This document shows, piece by piece, positions 1-64,000 of a stretch of 64,000 nucleotides of DNA. Position numbers and translations under genes: made by a program. The stretch spans positions 1-64,000 of the forward strand of contig NZ_NSET01000025.1 in NCBI RefSeq assembly GCF_009192945.1, given 5' to 3'. Under the pieces are notes generated by a model. It saw only the letters and a program-made list of their open reading frames with translations, had not been told where the DNA came from and ran no database searches. Position 1 is the stretch's first letter; each line of letters starts with the position of its first letter. The DNA is from Xanthomonas maliensis. GTDB taxonomy: Bacteria; Pseudomonadota; Gammaproteobacteria; Xanthomonadales; Xanthomonadaceae.

Positions 1-199
1 GCGGTGCATCCACCAGGGTGACCATGGTGGTGCGTTCCTTCTCCGCCGGAGCCTTCGGCGCCACGGCAGGGATCAGCAACAGCATCAATGCAGCAAGATG
101 CAATGCAATTACAAAAGCAATACCGATGATACGGGGCCAGCTCAGACCCTGGTTCCCGGCATCGTAGTCATGCCTGTGGACAACGAGTTGTTCCGTCAT
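1..199 (-). CDS. TonB-like energy transducer, N-terminal part (runs off window)
   Basis: Only the first 66 codons are inside the window. The start is the ATG at 199. The visible protein has a short cytoplasmic head of about 22 residues and one hydrophobic segment at about residues 24-46. A charged stretch (APKAPAEKERT) then leads into the sequence TTMVTLVDAP. This N-terminal anchor followed by a periplasmic Pro/Lys/Glu-rich linker is the layout of TonB proteins, which pass proton-motive force from ExbB/ExbD to outer-membrane receptors. The C-terminal TonB domain is outside the window, so the call rests on N-terminal architecture. It lies on the same strand as the TPR gene upstream, about 150 bp away, and could be co-transcribed with it. 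Confidence 0.6.
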   Translation of the reverse strand, partial: MTEQLVVHRHDYDAGNQGLSWPRIIGIAFVIALHLAALMLLLIPAVAPKAPAEKERTTMVTLVDAP

Positions 200-351
200 G
201 CGCCAATGGCTCTTTCAGTGGGGGCCCCGGACCAGGGTGCTGGTCCCCAGGATTTGGACGGCTTTGACACCGCAGGAACTCCCAAGCTTATACCAATCCC
301 GAGTCCTGTAACCACTAAAAACACAGGGATTTCGGGGGTTTATTTTCTTTT

Positions 352-1545
352 CTACTTCAGGTTGATGATCTTCTTGGCGTCTTCAGGCTTCTTGACACCC
401 TTGGCAAGCGCCTGCTGGGCCGCTTGCTTGGCTTCCGGGATGCGGCCTTCGGAATGCAGCACCTTGGCCAGGTTCAGATAGGTTTCGCCGTCCTTGGATA
501 GCGGCGCAGCCTTCTGCCAGTTCTCGATCGCCTTGGGGATGTCGTCGCTGTAGTAATAGGACTGCGCCAGTGCCAGGTAGGTCTGGTAGTCGGGCTTGAG
601 AATGCCCTTCTGCATGCCCTCGTTGATGACGGCAATGACGTCCTTTTCCTTGTTCTCGGTATTGGCGTAGATCGAGTAGAGCTGCTTGTACTCCTTCTCC
701 TCGGTCAACTGGCCGGAGGCGCGCAGCTTGTCCATCACCGCGGCAGCCTTGTCCATCTGGTCGGCCTGCATGTACATGCTGGCCAGGTTGAGCTGGGCCT
801 TCTTGTCGTTGGGCGACTTGGCCGCCAGCGCTTCGGCGGCGGCAACCGCCTCACCGGTCTGGCCGGCTTCGGCATAGGCGGCCATCAGCAACTGGTTCCA
901 GTTGTCCTTGGGCTCCGGCGAGGCCGCGATGGCCTGCTTGAGCACCGGAATGGCTTCCTGGTAGCGCTCGGCCTGGTACAGCGCCTGGCCCTTGAGGATC
1001 AGATCTTCCGGACGCTGCGACTTGGTCTCGGTGAGGTATTTGTCCAGCGTGGCCAGGCCTTCGGTCTTCTGGTCATCCTGCAACTGCAGCTGCGCCAACA
1101 TCAGCATCGACTGATAGTGGCCGTTGTTGTCCAGTGCGTTGAGGCTGATCGCCTGCTGCAGGTACTGCTTGGCAGCGGCGGTATCGTCCAGGTTGTAGGC
1201 GGCCTGGGCGGCCAGCTGGGCCGCCAGCGCCTTGTCGGCCTCGTTGGCCGAACCATTGGCGAGAATCTCGTCGGCCTGCGCGCGCACGCCCGCGTAATCC
1301 TCGCCCTTGTTGAAGGTGTCGATCAGTTTCTGCAGCTTGCTGCTGAGCTTGGAGGACGGCTTGATCTTGGGCGCTTCGCGCGTGGCCTGCGGGTACAACT
1401 GCTCGGCCTTGCCCTCCTTGGACTTGCGGCTGGCACGCTCGGACGAACGATCCGACTGCGCAACCGCATCGGTGATGACAGCCCCGCCCAGCGATGCAGC
1501 GATAAACAGGGACAACAAGGCTTGCTTGCGGTTAGGCAGTTTCAT
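352..1545 (-). CDS. Exported TPR-repeat protein
   Basis: The 397-residue protein starts with a Sec signal peptide (MKLPNRKQALLSLFIAASLG, cleavage probably after DAVA near residue 29). A basic Ser/Arg/Lys-rich linker follows, then tetratricopeptide-like helical repeats from about residue 75 to the end. The clearest repeats contain AERYQEAIPVLKQAI, YYSDDIPKAIENWQKAA and LHSEGRIPEAKQAAQQAL. TPR scaffolds mediate protein-protein contacts; no catalytic domain is present. It is most likely periplasmic. The neighbouring TonB-like gene suggests a link with TonB-dependent uptake, but that is inference. Its exact role is unknown. Confidence 0.8.
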   Translation of the reverse strand: MKLPNRKQALLSLFIAASLGGAVITDAVAQSDRSSERASRKSKEGKAEQLYPQATREAPKIKPSSKLSSKLQKLIDTFNKGEDYAGVRAQADEILANGSANEADKALAAQLAAQAAYNLDDTAAAKQYLQQAISLNALDNNGHYQSMLMLAQLQLQDDQKTEGLATLDKYLTETKSQRPEDLILKGQALYQAERYQEAIPVLKQAIAASPEPKDNWNQLLMAAYAEAGQTGEAVAAAEALAAKSPNDKKAQLNLASMYMQADQMDKAAAVMDKLRASGQLTEEKEYKQLYSIYANTENKEKDVIAVINEGMQKGILKPDYQTYLALAQSYYYSDDIPKAIENWQKAAPLSKDGETYLNLAKVLHSEGRIPEAKQAAQQALAKGVKKPEDAKKIINLK

Positions 1546-1696
1546 GATTCACCTCGGACGAGCCGCCGCCAGGCGGTACGAAAAGCGGAATGGACGCTGT
1601 ACGAAAATTCTGAGCCGGCAAACTTAGCAGAAAGTCGCAGTTCCAGAAAACGGTTTCCATGCTGTGCTGCGGCAAAGCCGCGCGCATTCGACGGCC

Positions 1697-2509
1697 TCAA
1701 CCGCACTTGGGAACGCGCCCTGCCTGCCTGGCCTGCTGATACACCGGCGCGAGCGTGCCGACGTCGGCCTGCAGTTCGCGGATACGGTTGGCCGGATCGG
1801 GATGGGTGGACAGCCATTGCGGCTGGCGCGCACCGCCGGCGGCCATCATGTTCTGCCACAGGTTGACCGCTTGTGCGGGATCGAAGCCGGCCTGTGCCAT
1901 CAATCGCTGGCCGACGATGTCCGCTTCGCTTTCCTGGGTCCGCGAGCCCGGCAGCAGGAATACCGTCTGCGCAGTCATTCCGCCAACCTGATTGACTGCG
2001 CTGGCGGCGGTATTGCCGTAGGCGGCACCCGCCAGCGCGCCGATGATGCCCAGTCCGGTCTGCGCACCCAACTGACGCGTGATGCGTTCTTCGTGGTGGC
2101 GCGAGATCACATGGCCGATCTCGTGGCCAAGCACGGCCGCCAGCTGATCCTGATTCTTGGCGACAGTGAAGATGCCGGTGTTGACGCCGACCTTGCCCCC
2201 CGGCAGGGCGAAGGCGTTGGCTTCGTTGTCGACGAACACGGCGGTTTCCCAGCGGGTCTGCCGCCACTGTGGCGGTAACTGCGCGACCAGCGCATTGACC
2301 ACGCATTGCACATAGGCGTTCTGCTTGGCGTCGGTACTGACCTTTTCCTTGGCCTTGGTTTCGGCAAAGGACTGCGCACCCAATTGGTCGAGCTGCTGTT
2401 GCGAAACGCCACCGACGACCTGTCGTCGGCCAGTTGGCGATGTGGTCGTCGCACAGGCAGCCAAGGCCAGCGAAGCGACGATCACGATCAAGGTCTTTCT
2501 GGTTTTCAT
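1697..2509 (-). CDS. M48-family zinc metalloprotease lipoprotein
   Basis: A 270-residue protein. The ATG at 2509 was chosen because it gives a proper lipoprotein signal peptide (lipobox LAAC, Cys19) and follows a GGGGGA ribosome site. An in-frame start further upstream would bury the signal. The zinc motif HEIGH lies at about residues 129-133, and a downstream ESEAD segment near residue 193 supplies the third ligand. It resembles LoiP/YcaL-type outer-membrane peptidases of the HtpX/Ste24 superfamily and lacks the TPR tail of BepA. Expected role: turnover of misassembled outer-membrane proteins. It is in the same direction as the CPBP protease gene and gyrB. Confidence 0.9.
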   Translation of the reverse strand: MKTRKTLIVIVASLALAACATTTSPTGRRQVVGGVSQQQLDQLGAQSFAETKAKEKVSTDAKQNAYVQCVVNALVAQLPPQWRQTRWETAVFVDNEANAFALPGGKVGVNTGIFTVAKNQDQLAAVLGHEIGHVISRHHEERITRQLGAQTGLGIIGALAGAAYGNTAASAVNQVGGMTAQTVFLLPGSRTQESEADIVGQRLMAQAGFDPAQAVNLWQNMMAAGGARQPQWLSTHPDPANRIRELQADVGTLAPVYQQARQAGRVPKCG

Positions 2510-2570
2510 GCGGTCCCCCGAGTCCGGACGCGCATTTTGGCAGGCTCGTCTTAACTTTTCGTCAAACTCG

Positions 2571-3416
2571 CTAACCGAGACCAAAGAAGTACAGGGCCGC
2601 CAGCGCCGTGGCATTGTTGATGCCATGGGCGGCAATCGGTGCCCACAAGGTGCCAGTGCGCCAATACAGCCAGGCGAACGCTGCACCCATGGCGCCGTAG
2701 ATCAACCACAGCTGGACGATGGCGGCCGGTCCATTGCCGCTGATCCCTGGCACTTCATGGATCAAGGCGAACAGTGCGCTGCTCAGGACAATGCCGAGCC
2801 AGGGCCGGCCCGCGGCCAGCAGGCGTCCGAACAGCACGCGACGGAACAACAGTTCCTCGTAGGCCGGGGCGATCGCCACCGCGAAGACCAGCAAGGCCAG
2901 CGGCCATTGACGGATAGCCTCCTCCATCAACGGCAGGTTGGTCGGGACCGGTTTGATCCCGAGGGCCGACGCCACCACGCTGACCAGATTACTGAGCACG
3001 AACACCGCGACCGCCACCAACGCGGTCCACCCCCAGGTCCGGCCGCGCCGCACGGCGGCCCGGCTGTGTGCGCGTTCGGCAGGGCTGGCACGGCGGCGCC
3101 AGAGATAGAGCAGGATGGCTGGTGTGGCCGTGCTCACCAACGCGGTGGCCAGTTGTGCCAACACGCCGGGCTGGCCCACGGCGGCAATCACCTCGGCCGG
3201 GGTCGGTGTGCCGCCCTGCGCGCGTAGCGCCTGCATCTGGACAATACCGCGCACGAACCCCCACAGCGCGACCCCGGCTACGCTCAGAAACAGCAGCAGG
3301 CCGACTGCAATCAACACATCGATCGCGAAACCCAGCAGGACTGGACCCAGCGGGGCAGGGACTGTCTGCGTCGGGCTCGACGGAGTAGCCGGGGACGGCA
3401 GGGAATCTGTTTGCAT
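2571..3416 (-). CDS. CPBP-family intramembrane metalloprotease
   Basis: A 281-residue multi-pass membrane protein. The start at 3416 has a good AGGA ribosome site, while a longer in-frame start would add unlikely residues. After a Pro/Ser-rich cytoplasmic head there are about six hydrophobic segments. The family signature EELLFRR (about residues 187-193) and a His-Glu pair near residue 220 (FALIHE) match the glutamate and histidine metal ligands of the CPBP/Rce1 (Abi) family. Substrates are unknown. Such proteins process prenylated or secreted peptides, or act in bacteriocin immunity. It starts 61 bp downstream of gyrB on the same strand, so co-transcription is possible. Confidence 0.88.
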   Translation of the reverse strand: MQTDSLPSPATPSSPTQTVPAPLGPVLLGFAIDVLIAVGLLLFLSVAGVALWGFVRGIVQMQALRAQGGTPTPAEVIAAVGQPGVLAQLATALVSTATPAILLYLWRRRASPAERAHSRAAVRRGRTWGWTALVAVAVFVLSNLVSVVASALGIKPVPTNLPLMEEAIRQWPLALLVFAVAIAPAYEELLFRRVLFGRLLAAGRPWLGIVLSSALFALIHEVPGISGNGPAAIVQLWLIYGAMGAAFAWLYWRTGTLWAPIAAHGINNATALAALYFFGLG

Positions 3417-3477
3417 CGTCGTCCTGCGATAGACGCCTACCGGCGCGCCCGTGGGCAGCACCGGCCCGGCAAAGGAC

Positions 3478-6003
<2,526 letters not shown>

Positions 6004-6039
6004 TTATACCAGTCGGCCCCTTGGCGCCGGGGACTGGTC

Positions 6040-7137
6040 TCAAGGCGCGGCAATGATGGTTCCATGTTCCACGTGGAACCGGCACAGACTGCTCTCGGCC
6101 GTTGCCAGGCCCGGGGGGAGCTCAGTGGCTGTGATCAGCACCTGGGCCGGGACTGACTGCAGGCGCTGGATCACGCGGGCTTGATGATGACGGTCCAGTT
6201 CCGACCCCAGGTCATCGAGCGCGATCACCGGCCACTCGCCACGCTCCAGCGCAAAATCCTCGGCTTGTGCCAACAGGCAGGCGAGAGCGGTCAGCTTTGC
6301 CTGACCGCGGGAGAGCGCCTCGCGTCCAGGCACGTGTGCAAATGAAGGCTGCCAGTCGCCTCGGTGGGGCCCTTGGGTGGTGTAGCCCGCCTGGCGATCG
6401 CGTTCGCGCGCCACCAAGAGTGCGTCGGCGAGCGACACCTCCTGGCGCTTCCAGCCAGGCGAGAAGTGCAGCCCATCGATTCCCAACGACGGTGCCAAGC
6501 CGTCGGCGACGGGCAGCAGCAGCCGTTGTAGGCGATCCAGGTATCCCAACCGTCGTGAGGTCAACAGTTCGCCCGATTCGGCGAGCTCCTGATCCCACGC
6601 GTCCAACAACCGGGAGGCCGCGCCCTGCTTTAGCAAGGCATTGCGCTGCTTCAGGGCGCGCGCATAACGCCTCCAGAGCCCCAAAAAGTCAGGTTCCACG
6701 TGGAACAAGCCCCAATCCATGAAACGACGGCGTGGCTCACCACCGCCGCTGATCAAAACATGGCTGCCGGGCTCGAACGTCACCACTGCTAGCGCGGCGC
6801 ATAGCGTGCCAAGCTGCGCCACATCTTCGCCGTCTAGACGGCCAGTCCAGGTGTGGCCGCTATGGCGTAAGCCGCCCCGGCGGCGCCGCTCGGATCCATC
6901 GAGCGTACGCTCTTGCCATTCGACAAAGACGTCCAGCGCATCAGCCCCTTGCTGGACCAGCCCATCTCGCACGCGGCCGCGAAAGCTCCGACCGTAGGCC
7001 ATCACATGCAGGGCTTCCAGGACACTCGTCTTACCGGCACCGTTATCGCCAGTGAGCAGGTTGAGACCCGGAGAGGGATGAAGTTCCACCGCTGCGAATC
7101 GACGAAGGCGATGCAGGGACAAGCGCACAACATGCAT
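6040..7137 (-). CDS. recF: DNA replication and repair protein RecF
   Basis: A 365-residue SMC-like ATPase that binds single-strand gaps and promotes RecA loading with RecO and RecR. The Walker A motif GDNGAGKTS is at residues 30-38, the signature-like segment LSRGQAKLTALACLLAQAE lies near residue 285, and Walker B is VIALDDLGSELD. The start is the ATG at 7137 (MHVVRLSLHRLRRF), which begins the domain properly. Two parS palindromes lie inside the reading frame and are read as Phe-His-Val-Glu: about residues 144-148, within the conserved DWGLFHVEP motif, and about residues 353-357 near the C-terminus. The upstream gap to dnaN is unusually long, so recF may have its own promoter. Confidence 0.97.
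   Translation of the reverse strand: MHVVRLSLHRLRRFAAVELHPSPGLNLLTGDNGAGKTSVLEALHVMAYGRSFRGRVRDGLVQQGADALDVFVEWQERTLDGSERRRRGGLRHSGHTWTGRLDGEDVAQLGTLCAALAVVTFEPGSHVLISGGGEPRRRFMDWGLFHVEPDFLGLWRRYARALKQRNALLKQGAASRLLDAWDQELAESGELLTSRRLGYLDRLQRLLLPVADGLAPSLGIDGLHFSPGWKRQEVSLADALLVARERDRQAGYTTQGPHRGDWQPSFAHVPGREALSRGQAKLTALACLLAQAEDFALERGEWPVIALDDLGSELDRHHQARVIQRLQSVPAQVLITATELPPGLATAESSLCRFHVEHGTIIAAP
6065..6080. promoter_or_regulatory. parS: parS site (ParB binding), inside 3' end of recF
   Basis: The 16-bp sequence TGTTCCACGTGGAACC contains the perfect 14-bp palindrome GTTCCACGTGGAAC, the ParB recognition site known from Pseudomonas-type chromosomes. It lies in the recF coding sequence near the C-terminus and is read in frame as Phe-His-Val-Glu. 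It is one of three identical cores within 1.8 kb beside oriC, as expected for a chromosome-segregation centromere. No parA/parB genes are in this window. Confidence 0.93.
6692..6707. promoter_or_regulatory. parS: parS site (ParB binding), inside recF
   Basis: The perfect palindrome GTTCCACGTGGAAC at 6693-6706 matches the cores at 6066-6079 and 7866-7879. It lies in the middle of recF, where it encodes Phe-His-Val-Glu of the conserved motif following DWGL, so the segregation site doubles as coding sequence. Confidence 0.93.
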
Positions 7138-7830
7138 GAAGACTCTGCTCTGAGCGGGCCAGATAGCGCGGCCGATGAAAGGATACGTGATGAGGCCGAT
7201 CACCGGCGAGCAGAGTCACCGGTGCACGTGTTGGGGGTAAGTTGTGGGTAACTTCCGCAACCCGGCCCGGATCGGGTCTTGTCCACAACAAAGACACACC
7301 TTCAGCGATCTGCACGCACAGGGTTTCGCGCATCAAAAAACTATCTATATCACCCGCTTAGATATGTTTTCCGTGAAATCTGACACTACCAGCACCACAA
7401 AGCCTTTAATAAGTTTCTAGATTTAAAGCAAAAAGGCATGTGCATAACTCCAGAGCAGCCGCAACAGCCGCGACGCACGTCGATGCGGGCGGCGGGTGAG
7501 CACGGAAGGCTGATCCGTGTTGACCGTGCCCGGACGCCTCTTCGAACATCATGGCGGGTCACCGGACACTGCCTGCCTGCACGAGGCTTGACCGATTGCA
7601 CGCTCGACGCACAGACCTGTGGGCGCGAAGAGCCATTCGACAAGCGCAGACACTCGCCACTGCGGAGATCTTTGCTGGCTGTCCGCCCAGTAGCGCTCAG
7701 AACACCTAGCCGATGCGCTCTATCTGGCTCGGGGAAAGTCTTTGCAAGCATTGCCACGCATCGGAAGCGGACTCTAGAACCATGACGCTTTTGCCGCGGT
7801 TACATGACGTTCTCTGAATCGAGACACGCA
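7138..7830. other. Long recF-dnaN spacer with AT-rich patch and DnaA-box-like sites
   Basis: About 690 bp without a supported gene; the short open frames here lack coding character. Near recF there are two near-matches to the DnaA box TTATCCACA: TTGTCCACA at 7279-7287 (+), and TTACCCACA read on the minus strand at 7243-7251. Next to them, about 7330-7440 is distinctly AT-rich for this chromosome (for example CTATCTATATCACC and TTAATAAGTTTCTAGATTTAAAG). The segment may hold the recF promoter, DnaA-dependent control or auxiliary origin sequence. A hairpin terminator and a parS site close it on the dnaN side. Confidence 0.6.
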
Positions 7831-7868
7831 AACACAAACGCCCAGCACTGGGGCTGGGCGTTTGTGTT
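7831..7868 (-). terminator. Strong hairpin terminator after dnaN
   Basis: Near-perfect inverted repeat with arms AACACAAACGCCCAGC (7831-7846) and GCTGGGCGTTTGTGTT (7853-7868) and a 6-base loop. It begins just past the dnaN stop codon. Read in the dnaN direction, the stem ends in a T-rich run (TTTGTGTT), giving a Rho-independent terminator; the symmetry would also work from the other side. The last 3 bp of the stem are the first bases of the parS site. It separates dnaN transcription from recF. Confidence 0.85.
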
Positions 7869-7880
7869 CCACGTGGAACC
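7865..7880. promoter_or_regulatory. parS: parS site (ParB binding) between dnaN stop and its terminator
   Basis: TGTTCCACGTGGAACC with the perfect core GTTCCACGTGGAAC at 7866-7879. It sits only 6 bp beyond the dnaN stop codon and overlaps the foot of the terminator hairpin at 7831-7868. It is the third identical core in this origin-proximal cluster and the only one outside coding sequence. Confidence 0.93.
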
Positions 7881-7885
7881 GAGCG

Positions 7886-8986
7886 TCAGAGACGCAGTGG
7901 CATCACGACGTGGCGGGATTTCTCACTACTGGCTTCACGGACCAAGGCAGAGGAATTCGCATCGCGCAGCTGGATCACCACGTGCTCATCGCGCAATGCG
8001 GACAACGCATCTAGCAGGTAGTTCACGTTGAAGCCGATCGCCAGGTCATCCACCTTGGTATCAGCCTCGATCTCTTCCTGCGCCTCTTCCTGCTCCGGGT
8101 TGTGCGCGCTGATCTTCAACTGCCCGGGAGACACCTCCACGCGCACGCCACGGTACTTTTCGTTCGACAGGATTGCGGCGCGCTGCAGCGACGCGCGTAA
8201 TGCCTCACGATCCACCCGCACTTCTCGGTCCGCACCGATCGGAATCACTGCCTCGTAATCGGGGAAACGTCCATCGATCAGCTTGGAGGTGAAGGTCACA
8301 TCGCCGCGCTTGACGCGAATATGGCTGCGGCCGACTTCCAGCTCGACTTCGCGATCGGCGCCTTCGAGCAGGCGCTGCAATTCGGTCACACCCTTGCGAG
8401 GCACGATGATCTGCCGCCTGGCGCCGCCATCTTTTTCAAGCTCGGTCTCGCACAGCGCCAGGCGATGCCCATCGGTGGCGACGCAGCGGAGCAAGCCATC
8501 GCGCAGATCGAACAACAAGCCATTGAGGTAATACCGCACGTCCTGCTGCGCCATCGCAAATGCGGTGCGTTCGATCAGCTCCTTCAAACCGGCTTCGGGG
8601 ACGGCGACGCGTTCGGTCGCCTCGACCTCGTCCACCGACGGGAAGTCGTTGGCAGGTAACGTCGCCAGGGTGAAGCGGCTACGTCCGGCCTGCACGGTCA
8701 CCTTTTCCCCGGTTTGCGAGATGGTGACCCGGCTACCGTCCGGCAGCGCCCGCAGGATGTCGAACAGCTTGCGGGCCGGAATCGTGGTCTCGCCGTCCTG
8801 TGCGTCCTCGACCTGGGTGCGAGAAATCATCTCCACTTCCAGGTCGGTACCGGTCAGCGACAGCTGTCCGTTGTTCACCTGCACCAACAAGTTCGCCAAG
8901 ACGGGCAATGTCTGACGCCGTTCGACCACGTTGACCACCTGGGCCAACGGCTTGAGGAAGGCTTCGCGCTGCAGTGTGAAACGCAT
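7886..8986 (-). CDS. dnaN: DNA polymerase III beta sliding clamp
   Basis: The ring-shaped processivity factor that tethers DNA polymerase III to DNA. At 366 residues it has exactly the family length and three clamp domains. Recognisable segments are MRFTLQREAFLKPLAQVVNV at the start, the NLLVQV strand of domain 1, RYYLNGLLFDLRDG in domain 2, and the ending HVVMPLRL, which matches the conserved C-terminal MPxRL that lines the partner-binding pocket. The start is the ATG at 8986. It lies immediately downstream of oriC on the same strand as dnaA and is followed by a strong terminator. Confidence 0.98.
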   Translation of the reverse strand: MRFTLQREAFLKPLAQVVNVVERRQTLPVLANLLVQVNNGQLSLTGTDLEVEMISRTQVEDAQDGETTIPARKLFDILRALPDGSRVTISQTGEKVTVQAGRSRFTLATLPANDFPSVDEVEATERVAVPEAGLKELIERTAFAMAQQDVRYYLNGLLFDLRDGLLRCVATDGHRLALCETELEKDGGARRQIIVPRKGVTELQRLLEGADREVELEVGRSHIRVKRGDVTFTSKLIDGRFPDYEAVIPIGADREVRVDREALRASLQRAAILSNEKYRGVRVEVSPGQLKISAHNPEQEEAQEEIEADTKVDDLAIGFNVNYLLDALSALRDEHVVIQLRDANSSALVREASSEKSRHVVMPLRL

Positions 8987-9261
8987 GTGGTTCCGTGCCC
9001 CTATGCTTTTAAAGATGTGGAATAAATCAAAAGCTTGGTGGTGATGGTAGGGCCGTTTTCAGCGGACAACCACTATAACCAATTGATTACCAAGCGTTTT
9101 CTTGACGACAAAGGCTTGGGATGACTACCCCTGGAGCGGTGGGGAAAGCTGTGGATAGATTTCCACCCTGCGCCAGCTGCGTGTTTATCCACAGATTCTC
9201 CCGCATTTGGCCCCAACAACTCCACGCTTTTTTCCAACGGACGTCGTTTGCTGCCGTCCGC
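8987..9261. other. oriC: Chromosomal replication origin oriC (dnaA-dnaN intergenic region)
   Basis: A 275-bp gene-free stretch between dnaA and dnaN. I recall that an almost identical-length dnaA/dnaN interval (273 bp, few DnaA boxes and many short AT clusters) was shown to be the minimal oriC of X. campestris pv. campestris. Visible here are a perfect DnaA box TTATCCACA at 9185-9193 (+), a one-mismatch box CTATCCACA read on the minus strand at 9150-9158, and a weaker TATTCCACA read on the minus strand at 9016-9024. AT-rich clusters (CTTTTAAAG, AATAAATCAAAA, CTATAACCAATTGATTACC) lie on the dnaN side and would serve as the unwinding element. The dnaN promoter must also lie here. Confidence 0.9.
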
Positions 9262-10596
9262 TTACTCGCTGAGCTTGCGAATCAGCTTTTCCCAGTCCTC
9301 GCGCAGCTTGCCGTCGGTCTCCATCAGCGTGCGGATCTGCCGGCAGGCGTGCAGCACGGTGGTGTGGTCGCGGCCGGCAAAGGCATCGCCAATCTCCGGC
9401 AGGCTGTGCTCGGTCAGCTCCTTGGCCAGCGCCATCGCCACCTGCCGCGGCCGCGCCAGCGAACGCGTGCGGCGCTTGGACAGCAGGTCCTTCATCTGCA
9501 AGCCGTAGTAGTCGGCGACGGTCTTCTGGATGTTCGGGATCCCGATCGCCTGTTGCTGGGCACGCAGCAGGTCGCGCAGCGTCTCCTGGGCGAATTCCAC
9601 GGTGATGGCGCGGCCGGTGAAGTTGGCGCGTGCCACCAGCGTGTTGAGCGCGCCTTCCAGGTCGCGCACGTTGGAGCGCATCTTCTTGGCGATCAAAAAG
9701 GCGACGTCGTCGGGAATCTCCGCGCCGCGCTCGCGTGCCTTGGCCAGCACGATCGCCGCGCGGGTCTCGAAGTCCGGCGGGTCGATCGCCACCGACAGGC
9801 CCCAGGCCAGGCGCGATTTCAGCCGCGGTTCCAGCCCCTCGACTTCGCGCGGATAACGGTCGCAGGTCAGGATGATCTGCTGGCGGCCGTCGAACAGCGC
9901 GTTGAAGGTATGGAAAAACTCTTCCTGCGTGCGGTCCTTGCCGGCGAAGAACTGGATGTCGTCGATCAGCAGCGCATCGATCTGCTGGAACTGGCGTTTG
10001 AACTGGTCCATCGCCTTGTCCTGCAGCGCCCGGATCATCGCGCTGAAGAACTGCTCCGAGCGCAGGTACATGACCTTGGCGGCCGGATTGGCCTGGCGCA
10101 ACGCATTGCCGGCGGCGAACATCAGATGGGTTTTACCCAGACCGGTGCTCCCGTACAGCAACAGCGGGTTGTGCGCGCGGTCGCCGGGCTTCTGTGCCGC
10201 CTGGATGGCGGCGGCCAGGCCGAGCTGGTTGCTGCGGCCCTCGACGAAGTTGGCGAAGGTGTAATGCGAATCCAGGTTGCCGGCGAATGGGACCATCGGC
10301 GCGGCCGTGGCCGGCGCGCTGACGGGCGCCGCGGCAGCGGCTGGCGCAGGTTCGGGCGCCCGCGGGCGCGAGCCGACCGCCAACACCACATCACCGGACC
10401 CGGCGAAATAGGACAGCAGTTCGCGGATGCGCGGCAGGTAGCGCTCGCGCACCTGCTCGACGATGAAGGCGTTGGGCGCGTACAGCACGACGGTGTCGCC
10501 GCGATCCTCGGCCTGCAGGGGTTTCAACCAGGTGTGGACGTCCTCGGGCGGGAATTCGGCTTCGAGACGTTCCAGACAGCGGGGCCAAGCATCCAT
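9262..10596 (-). CDS. dnaA: Chromosomal replication initiator DnaA
   Basis: The AAA+ ATPase that binds DnaA boxes and opens oriC. It has 444 residues from the ATG at 10596; an adjacent TTG at 10599 could add one residue. The order is an N-terminal helicase-interaction domain (about 1-70), an Ala/Pro-rich linker (about 78-103), then the AAA+ core. The core has Walker [10 protein letters not shown] (residues 149-157), Walker [10 protein letters not shown] and the sensor region SRLAWGLSV. The C-terminal DNA-binding domain carries the DnaA signature [14 protein letters not shown]. DnaA-box-like sites in oriC and in the rpmH-side leader suggest the usual autoregulation. Confidence 0.98.
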
Positions 10597-10709
10597 CAAA
10601 GTGTGATCATCTGTTGCTGGCTGCGGCGCGCAGGAAAGCGCCGTGCACGCAGCCCGGTCGTGAAAAGAGGATGGACCAGACTAGCATCGAGGGGCGATTT
10701 TTCCCAGGG

Positions 10710-10730
10710 TTATTCACAGGTCCATCCACA
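10710..10730 (+). promoter_or_regulatory. DnaA-box-like sites in the dnaA-rpmH divergent leader
   Basis: TTATTCACA at 10710-10718 differs from the consensus DnaA box TTATCCACA by one base. CCATCCACA at 10722-10730 differs by two. Both lie upstream of dnaA and about 40 bp from the rpmH promoter, a plausible place for DnaA autoregulation. Confidence 0.5.
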
Positions 10731-10769
10731 GCCCGTGCGGACCGTCACGTCGCAAACGCGTGTCGGCAG

Positions 10770-10799
10770 TTGACCGGCGCACCAGACCTGCACTAGAAT
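10770..10799 (+). promoter_or_regulatory. Sigma-70-type promoter of rpmH
   Basis: TTGACC (10770-10775) and TAGAAT (10794-10799) separated by 18 bp match the -35 and -10 hexamers of a housekeeping promoter, 37 bp before the rpmH start codon. It would drive rpmH-rnpA-yidC. Confidence 0.7.
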
Positions 10800-10835
10800 T
10801 TCCGGTTCACCGTCTTCATTCATGCAGAGGGCCCC

Positions 10836-10976
10836 ATGGCCACCAAGCGTACGTACCAACCCAGCAATCTCAAGCGCGCACGCGACCATGGCTTCCGCGC
10901 CCGTATGGCGACTGCCGATGGCCGCAAGATCCTGGCGCGCCGTCGCGCGAAGGGCCGCAAGCGCCTGAGCGCTTGA
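10836..10976 (+). CDS. rpmH: 50S ribosomal protein L34
   Basis: A 46-residue, strongly basic ribosomal protein. It begins [20 protein letters not shown] and ends in [12 protein letters not shown], matching the L34 family over its full length. It binds 23S rRNA in the large subunit. It is preceded by an AGAGG ribosome site and a good promoter, and followed 38 bp later by rnpA, the near-universal rpmH-rnpA-yidC order at bacterial origins. Confidence 0.98.
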
Positions 10977-11014
10977 TTGCCGCGCCGCTCTCCGCGGCCG
11001 AGGCAGTCCCCATC

Positions 11015-11461
11015 GTGAACGCATCGGACCCGTGCAGGCGATTCCCTCGCTCTGCGCGGGTTCGTACGCGTGCGGAATATACCCGGGTCTTTGATGGCGC
11101 GCGTCGCCTCTCCGACCCGCTACTCAGCCTGCACTGGCTACCTGCCGAGACCTCTCCCCGCCTGGGGATGGCCGTCTCGCGCAAGGTGGACCGCCGCGCA
11201 GTGGGGCGCAATCGCATCAAGCGCGTATTGCGCGATGCCATGCGCCATCTGCGCCTGGAACTGGCAGGCGGCGACTACGTCATCGTGGCGCGTTCGGCAG
11301 CCGCGCAGGCCGAGAACGCCCAGGTACGCGAAGCCTTTGTGCGCCTGCTGCGCCGTGCCGGCGCATTGCCCCTGCCTGCTGCGCCCGGCACAATGCCGCC
11401 CGCAAGCACGTCACGCCCATCTTCCCTTCCCCGACCGAGCCGGAACCCAAGTTCCGACTGA
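11015..11461 (+). CDS. rnpA: Ribonuclease P protein component
   Basis: The protein cofactor of RNase P, which matures tRNA 5' ends. The GTG at 11015 is chosen as start ([20 protein letters not shown]), giving 148 residues; an open frame continues upstream through rpmH but is not coding. The family motif is clear: [20 protein letters not shown], with the RNR core that contacts the catalytic RNA. A Pro/Ser-rich C-terminal tail of about 25 residues extends beyond the usual fold. The stop lies 15 bp before yidC, so there is no yidD between them, unlike in many bacteria. Confidence 0.96.
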
Positions 11462-11476
11462 GCGAGTTGTTGTCCG

Positions 11477-13204
11477 ATGAACCAGACCCGAGTTTTTCTG
11501 ATTTTCGCCTGGCTGATGGTTGCGGCGCTGTTGTGGATGGAGTGGGGCAAGGACAAGGCCGCCGCCAACGCGCCGGCACCCGTGGCTGCCCAGGTTCCGG
11601 CAGCCCGCGATCCCGATGCCGCTGCGCCTTCGGCCAATGTGCCCGCTGCACAGGCGATTCCACAGGCGGGTGGTACCGCGCCGCCGGCCGCGGCTTCGAC
11701 GTCGACTGCCGCAGCGACGCCTGCCGCGGCGGCAACTGCCGCGCCGGTGATCACGGTCAGCACCGACGTCCTGCGCCTGAAGCTGGACGGGCGCAGTGTG
11801 CTGGACGCCGAACTGCTGCAATTTCCCCAGACCAAGAACGGCAACACGCCGGTCAGTCTGCTCACTGAAGATCCGGCGCATCCCTATAGCGCGGTCAGCG
11901 GCTGGGCCAGCGAGCATTCGCCGGTACCGGGCCCGGGCGGCTTCCGGGTCGAACACGCCGGCAGCACCTTCGCCCTGGCCGATGGCCAGAAGACGCTGGT
12001 GGTGCCGTTCGTCTGGAACGGCCCCAATGGCGTGTCGATCCGGCGGACCTTCACCCTGGAACGCGGTCGCTACGCGATCTCGGTCAAGGACGAGGTGATC
12101 AACAAGAGCGCCGCGCCATGGAATGGCTATGTGTTCCGCAAGCTGAGCCGAGTGCCGACCATTCTCAGCCGCGGCATGACCAACCCGGATTCCTTCAGCT
12201 TCAACGGTGCCACCTGGTATAGCCCGCAGGGCGGCTACGAACGACGCGCCTTCAAGGACTACATGGACGATGGCGGTCTGAATCGGCAGATCACCGGCGG
12301 CTGGATGGCGCTGTTGCAGCACCACTTCTTCACCGCCTGGATTCCGCAGCAGGATCAGGCCTCGCTGTACCTGCTGGCGCAGGATGGTCCGCGCGATGTC
12401 GCCGAGTTGCGCGGCCCGGCCTTCACCGTGGCCCCTGGCCAGAGCGCCAGCACCGAAGCACGGCTGTGGGTGGGCCCGAAGTTGGTCAGCCAGATCGCCA
12501 AGGAAGACGTGAAGGGTCTGGACCGCGTGGTCGACTACAGCCGCTTCTCGCTGATGGCCATCATCGGCCAGGGCCTGTTCTGGGTGCTGAGCCATCTGCA
12601 CAGCGTGCTGCACAACTGGGGCTGGGCCATCATCGGCCTGGTGGTGCTGCTGCGCTTGGCGCTGTATCCGCTGTCGGCCGCGCAGTACAAGTCCGGCGCC
12701 AAGATGCGCAAGTTCCAACCGCGCCTGCAGCAGCTCAAGGAACGCTACGGCGACGATCGCGCCAAGTTCAACCAGGCGATGATGGAGCTGTACAAGAAGG
12801 AGAAGATCAACCCGATGGGCGGCTGCCTGCCGCTGTTGATCCAGATGCCGATCTTCTTCGCGCTGTACTGGGTGCTGGTGGAATCGGTGGAACTGCGCCA
12901 GGCACCGTGGCTGGGCTGGATCCAGGACCTGACTGCGCGCGATCCCTACTTCATCCTGCCAGTGCTCAACATTTCCATCATGTGGGCCACGCAGAAGCTG
13001 ACCCCGACGCCGGGCATGGACCCGATGCAGGCCAAGATGATGCAGTTCATGCCGCTGGTGTTCGGCGTCATGATGGCGTTCATGCCGGCCGGTCTGGTGC
13101 TGTACTGGGTGGTCAACGGTGGACTGGGTCTGTTGATCCAGTGGTGGATGATCCGCCAGCACGGCGAGAAGCCGAGCAAGATCATCCAGGCCAACAGCAA
13201 GTAA
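11477..13204 (+). CDS. yidC: Membrane protein insertase YidC
   Basis: A 575-residue insertase/chaperone for inner-membrane proteins that acts alone or with SecYEG. The N-terminal transmembrane helix ([16 protein letters not shown]) is followed by an Ala/Pro-rich linker and the large periplasmic beta domain. The conserved five-helix core starts near residue 360. Core motifs include [37 protein letters not shown] and [20 protein letters not shown]. The length is close to the E. coli protein (548). It is part of the rpmH-rnpA-yidC operon and is followed by a hairpin terminator at 13212-13236. Confidence 0.98.
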
Positions 13205-13211
13205 TCCACGC

Positions 13212-13236
13212 AAGGCCCGCCGCACGGCGGGCTTTG
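13212..13236 (+). terminator. Terminator after yidC
   Basis: GCCCGCCG (13215-13222), a 2-base loop and CGGCGGGC (13225-13232) form a GC-rich stem followed by TTTG, 11 bp beyond the yidC stop. This is a short Rho-independent-type hairpin closing the rpmH-rnpA-yidC unit. Confidence 0.75.
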
Positions 13237-13292
13237 CACATCGGTCCCACGTTCGTTTGCCGTCTGTTCTTGCTCGTGCCAGGGAGGCTGTC

Positions 13293-15995
13293 GTGACGTC
13301 ATCGCCATTGCGCGTGTGGTTGCTGGGCATCGCGTGCGCCGGTCTGCTGGCGCCGGCCGGCTGTAGTCGTCAGCAGGCCGGCAACGCCGGGCCATCGAAC
13401 GGCGCCGCGCCCGCGACCTCCGCTGCATCGGCGCCGGTCAACGATGACGACGCGCATGCGCTGATCGCGGAGTTGCGCAAGCAGCTGGACCGGCACCGCC
13501 GCATTATCGTGCTGCTGGCCGACGAGAGCAGCCAATCGCCGCGCGATCGCGCGACCTCCGAGAGCGTCGGGCAACAACTCTTCCACGACAACCTGGATCA
13601 ACGCGAGCGCATCGACGCCCAGCTGCAACGCGTGCTGGCTTCTGGCTCGCCCACGCGACTGGCGACCGTGGCGGCGATGCTCGAGGAGATCGAATCGGCT
13701 CCGGATCTCTACGATGCCGATCGCCTGGCGTTCCGCGAAATCCTGCGCGATCTGCATGCGCGCATTGGCAGCGATTCCAGCCTGCCTGCGGTCAAGCTGC
13801 ATCAGCGCATCGGCGAAGACCTGCAGGCGCTGGACGAGATCGAGCGCAACTACAACCAGGAACTGACGCAGATCTTCAGCCGCTTCGATCGCACGCGCGC
13901 CATCGTGCAAAAGCGCGAGAAGTGGGACGACTACGTGGCGCACCTGCGCAGCCTGTACAAGCGCGAGACCATCCTGCGCGACTATGGCACGGTCGAGCCG
14001 TATCCGTTGCCCAGCCACGACAGCGACAGCGAAGTCTTCGGCCGCGACCTGCCGCCCAAGACCGTCGTGCTCAGCTTCGACGATGGCCCGCACAAGGCCT
14101 ATACCGAAGAGATCGTGGCGATCCTCAAGCGCTACGACGTCCCTGGGGTGTTCTTCGAAGTCGGCCGCAACCTGGGCACGCTCGACGCGCAGGGCAAATC
14201 GAGCTTGTCGCCACTGGCCAAGATCAGCCACACGCTGATGGAGGACGGCTACGCCGTTGGCAATCACAGCCTGACCCACGCGCAACTGTCCAAGACCACC
14301 GGCCCGGCACTGCGCAGCCAGGTCTTCGACACCGACACCTTGCTGCGTGCCGTCGACGACAAACGTGCGCCGCTGTTCCGCTTTCCCTACGGCGCGCGCA
14401 ATGCCGAAGGCCTGCAGTTGCTGTCAGAGGCCGGGCTGACGTCGATCATGTGGAACATCGATTCGCTGGACTGGGCCGATCCGGTGCCCGACTCGATCGT
14501 GCAGCGCGTGCTGTCGCAAGTCGACAAGGAACAGCGCGGCATCATCCTGTTCCATGACATCCACGATCGCGCCGTCAAGGCGCTGCCGCAGATCCTCGAC
14601 CGCCTGATCGCCGATGGCTATCAGTTCGCTGGCTGGAACGGACGCGAGTTCTCGGTGGCGCGTGCCGCCAATCCGGCTGCAGCCAACACCGTGACCACCG
14701 GCTATGCCAATTCGTGGGCAGTGGTGATCGGCATCGACGACTACGCACACTGGCCGAAACTCGAATACGCCGCCAACGATGCTCAGGCGATCGCCGATAC
14801 CTTGACCGGCCCGCTGGGATTTCCATCCTCGCAAGTGATCGTGCTCAAGAATGGGCAGGCCACCCGCAACAACATCCTGGCTGCCTTCCACGACCGGCTG
14901 GCAGACGGCCGCACGCAGACCAACGATCGCGTCTTCGTGTTCTTCGCCGGACATGGTGCCACCCGCAAGCTGGCTTCTGGGCGTGACCTGGGCTACATCA
15001 TTCCGGCCGATTCGGATCCGGAGCACCTGGCCAGTGATGCGATCGCAATGAGCGATCTGCAGAACATCGCCGAAAGCCTGCAGGCCAAGCACGTGCTGTT
15101 CGTGATGGACGCCTGCTACAGCGGGCTGGGACTGACCCGTGGCGGCCCCACCGCCGGTGCCTATCTGCGCGAGAATGCGCGTCGCATCGCCCGCCAGATG
15201 CTGACCGCCGGCGGCGCCGACCAGCAGGTCGCCGACAGCGGTCCCAACGGGCATTCGGTCTTCACCTGGGTGCTGTTGCAGGCCTTGGCCGGCAAGGGCG
15301 ATCTCAATGGCGACGGCTTGATCACTGGCACCGAACTGGCGGCGTATGTCGCGCCAGCGGTGTCGGCGGTATCGGCGCAAACCCCGGCGTTCGGCAGCCT
15401 GCCCGGCTCGCAGGGCGGCGAATTCGTATTCGAAGTGCCGCGTGGCGAGGAGTTCCTGACCGCCGACACCGCCCAGCTGTCGGCCGAGGCGATCGCGCTC
15501 AACGGACGCGTGGACGCTGTGCGCCCGGCGACGCCGGCCACCGGCACCGCGACGGCCGCGGCGACGCCGGTGACGGTCAAGACCTTGCAAGGCGGCGAGG
15601 CGCGGCTGGTGCTGCCGGTCGCCGTCAAGAGCAGCGAGCGCCAACGCGCACAGCTGGCCAACGAGCGCGGCTTGCAGCTGTACAAGGAAAAGCGCTATGC
15701 CGAAGCGGCCGATCAATTCGCCGAAGCGCTCAAGCTGCGGCCGGATTTCGCGCTGGCCGCCAACAATCTCGGCTTCGTCTACTACCGCCAGGAACGTTAC
15801 GCCGAAGCAGCGCGCTGGCTGGAGAACACTTTGAAGATCGATCCGTCGCGCGCGGTGGCCTACCTCAATCTCGGCGACGCGTATGCCAAGGCGGGCGAGC
15901 GCGAAAAGGCACGCAAGGCCTATTCCACTTATCTGGCCTTGCAACCGCAGGGCAGCGGCGCCGCGCAGGCGCGCGCACAATTGCAGACGCTCTGA
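13293..15995 (+). CDS. Fusion protein: polysaccharide deacetylase + caspase-like protease + TPR
   Basis: A 900-residue protein from the GTG at 13293, chosen for its strong AGGGAGG site five bases upstream and for the signal peptide it creates (lipoprotein-like, LLAPAGC, Cys about residue 24). Residues about 30-250 are helical with no recognised domain. A NodB deacetylase domain follows: SFDDGP near 261, [15 protein letters not shown] and a late His in LFHDIH, so the metal and catalytic residues look intact. A caspase-like (C14) domain starts at about 473 (VVIGIDDYA), with catalytic His in FFAGHG near 554 and Cys608 in DACYSG. TPR repeats occupy about 787-895. It is probably the 'orf900' I recall from X. 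campestris, reported then to have a homologue only in Xylella. Its function is unknown; an envelope-anchored, protease-regulated glycan deacetylase is one possibility. Confidence 0.9.
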
Positions 15996-16011
15996 TTCGC
16001 GCTCGGCCACC

Positions 16012-17352
16012 ATGTCTTCCACGACCTCCACCATCGTTGCGATCGCCAGTGCCGCCGGCACCGGCGGGATCGGCATCGTCCGCCTGTCCGGACCGCAGGC
16101 GGCACCGATTGCCGGCGCGCTCGGTGTCGCCGATCTGCGGCCGCGACAAGCCCGCTATGCGCGCTTTCACGATGCCCAGGGTGCGGTCATCGACGATGGC
16201 ATCGTGCTGTGGTTTCCCGCCCCCCACAGCTTCACCGGCGAGGACGTGGTGGAACTGCAAGGCCATGGCAGCCCACTGCTGCTGCGGCAACTGGTGGCGC
16301 GTTGCGTTGCGCTGGGGGCACGTCAGGCGCGCGCCGGCGAGTTCAGCGAACGTGCCTTCCTCAACGGCAAGCTGGATCTGGCGCAGGCCGAGGCGATCGC
16401 CGACCTGATCGCGGCCGGTGACCTGCGCGCGGCGCGCGCGGCGCGGCGGTCGCTCGATGGCGTGTTCTCGCGGCGGGTGGACGCGCTGGGCGGGCAGTTG
16501 ACCCATCTGCGCGTGCATGTCGAGGCGGCGATCGATTTCGCCGACGAGCCGTTGGACACCTTGGGAGGTCACCAGGTGCGCGACGGCCTGGCCGAGGCGC
16601 GTGGCCTGCTGGAGACCTTGCTGCGCGACGCCGAGCGTGGCCGCAAACTGCGCGATGGACTGCATGCGGTGTTGGTCGGTCCGCCGAATGCCGGCAAGAG
16701 TTCCTTGCTCAATGCGCTGGCAGGCAGCGAGCGGGCCATCGTCACCGATGTGGCCGGCACGACCCGCGACACCTTGCAGGAAACCTTGCAGCTGGATGGC
16801 TTCGAACTCAGTCTGGTCGATACCGCCGGCCTGCGCGAAGGCGGCGATGCGATCGAGCGCGAAGGCATGCGACGTGCACATGCCGAATTGCAACGCGCCG
16901 ACCTGGCCATCGTCGTGGCCGATGCGCGCGACCCACACGCAGCGCGAGCAGCGTTGGGCGATGCGCTGGCCGCGGTGCCGCGCCAGCTGTGGATCCATAA
17001 CAAGAGCGACCTGCTGCCAGCGGCGCCAGTATTGGAAGCCGACGCACTAGCCGTCTCGGCAGTGACCGGGCAGGGACTGGACGCGCTGCACGCACGCCTG
17101 CGTGCGATCGCCATCGGCGAAGGCAGCGAGCCGATGGAGGGCGAATTCTCCGCACGCGCACGTCACGTCCAGGCCCTGCGACAGGCCGCCGAGCACGCGG
17201 CCGCGGCCGATCTGGAACTGCAACTGGAACAGCTGGAGCTGGCGGCGGAGGAACTGCGCCTGGCCCACGAGGCCCTGGGCGAAATCACCGGACGCATGAG
17301 CGCCGACGAGCTGCTCGGCAAGATCTTCTCCAGCTTCTGCATCGGCAAGTAA
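16012..17352 (+). CDS. mnmE: tRNA modification GTPase MnmE (TrmE/ThdF)
   Basis: With MnmG it installs the cmnm5 group on wobble U34 of several tRNAs. The start at 16012 ([20 protein letters not shown]) gives 446 residues, the family length. An N-terminal tetrahydrofolate-binding domain is followed by a helical domain interrupted by a Ras-like G domain: G1 GPPNAGKSS (about 223-231), G2 TTRDT, G3 DTAG and G4 NKSD. The C-terminal FCIGK contains the essential cysteine. The stop of the preceding fusion gene is 16 bp upstream, so the two may be co-transcribed. The usual partners mnmG and rsmG are not nearby. Confidence 0.97.
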
Positions 17353-17466
17353 GCCGATGGGTTCGGTGGGCGGTGGTCATGGACGCCACCTGCCAGTGCA
17401 CAGCGCGGTGCCTGCGGCCGGTCCGCGCCACGACCAGCGTGGCCGCTGGTCGCGCGCTGGCCGACC

Positions 17467-18309
17467 TTAAAGCACGCCTGGCAGCGGCGTCTGCAAGGCA
17501 GCGGCTTCGGTACTGCAGGTGTCCGAGCTCGCCCACTGCGGCGCCTTTGCGCGCGCCTTGGCGATCTCGTTGCGGGCCGCTGCCAGATCCGCACGGAATT
17601 CCGCATTGTCGTGCAACGCGGCGACCGTCGCCGCACCCAGCATGCGGCCTTGCAGGACGTCGCTCTGCCAGTGCACGTTGCAGACCAGTCGGCTGTCACC
17701 GAACGCGCGCGCGCGCGCCAGCAGCGCATCCTGCTGCGCCGGCGCCACTTCGGCCAGGATCAATCCCCAGGCCCAGCCGATTGCGGTGTGCCCGGAAGGG
17801 TAGGAACCGTTCTTGCGCAGGCTGGCTTCATCGTCCGGTGTGCAGCTGGGTTGGTCGTTACGCATGAAGGGGCGCGGGCGTTGATACAGCGCCTTGGCGG
17901 CACTGGTGCTGGTGCTGGCATCGCGCATGCTGCGCTCGAGCAGACGCAGCAGGTGCGGGGTGTTGGTGGCATCGATCGGCACGCCGAGCGCACAGCTGAA
18001 ATGGCTGGCCGCTGCCGGGAAGGACAACACCGCATCGCGTGCGGCCAGGTCCCAGCGTGGCGTGCCACGCAGCGCGAGCATGGCCTTGGCAACCGCCTCG
18101 TCGTTGGCCAGCGCCGCGCTGCCGTCCTGCGGCGGCGGTGGCACCAGGCGTCGACTGTCGGGCAGCGCACGCTGGTCCAGATAGCCGTGCGCGTCGGTGG
18201 CGATCACCGAGCCGACAGGTTGCTTGGCGATGACCATGCCGCTGGCCGCCAGGACGGCAGCGATGGCCAGGCAGGTCAGGGCAGGCGGGCGATGGACAGA
18301 GCGCAACAT
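17467..18309 (-). CDS. PAP2-superfamily class A-type acid phosphatase
   Basis: A 280-residue periplasmic phosphomonoesterase with a Sec signal peptide (start at 18309, MLRSVHRPPALTCLAIAAVL). The complete PAP2/vanadium-haloperoxidase triad is present: KALYQRPRP (KX6RP), GSYPSGHT (PSGH) and SRLVCNVHWQSD (SRX5HX3D). The arrangement matches nonspecific acid phosphatases of the PhoC/PhoN type. The promoter region faces the TonB-dependent receptor gene and contains a Pho-box-like direct repeat, so induction by phosphate limitation is likely. It would release phosphate from organic esters. Confidence 0.9.
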   Translation of the reverse strand: MLRSVHRPPALTCLAIAAVLAASGMVIAKQPVGSVIATDAHGYLDQRALPDSRRLVPPPPQDGSAALANDEAVAKAMLALRGTPRWDLAARDAVLSFPAAASHFSCALGVPIDATNTPHLLRLLERSMRDASTSTSAAKALYQRPRPFMRNDQPSCTPDDEASLRKNGSYPSGHTAIGWAWGLILAEVAPAQQDALLARARAFGDSRLVCNVHWQSDVLQGRMLGAATVAALHDNAEFRADLAAARNEIAKARAKAPQWASSDTCSTEAAALQTPLPGVL

Positions 18310-18347
18310 GGCGAGCCTCGAACGACACGGTAGAAACCGCGTAGCGT

Positions 18348-18365
18348 ACGACACCCGGATGACAG
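18348..18365 (-). promoter_or_regulatory. Pho-box-like direct repeat upstream of acid phosphatase
   Basis: On the minus strand the sequence reads CTGTCAT CCGG GTGTCGT: two 7-mers separated by 4 bp, the architecture of a PhoB box (CTGTCAT-N4-CTGTCAY). The first half is a perfect match and the second differs at two positions. It is about 40-55 bp upstream of the phosphatase start codon. Confidence 0.6.
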
Positions 18366-18408
18366 CGGCATGCCGGCAAAGGCAATGACGGCGCGCAATA
18401 CGTAGCCC

Positions 18409-18437
18409 GTGTCGTCCGGCTGTCATAAGACAGTCGC
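18409..18437 (+). promoter_or_regulatory. Triple Pho-box-like repeat upstream of TonB-dependent receptor
   Basis: GTGTCGT (18409-18415), CTGTCAT (18420-18426) and CAGTCGC (18431-18437), each separated by exactly 4 bp. This is the 11-bp phasing of PhoB-binding repeats; the middle unit is a perfect consensus half-site. It lies about 60-90 bp before the receptor start codon, suggesting PhoB control. Confidence 0.6.
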
Positions 18438-18495
18438 ACTGACGCAAGACAGCTGTCGCACGCTGGCCGTCATCTGTTCACCTCCCCCTGTGCCC

Positions 18496-20799
18496 ATGCC
18501 CAAGACCCATCTCCTCAGTGCTGCCGTCCTCGCCGTGCTGGTTCTTCCTCGCCTTGCCCATGCTGCCGAGGCAGACGCCCCAGCCGATCCCGGTGCCACG
18601 ACGGTGCAGCAGCTCGATGCGGTGTCGGTGATCGGCCAGGGCGAAACGCGCCAGGTGCAGCGCATCACCGCGCAGGACATCCCGGTGTTGCCGCCGGGCA
18701 CCAGCATCCAGAAGCTGCTCAACCGCATGCCGGGCGTGAACGTGCAATCCAACGACGCCTTCGGTGCCAACGAAGAGTCGCAGACCATCAGCCTGCGTGG
18801 CTTCAATGGCACGCGCCTGGGCTACACCCTGGACGGCCTGCCGCTGGGCGACAACGCCTACGGCAACTACAACGGTCTCAACATCAGCCGCGCATTGATC
18901 GCGGAGAATTTCGGCGGCGTGGAACTGGCCTCGGGCATCGGTGCGCTGGGAACGGCCTCCACCAGCAATCTGGGCGGCACCATTCAGTACTACTCGGCCG
19001 ATCCGTCCAGCGTCTTCGGCGGGCAGCTGTCGCAGACGCTGGGCTCGGACGCCAATCGGCGCACGTTCCTGCGCATGGACACCGGCGACTACAACGGCTT
19101 CTCGGCGTATCTGTCCGGGATCAACGCCAAGGCCGACATGTGGGCGCGCCCAGACTCGCCGACCAGCACCCGCCAATTCAACGCCAAGGGCGTATATCAA
19201 TTCGACGGCGGCAAGCTGACGGCCTTCGCCGACACCTCGCGGACCTCGCAAGCCGACTACGCCTATCTGTCCAAGAGTGGCTTGGTGCGCGGACTGGGGT
19301 GGGACTGGAATCTGTACGCACCGGACTGGAACCGCGCCTTGGCGGCGGCCTACTGCGCGCCGGCCACGCGTAACCCGGCGCGCTGCGGCTTCAGCGGCGG
19401 CGTGGACAATATCGACGACGCCTATTACCAGAGCCGCGCGTTGCGCGACGACGATCTGTACTACGTGGCCGGCGACTTCCAGCCCAACGATGCGATCAGC
19501 CTGCACACCCAGCTCTATCATCATCAGAACAAGGGCCAGGGCCATTGGTGGTCGCCTGGCCAGGCATCCAATCCGGGCACGCCGGACGCGTTGCCGATCT
19601 CCATCCGCAGCACCAACTACTGGATCGATCGCACAGGCGGTATCGCCTCGCTGGGTTGGGATCTGGGCCCGCATCACCTGGAAGCAGGCTTGTGGTACGA
19701 GCGCAACCACCATGACGTGGAGCGCAACTTCTACTGGATCACCGGCCCGGTGGACGATGACAAGTTCCTGCAGAACCCGAACCGCCGACTGTTCTCGCAG
19801 AACTACCTCATCACCACGCGGCAGTTCTATGTGCAGGGCAGCTTCAAGTTTCTCGACGAACGCCTGAGTGTGGATCTGGGCATCAAGAGCCCGAGTACCG
19901 AAATGACTGCACGCGAGACCCCTGGCCTGGCAGTGGAAGCGCCGGTGGCCAATGGCACGCTGAAGGCCAGCGAATCGGTGCTGCCGCAGATCGGCCTGGG
20001 CTTCAAGATCGCCGACGGCCAGGAGGTGTTTGCTTCCTACGCCGAGAACATCGCCGCCTTCCAGGGCGGCGGTGCCGGCGGCCCGCTGCTGGTCACCCAG
20101 GCATCGTTCGATGCCAGCGTGGGTGCGTTGGAGCCGGAAAAGTCGCGCACGCTGGAAGCCGGCTATCGCTTCGTGCGTGATCGCGTCGAGGCCTCGTTGG
20201 TCGGTTACGACGTCACCTTCGACAACCGCCTGCTCTCGCTCAATCCCTGCCCGAGCATCCAGCAGGGCACCAGCCCGGCCTGCACCACCCGCTTCTTCAA
20301 CGTCGGCTCGGTCAGCAGCCGCGGTGGCGAACTGACGGTGATCTGGAAGCCGACCAGCTACCTGCAGTGGTACAACTCGGCCTCGATCAACCGCTCGACC
20401 TACGACGACAACTATGTGCAGAACGGGGTGGTGATTCCCACTGCCGGCAAGTACACCGTCGACACGCCCAAGCGCATGTTCGCCAGCGAGCTGGCCTTCA
20501 ATTACGGGCCGTGGAATCTCAACCTGCGCGGCAAGTACACCGGTCAGCGCTATTACACCTATACCAACGACCAGGGCTTCGGCGGCTACACCGCCTTCGA
20601 TGCGGGCGGTGGTTATGACTTCGGCCAGGTCGGCGTGCTGCAGGGTCTGAAGTTGTCGCTCAATGTCACCAATCTTACCGACAAGCGTTACGCGTCCAAC
20701 CTGACGGCCTTCGCCAATAGCGATCCCAACGGCCGCCAGCTGGCGTTCCATGCCAGCGCGCCGCGGCAGGTGTTCCTGACCCTGGACGCGACGTTCTGA
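18496..20799 (+). CDS. TonB-dependent outer-membrane receptor, probably for a phosphorylated substrate
   Basis: A 767-residue receptor. The start at 18496 gives a signal peptide ending ...RLAHA at residue 23. The plug domain contains RMPGVNVQSNDAFGANEESQ and ISLRGFNGTRLGYTLDGLP. The 22-strand barrel follows, and the protein ends in an aromatic residue (LTLDATF), as outer-membrane barrels do. It has no carboxy-terminal signalling domain and no SusC-like N-terminal extension. The placement between an acid phosphatase and a glycerophosphodiesterase, plus Pho-box-like repeats, suggests uptake of phosphate esters rather than iron; that is inference. A hairpin follows the stop. Confidence 0.9.
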   Translation: MPKTHLLSAAVLAVLVLPRLAHAAEADAPADPGATTVQQLDAVSVIGQGETRQVQRITAQDIPVLPPGTSIQKLLNRMPGVNVQSNDAFGANEESQTISLRGFNGTRLGYTLDGLPLGDNAYGNYNGLNISRALIAENFGGVELASGIGALGTASTSNLGGTIQYYSADPSSVFGGQLSQTLGSDANRRTFLRMDTGDYNGFSAYLSGINAKADMWARPDSPTSTRQFNAKGVYQFDGGKLTAFADTSRTSQADYAYLSKSGLVRGLGWDWNLYAPDWNRALAAAYCAPATRNPARCGFSGGVDNIDDAYYQSRALRDDDLYYVAGDFQPNDAISLHTQLYHHQNKGQGHWWSPGQASNPGTPDALPISIRSTNYWIDRTGGIASLGWDLGPHHLEAGLWYERNHHDVERNFYWITGPVDDDKFLQNPNRRLFSQNYLITTRQFYVQGSFKFLDERLSVDLGIKSPSTEMTARETPGLAVEAPVANGTLKASESVLPQIGLGFKIADGQEVFASYAENIAAFQGGGAGGPLLVTQASFDASVGALEPEKSRTLEAGYRFVRDRVEASLVGYDVTFDNRLLSLNPCPSIQQGTSPACTTRFFNVGSVSSRGGELTVIWKPTSYLQWYNSASINRSTYDDNYVQNGVVIPTAGKYTVDTPKRMFASELAFNYGPWNLNLRGKYTGQRYYTYTNDQGFGGYTAFDAGGGYDFGQVGVLQGLKLSLNVTNLTDKRYASNLTAFANSDPNGRQLAFHASAPRQVFLTLDATF

Positions 20800-20819
20800 T
20801 GCGCACGCGCTGAGGAGTA

Positions 20820-20856
20820 ATCCACAACGGCAGCGATGGTCGCGGCCGTTGTGGAT
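20820..20856 (+). terminator. Hairpin after TonB-dependent receptor gene
   Basis: Perfect 12-bp inverted repeat ATCCACAACGGC (20820-20831) / GCCGTTGTGGAT (20845-20856) with a 13-base loop, 20 bp past the stop codon. No T-run follows, so it may slow or protect rather than terminate. Confidence 0.5.
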
Positions 20857-21004
20857 GTGGGCCGAGCGGCCATGTGCGTTGTGCACCATGGCGCCGCTTG
20901 GCTATCGTCGCGGCGTGTGCGTGTACTGCTGCCGCACTGTTGCACCGCGGTGGGGGCAGGCGCCGCGCGGCGATCTGCGTCCTGCCACGTCGTAGGAGAG
21001 AGCG

Positions 21005-22096
21005 ATGAAACCATTACGTCTTGCCGTGGTCGTTGCAGCGATGATGCTGGCCATGAGCAACGTTGCCGTCCAAGCAGAAGCACCCCTGGCCAAACACGTG
21101 CAGATCTTTGCCCATCGTGGTGCCAGCGCCTTGCGTCCCGAGCACACCTTGGCGTCCTATGCCAGGGCCATCGTCGATGGCGCCGATTTCGTCGAACCGG
21201 ACCTGGTGTCGACCAAGGATGGCGTGCTGGTGGCACGGCACGAGAACGAGATCGGCGGCACCACTGACGTGGCCAGCCATCCGGAGTTCGCTTCCCGCAA
21301 GACCCGCAAGACCATCGATGGGCAGGCGATGGAAGGCTGGTTCACCGAAGACTTCACCCTGGCCGAGCTGAAGACGCTGCGGGCGCGCGAACGCCTGCCG
21401 CAGTTGCGCGGCACGCGCTGGGATGGGCAATTCCAGATCGTGACCCTCGATGAGATCATCGACTTCGTCGCCGCCGAGGCAGCGGCGACTGGCCGCACCA
21501 TTGGCCTCGTGCCTGAGATCAAGCACCCGACGTATTTCAAGGGCCTGGGGCTGGCGATGGAAGACAAGGTGCTCGCCACCCTGCAGGCGCACGCCTATAC
21601 GCGCACCGCACCGGTGGTGATCCAGTCCTTCGAGACCGGCAACCTGCGCTATCTGCGCGGCAAGATTGGCCGTGGTGGCAATCTGCGCCTGTTGCAGTTG
21701 CTGGGCGGCGCGCAGGTGCCATTGCCCGATGCCGGGGTGGAGGGGGCGCCGCAGACCTATGGGCAGATGATGACCGCTGCAGGACTCAAGCGCATCGCCG
21801 AGTACGCCGATGCGATCGGCCCGGATACACGCAGCATCATTCCGCTGGACGCGCAGCAACGGCTGGGTCCGCCGACCACCCTGGTGCGCGATGCGCATGC
21901 GGTGGGCTTGCAGGTGCAGCCCTACACCTTTCGACCGGAAAACTCCTTCCTGGCCGCCGACAACCGCAACGGCGGTGCGCCGACCGAACGCAACGAGGTC
22001 GGCGCCCTGGCGGAGCTGCGGACCTACCTGGCCACCGGCATCGATGCCTTCTTCGCCGACGATCCAGGCCTGGCACGGCGCGCCTTATCGCCTTAG
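21005..22096 (+). CDS. glpQ: Periplasmic glycerophosphodiester phosphodiesterase
   Basis: Hydrolyses glycerophosphodiesters to glycerol-3-phosphate and an alcohol. The 363-residue protein has a signal peptide (MKPLRLAVVVAAMMLAMSNV, cleavage after VQA), which points to the periplasmic GlpQ type rather than the cytoplasmic UgpQ type. Catalytic features are FAHRGASALRPEHT near residue 35 (catalytic His and Arg), FVEPDLV with the metal-binding Glu/Asp, a second His in ARHEN, and PEIKHP. An AGGAGAG site precedes the start. It lies 205 bp after the receptor gene and fits a phosphate-scavenging function. Confidence 0.93.
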   Translation: MKPLRLAVVVAAMMLAMSNVAVQAEAPLAKHVQIFAHRGASALRPEHTLASYARAIVDGADFVEPDLVSTKDGVLVARHENEIGGTTDVASHPEFASRKTRKTIDGQAMEGWFTEDFTLAELKTLRARERLPQLRGTRWDGQFQIVTLDEIIDFVAAEAAATGRTIGLVPEIKHPTYFKGLGLAMEDKVLATLQAHAYTRTAPVVIQSFETGNLRYLRGKIGRGGNLRLLQLLGGAQVPLPDAGVEGAPQTYGQMMTAAGLKRIAEYADAIGPDTRSIIPLDAQQRLGPPTTLVRDAHAVGLQVQPYTFRPENSFLAADNRNGGAPTERNEVGALAELRTYLATGIDAFFADDPGLARRALSP

Positions 22097-22105
22097 CCAG
22101 CGCCC

Positions 22106-22173
22106 GTAGGAGCGCACCTGGGCGCGATAGCGCTGTCCCGATAACGCTCCATCGCGCCCAGGTGGGCTCCTAC
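22106..22173. repeat. GTAG-type REP-like inverted repeat between convergent genes
   Basis: Two 23-bp arms, starting GTAGGAGCGCACCTGG (22106-22128) and ending GGTGGGCTCCTAC (22151-22173), are inverted copies with one mismatch. The GTAGGAGC start is the hallmark of the short palindromic repeats abundant in Xanthomonas and Stenotrophomonas. It lies between the convergent glpQ and rhomboid genes, where it probably acts as a bidirectional terminator or mRNA-protecting hairpin. Related 24-bp units occur inside recB. Confidence 0.8.
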
Positions 22174-22202
22174 GTGGGGCAGGGCTATGCGATCGATCAG
22201 TT

Positions 22203-22985
22203 TCAGGCGCTCGGTGGCCGTTCGCGCGGCGGGAAATGCAGCACCACGCTTTGCGAGCCGTCGTCCTGCCGCTGCCACAGGATCGGGACCTGGCGTGGCG
22301 GCGGGGGTTCCAGGCTGTCGTGGTCGCGGTTGGCCAGCTCCCAGGCGGCGTCTTCGTCCTCGTCCTCCCAGCTGTAGCGCGGTCGGGCCTGCAGCGGATC
22401 GCGGCCGCGCCACAGCAGCGCGGCGAGTAAGCCGCCCAGCGCCCCGCCCAGATGCGACTGCCAGGAGACACCGGCTTCGTGCGGCAGGATGGTCAACAGC
22501 ATGCCGCCGTAGAACAGGAAGGCGATCATGCTGGCGGCGATCGCCGGCCGGTCGCGGCGCAGTAGGCCCAGTCCCAGCAGCAGGAACATCAGGCCATGGG
22601 TGACCCCGCTGGCGCCTAGATGACGACTGCCCGGTTCGCCCAGTAGCCAGGCCCCCAACCCCGAGCCCAGCCACAGCAGCGGCAATGCCCGTGCTGTCGC
22701 GCGGGGGTAGACGCTGCCAGCCAGCGTGCCCAGGATCAGCAAGGCGGCGGCATTGGCGCCCAGGTGGGCGAGCGAGCCGTGCAGCAGCGGCGCGGTCAGC
22801 AGACCCCACAGACCATGCGCCTGCATCGGGGCCACCGCCCAGGCGCGCCAGTCGAAGGCGTTCTGGGCGGTGAACACCGCCACCAGCACGACCACGGCGG
22901 CCAGGCTGACGTTGAAGGCGCGCAGGACCCGGGAACGATCCAGGCGATCTTGCGTGGGGGCGTCGGCGGCAGGAGGCGGTGTCAT
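22203..22985 (-). CDS. Rhomboid-family intramembrane serine protease
   Basis: A 260-residue membrane protein with about six helices. The active-site serine lies in GASGVTHGL (GxSG motif) and the catalytic histidine in WQSHLGGALGG, with the accessory HGSLAHLGAN in the second helix. All residues needed for peptidase activity are present. The C-terminal cytoplasmic tail of about 65 residues is acidic then Pro-rich (SWEDEDEDAAWELA). Rhomboids cleave transmembrane segments of other proteins; the substrate is unknown. It is 155 bp downstream of terC on the same strand. Confidence 0.92.
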   Translation of the reverse strand: MTPPPAADAPTQDRLDRSRVLRAFNVSLAAVVVLVAVFTAQNAFDWRAWAVAPMQAHGLWGLLTAPLLHGSLAHLGANAAALLILGTLAGSVYPRATARALPLLWLGSGLGAWLLGEPGSRHLGASGVTHGLMFLLLGLGLLRRDRPAIAASMIAFLFYGGMLLTILPHEAGVSWQSHLGGALGGLLAALLWRGRDPLQARPRYSWEDEDEDAAWELANRDHDSLEPPPPRQVPILWQRQDDGSQSVVLHFPPRERPPSA

Positions 22986-23140
22986 GCCTTCACGGATGGC
23001 GTCGCGCGGGATGTTTACAAGCCTGTCTGGCGTGGGATACGCAGGCCCGACGACGGGATAATCCAGCCGTCATCGCGTGTCGAGCGAGACGATGCCCGGT
23101 GGCTGCTGTGCACGCCAGCGGGCATCGTCACCCCCAGCCC

Positions 23141-24097
23141 TCAGTGCCTGACCGGCTTGGGCGGCAGCAGCAGGCTCAGCACCATGGTGACGATCAGGAT
23201 GACCACGACCGCTGCCAGCGACACCAGCACCGGCACCTTGTACAGATCGATGATCATCATCTTGGTGCCGATGAACACCAGGATCACCGCCAGTCCATAG
23301 GGCAGCAGATGGAAGCGGTCGGCCATTCCGGCCAGCAGGAAGAACATCGCGCGCAGGCCCAGCACCGCGAAGACGTTGGAGGTCAGCACGATGAACGGGT
23401 CGGTGGTGATGGCGAAGATCGCCGGGATGCTGTCCACCGCGAAGATCACGTCGATGACCGCGATCAGGATCAACACCACGAACAGTGGCGTGAACCAGCG
23501 CTTGCCATCCTTGATCACGCTCAGCGCGTTATCGTGATACTGCGGGCTCAGGCGCAGGTGGCGACGCATCCAGCGCAGTACCGGATTGGCTTCCAGATCC
23601 GGCTCCTTGCCGGCGGAGAACCACATCTTGATGCCGGTCAACAGCAGGAAGGCGCCGAACACGTACAGCAGCCAGTGGAACTTGGCCAACAGCATCGAGC
23701 CGGCGAAGATCATGATCGCGCGCAGGACGATCGCCCCCAGCACACCGATGATCAGCACGCGCTGGCGCTGTTCCTCGGGCACGCCGAAGTAGGTCATGAC
23801 CATCAGGAACACGAAGATGTTGTCGACCGCCAGCGATTTCTCGACCAGATAGCCGGTGAGGAACTGCAGCCCGAGCTGGTCGGCCTGCGCATCGCCCACG
23901 CTGCCCTGCAGGTACCACCACAGGCCGGCATTGAAGGCCAGCGCCAGCAGCACCCAGCCGATGCTCCACCAGGTGGCTTCCTTGAAGGTCACCTTGTGTG
24001 CGCCGCCGTGGCGCATCAGCACCAGATCGACCATCAGCGCGACGATCACCACGATCGCGAAGCCGCCCCACAACCACACATTGCCAATGCTTTGCAT
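23141..24097 (-). CDS. TerC/Alx-family integral membrane protein
   Basis: A 318-residue polytopic membrane protein from the ATG at 24097, chosen for the GGGAG site just upstream over an ATG four codons earlier. The family's two acidic membrane motifs are present: LAVDNIFVFLMVMTYF and DVIFAVDSIPAIFAIT. The conserved ending of the second half, NVFAVLGLRAMFFLLAG, is also clear. Alx/MntX-type proteins export manganese and respond to pH; TerC proteins are tied to tellurite resistance and metalation of secreted enzymes. No ter genes are nearby, so the manganese-exporter view is more likely. The 260-bp leader has GC-rich hairpins but no yybP-ykoY riboswitch that I can recognise. Confidence 0.9.
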   Translation of the reverse strand: MQSIGNVWLWGGFAIVVIVALMVDLVLMRHGGAHKVTFKEATWWSIGWVLLALAFNAGLWWYLQGSVGDAQADQLGLQFLTGYLVEKSLAVDNIFVFLMVMTYFGVPEEQRQRVLIIGVLGAIVLRAIMIFAGSMLLAKFHWLLYVFGAFLLLTGIKMWFSAGKEPDLEANPVLRWMRRHLRLSPQYHDNALSVIKDGKRWFTPLFVVLILIAVIDVIFAVDSIPAIFAITTDPFIVLTSNVFAVLGLRAMFFLLAGMADRFHLLPYGLAVILVFIGTKMMIIDLYKVPVLVSLAAVVVILIVTMVLSLLLPPKPVRH

Positions 24098-24164
24098 AAC
24101 GACTCCCAAAGTGAAACGGCCTGGACAGCCGCGTGGGGCTGAGGCCTTGTGACACGGGAATCAT

Positions 24165-24240
24165 TGATTCCGGGTGACGGACCTTCGCCTGCGCGGCGAA
24201 GGTCTCGCTCACAACCGGCCGGGCCGGTTGCCGTTGCACC
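24165..24240 (-). promoter_or_regulatory. Hairpin-rich leader upstream of terC-like gene
   Basis: Two clear stems lie upstream of the TerC-like gene: GACCTTCGCC...GGCGAAGGTC near 24179-24204 and AACCGGCC/GGCCGGTT near 24213-24230. They could form structured 5' leader RNA or a terminator for the other direction. No known metal-sensing motif could be matched by eye. Confidence 0.3.
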
Positions 24241-24359
24241 GGAGCGCTGCGATCGGCAGGCTCGTCATGACGGCGACAACGCTGGGAGCTACTCCCCTTC
24301 TGGTCCCGATTCTGCGGTGCCGGGGCGGCCAGGTCAATGCGGGCAGATACAATAGCCCG

Positions 24360-25526
24360 ATGAATACTCCCGTCCCTGTCGTCCGACTCAAGAATGCGTG
24401 GCGTTCCAGCCACCCGTGGATCTTCCAGAAGCTGGTGGAAAAGCCCGCCGCCAAGCCCAAGCCCGGCACCATCGTCGATGTAGTGGGGGTGGACGGGGAA
24501 TGGGTCGGGCGCGGCTTCTACAACGGCCATTCGCGCATCGCCGTGCGCATTCTGGAGACCGACCGATCGGTGCCGGTGGATGCGGACTGGTTCGCGCGCA
24601 AGATCGCCGCGGCGGTGAGCCTGCGCCGCGACTGGCTCAAGCTCGACGGCGTCTCCGATGCCTGGCGGGTGGTGCACAGCGAAGGCGATGGCCTGTCCGG
24701 CCTGGTGGTGGACCGCTACGGCGAGCTGGTGGTGGTGGAATTCTTCGCCGCCGGCATGTTCCGCCACCGCGAGTGGATCTATGACGCCTTGCGCGCCCAG
24801 TTCCCCGGCTGCCGCTTCCACAGCTTCGCCGACGAACACGTGCAGAAGCAGGAAAGCTTCGACTTCCACGGCAACACCACCACCGAGGCGGCGGTGATCA
24901 CCGAACACGGCATCCGCTTCCGCGCCGATCCGGCTGGCGCGCACAAGACCGGTTTCTTCGCCGACCAGCGCGAGAACCGCCAGTGGTTGAGCACCCAGGT
25001 CGAGGGCAAGACCGTGCTGGACCTGTGCTGCAACACCGGTGGCTTTGCGGTGTACGCGGCCGCCCGCGGTGCGGCCGAGGTGCTGGGCGTGGATATCGAC
25101 GAAGACGTCATCGCCATCGCCAAGGGCAACGCCAAACTCAACAACGTGCGGCCCAAGTTCGTGCAGGCCGACATCTTCCCGTGGCTGCGCGATGCGGCCA
25201 ACCGCGGCGAGCAGTACGACGTGGTAATCCTGGATCCGGCCAAGATGACCCGCGACCGCGACCAGGTGATTCCGGCGCTGAAGAAGTATCTGGACATGAA
25301 CAAGCTGGCCTTGGGCGTGGTCAAGCCCGGCGGCCTGTTCGCCACCTTCTCCTGCACCGGATTGGTCGCCGAGCAGGAGTTCCTGGACATGCTGCGGCGC
25401 GCGTCGTATTTCTCCGGGCGCACCATCCAGATCCTGAAAGTGGCCGGTGCCGGCCCGGATCACCCGTTCATGGCGCATGTGCAGGAATCGCGTTATTTGA
25501 AGGCGGTGTTCTGCCGCGTGATGTAG
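24360..25526 (+). CDS. rlmI: RlmI-like 23S rRNA (cytosine-C5) methyltransferase
   Basis: A class I SAM-dependent RNA methyltransferase of 388 residues. The start at 24360 (MNTPVPVVRLKNAWRSSHPW) begins the N-terminal PUA domain (about 1-75); an EEHD-type central domain follows. The Rossmann domain has the SAM motif VLDLCCNTGGFAVYAAARGA, and DPAKM and the catalytic Cys in FSCTG sit at the expected positions. E. coli RlmI (YccW) modifies C1962 of 23S rRNA. The DPAKM motif differs slightly from the usual DPPxF, so assignment within the RlmI/RlmK group is by overall resemblance. Confidence 0.88.
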   Translation: MNTPVPVVRLKNAWRSSHPWIFQKLVEKPAAKPKPGTIVDVVGVDGEWVGRGFYNGHSRIAVRILETDRSVPVDADWFARKIAAAVSLRRDWLKLDGVSDAWRVVHSEGDGLSGLVVDRYGELVVVEFFAAGMFRHREWIYDALRAQFPGCRFHSFADEHVQKQESFDFHGNTTTEAAVITEHGIRFRADPAGAHKTGFFADQRENRQWLSTQVEGKTVLDLCCNTGGFAVYAAARGAAEVLGVDIDEDVIAIAKGNAKLNNVRPKFVQADIFPWLRDAANRGEQYDVVILDPAKMTRDRDQVIPALKKYLDMNKLALGVVKPGGLFATFSCTGLVAEQEFLDMLRRASYFSGRTIQILKVAGAGPDHPFMAHVQESRYLKAVFCRVM

Positions 25527-25641
25527 CGCGCTTCGCGGCGGAAGACGGTCTGCCGCGTTGCAGGCAGCGTCTTCCGCGCCGCGCCGCGATCGCCGGCACG
25601 CAGCGGGTCAACGCAGTCATCCAACCAGGAGTCGGCAGCCG

Positions 25642-25962
25642 ATGACGTCCAGCGACGAAGACGAACGCAAGGCCCTGCGCCGTTTGCTGCGCGAGATCGA
25701 GCGGCCCAATGCCAGCCTGCTGGCCGGCAATTGGCCGGTGTTTGGCGTGTGGCTGCTGTTCTCCGGCGCCTTCATGTATCTGTTCCAGATTGGCGACGGC
25801 TCGCCGCTGCACCCATTGCTGCTGGCGCTGGGCTCGACCTGCCTGGGCGTGTTCGGTGCGTGGATCGTGTTCCGTTCGGTATGGGCGCGGCAGTGGCCGC
25901 ATGTACGCGAGCATATCGATGTGGACAGCGTGCGCGCGCGTCTGGCAGAGCTGGACGACTGA
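25642..25962 (+). CDS. Small two-helix membrane protein, unknown function
   Basis: A 106-residue protein with a charged N-terminal helix (EDERKALRRLLREIERPNAS), two hydrophobic segments (about 33-47 and 58-78) and a soluble tail ending VRARLAELDD. I do not recognise a characterised family. An AGGAG ribosome site lies about 10 bases upstream of the ATG. It follows the methyltransferase gene by 115 bp on the same strand and may belong to the same transcript. Confidence 0.7.
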   Translation: MTSSDEDERKALRRLLREIERPNASLLAGNWPVFGVWLLFSGAFMYLFQIGDGSPLHPLLLALGSTCLGVFGAWIVFRSVWARQWPHVREHIDVDSVRARLAELDD

Positions 25963-26715
25963 GGGTGCGGCGCGTGTGACGGTCCACGCGCCCTGGGCGT
26001 CGCGATGTGTCCAACCGCGGCGCAATGACGAGCGGCCGGTGGCACCGTCGTTGCCGGCAGTGCGAGGCGTCGCTCGACACCGTTGCGCGTGGTCGCGCGA
26101 ACCGCATTCCCCGCACTGGCATTGTGCGAACCCATGGTCGGAAGACGCTCCACCCTCGGCAGGCGACGCGTCGATGTGCAGAGGTGAGCGATCACCCGCG
26201 TGACCGGACTGACTGCAAGCGCGGTGTCGCCGCGCTCGGCGCTGGCCGCCATGTCCGCCGATCCTCGCGCTGGTCCTGGCCGGTGGCGGCGGCCAGTTCT
26301 TTCAGCGCCACACGCATCGCCTCCGGTGCCGGCGCAGCAATGTCGGCGGCAATGCCGACCTGCCTCGTTCACCACTCAAAACCCATCCTCGCCGCGCGGA
26401 TCGCGGCGGCCCCGACACTCCGGCTCCTTTGCGTCCCTGTGCCCGTTCCACGACCTGACCCCGAGTCGCCGTTACATGAGGGTGCCAATCCTGCACCGCA
26501 CAGCATGGCTGCGGTGGCGTTCTTTTTTCTGCCGGCACATGCCGAGCGTACGTCGGACGGACGTGAGTCACTGCACAGAACGCATGCTGACCCGCAGACA
26601 GGTAGCACCCTGACGCAGATTGCGTAGAAACGCGCCATCTAGACTGCGTCGACCCTCTGTATGGTGGTACCAAGGCCCTGTGCACCGGCTGGCCTACCGA
26701 TTGCTGGAGCGTGCG
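25963..26715. other. 750-bp spacer without a supported gene
   Basis: High-GC spacer between the small membrane protein and the transporter. Frames are open by composition but show no start signals, domain or conserved-looking coding. A stretch on the minus strand around 26260-26390 reads as alpha-helical, Ala-rich peptide for about 30 codons and could be a decayed gene fragment, but this is weak. The MFS gene promoter must lie at its right end. Confidence 0.4.
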
Positions 26716-28026
26716 ATGACCCAAGCCCCCCGGCCCCTGCCGCCCTGCGATGGCATGGATCCGACCTACCGCAAGATCCTGTGGCGGCTGATCCCGTTCC
26801 TGTTCGTCTGCTATCTGTTCAATTACCTGGACCGGGTCAACGTCGGCTTCGCCAAGCTGCAGATGCTGGGCGATCTGGGCATGAGCGAGACCGTGTACGG
26901 GCTGGGCGCGGGGATCTTCTTCATCGGTTACCTCGCGTGTGGGGTGCCCAGTAATCTGATCCTGCAGCGCATTGGCGCCCGGCGCTGGGTGGCGACCATG
27001 ATGGTCAGCTGGGGCCTGCTGTCCACCTGCCTGCTGTTCGTGCGCACCCCGGCCGGTTTCTACACCCTGCGCCTGCTCACCGGTGCGGCCGAGGCGGGCT
27101 TCTTCCCCGGCATCGTGCTGTACCTGACGCGCTGGTTTCCGCGTGACCGGCATGGCCGGGTCATGACCATCTTCATGTCGGCGATCCCGATCTCCGGGGT
27201 GCTGGGAGGGCCGCTGTCGGGCTGGATCCTGGGCTACTTCTCGGCCGGGCAGGGCGGGCTGGCCGGCTGGCAATGGATGTTCCTGCTGCAGGGCCTGCCG
27301 ACCGTGTTGCTGGGCATCGGGGTGTGGTTCCTGCTCAGCGAGGGCGTGCAACAGGCCCGCTGGCTCAACCCGCGGGAAACACAGGCCTTGGCACGCGTGC
27401 TGGCAGAAGACGAAGCAGGCAAGCCGGCCGGCGCGTCCACCTCGCTGGGTGCGGTGCTGCGCAACCCGGCAGTGTGGCTGCTGGGCACGGTGTATTTCTG
27501 CATCCAGAGCGGGGTGTATGCGATCAACTTCTGGCTGCCTTCGATCATCCAGGGCAGCGGCGTCGCCGACCCGATCCGCATCGGTCTGATGAGTGCGATT
27601 CCGTACCTGGCGGCGGCGGTGTTCATGGTGCTGATGGGCCGTTCGGCCGACCGTCGCGGCGAGCGCCGCTGGCATTTGGTGATTCCGTTGCTGATGGGCG
27701 CTGCTGGCCTGTGCATCGCCGCCAGCGTCACCGACAACCTGGGCCTGGCGTTATTCGGCATGACCCTGGCCACGATGGGGGCGGTCAGCGGCCTGCCGCT
27801 GTTCTGGCCGCTGACCAACGGCTTTCTCACCGCTGCCGCGGCGGCCGGTGGGCTGGCGCTGATCAATTCCACCGGCCAGGTGGCCGGCTTCCTCAGCCCG
27901 TATCTGGTGGGCTGGATCAAGGACACCACCCACAGCACCGAGCTGGCGCTGTACGTACTGGCCGGCGCCATGCTGCTGGGCGCCACGCTGGTGCTGCAGG
28001 TGCCGGCGCGTGCGGTGAACCGGTGA
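26716..28026 (+). CDS. MFS transporter of the anion:cation symporter type (sugar-acid permease)
   Basis: A 436-residue, 12-helix major facilitator. The start at 26716 (MTQAPRPLPP) precedes the cytoplasmic entry helix. The motif YLDRVNVGFAKLQM in helix 1 is the signature of the ACS subfamily, which includes GarP/GudP (glucarate, galactarate) and tartrate permeases. LYLTRWFPRDRHGRVM is the typical loop after helix 4. The glycerate kinase gene begins 25 bp downstream, which suggests import of a sugar acid or diacid that is broken down to glycerate. The substrate itself cannot be read from sequence. Confidence 0.88.
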   Translation: MTQAPRPLPPCDGMDPTYRKILWRLIPFLFVCYLFNYLDRVNVGFAKLQMLGDLGMSETVYGLGAGIFFIGYLACGVPSNLILQRIGARRWVATMMVSWGLLSTCLLFVRTPAGFYTLRLLTGAAEAGFFPGIVLYLTRWFPRDRHGRVMTIFMSAIPISGVLGGPLSGWILGYFSAGQGGLAGWQWMFLLQGLPTVLLGIGVWFLLSEGVQQARWLNPRETQALARVLAEDEAGKPAGASTSLGAVLRNPAVWLLGTVYFCIQSGVYAINFWLPSIIQGSGVADPIRIGLMSAIPYLAAAVFMVLMGRSADRRGERRWHLVIPLLMGAAGLCIAASVTDNLGLALFGMTLATMGAVSGLPLFWPLTNGFLTAAAAAGGLALINSTGQVAGFLSPYLVGWIKDTTHSTELALYVLAGAMLLGATLVLQVPARAVNR

Positions 28027-28051
28027 TGCGTCCGTCCCAGCGAGTGTCCGC

Positions 28052-29215
28052 ATGAAGATCGTCATTGCCCCCGATTCGTACAAGGAAAGCCTGTCTGCGC
28101 TGGAGGTGGCGACGCAGATCGAGGCGGGCTTCCGCGACGTATTCCCCGACTGGCACTACTGCAAGGTGCCGGTTGCCGACGGCGGCGAAGGCACCGTCGA
28201 CGCCCTGGTGGCCGCCACCGGCGGGCGGGTGATCGCTTGCACCGTCAGTGGCCCGCTCGGCACCCCGGTGCAGGCGTTCTTCGGCCTGACCGGCGACGGC
28301 CGCACCGCGGTGATCGAAATGGCCGCCGCCAGCGGGCTGGCGCTGCTGCCGCCGGCCGCGCGCGCGCCGCTGCAGACCAGCACCGCAGGCGTGGGGGAGC
28401 TGATCCTGGCCGCGTTGGACGCCGGCGCACGGCACTTCATCATCGGCATTGGCGGTAGCGCCACCAACGACGGCGGCAGCGGCCTGGCGCAGGCCTTGGG
28501 CGCGCGGCTGCTGGATGCGCACGGCCAGGCGATCGGTCCGGGCGGCGGCGCGCTGGCCGCGCTGGCGCGCATCGACACCGAAGGCATGGATCGGCGGCTG
28601 CAGGATTGCCGGTTCGAGGTGGCCTGCGATGTCGACAACCCGCTGATCGGGCCGACCGGTGCCTCGGCGGTGTTCGGCCCGCAGAAAGGCGCCACCACCG
28701 CGATGGTGCAGCAGCTCGATGCCAACTTGCGGCACTACGCCGATCTGCTGGCGCGCGATCTCGGCCAGCATCTGCACGCCTTGCCCGGCGGCGGCGCAGC
28801 CGGCGGCCTGGGCGCCGCGCTGGTGGCCTACCTGGGCGCGCAGTTGCGCCCGGGGGTCGAGTTGGTCGCCCAAGCGGTCGGCCTGGAGGCGCGGGTGGCG
28901 TGCGCGGATCTGGTGATCACCGGCGAGGGCTGCCTGGATGCGCAGAGTTTGCATGGCAAGGCGCCCGTGGGCGTGGCGCGCATCGCGCAGCGGCTCGGCA
29001 AACCGGTGATCGCCATCGCCGGCAGTCTGGGTGCCGGTGCCGATCGCTTGCCGGCGCACGGCATCGCGGCGGTGTTCGCCAGTGTGCAACGTCCCGGCTC
29101 GCTCGAGGACGCGATCGCACAGGCGTCCAGTAACGTCCGGGCCGCCGCGCGCAATGTCGCCGCGGCCCTACACGTGGGGCAGCAGTTGGCCCCGTCGTCG
29201 TCGGCATCCAGCTGA
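28052..29215 (+). CDS. glxK: Glycerate kinase
   Basis: Phosphorylates D-glycerate with ATP. The 387-residue length fits the GarK/GlxK family. Signatures are MKIVIAPDSYKESLSA at the start, VADGGEGTVDAL, the glycine-rich FIIGIGGSATNDGGSG and the conserved DLVITGEGCLDAQS near the end. It is the second gene of a two-gene unit with the sugar-acid transporter. This pairing is the terminal step of glucarate/galactarate or glyoxylate-derived glycerate use. No dehydratase, aldolase or tartronate-semialdehyde reductase gene is in the window, so the complete route cannot be assigned. Confidence 0.94.
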   Translation: MKIVIAPDSYKESLSALEVATQIEAGFRDVFPDWHYCKVPVADGGEGTVDALVAATGGRVIACTVSGPLGTPVQAFFGLTGDGRTAVIEMAAASGLALLPPAARAPLQTSTAGVGELILAALDAGARHFIIGIGGSATNDGGSGLAQALGARLLDAHGQAIGPGGGALAALARIDTEGMDRRLQDCRFEVACDVDNPLIGPTGASAVFGPQKGATTAMVQQLDANLRHYADLLARDLGQHLHALPGGGAAGGLGAALVAYLGAQLRPGVELVAQAVGLEARVACADLVITGEGCLDAQSLHGKAPVGVARIAQRLGKPVIAIAGSLGAGADRLPAHGIAAVFASVQRPGSLEDAIAQASSNVRAAARNVAAALHVGQQLAPSSSASS

Positions 29216-29361
29216 CGGACGCAAGCATGGCGCCGCGCTTGCCGGCATGTGTGCGCTCAGAACGGCGTGCATCCTGGGCGGGGGCGCACGGAACCGCACA
29301 AGAGAATGGGCACTTGCTCGGCTAGACTGGCCTGATCGCCAGGGAACGAGCCACGCTTCCG

Positions 29362-31110
29362 TTGAACCCGTCCGACGCCGACCCGCCTTCTTCCTCCCGC
29401 GAGGCCGAGCGCCTGGCGCGACTGGCTTTGTTGCAGATCCTCGATACCGAGGCTGAGCCCTTCTTCGACGCCCTGGCGGGCGCCGCGCAGGCCATCGCCG
29501 GGACGCCGATCGCGCTGGTGTCGCTGGTGGACGAGCGACGGCAATGGTGGAAGGCCAATATTGGCCTGCCGGGCGTCTCGGAGACGCCGCGCGAGCTGGC
29601 CTTCTGCACGCATGCGATCCAGGGCGATGCGGTGCTGGAGGTGCCCGATGCGCCGGCCGATCCACGCTTCCACGACAATGCGCTGGTGACCGATGCGCCC
29701 GGCATCCGCTACTACGCCGGCGCGCCGATCGTGTTGTCCGACGGCCTACGCATGGGCACGGTCTGTGTGATCGACCAGCGCCCGCGGCAGCTCGAACCGG
29801 CCCAGCTGAAGGCGCTGGAGCAGCTGGCACGGGTGGCCGCTCAGGGTCTGGAGCAACGGCGCCTGACGCTCGAACGCGAGGCGACCAATGCCCGCTTGCA
29901 GCAGCGCTTGCGCGAGAGCGAGGCGTTTCTGGAACGAACCGGCCGAATCGCCGGCGTCGGTGGCTGGGAAGTCGATGTGGCCAGCGGTACGCTGATCTGG
30001 TCCGACCAGACCTGCCGTCTGCACGACCTCCCGCCGGGCTATCGGCCTACTCTGGAGGAGGCCATCGGCTTCTATCCGCTGGAGGCGCGCGCGGTGATCA
30101 CCGAGCTGGTGGAAGCCTGCGCGCGCGACGGTACGCCCTGGGACGTGGAGCTGCCCTTGGTCACCCGCACCGGGCGCCGGTTATGGGTGCATTCGGCTGG
30201 GGCGATGGAGCAGGTGGAAGGCCGCAAGCGCCTGATCGGCGCCATCCAGGACGTCACCGACCGCCATCGCGCGATCGACGCGCTGTCTGCCAGCGAGCGC
30301 AAGTTCCGCAAGTTGTTCCAGTACAGCCTGGGGCTGATCTGTACCCACGATCTGGAGGGGCGCCTGATCAGCGTGAACCCCGCCGCGGCGCGCTCGCTCG
30401 GTCGCAGCGTGGAGTCGATGGAAGGCCGCTCGTTGCTGGAGATGGTGCGGCCGGAACGGCAGCACGCCGTGCGCAGCTATCTCTCGCGCATGGTGCTGGA
30501 GGGGCATGATGCGGGCGTGATCGAACTGCTGGCCGAAGACGGCAGTCTGCGTCACTGGAAATACCACAACGTGCTGGATGTGGAAGCCGACGCCACCATC
30601 GTGCTGGCGCACGCCCAGGACATCACGGCCCAGTACCAGCAGGAGAAGCAGTTGCTGGAATGGTCCTTCACCGACCCGCTGACCAATTGCTACAACCGCC
30701 GCTTCCTGGACGAGGTCGACAAGCGCGAACCGGACATGCGCTGGGGCTGCATCGTGGTGGACCTGGACAAGTTCAAGCTGGTCAACGACACCTATGGCCA
30801 CCAGCGCGGCGACGAGGTGCTGGTGCAGATGGCCTGGTTCCTCAACGGGCCGCTGCGGCCGCAGGATCGGCTGGTCCGCCTGGGCGGCGATGAGTTTCTG
30901 GTGCTGTTGCACCAGCCGACGCAACCACAGCTGGACGAGCTGGTGCGCGATTACCAGGCCACCGACGCCGACGCGCCGATCCACTTCACCTTGGGCAGTG
31001 CAATGCGGATACCGGGCGAGGCGCTGACCGCCACGGTCGACCGCGCCGACAAGCAGCTGTACGCGATGCGGCGCGCGCGCCGCGGCAGCGGGGCGAGCGA
31101 CACGCGTTGA
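29362..31110 (+). CDS. Diguanylate cyclase with GAF and two PAS domains
   Basis: A 582-residue cytoplasmic signalling protein with no membrane segments. Domain order: GAF (about 20-165, with FCTHAIQGDAVLEVPDA), two PAS domains (about 190-310 and 320-430), and GGDEF (about 435-575). The active site LGGDEFL is intact and the inhibitory I-site RPQD sits five residues before it, so c-di-GMP synthesis with product inhibition is expected. There is no EAL domain. The likely start is a TTG at 29362, with a weak upstream GGGAACGAG; a different start is possible. c-di-GMP controls motility, biofilm and virulence in this group. Confidence 0.88.
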   Translation: MNPSDADPPSSSREAERLARLALLQILDTEAEPFFDALAGAAQAIAGTPIALVSLVDERRQWWKANIGLPGVSETPRELAFCTHAIQGDAVLEVPDAPADPRFHDNALVTDAPGIRYYAGAPIVLSDGLRMGTVCVIDQRPRQLEPAQLKALEQLARVAAQGLEQRRLTLEREATNARLQQRLRESEAFLERTGRIAGVGGWEVDVASGTLIWSDQTCRLHDLPPGYRPTLEEAIGFYPLEARAVITELVEACARDGTPWDVELPLVTRTGRRLWVHSAGAMEQVEGRKRLIGAIQDVTDRHRAIDALSASERKFRKLFQYSLGLICTHDLEGRLISVNPAAARSLGRSVESMEGRSLLEMVRPERQHAVRSYLSRMVLEGHDAGVIELLAEDGSLRHWKYHNVLDVEADATIVLAHAQDITAQYQQEKQLLEWSFTDPLTNCYNRRFLDEVDKREPDMRWGCIVVDLDKFKLVNDTYGHQRGDEVLVQMAWFLNGPLRPQDRLVRLGGDEFLVLLHQPTQPQLDELVRDYQATDADAPIHFTLGSAMRIPGEALTATVDRADKQLYAMRRARRGSGASDTR

Positions 31111-31200
31111 GCGTGTGAACAAGGACCAGGGCGGTGCGACCACTCCGCCGAGACGCGTTGTCCGATAACACCTAACCGTTTTCAATCACACGGGACTGGA

Positions 31201-31590
31201 ATGGAGACCGTCAACCGCGCCGCCCTCAGCCCCAAGTGGCAGTTCTGCTTTGCCACCTTCGATCGCTATGGCGGCCCCCGCGAACCAGCATTCAAGGAAG
31301 CGCTCAAGACCATGCCGTTCGGCGACAAGCTCAAGGTCGGCATGAACTTCTAGGCGTTGTTCTTCGGCTTCATCTACTTCTTCATCATCGGCCTGTGGCG
31401 CAAGGCGCTCGGCTTGCCGGGGATCGATCTGGTGGTGGGCATCGTGGCCGCGTTGTTGCCCGGATCGATCGGCAATGCGCTGAGCATTCCGCTGGCGCTG
31501 GTGGCTGGCATGAGCGCCAACTACGCCGACTATCTGGACCTGGCCAAAGGCAGCACCCGTTGGAATCCCTTCGAAGGGATGCGCTGGTAA
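31201..31590 (+). pseudogene. DUF2628-like membrane protein gene interrupted by one amber codon
   Basis: The ATG at 31201 follows a GGGACTGGA site. The frame reads 50 codons (METVNRAALSPKWQFCFATF ... VGMNF), hits TAG at 31351-31353, and continues in the same frame to TAA at 31588-31590. The part after the stop is clearly coding: FFGFIYFFIIGLWRKALG, a second hydrophobic segment, and a soluble end ...RWNPFEGMRW. DUF2628 proteins usually have a Trp at this point, and TGG to TAG is a single transition, so this is probably one nonsense mutation. It could also be a sequencing error. No frameshift is seen. Confidence 0.8.
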
Positions 31591-31619
31591 ACCCCGACGG
31601 TTGCCGCATGGCAGCCCTG

Positions 31620-31644
31620 GATGCCCGGCCACTGGCCGGGCATC
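31620..31644 (+). terminator. Hairpin terminator after the DUF2628-like gene
   Basis: Perfect 11-bp stem GATGCCCGGCC (31620-31630) / GGCCGGGCATC (31634-31644) with a 3-base loop, followed by a moderately T-rich TGTCGTTGT, 30 bp after the stop. The remaining 260 bp to the next gene contain nothing I can support. Confidence 0.7.
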
Positions 31645-31906
31645 TGTCGTTGTCGCGTTGCGTAACGGCCGCTGCCACTGCTGCCGGTTGCCATGACGCA
31701 CGGCGATGCGGCATCGCGTGCGCTGCGTGCCTGCCGCTGGGCAAGCAGGCGCGGATGTCGTTTGTGCCGCGACAGCGGCGGCTTGGCCGGGTTAATCGAA
31801 ACGTGCACCCACACGCACATCCGCCGGAGGGCCTGCGTGTGCGCGAAGGTGCGCGCAATCGCGTCACCGCCGCACATCGCTGCACGCTGCGGCGTGCGAT
31901 TGCACC

Positions 31907-32785
31907 TTACAGTTCGGTGTAATTCGCGCAGTCCGGCAGCGCCTGGTCCGGGCGGTACGCACCGTCACTGAAACGAAACGTGCGGGTATAGGTACACGCC
32001 GGGTCCTGCTCATCGCGCAGGTCTTTCTTCGTCAGTCGCTGGGCCAGCGAATCCTTATCGCGTGAGACACCGGCCGGCAAGCGCGTGGCGACCGTCTGGT
32101 AGCGCAGGACCGGCATGCCCTGGGCGGTGGAATCCAGCGAGAGCTTTGCGGAAAAATCGTAGGTGTCATGGCAGGCGCTGCGGCGCTGCTGCATGTCCTG
32201 CTCGGTGAAGCAGGTACGGATCATGGCGTTGCCTTCCCACGGCACGCGCAGCAGCTCACTGTCGATCTGGATGTCGTCCTGCAGATGGCGCAGCCGGGCC
32301 AGCTGCAGCTGCGATGCCTCGCCGCCGCCGCCGGAGTAGCCGGTGCTGAGCTTGCTGATGCTGCCGACCAGCACGTTCTGGCGCGCACGCTGTTGCGGAT
32401 CGGTCACCGTTTGATCGGCGCCCACGCCGGGTGCCATGCGCACGATCCACGGCCACACCGACAGCGCGCCTCCCTCCGGGACATGGATGCCGACGTGGTA
32501 GACGTGGGGCGTGTGCTCGCCCGCGACCGTCTCGGAGATTTCCAGCAGGCTCGGCGGATCACCCGGTTCCGAGCGCGGCGCGATCCGCACGCACCAGGCG
32601 GCATCGCGAGTGCAGAAGTACAGCCGGGACTGCCCCTGCGCATCGGCCCGCAGCACCTGCCCCAAGGGCTCCATCACATTGCCGGTGTTGTCGCGCTGCT
32701 GCGGCAGGATCGAGCCGTCGGCACGCGCCAGGGTCGGAAGGCCAAGCAGCGCGCTCAGTGCGGTGATGAGGAGGGTCTTGCGCAT
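31907..32785 (-). CDS. Secreted protein of unknown function
   Basis: A 292-residue protein with a clear Sec signal peptide (MRKTLLITALSALLGLPTLA, cleavage after ARA). The ATG at 32785 is chosen for its AGGAG site; another ATG at 32800, also with an AAGGA site, would add five residues. The mature part contains several cysteines (FCTRDAAWC, RTCFTEQDMQQRRSACHDTY, ACTYTR, DCANY), suggesting disulphides and a periplasmic or extracellular location. I do not recognise a domain. It stands alone: the left neighbour is convergent and the GH92 gene is divergent. Confidence 0.8.
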   Translation of the reverse strand: MRKTLLITALSALLGLPTLARADGSILPQQRDNTGNVMEPLGQVLRADAQGQSRLYFCTRDAAWCVRIAPRSEPGDPPSLLEISETVAGEHTPHVYHVGIHVPEGGALSVWPWIVRMAPGVGADQTVTDPQQRARQNVLVGSISKLSTGYSGGGGEASQLQLARLRHLQDDIQIDSELLRVPWEGNAMIRTCFTEQDMQQRRSACHDTYDFSAKLSLDSTAQGMPVLRYQTVATRLPAGVSRDKDSLAQRLTKKDLRDEQDPACTYTRTFRFSDGAYRPDQALPDCANYTEL

Positions 32786-33132
32786 CGTACTCCTGTGCAT
32801 TGGCGTGTCCTTGCGATGCGCTGATGATAACCGCGCGTGCGCATGTGCTCGCATGGCCTGGAGGTCGTTGGACCGCTGTGCCGTCGTCATGGCGTGCGAC
32901 GGCGATCATCGCAGCCGCCTGCTCCCTGACGCGGTGGCGGCCACCGTGCGTACGCCACAGCGACACACGCGCGACGCTCGCGAGCGCCCGGACCACGCCG
33001 CTGCGCGCAAGCGTGCACGTGGTGGTTGCATCGACCGCTGCATGCACGTCATCGTGACCTCCCCAGCGTCCACGCCGCTGGCAGGCGCGCATCCCCCGCG
33101 GCTCCGGCCGCCCGCACCCTGAGGTCTCCTGC
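32786..33132. other. Divergent intergenic region, no gene seen
   Basis: About 350 bp between the divergent secreted-protein and GH92 genes. It must hold both promoters, but no convincing -35/-10 pair, operator or small ORF could be singled out in the GC-rich sequence. Confidence 0.4.
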
Positions 33133-35607
33133 ATGCATCCAGTTGTCCGGTCGGTCCTTCCCTGCACGCTGCACACGCGGCGCTCGCCCTGGCGTTACGC
33201 AATCGCCGCGGCATGTCTGCTCGGCCTGGCGATTGCACCGCCGCTGGCCGCGCAGGATCCGGCCCAGGTCAACACCTTCATCGGCAGCAAGGACGAGGGC
33301 AACACCTTCCCCGGCGCGTCGGCGCCATTCGGCCTGATCCAGGTCAGCCCGATCGGTTCGCACTATGCCGGCTGGCGCTACGACGATCCCAGCATCCGCG
33401 GCTTCGGTCGCTCGTTCCTGTCCGGTGCCGGGTGCTGGGAGCAGGGCGGTCAGGTCTCGGTGCTGCCGGTGACCGGCACCATCGGCCCCGGCGGCGACTT
33501 CGATACCGGCGATGCCAAGGCATTCGATCAGAAGCGCTATGCGGCCCGCTACACGCATGACGGCGAAGTGGGCCAGGCCGGCTACTACAAGGTGCGGCTC
33601 ACCGACTACGGCGGCATCGACGTCGAGGCCAGTGCGCTGACCCGCGCCGCCGCCGAACGCTACACCTTCGCCCCCGGCGCCGATACCGGCCATGTGCTGG
33701 TCAATCTGGCCCAGGCCAACGACCGCCACGTGGTGATCGGCAGCCAGGTGCAGGTGGTCGGCGACCGCGTGGTGGAGGGCAAGCTGGTCACCCAGAGCTT
33801 CTGCGGCGGTCATGAATACACCACCTGGTTCCGACTGGAATTCGATCGTCCGTTCACCGCGCACGGGGTGTGGGGCGAAGACGGCGGCGTGCCCGGCGCG
33901 CGCCACGCCATGGGCGGCGAACTCAAGCCCAATGGCGCCTGGCTCAGCTTCCCGCTGGGGCAGGGCAAGGACGCGCGCGCGGTGACCATCGTCAGCGCCA
34001 TCTCGCACGTGGATGCCGATGGCGCACGTAACAACCTGCGCGCCGATGGCATGCAGGACGGACGCCTGCTGAGCCTGGAACGGATGCGTCAGCGCGCGCA
34101 GCAGCAGTGGCGCAGCGAGCTGGCCAGCCTGCAACTGGACGGCGCCGGCAACGACGACCGCACCGTCGCATATACCGCGCTTTATCACGCCTTGCTGCAA
34201 CCGCTCACCGGCAGCGATGCCGATGGCCGCTACCGCGGCTACGACGACGCGATCCATCGCGCCGATGGCTGGACCTACTACGAATACTTCTCGCTCTGGG
34301 ACACCTATCGCTCGCAGAACCAATTGCTGGCGCTGTTGAAGCCGGCGCGGGCACGCGACATTGGCCGCTCGCTGCTGGCCATCCACCAGCAGGGTGGATG
34401 GCTGCCGCGTTGGGGCTACGCCAACTTCGATACCAACATCATGACCGGCGACCCGGTGACACCATTCCTGGTCGATCTGTGGCGCTTCGGTGCGTTGCAG
34501 GGCAATGAGGCCGAGGCGTATGCAGCGCTACGCCAGAACGCCGTCGGCCAACCGCCGATCAACTCGCGGCACGCCGGTCGCTCGGGCAACGCCAACTATC
34601 TGACCAAGGGCTTCGTGCAATACGACCGCGCGTTTCCGTCCAAGGGCATGGACGTGGATCCACATCACGGCGGCTCGGCCACGTTGGAATACGCGCTGGC
34701 CGACTGCGCGCTGGCACAGATGGCGCAAGCGCTCGGCCACGCCGACGACAGCGCGCAGCTGCGCGCGCGCGGCGGCAATTGGCGCAAGGTCTGGGATCCG
34801 GCGGTGCGCGATGCCGAGACCGGCTTCGTTGGCTTCCCACGGCCACGGCTGGAGGACGGCAGCTGGTACGCACCGTCCAACGACCACTACAGCCCGCGCG
34901 CGCAGCACGGCTTCCACGAAGGCACCGCCTGGCAATACCAGTGGCTGGTGCAACAGGACATCCCCGGCCTGCTGCAGGCCATGCAGGGCAGCGAGCAGGC
35001 CGGCAAGCGGCTGGACACCTTCTTCGCCTATGAAGAGTTGCTCAAGGACCCACTCGATGGCGCCCGCACGCATTGGGTGGTCGGCCCGTACAGCTACTAC
35101 AACCAGTACCGCTACAACCCCAACAACGAACCGGATCTGCATGCACCGTGGATGTACACGCTGATCGGCCAGCCGTGGAAGACCGCGACGGTGCTGCGCG
35201 CGGCGCAACAGTTGTTCACCAACGCGCCCAATGGCGTCACCGGCAACGACGACCTCGGCACGATGTCGGCCTGGTACCTGTTCAGTGCGCTCGGTCTGTA
35301 CCCGGCGGTGCCGGGCAGCGGCCAATTCCTGCTGCATCCCCCACGCTTCAAACGCGCCACCCTGGCACTGGGCAACGGCAAGCGGCTGCGGATCGAGGCC
35401 CCCGGCGCTGACGGGCGCGCGCTGCAATACGTGGACAGCGTACGTTGGAACGGCAAGGCCCAGCCGCTGGTGCTCCTGGATTGGGCGCAGCTGCAGCAGG
35501 GTGGCACCTTGGCATTCAGCCTCACCCAGCAGGCCCCGACGCAGGGCTGGGGCACGCAAGCGGATGCGTTACCGACCTCGTTCTGTGCGACACCGCAAGC
35601 GGACTGA
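33133..35607 (+). CDS. GH92-family alpha-mannosidase, secreted
   Basis: An 824-residue exported glycosidase with a signal peptide ending near PPLAAQ (about residue 41). GH92 enzymes are calcium-dependent exo-alpha-mannosidases acting on N-glycan-type mannose chains. Family landmarks are NTFIGSKDEGNTFPGASAPFG at the N-terminus of the mature protein, then GGWLPRWGYANFDTNIMTGD, NNEPDLHAPWMYTLIGQPW and GNDDLGTMSAWYLFSALGLY near the C-terminus. The length is normal to slightly long. In plant-associated xanthomonads such enzymes act on host glycoproteins; here the gene is isolated, without the other glycosidases of N-glycan clusters. Confidence 0.93.
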   Translation: MHPVVRSVLPCTLHTRRSPWRYAIAAACLLGLAIAPPLAAQDPAQVNTFIGSKDEGNTFPGASAPFGLIQVSPIGSHYAGWRYDDPSIRGFGRSFLSGAGCWEQGGQVSVLPVTGTIGPGGDFDTGDAKAFDQKRYAARYTHDGEVGQAGYYKVRLTDYGGIDVEASALTRAAAERYTFAPGADTGHVLVNLAQANDRHVVIGSQVQVVGDRVVEGKLVTQSFCGGHEYTTWFRLEFDRPFTAHGVWGEDGGVPGARHAMGGELKPNGAWLSFPLGQGKDARAVTIVSAISHVDADGARNNLRADGMQDGRLLSLERMRQRAQQQWRSELASLQLDGAGNDDRTVAYTALYHALLQPLTGSDADGRYRGYDDAIHRADGWTYYEYFSLWDTYRSQNQLLALLKPARARDIGRSLLAIHQQGGWLPRWGYANFDTNIMTGDPVTPFLVDLWRFGALQGNEAEAYAALRQNAVGQPPINSRHAGRSGNANYLTKGFVQYDRAFPSKGMDVDPHHGGSATLEYALADCALAQMAQALGHADDSAQLRARGGNWRKVWDPAVRDAETGFVGFPRPRLEDGSWYAPSNDHYSPRAQHGFHEGTAWQYQWLVQQDIPGLLQAMQGSEQAGKRLDTFFAYEELLKDPLDGARTHWVVGPYSYYNQYRYNPNNEPDLHAPWMYTLIGQPWKTATVLRAAQQLFTNAPNGVTGNDDLGTMSAWYLFSALGLYPAVPGSGQFLLHPPRFKRATLALGNGKRLRIEAPGADGRALQYVDSVRWNGKAQPLVLLDWAQLQQGGTLAFSLTQQAPTQGWGTQADALPTSFCATPQAD

Positions 35608-35621
35608 GGCCGCGGCGCCTG

Positions 35622-35670
35622 CCCTCATCCAGCCCTTCGGGCCACCTGCTCCCGGCGGGAGAAGGCACTG
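35622..35670. repeat. Dispersed hairpin repeat, copy 1 (CCCTC..CGGGAGAAGG family)
   Basis: Begins CCCTCATCCAGCCCTTCGGG and continues to CTCCCGGCGGGAGAAGG: two short nested hairpins. The same composite element recurs at 35739-35788 and, in inverted form, inside recD at 57166-57222. It follows the GH92 stop by 15 bp and may end transcription. Confidence 0.7.
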
Positions 35671-35738
35671 CGGGTGCCCGCGAGCAGGCGCGTGCGACAT
35701 GGCGGTCACCGCTGGCAATGGACAGCGATCTGAGGCGG

Positions 35739-35788
35739 CCCTCGCCCGGCCCCTTCGGGTCCCCTTCTCCCGACGGGAGAAAGGGGTG
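35739..35788. repeat. Dispersed hairpin repeat, copy 2
   Basis: CCCTCGCCCGGCCCCTTCGGG followed by CTTCTCCCGACGGGAGAAAGG, the same order and spacing of two hairpins as copy 1, about 117 bp away. It lies just before the stop of the convergent permease gene. Confidence 0.7.
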
Positions 35789-35795
35789 CGGACGC

Positions 35796-37211
35796 TCAGC
35801 CAGCCGCATTCAACCGGCTGCGGCGCCGTCCATAGGCCAGATAGATCACCACGCCCAGCGTGTTCCACAGCAGGAACCAGCCCTGTGTCTTGTTCGGCAG
35901 GCTCCAGAACAGATACAGGCAGCCCAGGATCGCCACCGGCCCCACCACCCACGCCAGCGGCACGCGGAAGGCACGGGTCCGGTTCGGCTCGCGCACGCGC
36001 AGCACCAGCAGGCAGGCGGCCACCGCGACGAAAGCAGCCAGCGTGCCGGCGTTGGCCAGTGCGGCGATCTCGTCCAGGCGCGCCACCCCGGCCAGCGCCG
36101 CCACCAGTACCGCGGTGAACAAGGTGGTGGCGATCGGCGTGCCGGTGCGCGGGTTGACCGTCGATAATCCACGCGGCAGCAGGCCGTCGCGCGACATCAC
36201 GAAGAAGATGCGGCTCTGCCCGTACAGGAACGCCAGCAACACGGTCGGCAGGGCGATGATCGCCACCGCACCGATCACCAGCGCGGCCTTGCCATGGCCC
36301 AGCTCGCGCAGGATCAACGCCAGCGGCTCGGGGCTCTTGCCGAACACGGTGAAGCTCATCGCACCGACCGCCGCCAGCGCCACCAACACGTAGATCAGCG
36401 TGCAGCCGATCATCGAGCCGACGATGCCGATCGACAGATCGCGCGCCGGATTCTTGGTCTCTTCGGCCGCGGTGGAGATCGCATCGAAGCCATAGAAGGC
36501 GAAGAAGATGATCGCCGCTGCCGCCATCACCCCGCGCTCTGCCCCATCGGGACCCAGCGATTTGGAAAAGCCGTAAGGCATGAACGGCTCAAGGTTGGCG
36601 CTGTTGAACGCCGGCAGCGCGATCGCCACGAACACGCCCAGCGCGATGATCTTGAGCACTACCAGGATCGCGTTGAGGGTGGCGCTTTCCTTGGTGCCGG
36701 CCATCAGCAGCCCCGCCACCACGAAGGTGATCACCACCGCTGGCAGGTTGACGATGCCGCCGGCATGCGGCCCGGCGATCAAGGCCTGGGGTAACTGCAC
36801 GCCCAGCCACTGCAGGAAGCCGACGAAATAGCCCGACCAGCCCACCGCCACCGTGCTGACCACCAGCGAATACTCCAGCACCAGGCTCCAGCCGACCACC
36901 CAGGCGATGCTTTCGCCCAGCGCGGTGTAGCTATAAGTATAGGCGCTGCCGGCGGCCGGCATCATCGTGGCCATCTCGGCGTAGGCCAGCGCCGCGCAGG
37001 CGCAGACGATGCCGGCGGCGACAAAGGACAGCAGCACCGCCGGGCCGGCCTTGTCGGCGCCCACGCCGATCAGCGTGTAGATGCCGGTACCGACGATGGC
37101 ACCGATGCCCAGTGCGATCAGATGCGGCCAGCTCAGGCTGGGAACCAGCTGCCGTCCCCGTTCGTGCACGGTGACCAGATCGATGGGCTTGCGCCGGAAG
37201 AGAAACGACAT
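35796..37211 (-). CDS. APC-family amino-acid permease (CAT-like)
   Basis: A 471-residue, roughly 12-helix permease. The ATG at 37211 (MSFLFRRKPIDLV) is the natural start. The first helix contains the APC substrate-site motif GIGAIVGTGIYTLIGVGAD. Other family segments are AALAYAEMATMMPAAGSAYT and FYGFDAISTAAEETKNPARD. It resembles bacterial members of the cationic amino-acid transporter group. The regulator gene lies 81 bp upstream on the same strand, so it may be the target or last gene of the sensor-regulator operon. The substrate is not predictable. Confidence 0.92.
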   Translation of the reverse strand: MSFLFRRKPIDLVTVHERGRQLVPSLSWPHLIALGIGAIVGTGIYTLIGVGADKAGPAVLLSFVAAGIVCACAALAYAEMATMMPAAGSAYTYSYTALGESIAWVVGWSLVLEYSLVVSTVAVGWSGYFVGFLQWLGVQLPQALIAGPHAGGIVNLPAVVITFVVAGLLMAGTKESATLNAILVVLKIIALGVFVAIALPAFNSANLEPFMPYGFSKSLGPDGAERGVMAAAAIIFFAFYGFDAISTAAEETKNPARDLSIGIVGSMIGCTLIYVLVALAAVGAMSFTVFGKSPEPLALILRELGHGKAALVIGAVAIIALPTVLLAFLYGQSRIFFVMSRDGLLPRGLSTVNPRTGTPIATTLFTAVLVAALAGVARLDEIAALANAGTLAAFVAVAACLLVLRVREPNRTRAFRVPLAWVVGPVAILGCLYLFWSLPNKTQGWFLLWNTLGVVIYLAYGRRRSRLNAAG

Positions 37212-37292
37212 GCGGGCCTCGCAAGCGACAGGACAAGCCCGCCAGTGTCGCCGAACGCAGTGCAGCAAAGCTATCGCTGCGGCCGGCGAGCG

Positions 37293-37913
37293 CTAGAGCC
37301 CGAGCCGTTCGGTCAGCCGCACCAGCTCGGCCAGCGAACCGGCCTGCATCTTGCGCATTGCCTGGGCACGGCGCACTTTCACCGTGATCTCGCTCACCTG
37401 CAGCCGCGCGGCCACTTGCTTGTTCAACAGGCCCTGTACCACCAGCCGAACCACGTCCTGCTCGCCGGAATTCAGGCTCGCCCAGCGCGCGCGCAGCTCT
37501 GCCAGTACCGCCTCGGCCTGGCGCCGCGCATGATCGCGCGCGATGCCGTCGTTGATCGCGTCGAGCAGATCCTGATCGCGGAACGGTTTGGTCAGAAACT
37601 CGATCGCGCCGTTCTTCATCGCTTCCACGCTCATCGCGATGTCGCCATGGCCGGTGATGAAGATGGTCGGCAGCGCCAGCCCGGCTTCGCGCAAACGCCG
37701 ATGGAACTCCATGCCGCTCTGTCCGGGCATGCGGATGTCCAGCACCAGGCAGCCGGGCGCCTCGGCCAGCGGCTGCGCCAGGAACGCCGCGCTGGAGGCG
37801 TAGCTGCGCACCTGCAGGCCGACCGAGGCGAACAAGTCCTCCAGCGCCGCACGGATCGACGCATCGTCGTCGATCAGGTAGACCACCGGGCGCGCTTCGT
37901 CGACGACGTTCAT
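37293..37913 (-). CDS. FixJ/NarL-type two-component response regulator
   Basis: A 206-residue regulator. The receiver domain (about 8-125) has the acidic pocket YLIDDDASIR, phospho-acceptor Asp in LVLDIRMPG, Thr/Ser in IFITGHGD and Lys in FLTKPF, all intact. The C-terminal LuxR-type helix-turn-helix contains LNSGEQDVVRLVVQGLLNKQ and VSEITVKVRRAQAMRKM. Its ATG overlaps the kinase stop codon (ATGA), giving translational coupling, so the kinase is its partner. The likely local target is the downstream permease or the array itself; that is inference. Confidence 0.94.
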   Translation of the reverse strand: MNVVDEARPVVYLIDDDASIRAALEDLFASVGLQVRSYASSAAFLAQPLAEAPGCLVLDIRMPGQSGMEFHRRLREAGLALPTIFITGHGDIAMSVEAMKNGAIEFLTKPFRDQDLLDAINDGIARDHARRQAEAVLAELRARWASLNSGEQDVVRLVVQGLLNKQVAARLQVSEITVKVRRAQAMRKMQAGSLAELVRLTERLGL

Positions 37914-38983
37914 GCCGCCTGTTCCTGGCGTGCGGCCGGCAGGCACACGCAGAACACCGCACCGTGCGGTGTGCCCGGCTCGGCCCAGATGCGTCCGCCG
38001 CCGGCTTCGACGATGCTGCGGCTGATGCTCAGGCCGATGCCGATGCCGCCGGGTTTGGTCGTCCAGAACGCATCGAACAGATGCGTCAGCGCGTCCGCCG
38101 ACAGGCCCACGCCGGCATCGGCGACGGTCAGGCGGACCGACCGCGCGTCCTCGCGTTCGGTGGCGATGCGCAGCGTGCGCCGCGGCGCCGGCATCTCGGC
38201 CATCGCCTCGATCGCGTTGAGCAGCAGATTGCCCACCACCTGCTGGGTCTGCACCCTATCGGCCAGCACCGGCGGCAGCGTGGCTGCCAGCTGGATGTCC
38301 ACTGCGACCGCCTGCCGCAGCAGTTCGCCGCGCGACAGCGCCAGCACTTCGCTGACCACCGCGTTGAGATCGAACGCGCTGCGCTGCGGTGCCTCGCCCT
38401 TGGTCAGGCTGCGGATCCGCGCGATCACCTCGCTGGCGCGTTCGGCGTCGGCGAGGATGCGCGCCAGCGCCGCATGCGCCTTGTCCAGATTCGGTGGTTG
38501 CTGACCGAGCCAGCGCTGGCAGGCGTTGCCGCTGGTGACGATCGCCGCCAGCGGCTGGTTGACCTCGTGGGCGATGGAGGCGGTGAGGTTGCCCAGGTTG
38601 CGCGTGCGTGCCAGCCGCAACAGCTGCGCCTGCGCCGCCTGCGCGGTGGCCTTGGCCCGTTCCATCTGCACGGCGATGGTGGTGGTCACTGCCACCACCA
38701 CGATGCTGATGACCGAGTTGATCACACCGACCCGGTAGGCGCCGGACGGCGTCAACCGGAAGCTCAGCACGATCAGCCCGATGCAGGCGCCGGCCAGCAA
38801 CAGCAAGCCCGATGGCGTCAGCCACCGGACCGCCGCCAGGATCACCACGGTATAGAACAACGCAGCGGCCACCGCATAGTCGGTGACGGTGTCGGCGACG
38901 AAGATCGCCGCCATCGCCGTGACCAAGCCGATCAGGCCGGCCAGGCGGTGGTGCGGTGGCAGTGGCTTGAAGCAGTCCATCAT
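37910..38983 (-). CDS. Membrane sensor histidine kinase
   Basis: A 357-residue kinase. About four hydrophobic segments occupy residues 15-105 with no large periplasmic loop, so it probably senses a membrane or cytoplasmic signal. The phospho-acceptor box is NLTASIAHEVNQPLAAIVTS near residue 140. The ATP-binding domain has the N box LLLNAIEAMAE, the G1 segment VADAGVG and G2 GGIGIGLSISRSIVEAGGG. The HEVNQPL box groups it with FixL/DctB-like kinases. It overlaps its response regulator by 4 bp and begins 41 bp after the mgtC-like gene. Two adjacent ATGs (38983, 38980) are possible starts. Confidence 0.94.
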   Translation of the reverse strand: MMDCFKPLPPHHRLAGLIGLVTAMAAIFVADTVTDYAVAAALFYTVVILAAVRWLTPSGLLLLAGACIGLIVLSFRLTPSGAYRVGVINSVISIVVVAVTTTIAVQMERAKATAQAAQAQLLRLARTRNLGNLTASIAHEVNQPLAAIVTSGNACQRWLGQQPPNLDKAHAALARILADAERASEVIARIRSLTKGEAPQRSAFDLNAVVSEVLALSRGELLRQAVAVDIQLAATLPPVLADRVQTQQVVGNLLLNAIEAMAEMPAPRRTLRIATEREDARSVRLTVADAGVGLSADALTHLFDAFWTTKPGGIGIGLSISRSIVEAGGGRIWAEPGTPHGAVFCVCLPAARQEQAA

Positions 38984-39024
38984 CGGCGGCGTGGGTAGGG
39001 GAGCGGACGTGCGGCACGACCAGC

Positions 39025-39753
39025 TCAGGCCTCGGCGCCGACGTTCCAGAACGCCTGTTGTACACCGGCTTCGCCCTCCAGTGCCTGTATCACCGCGTCC
39101 AGTTCGTCGGCACGCACCGCGGTGGCGTAGAGGGTCGCGGCGATCTCCACGTCCTCATGCCCGAACGCATGCTGGTCGACCTCGCGCGCCGGGTACTGGG
39201 CTGCCTCCAGCAGTTCGATCAGTCGCTCGCGCATTTCGCCGTGCACGGCCCGCACGCAGATCACGTAGACCACGTAGGTCGCCTCGATCGACGAGGCCTT
39301 CGGCGGGTTGCGGTTGATCCGGTTCGCCATCGGTCGCAGCAGGGTATTGCTGAGCAGCACGAACGCCGCCGCCAGTACCGCTTCGGCCACCAGTCCGGCG
39401 CCGGCGCAGGCACCGACCGCGCCCGAGCCCCACAACGTGGCTGCGGTATTGAGCCCGGTGACGTTGGCGCCTTCCTTCATGATCGCACCGGCGCCGAGAA
39501 AGCCGATCCCCGACACCACGTAGGCCACCACCTGCACGGCGCCTTGTGGCCCGCCGTGCAGTTCGAACAGACGATCGCCGAGCGAGACGAAGATCGCCGC
39601 GCCGACTGCGACCAGGGTATTGGTGCGCAGGCCGGCGGTACGCTGACGCACCTGACGCTCGAAGCCGATGATCGCGCCCAGGACGAAGGCGGCCGACAGA
39701 CTGACCAGCGTATCGAGCAGGGCGGCGGGATCGAACAGGCGGAGGGCTTCCAT
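39025..39753 (-). CDS. mgtC: MgtC/SapB-family membrane protein
   Basis: A 242-residue protein; the start at 39753 has an AGGAA ribosome site. The N-terminal half has about five helices with the MgtC signature: LGAIIGFERQVRQRTAGLRT, SGIGFLGAGAIMKEGANVTG and LNTAATLWGSGAVG. The C-terminal soluble part is ACT-like. MgtC proteins restrain F1Fo ATP synthase and aid survival at low magnesium and inside hosts. Upstream on the same strand are a small ORF and a possible MDPDP leader peptide; downstream by 41 bp is the sensor kinase. Magnesium control is inferred from these neighbours. Confidence 0.92.
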   Translation of the reverse strand: MEALRLFDPAALLDTLVSLSAAFVLGAIIGFERQVRQRTAGLRTNTLVAVGAAIFVSLGDRLFELHGGPQGAVQVVAYVVSGIGFLGAGAIMKEGANVTGLNTAATLWGSGAVGACAGAGLVAEAVLAAAFVLLSNTLLRPMANRINRNPPKASSIEATYVVYVICVRAVHGEMRERLIELLEAAQYPAREVDQHAFGHEDVEIAATLYATAVRADELDAVIQALEGEAGVQQAFWNVGAEA

Positions 39754-39905
39754 GGGCGTGTTCCTGGGCGCAGTGAGGGGACCGCAGAGGGCGGCCCTAG
39801 GCAGGGGGAAAGGCGGCGATGCGCTGTGCACGCCGTCGGGCGGTGGGCGACTGAGAGGCGCGTGCCGCCCCGGTGCGGATCGTGCAGGGCTGCGGCGTCG
39901 CGGGC

Positions 39906-40235
39906 TCAGGAGCGATGCAGTCCGCGTGTCGCGGGGCACCACGCCAGTGCCAGCTGCAGCCAGCCCGATGCCGTTGCAGTGCCGTCGGCAGCATGCAGGC
40001 GCCGCTGCGCGGCATGCGGCATCCGCACACGGACGCGGATGCGGTCGGTTGCTGGCAAGAGCGACAGGGCATCGGCCATCACCCGTGGGGACTGCGCCGA
40101 CAGCGCCTTGGCGAAGGCACGCGCACCATGGGTGGCGAGCAGGTGGCGCAGCGCCTCGGCACGGTGCATGGCCACGGCGGCGCGCAGCGCGCGCTGCAGG
40201 CAGCGCTGCATGCGGAAGGACAGAAAGAACAGCAT
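39906..40235 (-). CDS. Small hypothetical protein upstream of mgtC
   Basis: 109 residues from the ATG at 40235, which is preceded by an excellent AAGGAGG site five bases upstream, so translation is likely. The sequence is helical and Arg/Ala-rich (LFFLSFRMQRCLQRALRAAV, then RHLLATHGARAFAKALSAQS). It is followed by a less ordered tail with Cys and Trp. I recognise no family. It lies 152 bp upstream of the mgtC-like gene and 61 bp downstream of the possible leader peptide, in the same direction. Confidence 0.6.
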   Translation of the reverse strand: MLFFLSFRMQRCLQRALRAAVAMHRAEALRHLLATHGARAFAKALSAQSPRVMADALSLLPATDRIRVRVRMPHAAQRRLHAADGTATASGWLQLALAWCPATRGLHRS

Positions 40236-40296
40236 GACGACCTCCTTGCGGCGCATGGCCGGCAAGAACGTCGCCGCAGGGCGGGCGTCTTCCGGC

Positions 40297-40377
40297 TTAG
40301 CGCAAGGCAATGACCAAGGAACGGGATGGCGTGCGAGGAGCGGCGATGGCGCCGCTTCGATGCGGGTCGGGGTCCAT
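40297..40377 (-). CDS. Possible magnesium-sensing leader peptide (MDPDP...)
   Basis: A 26-codon ORF with a GGAG site six bases before its ATG. It encodes MDPDPHRSGAIAAPR followed by TPSRSLVIALR and ends TAA. The MgtL leader peptide of enterobacteria begins MEPDP; its alternating acidic and Pro residues destabilise the ribosome at low magnesium and turn on mgtA. Finding Met-Asp-Pro-Asp-Pro upstream of an MgtC-family gene, in the same direction, suggests an analogous switch. The mgtC start is about 540 bp downstream with another ORF between them. Conservation is untested. Confidence 0.4.
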   Translation of the reverse strand: MDPDPHRSGAIAAPRTPSRSLVIALR

Positions 40378-40656
40378 GGCGATCTCCGGCGAGGTGGGGA
40401 ATGCCACCGTGATGACGATGGCGGTCAGCGCGCGGCCAGTGCGGGCGTTCGCTCGCCCGCGGTCGCGGCACGCTGCGTTGCGACCGACAAAGTCTGACAT
40501 GCGCGCCAGCGCCAACCCAGCATGCATGCGGTCGTGGCGCATGCACATCGGCATGCCTCACCTATACCAAGGTATCGCCTCAGTTCTCGCCCCGGCTGCG
40601 TTGGTGACCTAGGCCCGTGGCGCAGCTGCTGCGACGCGGGCGGCTACACTGGCGGC

Positions 40657-42243
40657 ATGCAAACCGATCCCCATTTCCTGATCCTGGCCGCCCTGTTGTG
40701 CGCGGTCATCCTGTTGCTGCTGGCCGTGCTGCTGCGCCGTGGTGGCGGTGCCACGCTGGAGCTGGCCTTGCGCGAAGAGCAGCGCAGCGGCCGCGGCGAG
40801 TTGCGCGAGCAGCTCGAGGGTCTGGCCCGCCAGCAGGACGCACGTCTGGATCTGTTCGCGCGCAATCTGGCCGAGCTGTCCACGCGCGTGGATCAGCGGC
40901 TGGAGCTGTTGCGTGACGCGCTTGGCGAGGATGCGCGCAAGGCGCGCGCCGAATCGGCTGCGTCACAGCAGCGGACCGGCGAGCTGCTCCATCAGCGGCT
41001 GGTGGACGTGCGTACCCAGCTGGATGCCTTCGGCCAGCAGCAGGACACCCGCATCCAGGCCTTCGGCCAGCAACTGACCGAGCTGATCGCGCGTTCCGAC
41101 ACGCACATGACCGCGCTGCGACAGGCCTTGGCCGAGGATGCGCGCAAGGGACGCGAGGAGGCCGGCCAATCGCAGCAGCGCTCCACCGAGGCCTTGGGGC
41201 AGCGCTTGGCCGAGTTGACCCAGCGCAATGAGCAACGCATCGGCGAGCTGCGCACCACGCTGGAACAGCAACTGGCCGCGCTGCAGAACGACAACGCCAG
41301 CAAGCTCGAGCAAATGCGCGCCACCGTCGACGAGAAGCTGCAGACCACCCTCAACACCCGCCTGGATGCGTCCTTCAAATTGGTCTCCGAGCGGCTGGAG
41401 CAGGTACAGCGCGGCTTGGGCGAAATGCAGCAGCTGGCCACCGGTGTGGGCGACCTCAAGCGCGTGCTGAGCAACGTCAAGAGCCGCGGTGGTTGGGGCG
41501 AAGTGCAGCTGGACAACATCCTCGAGCAGACCCTCACCGCCGAGCAGTACGCGCGCAGCGTGCGGGTGCGTCCCGACAGCGGCGAGGCGGTGGACTTCGC
41601 CGTGCGCCTGCCTGGGCGTGGCCAGGCCGACACGCCGGTGTGGCTGCCGATCGACGCCAAGTTCCCGCGTGAGGACTACGAGCGCCTGCTCGACGCACAG
41701 GAGGCCGGCGACATCGAGCAGTTGCGCATCAGCGGCAACCAGCTCGAGCGCGCCATCCGCGTCCAGGCCAAATCGATCGGCGACAAGTACATCTGTCCGC
41801 CGCACACCACCGATTTTGCGGTGATGTTCCTGCCGACCGAGGGACTGTACGCCGAGACCATCCGCCGGGCCGGGCTGGTCGATGCGCTGCAGCGCGAGTA
41901 CCGGGTGGTGATCGCCGGGCCGACCACCGTCACTGCGTTGCTCAACAGTCTGCAGATGGGCTTCCGCACCCTGGCCATCGAGCAGCGCTCCAGCGAGGTG
42001 TGGGGCCTGCTGGGAGCGGTCAAGAGCGAGTTCGGCAAGTTCGCCGGCATTCTGGAAAAGGCGGAGCGGCAGATCCACACCGTCGGCAAGACGCTGGGCG
42101 ATGCCGGGCGCAAGACCCGCACCATCGAGCGCCGCCTGCGTGGAGTGGAAAGCCTGTCCAGCGAACAATCGCAGGCGTTGCTGGAGCTCGGCAGCGACGA
42201 TGCCGGTCCCGGCGATGACGAGGCCGGCGACGAGCAGGAATAG
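40657..42243 (+). CDS. rmuC: DNA recombination protein RmuC
   Basis: A 528-residue protein. The ATG at 40657 (MQTDPHFLILAALLCAVILL) gives an N-terminal membrane anchor. A long coiled-coil follows to about residue 300, with internal repetition (blocks such as ALAEDARKGREEAGQSQQRS). The RmuC nuclease-like domain then runs from about 255 to 460, with RGGWGEVQLDNILEQTLTAE, PIDAKFPREDYERLL and PPHTTDFAVMFLPTEGLYAE. RmuC limits inversions between short inverted repeats. It stands alone and is divergent from the mgtC array. Confidence 0.94.
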   Translation: MQTDPHFLILAALLCAVILLLLAVLLRRGGGATLELALREEQRSGRGELREQLEGLARQQDARLDLFARNLAELSTRVDQRLELLRDALGEDARKARAESAASQQRTGELLHQRLVDVRTQLDAFGQQQDTRIQAFGQQLTELIARSDTHMTALRQALAEDARKGREEAGQSQQRSTEALGQRLAELTQRNEQRIGELRTTLEQQLAALQNDNASKLEQMRATVDEKLQTTLNTRLDASFKLVSERLEQVQRGLGEMQQLATGVGDLKRVLSNVKSRGGWGEVQLDNILEQTLTAEQYARSVRVRPDSGEAVDFAVRLPGRGQADTPVWLPIDAKFPREDYERLLDAQEAGDIEQLRISGNQLERAIRVQAKSIGDKYICPPHTTDFAVMFLPTEGLYAETIRRAGLVDALQREYRVVIAGPTTVTALLNSLQMGFRTLAIEQRSSEVWGLLGAVKSEFGKFAGILEKAERQIHTVGKTLGDAGRKTRTIERRLRGVESLSSEQSQALLELGSDDAGPGDDEAGDEQE

Positions 42244-42622
42244 CGCCGGCGGCACGCCGTTGCGGCGCTGGTGGCGCGAGTCGCGGGCGTGGGTCGTACG
42301 GAGGCCACGGCATAGCGACGCTGGTGCGCCGCGGACGTGTGTTCGTTGGGTGTGGGTGATCGCCACACTTGGCCGATGGTGTGGCCGCTGCTGCAAATCG
42401 CCGGTAACGGCGTGGCGGTGCTTGCGCACGAAGACATGGGGGACTGCCGGTGGATTGGCGCGCGTTGATTGCAGGCACGCCTGGCACCCATGCAATGACA
42501 CGGTTGCCATCCGGCGGCTGGGACCTGGCCGCAGGCAGATGCCGGCACAACTGCGCGCCGCCGCCACGCGCTGCCGACGGTGCCGCTGGCATGCTGGCCG
42601 CACCTCGTTCCGGACCTGCCGC
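42244..42622. other. 380-bp spacer, no gene seen
   Basis: Between rmuC and the next lipoprotein gene. A GC-rich inverted repeat (GCGCCGGCGGCACGCCGTTGCGGCGC) directly after the rmuC stop could terminate transcription. The rest shows no coding or regulatory pattern I can support. Confidence 0.4.
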
Positions 42623-43003
42623 ATGTTGAATCGATGGATCCCCGCCCTGGTCTGCGCGCTGTGGGTGTCGGCCTGCTCGACGCCGCCGGCCGCGCCTTCT
42701 GCCGCGACGGCCGGCAGCACCGCCGCTGCGGCATCGCCAGCAGCCGATGCCGCGGCCTGCACGGCCCAGGGTGGCCAGCTGCGGCCGGTGGGCCGCCTGC
42801 AGATTCCACGCTGCGTGGTGCCCTATGCCGATGCCGGCAAGGCATGCAGCGACACATCGGACTGTCGCGGCGACTGCCTGGCGACCAATATCGTGCCGAC
42901 CGGTACCGCCACCACCGGCACCTGCCAGCGCGACAGCGATCGCTTCGGTTGTCGGCAGCAGGTGGTCGGCGGCAAGGGCCAGGCGGCGCTCTGTATCGAC
43001 TGA
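42623..43003 (+). CDS. Small cysteine-rich putative lipoprotein
   Basis: 126 residues with a lipoprotein signal (MLNRWIPALVCALWVSAC, lipobox VSAC, Cys18). A low-complexity Ala/Pro/Thr linker (about 20-45) precedes a compact domain with eight cysteines (for example RCVVPYADAGKACSDTSDCR and FGCRQQ), suggesting several disulphides. Function unknown; an envelope or extracellular binding role is possible. It has no clear operon partner. Confidence 0.78.
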   Translation: MLNRWIPALVCALWVSACSTPPAAPSAATAGSTAAAASPAADAAACTAQGGQLRPVGRLQIPRCVVPYADAGKACSDTSDCRGDCLATNIVPTGTATTGTCQRDSDRFGCRQQVVGGKGQAALCID

Positions 43004-43332
43004 AGTCTTGCATCGACTGGACTTTCGACAGGCCTTGCTGCTGCGGTGTTGAGCAGCGACGCCGTTGCCCTTGACCCGCGATGATCCGGTGCTGCGTGCG
43101 CTTGGCCAGGCGCGCGATGCTGCCCGGGAGTGATGCAAGACCGTCATGCTCGCGACCGCAGAGGCGGTGGGGGTCACTCGCCAGCATCGCAGGCTGTCCA
43201 CAGACCGACTGCAGAGCGCGGCAAAGATCGCGACCGTGCTGCCAGCGCAACGGCGCCCAAGATCGCAGCCCGTGGCATCGCGGGCGTGGGCCGGCGGTCT
43301 ATGCTTGTCGCTTTCCACCCCAGGACACGCCG
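43004..43332. other. 330-bp spacer, no gene seen
   Basis: Between the small lipoprotein and glutathione peroxidase genes. It should contain the peroxidase promoter, but no distinct hexamers, hairpin or small ORF stand out. Confidence 0.35.
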
Positions 43333-43878
43333 ATGCACCAGACGCTGTACGACATTCCCGTGACCACCATCGACGGCCAGCCCGCCAGCCTGGGCGATTA
43401 CCGCGGCAAGGTGTTGCTGGTGGTCAACGTCGCTTCCAAGTGTGGCCTCACCCCGCAATACGCCGGCCTGGAAGCCCTGTACCGCGACAAGCACGCGCAG
43501 GGCTTGGAAGTGCTGGGCTTTCCGGCCAACGACTTCAAGGGCCAGGAGCCGGGCAGCGAGGCCGAGATCGCCCAGTTTTGCCAGCTCACCTACGAGGTCA
43601 GCTTCCCGATGTTTTCCAAGATCGCGGTGACCGGCGATGACGCCCATCCCTTGTACCAGGCATTGACCCAGGCGCGTCCGCAGGCCACCGGCGACGGCCC
43701 GATGCGCGAGAAGCTCGCCGGCTACGGCATCGACGCCAATCCGGCGCCGGGCGTGCTGTGGAACTTCGAGAAATTCCTGATCGGCCGCGACGGCACCGTC
43801 ATCGACCGCTTCGCGCCCGATGTGCCGGCAGACGATGCGCACCTGCGTGCAGCGGTGGATGCTGCGCTGGCTGCATAG
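43333..43878 (+). CDS. Glutathione peroxidase-family thiol peroxidase
   Basis: A 181-residue cytoplasmic peroxidase reducing hydroperoxides. The start at 43333 (MHQTLYDIPVTTIDGQPASL) is standard for the BtuE/Gpx family. The peroxidatic cysteine is in NVASKCGLTPQY near residue 36; the tetrad partners are in LGFPANDFKGQEPG (Gln) and VLWNFEKFLI (Trp, Asn). Cysteine replaces the selenocysteine of animal enzymes, and these bacterial forms often use thioredoxin rather than glutathione. It is followed by a strong bidirectional terminator shared with the mla operon. Confidence 0.94.
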   Translation: MHQTLYDIPVTTIDGQPASLGDYRGKVLLVVNVASKCGLTPQYAGLEALYRDKHAQGLEVLGFPANDFKGQEPGSEAEIAQFCQLTYEVSFPMFSKIAVTGDDAHPLYQALTQARPQATGDGPMREKLAGYGIDANPAPGVLWNFEKFLIGRDGTVIDRFAPDVPADDAHLRAAVDAALAA

Positions 43879-43925
43879 GGCGTGGCGGACTCAGCGCCAG
43901 CCTTATCCGCAGTGCTGCAAGAGCC

Positions 43926-43961
43926 AACGAAAAACCCGGGATCGCTCCCGGGTTTTTCGTT
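43926..43961. terminator. Bidirectional terminator between gpx and mla operon
   Basis: Perfect inverted repeat: AACGAAAAACCCGGGA (43926-43941), loop TCGC, TCCCGGGTTTTTCGTT (43946-43961). A stem with A-run and T-run on either side terminates transcription from both the peroxidase gene (+) and the mla operon (-). Confidence 0.92.
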
Positions 43962-43990
43962 GTGTCGCGTCGATGCATACGCTCGGACGA

Positions 43991-45055
43991 TCAACGTCCC
44001 CAGTTCGGCATCGGCATCGCGTCCACCGGCACCGTGCTGTCCTTGTCCTCGCGCAGGTAGTCGGGCAGTTCGTTGTTCTTGTCGCGCTGGCTGCGCAGGT
44101 CGCGAGTGATCTGGTAATTACGCCGCTGCAGCCAGGCATCGCGGGTCAGTGCGTATTCGTCCGGTGCCTGGTCGCGCAGCGCATCCAGCGACATCAGCTG
44201 GGCGCGCGTATCGACCAACTGCAGGCCCTGCAGGGCAAAACGGGTGCCGCCATCGTCGACCTGGCGCAGCGGCGACAGCGGGATGTCGCCGGCCAGGCCG
44301 AAGGTGTCGCGCACCGTCCGCGGCCCGAACAGCGGCAGTTCGAAGTAGCGCGAATTGCGCCAGCCCCAGGCGCCCAGCGTCTGACCGAAATCTTCGCTGC
44401 GGCGGGGGATGCCGGCCGCGCTGGCGGGGTCGAACAGTCCGGCCACACCCAGCGTGCTGTTCATCAGGAAGCGCCCCAGCGTCTGCACCGCGAACACCGG
44501 ATGGCCCTGCAACAACTGGTTGACCATGGTCAGCGGCGAACCGAGGTTGTCGAAGAAGTTGGTCACGCCCAGCCGGGCCGGCTGCGGCACCACCTTGACG
44601 TAGGCGTTCGCCAGCGGGCGCGCGACGGTCCGGTCGACCGCCATGTTGAAGCGGTGCATGCCGCGGTTGTAGCGCTCCCAGGGATCGTAGCTCGGCGTCG
44701 CGCCGGGCGTGGCAGCACTGGCGTCGGCGCTGGCGCCGGCCTGCGGGGTGCCGCCGCCGTACAGGGCAGCGTAGTCGTCCTCGGCCGAGGTCGGCTGGCC
44801 GCCCGCGGCGTCCGTCACCGCAGCAGGCGTGTTGCTGGCGCTCGGCGGTGCACTGACTGCAGCCGGCAGGCTGTCGGCCGCGGCGAACCCGGCGGCCGCC
44901 GGCTGCGCGGTGGTGGCGGCATCGTCGCGCACCGGCGCCGTTGTCGGAGCGGCATCGTTTGCAGCGGCAGTCGGTGCGGTGGACTTGGGCGTCTGGCTGG
45001 CGCAGGCCGCCAGTAGCAGGCAGGCCAGCAGGGAGAGGGGACGGAGCTGGGTCAT
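43991..45055 (-). CDS. mlaA: MlaA (VacJ) outer-membrane lipoprotein
   Basis: The outer-membrane part of the Mla system, which removes phospholipids from the outer leaflet and hands them to MlaC. From the ATG at 45055 the signal peptide ends in lipobox LAAC (Cys18). The MlaA domain proper begins near residue 120 (YDPWERYNRGMHRFN) and includes NFFDNLGSPLTMVNQLLQG and SEDFGQTLGAWGW. At 354 residues it is about 100 longer than E. coli MlaA because of an Ala/Thr/Pro-rich linker between Cys18 and the domain. It is last in the mlaFEDCBA operon, 11 bp after mlaB. Confidence 0.95.
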   Translation of the reverse strand: MTQLRPLSLLACLLLAACASQTPKSTAPTAAANDAAPTTAPVRDDAATTAQPAAAGFAAADSLPAAVSAPPSASNTPAAVTDAAGGQPTSAEDDYAALYGGGTPQAGASADASAATPGATPSYDPWERYNRGMHRFNMAVDRTVARPLANAYVKVVPQPARLGVTNFFDNLGSPLTMVNQLLQGHPVFAVQTLGRFLMNSTLGVAGLFDPASAAGIPRRSEDFGQTLGAWGWRNSRYFELPLFGPRTVRDTFGLAGDIPLSPLRQVDDGGTRFALQGLQLVDTRAQLMSLDALRDQAPDEYALTRDAWLQRRNYQITRDLRSQRDKNNELPDYLREDKDSTVPVDAMPMPNWGR

Positions 45056-45066
45056 GGGGGTGGCGC

Positions 45067-45363
45067 TCAGGCCTGGAAATCGAGAGTGGGCGACAGGCGA
45101 TAGGCGGCACGTAGCTCGTCCAGTCCGGACGCCGTGCCCACCACCTGACCGCTGCCGTTGTTGCCGCGCAGACGCGCCGCCAGTTCGGCCAGCATCGCCA
45201 CCCCGGCACTGTCCAGGCGCTGCACGCCGGACAGATCCAGTGCGGTGCTGCCATCCAGCTGCGCCAGCGCCTGCGGCCAAGCCGCCGTGACTGCCGCACG
45301 GTCCAGCACGCCGGTCATCACCAGCGTGCTGCCGTTGCGCTGCACGGTGCTGTTACTGGCCAT
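45067..45363 (-). CDS. mlaB: MlaB STAS-domain protein
   Basis: A 98-residue cytoplasmic STAS-domain subunit that stabilises the MlaFE ABC transporter. The STAS core shows LDLSGVQRLDSAGVAMLAEL, with the conserved Asp-Ser pair. It overlaps the end of mlaC by 11 bp and lies 11 bp before mlaA. Identity rests on both fold motif and position in the operon. Confidence 0.93.
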   Translation of the reverse strand: MASNSTVQRNGSTLVMTGVLDRAAVTAAWPQALAQLDGSTALDLSGVQRLDSAGVAMLAELAARLRGNNGSGQVVGTASGLDELRAAYRLSPTLDFQA

Positions 45364-46018
45364 TGCCAGCCGGCGCGCCGCCGACCTGCATGCTGCCGCT
45401 GCGCAGCTCGGCAGCGACCTTGGCGATGCCCTTCTCGCGCAGCGGACCGTCGAACTGGCCCTTGAAGGTCTGCACGTAGGAAATGCCTTCGATCATCACA
45501 TCGAAGATCTTCCACTGGCCACCGACATTGCGCATCAGGTAATCGACCGGGGTCGGGTCGTTGCCGGCACGCACCAGGTCGGTGGAGACCTTGACGCCGC
45601 GGTTGCCCGGCAGCGCGCTCTCGGACTTGGCGCGGAAGGTCGGTTTGCCTTCGAAGTTCAGCAGTGCGGTGCCGTAGCGCTGCATCAGGTTGTCGGCCAT
45701 CGCGTCGGCGAACAGCTTGATGTCGGCATCGGAGGCGCCGCGGGCGTGCACGCCCAGCACCAGACGCGCCGCATAGTCGCGGTCGAAGGCGCGGTTGAGT
45801 TCGCCGTCGATGAACTGACGCAGGGCGGCCGGGTTCTGCTTGAACTCGGCGCGGCGCTGTTCCAGCGTGGTCAGGATGCGGGTGCTGCTGTCGATGACGG
45901 TCTTGGTGGCCGCGCCCTGGGCGGGGGCGCTGGCAGCGGCCGACTGCGCCAGCACGGTGGCCGGTGCGCACACCAGCAGGGTCGAGGCAAGGACGGCGGA
46001 AAGCAGGGTGGTCTTCAT
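45353..46018 (-). CDS. mlaC: MlaC periplasmic phospholipid-binding protein
   Basis: A 221-residue periplasmic shuttle carrying phospholipid between MlaA and MlaFEDB. A signal peptide (MKTTLLSAVLASTLLVCAPA, cleavage near VLAQ) precedes the Tol2/MlaC domain, with FIDGELNRAFDRDYAARLVL and FDVMIEGISYVQTFKGQF. Its start codon overlaps the mlaD stop (ATGA), indicating translational coupling. Confidence 0.95.
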   Translation of the reverse strand: MKTTLLSAVLASTLLVCAPATVLAQSAAASAPAQGAATKTVIDSSTRILTTLEQRRAEFKQNPAALRQFIDGELNRAFDRDYAARLVLGVHARGASDADIKLFADAMADNLMQRYGTALLNFEGKPTFRAKSESALPGNRGVKVSTDLVRAGNDPTPVDYLMRNVGGQWKIFDVMIEGISYVQTFKGQFDGPLREKGIAKVAAELRSGSMQVGGAPAGNGQ

Positions 46019-46548
46019 TGATGCGGTTCCGTGGAGGGAGAAGCGGCCGCTGCCGGGGCGGGGGCCTGGTTGCCAGCTGCAGAGTTACCACCGCCGCCGC
46101 TGAACATGTACTTGCCAACCAGTTGCAGCAGATCCACCGCCGGTTGGGTGAAGGCGATTTCCTCGCCCGGCTTGAGGGTCTCCGGGTCGCCGCCCGGTTG
46201 CAGACCGATATAGCTCTCGCCCAGCAAGCCGCTGGTGAAGATGCCGGCCGAGGTGTCGGCAGGCAGGTCCTTGTACTTGCTGTCCAGCGACAAGGTGACC
46301 ACCGAATCGAACTTGACCGGATCCAGGCCGATGTCGGCGACCTTGCCGATGGTGACCCCGCCGATCTTGACCGGCGCCTGCGGGCGCAACTGGCCGATCT
46401 GGGTGAAGCGGGCGATCAGCGTGTACTGACTGGAGCCGAAGCCCCAGCGCTGGTTGGTCGAGGCCACCGCCAGGACCAACAGTGAGGCCAGGGTCAGCAG
46501 CAGAAACGCGCCGACGGCGAATTCGAGTCGTGGTCCACGCATGGCCAT
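46015..46548 (-). CDS. mlaD: MlaD MCE-domain protein
   Basis: A 177-residue inner-membrane-anchored MCE protein that forms the hexameric channel above MlaE. One N-terminal helix (LEFAVGAFLLLTLASLLVLA) is followed by the MCE domain: ARFTQIGQLRPQAPVKIGGV, GKVADIGLDP and SGLLGESYIGLQPGG. The C-terminal tail is Gly/Ala/Pro-rich. It lies 4 bp after mlaE and overlaps mlaC. Confidence 0.95.
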   Translation of the reverse strand: MAMRGPRLEFAVGAFLLLTLASLLVLAVASTNQRWGFGSSQYTLIARFTQIGQLRPQAPVKIGGVTIGKVADIGLDPVKFDSVVTLSLDSKYKDLPADTSAGIFTSGLLGESYIGLQPGGDPETLKPGEEIAFTQPAVDLLQLVGKYMFSGGGGNSAAGNQAPAPAAAASPSTEPHQ

Positions 46549-46552
46549 GGGG

Positions 46553-47302
46553 TCACCTAAACAACATTGCGGAAAGGACGAAGTTGAACATCAACACCAG
46601 CAGCGAGGCATTGACCACCGCGCGCGTGGTGGCGACCGAGGTGCCCTCGATGGTGGGCTCGGCATGGAAGCCGACGTAGGCGGCGACCAGCGCGGCGGTG
46701 CCGCCGAAGATGGCCGACTTGAGCATCGCCACGCCGAAGTCGTCCCAGACATCGACGCTGTTGCTCAGCCCCGACCAGAACGTGCCGTTGTCGATGCCGA
46801 GCACGTGCACGGCTTCGAAATAGCCGCCAGTGATCGCCAGCGAACAGAACACCCCGGTCAGCAGTGGAACGGTCAGCACCGCTGCCCAGAAGCGCGGCGC
46901 GACCGCCTTGGCGACCGGGTCGATGGCCATCAGCTCCAACGCCTTGATCTGGTCGGTGGCGCGCATCAGGCCCAGTTCGGCAGCGATCGAGCTGCCGGCG
47001 CGGCCGATGAACAGCAGCGCGGTCAGCACCGGCGCCAGTTCGCGGTAGAGCGACAACCCCAACAACGTGGACAGCGCATCGGAGGCACCGTAGGTCGTCA
47101 ACGTGCGGTAGCCCTGCAGCGTCAGTACCAGGCCGACGAAGGCGCCGCCGACGGCGATGATCGGCAGCGAGCGTGCACCGACCTTGTAGATCTCGCGCAC
47201 CAGCTCGGCGCCCAGATCGCGCGTGGGCAGGGAGCCACGCAGCACGGTCAGCGAGAACAGCCCAGCACGGCCGAGCGACCGGATCGAATCGACGAAGGCC
47301 AT
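46553..47302 (-). CDS. mlaE: MlaE ABC transporter permease
   Basis: A 249-residue MlaE/YrbE-family permease. Motifs include GGAFVGLVLTLQGYRTLTTY, LYRELAPVLTALLFIGRAGS, and IKALELMAIDPVAKAVAPRF. It pairs with MlaF to drive phospholipid movement across the inner membrane. The start ATG (47300-47302) overlaps the MlaF stop (ATGA). Confidence 0.95.
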   Translation of the reverse strand: MAFVDSIRSLGRAGLFSLTVLRGSLPTRDLGAELVREIYKVGARSLPIIAVGGAFVGLVLTLQGYRTLTTYGASDALSTLLGLSLYRELAPVLTALLFIGRAGSSIAAELGLMRATDQIKALELMAIDPVAKAVAPRFWAAVLTVPLLTGVFCSLAITGGYFEAVHVLGIDNGTFWSGLSNSVDVWDDFGVAMLKSAIFGGTAALVAAYVGFHAEPTIEGTSVATTRAVVNASLLVLMFNFVLSAMLFR

Positions 47303-48093
47303 CAGGCGGCGCTCCGTGCGCGCGGTGCCGCATCGAAGGCGATCGGACCATCCGGCTGCCCATGCAGGAACTGCTGCACCAACGGATCGGTGCTGGCTTG
47401 CAGCGCGGCCGGGGTGCCGTTAAAGACGATGCCGCCGTTGGCGATCACCACCGCCTGGTCGCAGATCGGCAGGGTTTCATGCACATGGTGGCTGACGATG
47501 ATGCTGGTCAGTCCCAGGCTGTCGTTGAGGCGCTTGATCAGACTCATGATCACACCCGAGGCGATCGGGTCCAGGCCGGTCAGTGGCTCGTCGTAGATCA
47601 TCAGCGGTGGATCCAGCGCCAGCGCGCGCGCCAGTGCGACGCGGCGGGCCATGCCGCCGGACAGCTCGCGCGGCCAAGCATCGGCAGCGGCCAGCAGGCC
47701 CACCGCATGCAGCTTCATCTGCACCAGCCGATCGAGCACCGGACGCGGCAGGCGAGTGTGGGTGCGCAGCGGCAAGGCCACGTTCTCGGCCACGCTGAGG
47801 TCGGTCAACAGACCATTGCCCTGCAACAGCACGCCGACATTGCGACGCATCTCCAGCAGCGCGCGCGCGCCGCGCGGAATCTCCGCGCCGAACAGCGTCA
47901 CCGTGCCGGCCACCGGCCGCAGTTCGCCAGTCAGCGCCGCCAGCAAAGTGGACTTGCCGCTACCGGATGGACCCAGCACCGCGGTGATGCTGCCCGTCGG
48001 CACCGCCAGCGACACATTGCGCAGGATCGCGCGCCCGCCGCGGTCGATACGGACCCCGGACAATTGCACGACTGCAGACGCGGGTGCGGACAT
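47302..48093 (-). CDS. mlaF: MlaF ABC transporter ATPase
   Basis: The 263-residue ATPase of the Mla transporter. The start at 48093 (MSAPASAVVQLSG) is the natural beginning. Walker A GPSGSGKST, signature segment ELSGGMARRVALARALALDP, Walker B MIYDEPLTGLDP and the H-loop histidines in IIVSHHVHE are all intact. It is the first gene of mlaFEDCBA. A 25-codon ORF with a plausible coding look ends 8 bp upstream of its start. Confidence 0.95.
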   Translation of the reverse strand: MSAPASAVVQLSGVRIDRGGRAILRNVSLAVPTGSITAVLGPSGSGKSTLLAALTGELRPVAGTVTLFGAEIPRGARALLEMRRNVGVLLQGNGLLTDLSVAENVALPLRTHTRLPRPVLDRLVQMKLHAVGLLAAADAWPRELSGGMARRVALARALALDPPLMIYDEPLTGLDPIASGVIMSLIKRLNDSLGLTSIIVSHHVHETLPICDQAVVIANGGIVFNGTPAALQASTDPLVQQFLHGQPDGPIAFDAAPRARSAA

Positions 48094-48101
48094 TGGTGCC
48101 C

Positions 48102-48179
48102 TTAACAGAATTCCAACGGGATAGAGTAACCGCCCTGCGGCTGAACATAACCGAACTGGCGCGTGCAGTATTGTCGCAT
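48102..48179 (-). CDS. Possible 25-residue ORF directly upstream of mlaF
   Basis: From the ATG at 48179 the frame encodes MRQYCTRQFGYVQPQ followed by GGYSIPLEFC and stops 8 bp before mlaF. The aromatic/Gln-rich sequence is unlike random translation of this GC-rich DNA. The ribosome site is poorly spaced (GAAGGA one base before the ATG), so it might be a leader peptide, the tail of a decayed gene, or chance. Confidence 0.25.
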   Translation of the reverse strand: MRQYCTRQFGYVQPQGGYSIPLEFC

Positions 48180-48811
48180 GTCCTTCTCGGACCATGGCTG
48201 TAGCGGAGCATGTCGTATGCAACAGCGCGTCTCACCGGTGGGTGCCACCTCGACGCTTCGGGGGAAAGGGATCTGCCTGCGCATGCATGGCGTGCATGCA
48301 CCAGCACATCGCGAACAGGCAGACCGACAGCGGCCTGACGCCCTGCCAGATGTGTCACCGTCGACGCGCGTCGATCCGCTTTGCACGGAGGGTGCGCGAA
48401 GGGGCACCAGTGCCTAGCGAATCTGATCTGATGCGCCGACTGATTGAGAGATCGACGCCTGACGCAGTGATCACCGCTCTGCGTTGCTTGCTGCCGCATT
48501 CGACACCGAGGTGAGCAGGCGACCAGAGTGCGCCTCGGGCCAGGAGCAGCGTCGGACGAAGGCCGCGCCGCAATCGGTGTCGCAGATGGGGCCGGTTGCG
48601 ATTGCCGGCAGGCGGGATGCGTGCGGATGTTGCCAGTCCCGGCAGATGCAGGCATCCGTCCGCTGCAGTCTGGCACCCATAGGGCATGGCGACAGGCGTG
48701 AACCCGCCGGGGAGTGCCTGTCGGCATCGCGATGCGTCGCCGGTGCGGAGAGGGCCCTGGCATGCTTGCCGATGCGGTGGCACATCGCGATCCGGCACAA
48801 TGCGCCCACGC
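48180..48811. other. 630-bp spacer between mla operon and recC
   Basis: Divergent region holding the mla and recC promoters. Several short frames are open but show no start signals or family resemblance. Apart from short direct and inverted words such as GCATGCATGGCGTGCATGCA near 48281-48300, I see no structure to support. Confidence 0.4.
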
Positions 48812-51800
48812 ATGCATGCCACCTCCGCGCCCGATTTCCGTCTGTATCCGTCCAACGCGCTGGATACGCTCGCTGCCCTGCTTGCGCAGGAATTGCGTCG
48901 GCCGGTGCCTGGGCAGCCGCTGCTGCAGCCGGAGGTGGTGCTGATCCCGCAGGTAGCGATGCGCCGCTGGCTGCAGTCCACGCTGGCCAGCGAGCATGGG
49001 GTCGCCGCCAACCTGGAATTCCTCACCCCCGGCGAATTCGTCGCGCGCGCGCTGGAGCGCAATCTCGGCCCGGCCGACGACGATCTGGACATGGCCACCA
49101 CGCAGTGGCGGTTGTACGAGGCGCTGCAGGCCGACCTGGGCAACGACGCGGCGCTGGCACCATTGGCCGGCTATCTGGCCGACGGCGATGCGCTCAAGCC
49201 GTGGGCACTGGCGGGCGAGCTGGGCAATGTGTTCGAGAAGTACCAGGCCTGGCGGCGCGACTGGTTGCTGCGCTGGGAAGCCGGTGCCGATCCGGACGAC
49301 CCGCAGGCACGATTGTGGCGTGCGATCGCCAGTGGCCGGCAGTACCGCGCCCGCCGCATCGGTCACTACCTGGATCGCCACGCGCGCCCCGACGGACCGC
49401 TGCCGCAGGGGCTGCCGGCGCGGCTGTTCGCCTTCGCCATCCTCAACATCTCTCCGGACGTGTTGCGCGTGCTGGCGACCCAGGCGCGAGTGGGCACGCT
49501 GCATTTCTACCTGCCCACGCCCACGCAAGGCTATTGGGGCGATCTGCAGACGCTGTGGCAGCGCCGTCGCGAGGCCGGCGCGGTGGCGTTGTTTGCCGAA
49601 CAGGTGCAGGAACACCCACTGCTGCAGGCCTGGGGCGCGGCCGGGCGCGACTTCATGGCACTGATCGGCGACTACGAAGTGGTGCATCCGTTGGCCGAGA
49701 TCACGGCCTATGCCGATCCGCTCGACTCCGGTCGTCGTCCGCTGGTGGCCGGCGGTCTGGGCGACAGCTTGCTGCGGCGCATGCAGAGCGACTTATTCCA
49801 TCGTCGCGCGCCGGCCACGCCAGCGCCGCTGAGCGACGTCGACCGACACGATCCCAGCCTGCAGGTGCACGCCTGCCATACCCGCCTGCGCGAATTGCAG
49901 GTGTTGCACGACCAGCTGCGCGCGCTGCTCGACGACCCCCGCTTCGAGCCGCCGCTGCAGCCGCGCGAGATCGCCGTGCTGTCGCCGGACATCGACCCGT
50001 ACGTGCCGTACCTGGACGCGGTATTCGGCAGCCACGGCAGCGACGACGCCTTGCCGTACGCGCTGGCCGATGCCAGCCCGTTGGCGAGCGAGCCGTTGGC
50101 CGACGTGTTCCTGACCTTGCTCAATCTGCCGATCGCGCGCTTCGGCCTGCACGAAATCCTCGACCTGCTGGCCGCCGCGCCGATCGCCGAGGCCGCCGGC
50201 CTGGACGAGGCAGGACTGGAGCGCCTGCGCGGCTGGCTGCAGGCCGCCGGTGCGCGCTGGGGCCTGGATGCAGCGCATCGGCGCCAGCACCAGGCACCCG
50301 GCGACGATGCCTATACCTGGCGGTTTGCGCTGGATCGCTTGCTGCTCGGCCACGCCAGCGGCGCCGAGCAGGACATCGACGGCGTGGCGCCGTGGCCGCA
50401 GCTGGAGGGTAGTGCACTGACCGCGCTGGACACACTGCTGCGGTTGCTGCGCGTGCTGGAGTCCGCACAGGCAGCCTTGGCCGAGCCGATGACGCCAGCG
50501 GACTGGCGCGAACAGCTGCTCGAGCTGCTGCAGGCGCTGTTTCCCGGCACGCCTGCCACGCCGCGCGCGCAACGTGCGTTGGACCGGCTGCGCAGCCTGA
50601 TCGACCAGTTCGCCCGCGACGCGCAACGCGCGCAATACGCCGGTCGCGTGCCGGCCGAGGTGGTGCGTGCGCACTTTGCTGCGGTGCTGGGCGAGTCGGA
50701 CACGCGTGCGCCGCTGCTCACCGGCGGCATCAGCTTCGGCCGCATGGTGCCGATGCGGCTGCTGCCGTTCCGGGTGATCTGCCTGCTCGGCATGAACGAT
50801 GGCGATTTTCCGCGCCGCGACCCGGCCGCCGGGCTCAATCGCCTGACCGCCGAGCTGGGCAGCGAACGGCGCCGGCATGGCGATCGCTCCACCCGCGAGG
50901 ACGACCGCTTCCTGTTCCTGCAACTGTTCGCCTCGGCGCAGGAGGTGTTCTACCTCAGCTATCTCGGCGCCGATGCGCGCGATGGCAGCGTGCGCGAGCC
51001 CTCGGTGCTGGTCAGCGAATTACTGGCCGGCGCCGCGCAGTACCATGCCGACCCGGCGGCACGCGACGCATTGGTGGTGCATCACCCCTTGCAGCCGTTT
51101 GCCGCGGCCGCCTTCGGTGCGCCGGAGGCCGACGACAGCGACCCGCGCCGTTTCAGCTATCGCCGGCAATGGCGCCCAGCGGTGGACAGCCTCACCGGCC
51201 AGCGGCATGCGCTGGCGCCGTGGGTCGCCGGCGCACTGCCTGCCGCCGGGCTCGCCTTGCCCAGCCGCATCGCCATCGACGACATGCGGCGGCTGTTCGC
51301 CGACCCGGCCGGCCAGTTCCTGCGGCATCGGCTGGGCATGCGCCTGCCCGATCCGGCCAGCGAAGACAGCGATCTGGAGCCACTGCTCGCACCCACCCGC
51401 GGGCTGGATCAATACGGCTTGCAGCAGCAGGTGTTCGGCGCCGCGCTGGCCGATGACGTGGACGGCCTGTACGAACGTCTGCGCGCGCGCGCGCTGCTGC
51501 CCTCCGGCCCGCTCGGCCGCCGCCAGCTCGACGAGCGGCTGGCGCAACTGCGCCCGTATGCGCAGGCCTTTCGGCAATGGCGCGGCGATGCCGCGCCACA
51601 GGCGCAGCGGCTGGAAGTGCAGTTGGGCGAGATCGCGCTGCATGGGCGCATCCCCGGCTGGTATGCCGCTGGCGTGGGCCGCGTGCAGGTGGGCCCGCTC
51701 AGCGGCCGCAACGTGATCGGCCACGGTCTGGAATGGCTGCTGCTGCGTGCCGCCGGCGAGCACGCCCCGTATGTGCGCTTCTTCGAGCACGACGATCACC

Positions 51801-52216
51801 TGGGCCCGCATCCGATGGATGCCGCGCCGCTGTCGCAAGCGCAGGCGCAACGCGCGCTGGGCGAGCTACTGCAGCTGTATCGGCAAGGCCTGCAGGCACC
51901 GCTGGCGTTTGCGCCCTACAGCAGCTGGAAATACCACCAGGCCGCGCGCAGCGAGGACCTGGACAAGGCCATCAAGGACGCCGCCGGGCAATGGCAGGCC
52001 AGCTTCGGCTGGAGCGAAGCGCAGCGCCCGGAGTTGCGCCTGGTCCATCGTGGCCGCGACCCGTTCGCCGATGCGCGGCGCTTCGTCGACTTCGCCACCA
52101 CCAGCCATCGTCTCTACAGCCTGCTCGAACAAGGCGATGCCGACGTCGCCCTCGACCATGCGCGGCTGATCGACAGCTGGCGGCACTGGCAGGGCACGCA
52201 GGAGGACGCCGAGTGA
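48812..52216 (+). CDS. recC: Exodeoxyribonuclease V subunit RecC
   Basis: A 1134-residue subunit of RecBCD (1122 in E. coli) that splits the duplex, scans for Chi and channels strands to RecB. It begins FRLYPSNALDTLAALLAQEL and contains the inactive helicase-like fold with VLIPQVAMRRWLQSTLASEH, DINGVAPW-like segments and FRVICLLGMNDGDFPRRD. The start may be the ATG at 48812 or another ATG at 48800; neither has a strong ribosome site. Its TGA overlaps the recB GTG start (GTGA), indicating coupled translation. It is first in a recC-recB-recD operon. Confidence 0.96.
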   Translation: MHATSAPDFRLYPSNALDTLAALLAQELRRPVPGQPLLQPEVVLIPQVAMRRWLQSTLASEHGVAANLEFLTPGEFVARALERNLGPADDDLDMATTQWRLYEALQADLGNDAALAPLAGYLADGDALKPWALAGELGNVFEKYQAWRRDWLLRWEAGADPDDPQARLWRAIASGRQYRARRIGHYLDRHARPDGPLPQGLPARLFAFAILNISPDVLRVLATQARVGTLHFYLPTPTQGYWGDLQTLWQRRREAGAVALFAEQVQEHPLLQAWGAAGRDFMALIGDYEVVHPLAEITAYADPLDSGRRPLVAGGLGDSLLRRMQSDLFHRRAPATPAPLSDVDRHDPSLQVHACHTRLRELQVLHDQLRALLDDPRFEPPLQPREIAVLSPDIDPYVPYLDAVFGSHGSDDALPYALADASPLASEPLADVFLTLLNLPIARFGLHEILDLLAAAPIAEAAGLDEAGLERLRGWLQAAGARWGLDAAHRRQHQAPGDDAYTWRFALDRLLLGHASGAEQDIDGVAPWPQLEGSALTALDTLLRLLRVLESAQAALAEPMTPADWREQLLELLQALFPGTPATPRAQRALDRLRSLIDQFARDAQRAQYAGRVPAEVVRAHFAAVLGESDTRAPLLTGGISFGRMVPMRLLPFRVICLLGMNDGDFPRRDPAAGLNRLTAELGSERRRHGDRSTREDDRFLFLQLFASAQEVFYLSYLGADARDGSVREPSVLVSELLAGAAQYHADPAARDALVVHHPLQPFAAAAFGAPEADDSDPRRFSYRRQWRPAVDSLTGQRHALAPWVAGALPAAGLALPSRIAIDDMRRLFADPAGQFLRHRLGMRLPDPASEDSDLEPLLAPTRGLDQYGLQQQVFGAALADDVDGLYERLRARALLPSGPLGRRQLDERLAQLRPYAQAFRQWRGDAAPQAQRLEVQLGEIALHGRIPGWYAAGVGRVQVGPLSGRNVIGHGLEWLLLRAAGEHAPYVRFFEHDDHLGPHPMDAAPLSQAQAQRALGELLQLYRQGLQAPLAFAPYSSWKYHQAARSEDLDKAIKDAAGQWQASFGWSEAQRPELRLVHRGRDPFADARRFVDFATTSHRLYSLLEQGDADVALDHARLIDSWRHWQGTQEDAE

Positions 52217-55200
52217 GCACTGCGGCGGCGACCGATCCCTACCTGCAACTGCCGCTGCATGGCGTGCGCCTGATCGAGGCCAGCGCCGGCACCGGCAAGA
52301 CCTTCACCGTGGCCACGCTGTTCACCCGCCTGGTCGTCGAGCGCGGCCTGCGCATCGGCCAGATCCTGGCGGTGACCTTCACCGATGCCGCCACCCAGGA
52401 ACTGCGACGGCGTCTCCGCGAGCGCCTGGTGTTGGCGGCCACCCTGGTCCCCGACGCCCCCGTAGGAGCGGCCCAGGCCGCGACCGACCCGCAGGCGGCC
52501 CACGCCCCACCAGATTCCGTAGGAGCGGCCCCGGCCGCGACCGAACCACCGGCAACGCAGTCACCCGACGCTCCATCAGCTTCGGTCGGAACAGCCCCGG
52601 CCGCGACCGATCTCGCCAACGACCCGTCGCGGCCTGGGCCGCTCCTACGCGACGCGCCCGACGTCCTGCTGACCCGCGCCATCCTCACCGCGCATCTGCT
52701 CGCCAGCGGCGAAACCCCGGCCGCACTGCGGCGCCGCCTGCAACAGGCGGTGGAAGAGATCGACTTGGCATCGGTGTTCACCATCCATGGCTTCTGCGCC
52801 CGCGTGCTGCGCGAGCACGCACTGGAAAGCGGCCAGGCGTTTGCCGCGCCGCAGTTGCTGGCCAACGATCGCGAATTGCTCGCCGAAGTCGCCGCCGACC
52901 TGTGGCGCCAACGCGCCGCCGATGCGGCGATGGCCGAGGATCTGATCGCGCTGTGGCAGGGCGGCCCGCCGGCCCTGGCCGCCGATCTGCGCGCGCTGGT
53001 CCGCCACCCACAGGTGCTGCCGGCCGTGTCCAGCGGCGATGACGCTGCCGACGCGCTGCTGCAGGCCTTGCACGCAGCCAGCCATGTGTTGGCGAGCGCG
53101 TTTCAGGCGCATGGCACTGCCTGTTTCGAGGCCATCGCCTCGGCCATCGACGCCGGCATCCTCAGCAAGGTCAGCTACAGACCGGAGTGGCTCACCGCGT
53201 TGTGGCATTGGCTCGACACGTTTGCCGCCGCGCCGTCGGCCGCCGCCACGCCGCATCCCAAGCTGGCCAAGTTGCATGCCGATGCACTGACCGCCGGCAC
53301 CAACAAGACGTTTGCCGGCCGCACCCCGAGCTCGCCGCTAAGCCATGCCGTCGACGGCTATCTCAACGCGCTGGCACGGGTGGAGGCATGGCGCAGCCGT
53401 CGCCGCATCCGCTTGCTGCATGCCTTGCGCGGCGATGCGATCGCCCGCCTGGCGCTGCTCAAGCGACAGCGCCGTGTGCAGACCTACGACGACTTGATCG
53501 ATGGCGTGGCGCAGGCGTTGGAAGGCCCGCAGGCCAACGTCCTGGCCCGGCAGTTGCGCAGCCAGTATGCGATCGCCTTGGTGGACGAATTCCAGGACAC
53601 CGACGATCGCCAATGGACGATCTTCTCCAATGTGTTCGGCGAAGGCCCCTTGGCCCGCGCCGCCGGCCTGCCGCCGGCGCTGTTCCTGATCGGCGATCCC
53701 AAGCAGGCCATCTACGGCTTCCGTGGCGGCGATGTGCGCACCTATCTCGCTGCGGCGCGCACCGCCGAACCGGCGCCGCCGTTGGGCCACAACTTTCGCT
53801 CGCGGCCCGGCGTGCTGGCGGCGATCGATGCGCTGTACGCGCAGGCCGGCTATCGCGAGGCCTTTCTCACCGATGGCATTGCCTTCCATCCGGTGCAGCC
53901 GGGCACCAAACGGCTGCAGACCGACCTGCAACGCGCCGGCGCCACCGCGCCGGCGCTGACGCTCTGGCGCGCGCCCGAACCGCCGCCGCCCGCCAAGGGC
54001 AAGCCAAAACCCTGGAGCGCTGGCCGCGCCCGCGAGCTGGCCACCGCCGCCTGCGTCGCAGCGATCCGCGGCTGGTTGGCCGAGGGCCATGACGGCACCG
54101 CCACCATCACCGGTCGCCCGGTGCAGGCCGGCGACATCGCCGTGCTGGTGCGCAGCCATGGCGAGGCCACGCGCATCCAGCAGGCGCTGGGCGCGGTGGG
54201 CATTGCGGCGGTCGCCGCGGGCAAACAAAGCCTGTTCGCCACCGACGAGGCGCTGGAACTGCTGGCGCTGCTGCAGGCCTTGCTCGATCCCGGCGACGAC
54301 AGCCGTCTGCGTGCCGCCCTGGCCACCGTGTTGATCGGCGAAGATGCCATCGCCATCGCCGCCTTGGAGCGCGACGGCGAACGCCACCGGCGCTGGCAAC
54401 AGCAGGCGCTGGACTGGCGCGAGCGCTGGCAGCGCGGTGGCCCGCTGGCATTGATCGGCGAGCTCGGTGCCGCGCAAGGGCAACGCCTGCTCGCGTTGGT
54501 CGACGGCGAGCGCCGGCTCACCAACTACCTGCAGCTGGCCGAACTGCTGCAGGAGGCCGATGCGCGCGCGCTCGGCCCGCATGGTCTGGTCGACTGGCTG
54601 GCGCGTCGCATTGCCAATGCCGACAAAGACGACGACGCCCAGCAACTGCGGCTGGAGTCGGATGCACGCCGCGTGCAGATCGTCACCCTGCACAAGAGCA
54701 AGGGCCTGGAATACCCGCTGGTGTTCTTGCCGTACATCGGCATCGGCCGCACCGACAAGGGCGCCGGCCGCCATTGCGTGGTGCATACGCCCGACGGCAG
54801 GCGTCAGTTGCAATGGAACGTGTCCAAATGGAGCCAGGATAAGGACGATCCCGCATGGAGCGCCGCCGAGGCCGCCTGGAAGCAGGAACAACGCGCCGAG
54901 GATGCACGCTTGCTCTATGTCGGCCTGACCCGCGCCGAGCACGCCTTGTGGATCGCCACCGGCCCATTCCATCGGCACGAGCGCACCGCCGTGGCCGGCA
55001 TGCTGCGCGCGCTCGACGCGCTGCAAGCCACGGCAGGCGCCGACACGGTGGTGGTCGACACCGCCATGCCGCCAGCCAGTGTGTCGCGGTTGCCGCCGCC
55101 GAGCGAGGCGCAGGTGCCACCGGCGCGGGTGGCGCAACGACAGATCGCCCCGGAATGGTGGGTCTATAGCTTCACCCAACTGGCCAACGCCGATGCCGGT

Positions 55201-56079
55201 GCCGCCAGCGATCCGATGGCCAGTGCCACCGTGGTCGGCAGCGGCGGCAGCGACGAACCGGCCGCCAGCGACGTGGCCGCCGTGGCGGTCGCCAGCGAGG
55301 CCGAGCCGTTCGATCCGCGCTTTGCCGGTAACCGCTTCGGCGTGGTGATGCACGACGTGTTCGAGCGCTGCGACTTCGCCGCCTGGCGCGACTGGCAGCC
55401 GACCCAGGCCGCGCCCGAGGGCCAAGCCGCACCGATCCTCGAAGCGCTGCAACGCGGCGGCTATGCCCAGGACGAACTGGCCGATGGCTTGCGCATGCTC
55501 ACCGCGCTGATCGGCCACACCCTGACCGTGGTCCTGCCCGAAGGCACCACGCTGGCCGCCGTGCCAGCGCCGCAACGCCGCAACGAGATGGAATTCCATT
55601 TCGCCATGCGCCCCACACGCATCGATGCCTTGCTGGCGCTGCTGCATCGCTTCAACGTGGTCAGCGACCGTCAGGCCTTCGGCGCGCGCCAGCGGCTGGA
55701 AGGCCTGATGACCGGTCTGATCGACCTGACCTACAGCGTCGATGGCCGCTGGTACGTGCTGGACTACAAGTCCAACCGCTTGCCGCGCTATGACGCCGAC
55801 AGCCTGGCGCGCGCGATGGCCCATAGCGAATACGAACTGCAGGCGCTGATCTATACCGTGGCGCTGCACCGCTGGCTGCGCTTCCGTCTCGGCGATGACT
55901 ATGACTACGAGCGCGATTTCGGCGGCGTGCGCTATCTGTTCTGCCGTGGCCTGGACGCGGCCCGTCCCGCGGTCGACGGCACGCCGGCGCCCGGCATCCA
56001 CGCCTGGCGCTTCGCACCGGCGCTGGTGCAGTCCCTGGATGCGCTCTTCGCCGGCGCGTCGGCCGAGGCACTCGCATGA
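52213..56079 (+). CDS. recB: Exodeoxyribonuclease V subunit RecB (helicase-nuclease), with REP-derived insert
   Basis: A 1288-residue UvrD-type helicase and nuclease (1180 in E. coli). The GTG start at 52213 overlaps the recC stop. Walker A EASAGTGKT is at residues 22-30, then VDEFQDTDDRQWTIF, LIGDPKQAIYGFRGGD and VTLHKSKGLEYPLVFLPY. The nuclease centre VLDYKSNRLPRYD is near residue 1182. Between residues about 84 and 146 is a low-complexity insert with VGAAQAAT, VGAAPAAT and VGTAPAAT, encoded by three GTAG-type REP units plus one inverted unit. Another long stretch (about 985-1030) is also Ala/Ser-rich. Its stop overlaps the first of three 122-bp tandem ORFs leading to recD. Confidence 0.96.
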   Translation: MSTAAATDPYLQLPLHGVRLIEASAGTGKTFTVATLFTRLVVERGLRIGQILAVTFTDAATQELRRRLRERLVLAATLVPDAPVGAAQAATDPQAAHAPPDSVGAAPAATEPPATQSPDAPSASVGTAPAATDLANDPSRPGPLLRDAPDVLLTRAILTAHLLASGETPAALRRRLQQAVEEIDLASVFTIHGFCARVLREHALESGQAFAAPQLLANDRELLAEVAADLWRQRAADAAMAEDLIALWQGGPPALAADLRALVRHPQVLPAVSSGDDAADALLQALHAASHVLASAFQAHGTACFEAIASAIDAGILSKVSYRPEWLTALWHWLDTFAAAPSAAATPHPKLAKLHADALTAGTNKTFAGRTPSSPLSHAVDGYLNALARVEAWRSRRRIRLLHALRGDAIARLALLKRQRRVQTYDDLIDGVAQALEGPQANVLARQLRSQYAIALVDEFQDTDDRQWTIFSNVFGEGPLARAAGLPPALFLIGDPKQAIYGFRGGDVRTYLAAARTAEPAPPLGHNFRSRPGVLAAIDALYAQAGYREAFLTDGIAFHPVQPGTKRLQTDLQRAGATAPALTLWRAPEPPPPAKGKPKPWSAGRARELATAACVAAIRGWLAEGHDGTATITGRPVQAGDIAVLVRSHGEATRIQQALGAVGIAAVAAGKQSLFATDEALELLALLQALLDPGDDSRLRAALATVLIGEDAIAIAALERDGERHRRWQQQALDWRERWQRGGPLALIGELGAAQGQRLLALVDGERRLTNYLQLAELLQEADARALGPHGLVDWLARRIANADKDDDAQQLRLESDARRVQIVTLHKSKGLEYPLVFLPYIGIGRTDKGAGRHCVVHTPDGRRQLQWNVSKWSQDKDDPAWSAAEAAWKQEQRAEDARLLYVGLTRAEHALWIATGPFHRHERTAVAGMLRALDALQATAGADTVVVDTAMPPASVSRLPPPSEAQVPPARVAQRQIAPEWWVYSFTQLANADAGAASDPMASATVVGSGGSDEPAASDVAAVAVASEAEPFDPRFAGNRFGVVMHDVFERCDFAAWRDWQPTQAAPEGQAAPILEALQRGGYAQDELADGLRMLTALIGHTLTVVLPEGTTLAAVPAPQRRNEMEFHFAMRPTRIDALLALLHRFNVVSDRQAFGARQRLEGLMTGLIDLTYSVDGRWYVLDYKSNRLPRYDADSLARAMAHSEYELQALIYTVALHRWLRFRLGDDYDYERDFGGVRYLFCRGLDAARPAVDGTPAPGIHAWRFAPALVQSLDALFAGASAEALA
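52462..52648. repeat. GTAG-type REP-like units inside recB
   Basis: Three direct units of 24 bp: GTAGGAGCGGCCCAGGCC... at 52462-52485, GTAGGAGCGGCCCCGGCC... at 52519-52542, and a diverged GTCGGAACAGCCCCGGCC... at 52585-52608, each ending GCGACC. An inverted unit GTCGCGGCCTGGGCCGCTCC... lies at 52626-52648. The direct units start 57 and 66 bp apart, both multiples of three, so all are read in the same frame as Val-Gly-x-Ala-x-Ala-Ala-Thr. They resemble the intergenic element at 22106-22173 and have become coding sequence. Confidence 0.88.
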
Positions 56080-56201
56080 AGCCGCGCGCCGATCTGTACG
56101 AACAGCGCCGTCCATGCGCGTTCGATCATGGCCACGTGCCAAGTCTGACCCACGCGCTGCGTGCACTGTGCGCCAGCGTAGCTACGGAGGTCGTGCCATG
56201 A
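56076..56201 (+). CDS. Tandem 41-codon ORF, unit 1 (recB-recD junction)
   Basis: ATG at 56076 overlaps the recB stop (ATGA). The frame encodes MKPRADLYEQRRPCAFDHGH then VPSLTHALRALCASVATEVV and a final Pro, and its TGA overlaps the ATG of unit 2. The first half resembles the start of RecD (MSLLADLQAKN...LDH) and the second half the end of RecB (APALVQSLDALFAGASAEAL). It is probably a product of junction duplication; whether the peptide is made or useful is unknown. Confidence 0.45.
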   Translation: MKPRADLYEQRRPCAFDHGHVPSLTHALRALCASVATEVVP

Positions 56202-56323
56202 GGCTGCGTGCCGATCTGCACGTCAAGCGCTCCACAAGTGCGTTCGATCATGACCATGTGCCAGGCTTGACCCACGCGCTGTGCACCTTGCGCGCCAGCG
56301 CAGCTAGCGAGGTCGTGCCATGA
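56198..56323 (+). CDS. Tandem 41-codon ORF, unit 2
   Basis: Encodes MRLRADLHVKRSTSAFDHDH then VPGLTHALCTLRASAASEVV and a final Pro. It starts in the overlap with unit 1 and ends in the overlap with unit 3. Conserved residues across units are M, A-x-L, R, AFDH, P, THAL, L, A and E. No known domain. Confidence 0.45.
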   Translation: MRLRADLHVKRSTSAFDHDHVPGLTHALCTLRASAASEVVP

Positions 56324-56445
56324 GGCTGCATGCCACTCTGCACGTCAAGCGCCCTGCAAATGCGTTCGATCATGGCCGCGCGCCAGGGTGGACCCACGCA
56401 CTGTGCGCCCTGTTCGCCCGCACAGCTGCCGAGGCCTTGGCATGA
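56320..56445 (+). CDS. Tandem 41-codon ORF, unit 3, coupled to recD
   Basis: Encodes MRLHATLHVKRPANAFDHGR then APGWTHALCALFARTAAEAL and a final Ala. Its TGA overlaps the recD ATG. Its C-terminus (ALFARTAAEALA) is the closest of the three to the RecB C-terminus (ALFAGASAEALA), consistent with the original recB tail having been displaced next to recD by duplication. Confidence 0.45.
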   Translation: MRLHATLHVKRPANAFDHGRAPGWTHALCALFARTAAEALA

Positions 56446-58493
56446 GTCTGCTCGCCGATCTACAGGCCAAGAACCATCTACGCACGCTCGACCACGCGTT
56501 CGCGCAGAGCCTGCGTCGGCTGCGTCCGGACACGCCCGATACCGTGCTGCTGGCCGCTGCGCTGGCCTCGCTGGCCGTGGCCAATGGCCATGCCGGCCTC
56601 GATCCGCGCCGCCCACGGCTGCTGGTCGATGCGGACGTCGCCTGGCCGGCTGCCGACGCCTGGATGGCCCAACTGCAGGCCTCGCCGTGGATCGCCCAAC
56701 CCGAGGATCCGCTGGCTGCTGCGGCCAGCGATGCACCCCTCGTCCTTGAGCACGGCCTGCTCTACCTCCGCCGCTATCGCGAATACGAAGCCCGCCTGGC
56801 CGCCGGGTTGACCCGCATCGCGTCACACACGTTGCCAGCGACCGAGAGTGCTGCGCTCGCTGCGGTGTTTGCTGCGCTGTTTCCCAGCGCGACCACCGGC
56901 CAGGATCGCCAAGCCCAGGCCGCCGCGCTGGCGCTGCGCCGCGCCCTGCTGCTGATCACCGGCGGCCCCGGCACCGGCAAGACCACCACCATCGCCCGTT
57001 TGTTGCTGCTGCGTCTCGCCCAGGCGCATGCCGCCGGCCAACCGCCCCCCCGCATCGCGCTGGCCGCGCCCACCGGCCGCGCTGCCGAGCGCATGGCCGA
57101 AAGCCTGCGCATCGCGCTGGCGCGCGCGATCGAGCAGGGCTTGCCCGCAGAACCTCAAGGCGCATCCCCTCTCCCGCCTGCGGGAGAGGGTGCCCGCAGG
57201 GCGGGTGAGGGCACCGCTCCTACCGACGTCTCCTGGCACAGCGCCCTGCCCACCGGCGCCAGCACCTTGCATCGCCTGCTGGGCGTGATTCCGGATTCTC
57301 CGCACTTCCGTCACGACGCCGACAACCCGTTGCCGTTCGACCTCATCGTCGTCGACGAAGCCTCGATGGTCGACCTGCCGCTGATGTGCAAGCTGGTCGA
57401 TGCGGTGGCCGATGGCACCCAGCTGATCCTGCTTGGCGATGCCGACCAACTGCCCTCGGTGGAAGCCGGCGACGTACTCGCCGCCATCCTGCAGGCCGCC
57501 GGTCCCGGCGACACGCTGCCGCCGGACGATGCGCGCGCGCTGCAACCCTTGCTGGGCAGCGCGCCCGTGACCGCCCCAGCCGCCAGCACACCCGCCGGTC
57601 ACCTCGCCGGTCACCGTGTGCACTTGCTACGCGGCTACCGCCAGGCCGCCGACTTCGCCCTGGCGCCGCTGGCCGATGCCGTTCGCATTGGCGATGCCGA
57701 CACCGCACTGTCGCTATTGCGCAGCGGCGCGCTGCCAGGCGTGCACTTCCACGAAGACGGCGATGACCCATTGAGCCTGGGCCGTGACGCCTTGCTCGCC
57801 CACTGGCACGCGCTGACCGCGACCAACGATCCGGCCGATGCCCTGCGCCAGGCCGGCCGCCTGCGCTTGCTCACCGCGGTGCGCGCCGGCCCGCAAGGCG
57901 CGCGCGGCCTCAACGCCCGTATCGAACAACTGCTGGCCGAAACCGGCTCCGGTGCCCGCCGCCTCGGTGCGGCCTCGCCCTGGTTTCACGGCCGCCTGCT
58001 GCTGATCACCGAAAACAGCTATCGCCATGGCCTGTTCAACGGTGACGTCGGCATCTGTCTGCGCAGCGAAGCCAGTCCCGCTTCGGCACGTGACCCGCAA
58101 GCCACCCTGGTGGCCTGGTTCGACGGCGATGGCGACGGCCAGGTGCGCGGCTTCCACCCCGCCGCGCTGCCGGCGCACGAAAGCGCGTTCGCCATGACCG
58201 TGCACAAGGCCCAGGGCAGCGAATTCGACGATGTCTGGCTGCAACTGCCCACCCGCGACGCCCGCGTGCTCAGCCGCGAACTGCTCTACACCGGCAGCAC
58301 CCGCGCCCGTCGCAGCCTGCACCTGTGCGCAAGCGAAGCCGTCATCCGCAGCGCCCTGGCCCGCCACGCCGCACGCATCTCGGGCTTGGCGTGGCGGTTG
58401 GGGAGCAAGGGCGATACGTCGCAAGCCAGCGTTGCGCCCGAGCCAGCGGCAGAGCCGCCTGCCGGCGAGCCGGTGCAGGGTGCGTTGTTCTGA
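56442..58493 (+). CDS. recD: Exodeoxyribonuclease V subunit RecD, with repeat-derived insert
   Basis: A 683-residue SF1B 5'-3' helicase (608 in E. coli). The ATG at 56442 overlaps the last tandem ORF. Motifs: Walker A ITGGPGTGKTTTIARLLLLR, LAAPTGRAAERMAESL, Walker B LIVVDEASMVDLPLM, GDADQLPSVEAGDVLAAI, and the late MTVHKAQGSEFDDVWLQLP. Between the Ia motif and STLHRLLG there are about 40 residues (including PLPPAGEGARRAGEGTAP) where E. coli has about 16. They are encoded by a dispersed hairpin repeat at 57166-57222. It completes the recC-recB-recD operon. Confidence 0.96.
   Translation: MSLLADLQAKNHLRTLDHAFAQSLRRLRPDTPDTVLLAAALASLAVANGHAGLDPRRPRLLVDADVAWPAADAWMAQLQASPWIAQPEDPLAAAASDAPLVLEHGLLYLRRYREYEARLAAGLTRIASHTLPATESAALAAVFAALFPSATTGQDRQAQAAALALRRALLLITGGPGTGKTTTIARLLLLRLAQAHAAGQPPPRIALAAPTGRAAERMAESLRIALARAIEQGLPAEPQGASPLPPAGEGARRAGEGTAPTDVSWHSALPTGASTLHRLLGVIPDSPHFRHDADNPLPFDLIVVDEASMVDLPLMCKLVDAVADGTQLILLGDADQLPSVEAGDVLAAILQAAGPGDTLPPDDARALQPLLGSAPVTAPAASTPAGHLAGHRVHLLRGYRQAADFALAPLADAVRIGDADTALSLLRSGALPGVHFHEDGDDPLSLGRDALLAHWHALTATNDPADALRQAGRLRLLTAVRAGPQGARGLNARIEQLLAETGSGARRLGAASPWFHGRLLLITENSYRHGLFNGDVGICLRSEASPASARDPQATLVAWFDGDGDGQVRGFHPAALPAHESAFAMTVHKAQGSEFDDVWLQLPTRDARVLSRELLYTGSTRARRSLHLCASEAVIRSALARHAARISGLAWRLGSKGDTSQASVAPEPAAEPPAGEPVQGALF
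57166..57222. repeat. Dispersed hairpin repeat inside recD coding sequence
   Basis: Starts CCCCTCTCCCGCCTGCGGGAG and continues with TGCCCGCAGGGCGGGTGAGGGC and CGCTCCTAC. Read on the minus strand it gives CCCTCACCCGCCCTGCGGGC then CCCTCTCCCGCAGGCGGGAG: the same two-hairpin element as at 35622-35670 and 35739-35788. It is flanked by a GTAGGAGCG word as in the REP units. Its frame is open and adds about 19 residues to RecD. Confidence 0.82.
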
Positions 58494-58546
58494 TGACAGC
58501 AGCGCACCGCAAGCCACGAGTTCCCGTCAATAAGTCGCTTGAGTGA

Positions 58547-58584
58547 ATATAACGCGTTGCGTTATATGGCGGCTTGCGTTATGG
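58547..58584. promoter_or_regulatory. HigA-type operator upstream of higBA
   Basis: Perfect 21-bp palindrome ATATAACGC GTT GCGTTATAT (58547-58567), followed by a further half-site GCGTTATGG at 58576-58584, 8-45 bp before the higB start. AT-rich palindromes at this position are typical antitoxin binding sites that repress the toxin-antitoxin promoter. Confidence 0.8.
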
Positions 58585-58591
58585 TTTGCCA

Positions 58592-58873
58592 ATGATCAGG
58601 AGCTTCGCCGACAAGCAAGCCGAACAGATCTGGTCGGGTGAGCGTTCCCGCCGGTTGCCTGCCGACATTCAGTCGGTCGCGCGCCGCAAGCTGCGTATGC
58701 TCAACGCTGCTGTGCAGCTGGACGACCTACGCATTCCACCGGCAAATAGGTTGGAAGCGTTGAAGGGCACGCGGCGTGGTCAATACAGCATCCGGATCAA
58801 CGATCAATGGCGCATTTGCTTCCAATGGATGGATGGCGATGTCTTCGGGGTCGAAATCGTCGATTACCACTGA
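58592..58873 (+). CDS. higB: HigB/RelE-superfamily toxin
   Basis: A 93-residue ribosome-dependent mRNA endonuclease of the HigB type. The start at 58592 (MIRSFADKQAEQIWSGERSR) is characteristic of the HigB/GraT group. Other signatures are RRKLRMLNAA, DLRIPPANRLEALKGTRRGQ and SIRINDQWRICFQW; the ending VEIVDYH carries the conserved C-terminal histidine. The toxin gene precedes the antitoxin, as is usual for hig loci. It lies 98 bp downstream of recD, with its own operator-promoter. Confidence 0.93.
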   Translation: MIRSFADKQAEQIWSGERSRRLPADIQSVARRKLRMLNAAVQLDDLRIPPANRLEALKGTRRGQYSIRINDQWRICFQWMDGDVFGVEIVDYH

Positions 58874-58890
58874 GTACAAGGCATTTACCG

Positions 58891-59181
58891 ATGGCAGCCC
58901 TACCGAACATCCATCCTGGTGAAATTCTGCTTGAGGAGTTTCTTGAGCCGCTAGGTATTAGCCAGAACGCGCTGGCCCGCGCAACGGGCGTGCCGCCGCG
59001 GCGCATCAATGAAATCGTATTGGGCAAGCGGGGGATCACCGCCGACACCGCCGTGCGCCTGGCCGCAGCGCTGGGTACCAGCGAGCGATTCTGGCTGGGC
59101 CTTCAGGCCGACTACGAACTGGAAGAAGCACATCGCGCATTGGGCGACCTGCCTGCGCGGATCAAACGGTTGGCAGCCTGA
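58891..59181 (+). CDS. higA: HigA-family antitoxin, XRE-type repressor
   Basis: A 96-residue antitoxin. It begins MAALPNIHPGEILLEEFLEP, the HigA signature, followed by the helix-turn-helix ISQNALARATGVPPRRINEI and the conserved RGITADTAVRLAAALGTSER. It binds and neutralises HigB and represses the operon through the palindromic operator upstream. It starts 17 bp after higB. Confidence 0.94.
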   Translation: MAALPNIHPGEILLEEFLEPLGISQNALARATGVPPRRINEIVLGKRGITADTAVRLAAALGTSERFWLGLQADYELEEAHRALGDLPARIKRLAA

Positions 59182-59274
59182 CGGGCACGCGTTTGCCATG
59201 GCTGATCATCGCGTTGCCTGCTACAACGGCGACTGCCGATAGTTCGACGGCATTCGTCCCACAGGACCGCACCG

Positions 59275-59796
59275 ATGGATCGACGTCGTCGTAAACGCAT
59301 GCAGCGTTACTGGGCACGCGCAGAAGCGAAGGCGTACGTTGCGATCGACCGGCTGGACGCGGATCGTTGGTTTGACCTGTGGCACACACACCTGGACTGG
59401 AAGGGCCGCGGCCGCTCCTGCAGCGAGAACCGACGCATGGTGAATGCAGCGACGGTGCGGGTGTTGAGATACCTGGAGGCACGCCTGGCGCATCGCGGCA
59501 CCGCCGTGCAGGTATGGGCGGACCTCAGCCCCGACACGATGAATACTGGGATCTAAGCCCACTCGGCCAACCCGAATGGCTCCACGTTTCCTGCCACATT
59601 TCCCAACCTCGACTGGCGCCAGCCGCTGCCCGCCGAGGTCGCTGCGGCCGTGCCTACGACCCACCGCGCAGGAACTGCCTCGTCCGAGGGCGCTACCTGG
59701 CATATCGTGCAGCGCCGGCCCGAGCTGGTCGTGGCGGAAACTCACACCGCGTCTGCGTTGCGCGCAATCGATGCGCCTAGTGGTCCCGGGCACTGA
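59275..59796 (+). pseudogene. Hypothetical gene interrupted by one ochre codon
   Basis: The ATG at 59275 opens a frame encoding MDRRRRKRMQRYWARAEAKA ... DTMNTGI (93 codons), then TAA at 59554-59556. The same frame continues without another stop to TGA at 59794-59796: AHSANPNG, FPNLDWRQPLPAEVAAAV, EGATWHIVQRRPELVVAETH. Protein-like composition on both sides and no frame change suggest an original 173-residue protein with one TAC/TAT to TAA mutation. The family is unknown; the N-terminal part is very basic. It is downstream of higBA but separated by about 90 bp. Confidence 0.65.
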
Positions 59797-59852
59797 CGAG
59801 AGCCACGTCGTGCGCCAGCCCTAAAGACAAGCGCCCCGCCTGCCGCGCACTC

Positions 59853-61766
59853 TCAACGCGGCGCCAGCAGGCTCGCCAAGGTATCCGGCCGATCTGCAAT
59901 CCGCTGGAGTCTTGGGTAGCGCAGCGGCCCGGCGTAGGGGATCGTCACCTCCGCGCGCTGTTCGTCCTGCGCGGTGCCAAGCACGAGCGGGCGATGGGGC
60001 GAATTGCGTACGGCATCGCGCAGGACTTGCGGATCGAAGCGTGCACCGTTGACGGTCAGCAGGCGCGTGCCTGGCCGCAGTCCTGCCACGAATGCCGGGC
60101 CGTTCCAGGCGACCATGCGCACCAAGCCGTCGCCCCGAACCGTCAGTCCGATCGAATAGCGGAGATCGGACACGCCTGCTTCCACTTCGCTGGCGCGGAA
60201 CGTCGCGGTCGGTGTGTCGGTATAGATCAGCGCCCAGCCATGCTGGGTCAGGCCGCGCGTGGGATCCAGTTCGTCGTGGGCATCGATCCAGCCGTGCAGA
60301 ACGTCGGCCCAGTTTGCCGGCGCCACCGCGTTCAACGCGGCGCAGATGTCCTCGAACGTATAGGTGCGCGTGGGCGCGTCCGGACTGGCACCGGCAAAGA
60401 AGCCACGCGCAAAATCATCGATGCTGCGCCGGCCTGCACTGCGTTGCCGCAGCTCGGCGTCCACTGCCAGCCATAGCATCACGCCTTCGCTGTAGTAATC
60501 GCGCCGGCGCTGCCAGTCGCGCCACGGCACCGGCTGGTGCAGCATGAAGGCCGGGTAGTGCACATCGTCGGACAGCGAGCGCCATGACCGCCCGGGCCGC
60601 ATCGCGACCTCGGCTGCGTCGATGGCCAGGCGGTCGCGCACCTCGTCCGCACTGAGCTGGCCCGCGCGCGTGGCCAGCACGCGTCCCCAAAACTCGGTCT
60701 GGCCTTCGTACATCCACAACAGGCTGCCGGAGACCGGCACGTTTGGGGTGGGCGCCCACAGATCGGCCGGCGTGCGGTACAAGCCGTTCCAGGCGTGCAC
60801 GATTTCATGCGCGATCAGGTCGCGGGACAGCAGCTGGCCCGGCCAGTCCTGGAAGTGCGTCGACGCCAATGCGTGCTCGCTGGACGCGCGATGCTCGGTA
60901 CCGCCGGAGGCCCCATCGTCACTGAGCCGCGCAAGAATGGCGTAGCGCGCGAACGGCGGCGGGCCAAACACCGCGCGAATCTGCGCGATCAGCGCCTGCA
61001 ATTCCGCCACCCGTGCCGTCGGCACCTGCAGGTCGCCCGGCCGCAGCGCAACCAGGTCGAGCGACACGGTCCCGGCACCGGTGTCGGCCAGCGGCAGCTG
61101 TGTGGTATAGCGGCCCGCCAGCACGGGCGCGTCCAGCAAGGTCTCCAGCGATGCCGTCTTGAAGCGATAGTGCGCGCCCTGCGCGTGCTCCACGTCCAAC
61201 GCGCTGAACGCACGTAGCCCCTCGGGCAGCGTCAGCGTCGCCGACACGGGAATGTTTCTGGCATACCACCCGGCCGGATAGAGCAGCAGACGCTGCCAAG
61301 GCACCGAGATGCTGTCGCGCGTCAGCAGATCACCGCCGCCCACCATCTGGAAGCGCACCTCGATCGTGTGCGTCCCGGCTGGCACCTCCACGTGGAAGGC
61401 ATGCGGTGCGTAGGCATCGCGCCGCCAACGCAGGCGACGCCCCGCGGCGCTGATCTGAAGGCCGGCCACATCGGTGACGCTGAGGCTTGGTCCGTGGCTG
61501 GCGGCTTCCCAGCGTGGATACAGCAGCGTGACTGCGCGATCCGGCCCGACGGGTACGCGCTGCCGGACCTCGAAGATCCGTCGCGCCACGTCGGACGCAT
61601 CCACGTGCACGTCCATCACGCCGGCAAACGCGTGATCCATCGGTAGCGCCACCGTCGGCGACGGCGCCAGGTAAACGGGACCGGCGCTGGACTGCGCAAA
61701 CCCGGGAGTCGCAACAACAGCAAGCACAACCGACAGCCATAGCGTGTACCGAAAGCGGATCGTCAT
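59853..61766 (-). CDS. M61-family glycyl aminopeptidase with PDZ domain
   Basis: A 637-residue exported zinc peptidase. From the ATG at 61766, a signal peptide (MTIRFRYTLWLSVVLAVVAT, cleavage after GFA) leads into an N-terminal beta domain. The thermolysin-like domain has the zinc motif HEIVHAW near residue 318 and the third ligand in MYEGQTEFWGR. A PDZ domain closes the protein (MVAWNGPAFVAGLRPGTRLL). M61 enzymes release N-terminal glycine (and alanine) from peptides. It probably acts in the periplasm and stands alone. Confidence 0.92.
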   Translation of the reverse strand: MTIRFRYTLWLSVVLAVVATPGFAQSSAGPVYLAPSPTVALPMDHAFAGVMDVHVDASDVARRIFEVRQRVPVGPDRAVTLLYPRWEAASHGPSLSVTDVAGLQISAAGRRLRWRRDAYAPHAFHVEVPAGTHTIEVRFQMVGGGDLLTRDSISVPWQRLLLYPAGWYARNIPVSATLTLPEGLRAFSALDVEHAQGAHYRFKTASLETLLDAPVLAGRYTTQLPLADTGAGTVSLDLVALRPGDLQVPTARVAELQALIAQIRAVFGPPPFARYAILARLSDDGASGGTEHRASSEHALASTHFQDWPGQLLSRDLIAHEIVHAWNGLYRTPADLWAPTPNVPVSGSLLWMYEGQTEFWGRVLATRAGQLSADEVRDRLAIDAAEVAMRPGRSWRSLSDDVHYPAFMLHQPVPWRDWQRRRDYYSEGVMLWLAVDAELRQRSAGRRSIDDFARGFFAGASPDAPTRTYTFEDICAALNAVAPANWADVLHGWIDAHDELDPTRGLTQHGWALIYTDTPTATFRASEVEAGVSDLRYSIGLTVRGDGLVRMVAWNGPAFVAGLRPGTRLLTVNGARFDPQVLRDAVRNSPHRPLVLGTAQDEQRAEVTIPYAGPLRYPRLQRIADRPDTLASLLAPR

Positions 61767-62098
61767 CGCGTCTCTTGAATGGATGCGCGAGGCGCAACCG
61801 CAACGAAAGGCGCTGATCCTATCCCGCCTGGAAAACCCGCAGGCGTCGACTCGGTGCACTGCAGGTTGCGCCTGCTTCGGTTGCGTTCACGGCGACCTGC
61901 AAAAGGGAAGCGAAGATCGTGCGCAGTCGCTGGACGTCGCAACAACTGCTGTCGCTCGCTGTCATTGCCGGCAGACGCCGTGCTCAGGAGCATGCTGGCC
62001 AAACCGGGCCGCGTGCGTCACCGCACCGGCATCACCCACAGTGACGCCGTCAGCAAACGCATGACCAGACCCGCAGCGCGGGCCTGGTCGTGATGCTT
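61767..62098. other. 330-bp spacer with a hairpin
   Basis: Between the lipoprotein gene (stop at 62099) and the M61 gene, both on the minus strand. A stem GACCAG-CCCGC / GCGGG-CTGGTC at 62063-62089 lies just past the lipoprotein stop and may terminate it, though no T-run follows. Nothing else can be supported; the M61 promoter should lie here. Confidence 0.45.
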
Positions 62099-62431
62099 TT
62101 ACTTGGTCTGCACGCGCTGGTACTGCTCGCCGCCGGTATTGAGGTGACCGTTGGCCTCATCGATGACGAAGTTGACCGTCTCGCCGTCGTTGGTGACCTG
62201 CAGCGCCCCGTCCTTGTACACCGCCGGATAGCTCTCGGTCTTGGGCTTGCGGCTGAAGAACCGTGGCGTCGTGCTGCGCACCATGAAGGCGTCGCCACTG
62301 CGCTCGATATCCATGGTCTCCTCCTGCGTCTGCACATTGACCCAGTGACCGACGAACTTCTCACCTTCGACCTTGGCGCAACCGGCCAACAGCAGCGTTG
62401 CAGCCAGGGCGGCACCCATCCACTTCATCAT
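62099..62431 (-). CDS. Small putative lipoprotein
   Basis: 110 residues; the start at 62431 (MMKWMGAALAATLLLAGCAK) has a GGAG site and gives lipobox LAGC (Cys18). The mature part looks like a small beta-sandwich (GHWVNVQTQEETMDIERSGD, YPAVYKDGALQVTNDGETV), as in lipocalin-like or quality-control lipoproteins, but no family is certain. Location: envelope. Confidence 0.8.
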   Translation of the reverse strand: MMKWMGAALAATLLLAGCAKVEGEKFVGHWVNVQTQEETMDIERSGDAFMVRSTTPRFFSRKPKTESYPAVYKDGALQVTNDGETVNFVIDEANGHLNTGGEQYQRVQTK

Positions 62432-62647
62432 CGTCCGTTCTCCAGTTGAGGCTGGCGCGAGCATGGCGGGTGGGGGATGTACGGGAGGTCAAGGCGTGGT
62501 TTGCCGCCTGAAGGGAGAGTTCGTTTGTTGGAGTGAGCGAAGTAGGGGTGTCCCCGGCCTAGGTTGGCCGCCTTGGTCGCCTACAGTTCAAAGGAATGAC
62601 AGGATATGGAGGGAGCACGCCAGCGTGAGCGCCGACCGGGTACCCAG

Positions 62648-63001
62648 ATGTCTCGTTTAGATCATATGCAGATCTCTCATCCCTATCTCGTCCATGTTTC
62701 TCGCAGCGTCGACGTGTTCAAGGTTGTGTTGAGCGATGCCTTTCCTGCGGCGTTCCGCTCCTTCGCCTTGTGGCCCGCGCTAGACGTTTGGCCTGGTTAC
62801 AAAGAAGTGGAAGGTAGCATTGGCCTAGTTGACGACGATGGTGAGCGAGTTTGGCTAGGTGGTGCAGGATCCTGCATTGAGGACGCTGTCGAAGACGCGT
62901 TGACGAGCTTCGTCAATTGGGTCGTGCATCCGGCGGATGTCACCGAGAAAAACTTCTGTCTGCGACCGGCGCCCCATCAAGATACCGGAGCGATCGACTG
63001 A
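62648..63001 (+). CDS. Hypothetical acidic protein, less GC-rich than its neighbours
   Basis: About 117 residues from the ATG at 62648; an ATG at 62666 and a longer frame from 62606 are alternatives, and no start has an ideal ribosome site. It is acidic with aromatic residues (MQISHPYLVHVSRSVDVFKV, ALWPALDVWPGYKEVEGSIG, SCIEDAVEDALTSFVNWVVH). Codons are visibly more AT-rich (CTCGTTTAGATCATATGC) than surrounding genes, hinting at recent acquisition. Its size and acidity fit an immunity-type protein, but that is only a guess. Confidence 0.6.
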   Translation: MSRLDHMQISHPYLVHVSRSVDVFKVVLSDAFPAAFRSFALWPALDVWPGYKEVEGSIGLVDDDGERVWLGGAGSCIEDAVEDALTSFVNWVVHPADVTEKNFCLRPAPHQDTGAID

Positions 63002-63150
63002 GCGTGAGCGTGGCTGGCGGAAATAACGGTCGATGTCATGACAATGGGCTTTATAAATTGGGACGTAGCATCAGGGGCACAAGCGCGTGTGCATGCACAC
63101 AGCGCCGCATGGGCAGATGCCACCGGCCGGCAACCGGTTTCAGTCTGCGG

Positions 63151-63882
63151 CTATTCTGCGACGCCGGCGGCGGCTGACACTCGGCGCGCCGCCTCCGCAC
63201 CTTTTCGTTCGCTGTATCGATCCACCAGATAATCGCTGCGCCCACGAACCAGCAAGGTGAACTTCATCAGTTCCTCCATCACGTCCACGACGCGGTCGTA
63301 GTAGGGCGACGGCTTCATGCGACCGTTCTCGTCGAACTCCTGCCAGGCCTTGGCGACCGATGACTGGTTCGGAATGGTGACCATCCGCATCCACCGCCCC
63401 AGAACACGCAGCCCATTGACGACGTTGAAAGACTGCGAACCGCCGCAAACCTGCATCACCGCCAACGTCCTTCCCTGCGTTGGCCGCACGCTACCGTCTT
63501 CCAACGGCAGCCAGTCGATCTGGTTCTTGAACACGCCGGTGATGGTGCCGTGTCGCTCGGGCGAGACCCAGACCTGGCCCTCCGACCACTGAGACCACTC
63601 GCGTAGTTGCTGCACCTTGGGGTGGCTTTTGTCCACGCTATCCAGCATCGGCAAGTCGTGTGGATCGAAGATCCGTGTCTCCGCGCCGAGGTGCTGCAGA
63701 ATGCGCTCCGCTTCCAGCGCCAGCTTGCGACTGAAGGACTGTGGTCGCAGCGAGCCATACAAGAGCAGGATGCGGGGCGGCCGCATGTCATCGGTGCCCA
63801 GACCGGCGTGCAGCGGACCAGGGAGCAACCCGGTGTCCAGATGGACGGGCAAGTCGAAGGAGGAGTGTTTGACATCGTTCAT
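63151..63882 (-). CDS. arsH: ArsH, NADPH-dependent FMN reductase (organoarsenical oxidase)
   Basis: A 243-residue flavodoxin-like enzyme. FMN-binding loop [20 protein letters not shown] near residues 39-58; the family continues with [20 protein letters not shown] and [20 protein letters not shown]. ArsH oxidises trivalent methylated or aromatic arsenicals to less toxic forms. It is divergent from an ArsR-type regulator, with only 17 bp between start codons, so the two promoters share one operator. The rest of the ars operon probably lies beyond the window. Confidence 0.94.
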
Positions 63883-63905
63883 TCCACGATTCTAGAAACG
63901 TGGAA
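63882..63905. promoter_or_regulatory. ArsR-type operator between arsH and arsR
   Basis: Inverted repeat TTCCACG (63882-63888) / CGTGGAA (63899-63905) with the palindrome TTCTAGAA (63890-63897) at its centre. It spans both start codons, so repressor binding would block both genes. Confidence 0.6.
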
Positions 63906-64000
63906 ACAACGAATGCAATTGCAGCCCTGGCCGCGTTGGGCCACCCCACGCGGCTGGCAATTTTTCGTCTGCTGGTCGTGGCAGGCCCCGTCGGCCGCAT
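63900..64000 (+). CDS. ArsR/SmtB-family regulator, N-terminal part (runs off window)
   Basis: From the GTG at 63900 the frame reads METTNAIAALAALGHPTRLA (Val as initiator Met) then IFRLLVVAGPVGR and leaves the window. The segment ALGHPTRLAIFRLL is the first helices of the ArsR winged-helix domain. Divergence from arsH supports an arsenic-responsive repressor. The metal-binding cysteines are not visible. The start is somewhat uncertain because it lies inside the palindrome. Confidence 0.8.
   Translation, partial: METTNAIAALAALGHPTRLAIFRLLVVAGPVGR

Follow-up and report, generated by a model that had tools for sequence, protein, structure and literature searches.

A probable translational relay of short tandem open reading frames between recB and recD in Xanthomonas maliensis

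The recB and recD genes of Xanthomonas maliensis are separated by three tandem units of 122 nt, each of which carries one 41-codon open reading frame (ORF) and is joined to its neighbours by ATGA overlaps. Comparisons with relatives make it likely, in our view, that this array acts as a termination-reinitiation relay: a duplication or insertion would survive only if translation still reached recD, and the encoded peptides would be dispensable. Here we describe the array, the fillers found at the same boundary across the family, and the evidence that bears on this and on other readings.

Results

Three 122-nt units join recB to recD in an unbroken chain

The window, by which we mean the whole 64-kb stretch of DNA that was analysed, holds recC, recB and recD in that order. 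On the + strand, recB (exodeoxyribonuclease V beta) occupies positions 52213..56079 and matches TIGR00609 at 723.9 bits against an NCBIfam cut-off of 696, and recD (exodeoxyribonuclease V alpha) occupies 56442..58493 and matches TIGR01447 at 548 bits against a cut-off of 310. The array lies between them on the same strand, at 56076-56441 (366 nt). The start of the unit 1 ORF (56076..56201) overlaps the recB stop codon (56077-56079) in an ATGA at 56076..56079. Its own stop shares a second ATGA, at 56198..56201, with the start of the unit 2 ORF (56198..56323), which meets the unit 3 ORF (56320..56445) in a third at 56320..56323, and unit 3 stops in the ATGA that starts recD at 56442..56445. The original prediction, made from the letters of the window, described three 122-nt units with one 41-codon ORF each, and its coordinates and frames proved exact; the unbroken chain that it drew from recB to recD is held together by these four overlaps. 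Because a chain with 4-nt overlaps needs units of 3n-4 nt, 122 (2 mod 3) is a length of the required kind. An SD-like motif stands ahead of every start, GAGG for unit 1 (56065..56068), GGAGG for unit 2 (56186..56190), and GAGG for both unit 3 (56309..56312) and recD (56431..56434), which fits a relay. As a control junction we used the recC stop and recB start, which overlap in a GTGA at 52213..52216 (+ strand) with no spacer.

The repeat structure is clear at the DNA level. TRF reported a period of 122, 2.8 copies and 80% matches for the array, and ungapped identities between the units were 78, 72 and 80%, whereas 5000 random pairs of 122 nt taken from recB averaged 29% and never exceeded 54%. 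An assembly artefact, named in advance as something that could overturn the prediction, is unlikely, since the copies are 72-80% identical and spacers also occur in genomes assembled as a single contig (G300, G309, G261 and G164). Searching the same genome with the junction found no second locus, the only other match being a 36-nt stretch at 86%.

Several other features of the region were observed alongside the array. The window holds two TRF arrays scoring at least 80, and the second is a 27-nt repeat inside recB (52459-52544, residues 83-111; 3 copies, 72% matches, 14% indels). Around 55958-55987 in recB, the DNA match breaks in many Xanthomonas species and resumes past extra sequence, so that this linker, close to the C-terminal end of RecB, seems prone to insertions. 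Within recD, positions 57165-57212 (residues 242-257) hold the stretch SPLPPAGEGARRAGEG, which resembles a dispersed repeat inserted in frame. Just downstream of recD, a gene for a HigB-like toxin (PF05015, 58574-58873) is followed by one for a helix-turn-helix protein (PF01381, 58891-59181), and the two look like an ordinary toxin-antitoxin pair.

Spacers recur at the recB-recD boundary across the family

Three samples of relatives were pooled. The genus sample consisted of 35 genomes searched, of which 33 were usable (G027 and G028 were not, the latter giving only short weak matches). For the family sample we searched 297 genomes, 292 of which matched, and read 30 automatic and 60 fetched loci, some repeating genus loci; the named-locus sample held 38 loci, 36 of which reach recD. 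Together these gave 112 distinct junctions, and 111 once X. phaseoli ATCC 49119 (L020/L140) was dropped because its recB and recD are themselves frameshifted, making the assembly or the gene unreliable. Judged against relatives, the frameshifts in both genes are small and are probably assembly errors. Three loci that end before recD (L048, L143 and L155) were left out, and L103, which has no start near the homologous part of RecD, was kept outside both the direct and the spaced counts.

At 72 of the 111 junctions there is no spacer, and the overlap is exactly 4 nt at each of them (65 ATGA, 7 GTGA) when the choice of start prefers NTGA, the tblastn start alone giving 67 of 72. These 72 direct junctions and the four ATGA sites of the window have the layout expected of coupled gene pairs, in which stop and start overlap by 4 or 1 nt or lie a very short distance apart. 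A spacer of 124-555 nt is present at 38 of the 111 junctions, 24 of them within the genus. In the window and 40 relatives, recC and recB meet in a bare 4-nt overlap without exception (41 of 41), and thus, within the operon, the expansions are specific to recB-recD in these genomes. Two loci have another outcome: RecD would gain an N-terminal extension of 68 residues in X. axonopodis (L017) or of 77 residues at L103, where the ATGA overlap is direct, because the reading frame that follows the recB ATGA is also that of recD.

At the level of the class, 143 of 229 genomes gave a match to the recD family model. Among the best 30 recD loci of these 143 genomes, the recB tail was not found in 8; an in-frame recD start lies at most 8 nt from the recB stop in 21 of the remaining 22 (one, L224, from the same family), under a rule that picks the start nearest recB and with the first RecD-like residue more than 200 nt downstream in six of the 22. 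A class-wide sequence query gave 3 of 10 genomes.

The path through the spacers is open

All 38 spacers can be read from end to end, either as chained ORFs or, in X. axonopodis, as a spacer ORF that continues in frame into recD. A random-frame shuffle predicted 14.9 open spacers under a relaxed rule, and 5.5 under a strict 4-nt rule that 26 of the 38 satisfy. At 11 of the 38 junctions the recB stop is TAG and the ATG of the next ORF lies 8 nt upstream, giving an 11-nt overlap in place of ATGA, and the later links are ATGA.

These counts must be weighed against chance acting on GC-rich sequence, in which neutral duplications and insertions would leave a path whose openness merely reflects the rarity of stop codons. 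The 14.9 spacers that the null itself leaves open speak for this reading, as does the fact that an exactly copied unit keeps frame automatically. The per-spacer null probability under the relaxed rule ranged from 0.05 to 0.62, and since GC-rich DNA is often open, a single spacer is weak evidence. A fixed-length null gave 0.05-0.94 per spacer among 35 spacers, which showed that openness alone says little, and the test was redone with a randomised frame for that reason. We settled the criteria after an initial inspection of the data, and the numbers from the chain test are therefore descriptive.

The joint probability depends on how the spacers are grouped. Clustering by similarity over 60% of length gave 9 groups, or 8 once the window and X. 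melonis were merged because their last units are equal in length; with one value for each of the 8, the product of null probabilities was between 1.2e-7 (strict rule, means) and 2e-4 (relaxed rule, maxima). Clustering by any local hit gave 5 groups, one of which holds 32 of the 38 spacers joined partly through shared repeats. With the window and X. melonis merged, this loosest grouping has 4 groups and a product of 4.7e-4 to 1.4e-3 (strict) or 0.01 to 0.024 (relaxed), the latter a point in favour of chance, and it makes the argument from separate origins weaker. By sequence similarity, the spacers are 4-8 unrelated groups, the number depending on the clustering.

The window array has a single near relative, that of X. 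melonis (L004), the closest species sampled. The X. melonis array is 4 nt shorter overall and aligns to that of the window at only 66% with many gaps, compared with 83-85% in the flanks; from its position and its 41-codon last unit it seems to be homologous. Both internal ATGA sites are present, yet the frame is not ended at either of them. Instead, one 121-codon ORF runs from the recB ATGA to the recD ATGA, and between the two internal sites it is in a different frame. The unit boundaries have been lost and the open path has been kept.

Most length changes in the spacers keep the frame

Ten close pairs of spacers held 202 substitutions and no indels, having been chosen for equal ORF lengths, with four other close pairs that contain indels falling outside the choice. 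Noncoding DNA near the same genes was compared in the same pairs: upstream of recC, nine pairs had 55 gaps and 356 substitutions, and downstream of recD, eight pairs had 54 gaps and 250 substitutions, many of the alignments on both sides being poor. The four best-aligned pairs upstream of recC (5 gaps and 87 substitutions) predict 11.6 gaps in the spacers. Nonsense changes were also absent from the ten pairs, where 5.6 were expected.

We repeated the comparison between nearest neighbours, keeping thresholds of at least 80% identity and at least 60% coverage, dropping the choice of equal lengths and taking in such indel cases. This gave 18 pairs covering 29 of the 38 spacers, the other 9, the window's included, having no close enough neighbour. 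Nine of the 18 pairs had no indel, seven differed by a net multiple of three (15, 24, 24, 27, 45, 60 and 96 nt) and two did not; both exceptions are differences of 2 nt and involve X. axonopodis, with its fusion to recD. Counted as distinct length changes, 7 of 8 were multiples of three (P = 0.0026 at one third). This holds for net lengths, as single gaps (for example 11, 1 and 14) are not always multiples of three and their placement is set by the aligner.

The complete set of open spacers, the net length changes in threes, the missing nonsense changes and the absence of indels from the ten chosen pairs against the 11.6 predicted all run counter to chance, which we consider unlikely. The chain and indel tests instead support selection to preserve translation into recD, as had been suggested from the window.

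Junction duplication is plausible in the window and clear in eight relatives

Each unit had been interpreted as the head of RecD fused to the tail of RecB, produced by repeated duplication of the recB-stop/recD-start junction. The head was recovered in all three units of the window, with local scores of 39, 38 and 32 for units 1, 2 and 3 against shuffle maxima of 25, 25 and 27. The tail was marginal and confined to unit 3 (38 against a maximum of 35), units 1 and 2 scoring 22 each against 24 and 29. At eight other junctions in the family (L047, L051, L054 and L057-L061) the duplication is unmistakable: every unit, in 1-3 copies, is plainly a RecD head followed by a RecB tail, with head scores of 61-116, tail scores of 83-170 and shuffle maxima of at most 38. 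Where these eight have a single chained unit, its length is 122, 125, 134, 149, 158 or 185 nt, every one of these values being 2 mod 3. Because the tail match in the window is marginal, we draw on these eight clear junctions as an analogy, by which it is plausible that the window array too arose by duplication of the recB-recD junction.

Among the other spacers scored against their flanks, those of L016, L027 and L083 resemble only their own recB tail, and for L004, L005, L014, L021, L062, L113, L117 and L150 neither flank matched above shuffles. L021, L034, L007, L023 and L029 form a separate group with two chained spacer ORFs (61+61, 93+61 or 61+76 codons), and inspection by eye suggests that the two peptides of L021 are similar. 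A GC-rich repeat reading SPRERGWGEG was seen in several spacers or recB tails.

Species with and without a spacer are interleaved in a tree that took in 66 of the 111 junctions, and hence spacers have been gained or lost repeatedly. Across the family the number of chained spacer ORFs ranges from 0 to 3, and array copy number differs between species (a variable-number tandem repeat is defined by differences between strains, and the window's species is represented by one). Such variation would suit an array that tunes RecD below RecB, with a restart of less than 100% efficiency at each step so that copy number sets the subunit ratio. However, near relatives differ freely, unspaced junctions standing beside spaced ones in the tree, which looks like tolerance instead, and we hold tuning to be quite improbable.

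Spacer codons evolve almost neutrally in relatives

Substitutions in the spacers of the ten pairs are spread evenly over the three codon positions (74/57/71, P = 0.29); at the start of recD in the same pairs the pattern is 39/26/112. The dN/dS of the spacers was 0.95 compared with 0.22 for recD, a value that describes the relatives' spacers, the window's own units having given no measurable one. Purifying selection on amino acids, as expected of a functional small protein, was not found in the spacers of these ten pairs.

This result bears on the idea, also raised in the original prediction, that the peptides themselves have a role, for example as RecB- or RecD-binding microproteins derived from RecD-head/RecB-tail fragments. 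Conserved open frames and the likeness of some units to pieces of RecB and RecD would be expected under such a role, but the dN/dS and the flat codon pattern would not. Moreover, the spacers are unrelated between lineages or absent altogether (72 of 111), X. melonis no longer has the unit boundaries and reads the middle part in another frame, and the three peptides of the window have no match in Pfam or NCBIfam at E up to 1. Judged on the dN/dS of 0.95, peptide function is very unlikely, and this part of the prediction was not borne out. Action of the spacer as RNA or DNA (structured RNA, promoter or terminator), with incidental ORFs, would accommodate the GC-rich palindrome-like repeats in the spacer or recB tail of some relatives, but it leaves frame conservation unexplained and is exceedingly improbable. 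An RNA-level explanation was rejected for the window array because Rfam gave no hit with E of 1 or less, folding was unremarkable (z = +0.97) and no site resembled a promoter or terminator.

Discussion

A termination-reinitiation relay would account for these observations as follows. Synthesis of RecD is probably coupled to that of RecB by termination and reinitiation at the ATGA overlap. If the recB-stop/recD-start junction were duplicated in tandem, or if other DNA were inserted there, the genes would be pushed apart, and the only versions to survive would be those in which a ribosome leaving recB restarts at once and translates as far as the recD start. With an SD-like motif and a start of its own, and a stop that overlaps the next start, each of the three 122-nt units would be translated in turn, and then recD. 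The peptides would be by-products, and the selected thing would be the open path. We infer from the sequence comparisons that the ORFs are translated, that recD is coupled to recB through them and that loss of the path lowers fitness. SD-like motifs precede 22 of 47 spacer ORFs compared with 161 of 2200 random sites; 25 of the 47 spacer starts and 23 of the 38 spaced recD starts have none.

Work on other genes suggests why an open path could matter. In the available text of one study, reinitiation all but ceased in six gene pairs with gaps of about 20 nt, and subunits of complexes were over-represented among short overlaps (PMC10666635). If this applies here, less RecD would be made after an insertion between recB and recD that ribosomes do not translate, but not after one that is bridged by a relay of overlapping ORFs. 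The recB-recD boundary resembles the gene pairs described in the accessible parts of PMC6728339 and PMC10666635 in its 4-nt ATGA overlaps between subunits of one complex, and differs from them in that non-conserved small ORFs stand between the partners, which would turn a single step into a multi-step chain. It also resembles, as far as the text at hand of PMC13255528 describes them, synthetic upstream nonsense ORFs in which a short ORF with an irrelevant peptide raises translation of the next gene; those boosters are engineered, whereas the recB-recD ORFs appear natural and repeatedly evolved.

The closest precedent for the array appears to be the mycobacterial interspersed repetitive units (MIRUs; Supply et al. 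1997, via a 2025 review, PMC12548453), whose logic it would share without being a dispersed repeat. According to the portion of that review available, the ORF of an inserted MIRU enters into coupling with the local gene at a spacing of -4 nt, which probably limits harm. The likeness, as far as these sources go, lies in short repeats at gene starts with a unit ORF at -4 nt to its neighbour, known here as an overlap in the sequence. A MIRU-VNTR array between rnc and fpg1 is likewise a filled gene boundary that is long in one lineage only: in the available part of PMC2734929, it spans 279-358 bp in the M. tuberculosis complex and 1-54 bp in the other species listed, and it ends at a start codon. 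MIRUs are, however, dispersed and apparently mobile, whereas the recB-recD unit sits at one locus, apart from the 36-nt stretch; the unit also appears to be built from its own flanking genes, at a site filled by unrelated sequences across lineages. Among the papers listed in literature searches, none was on the recB-recD array; PMC12342828, the only one to contain recB, recD and "translational coupling", does not discuss coupling of recB to recD in the part that was available.

For the family as a whole, we lean towards a broader reading of the relay, with somewhat less assurance than for the array itself. At the recB-recD boundary, junction duplication or insertion would repeatedly make new sequence, which would be kept as translated "relay ORFs" that are neutral at the amino-acid level, with selection requiring only that they stay open and stop at the following start. 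The product would never be the selected trait, and the boundary may be a nursery for N-terminal extensions of RecD (X. axonopodis, L017) or longer fused ORFs (X. melonis).

With frame kept, stops avoided and amino acids free, these selective signals can be separated from sequence alone. Catalogues of microproteins and models of new-gene birth should allow for small ORFs that are conserved, and perhaps translated, without encoding a useful peptide. The boundary also offers a natural experiment on a disputed question, whether ribosomes restart immediately or scan across gaps: different fillers stand between two subunits of one complex at 38 junctions, and, as read from their sequences, none would leave an untranslated gap.
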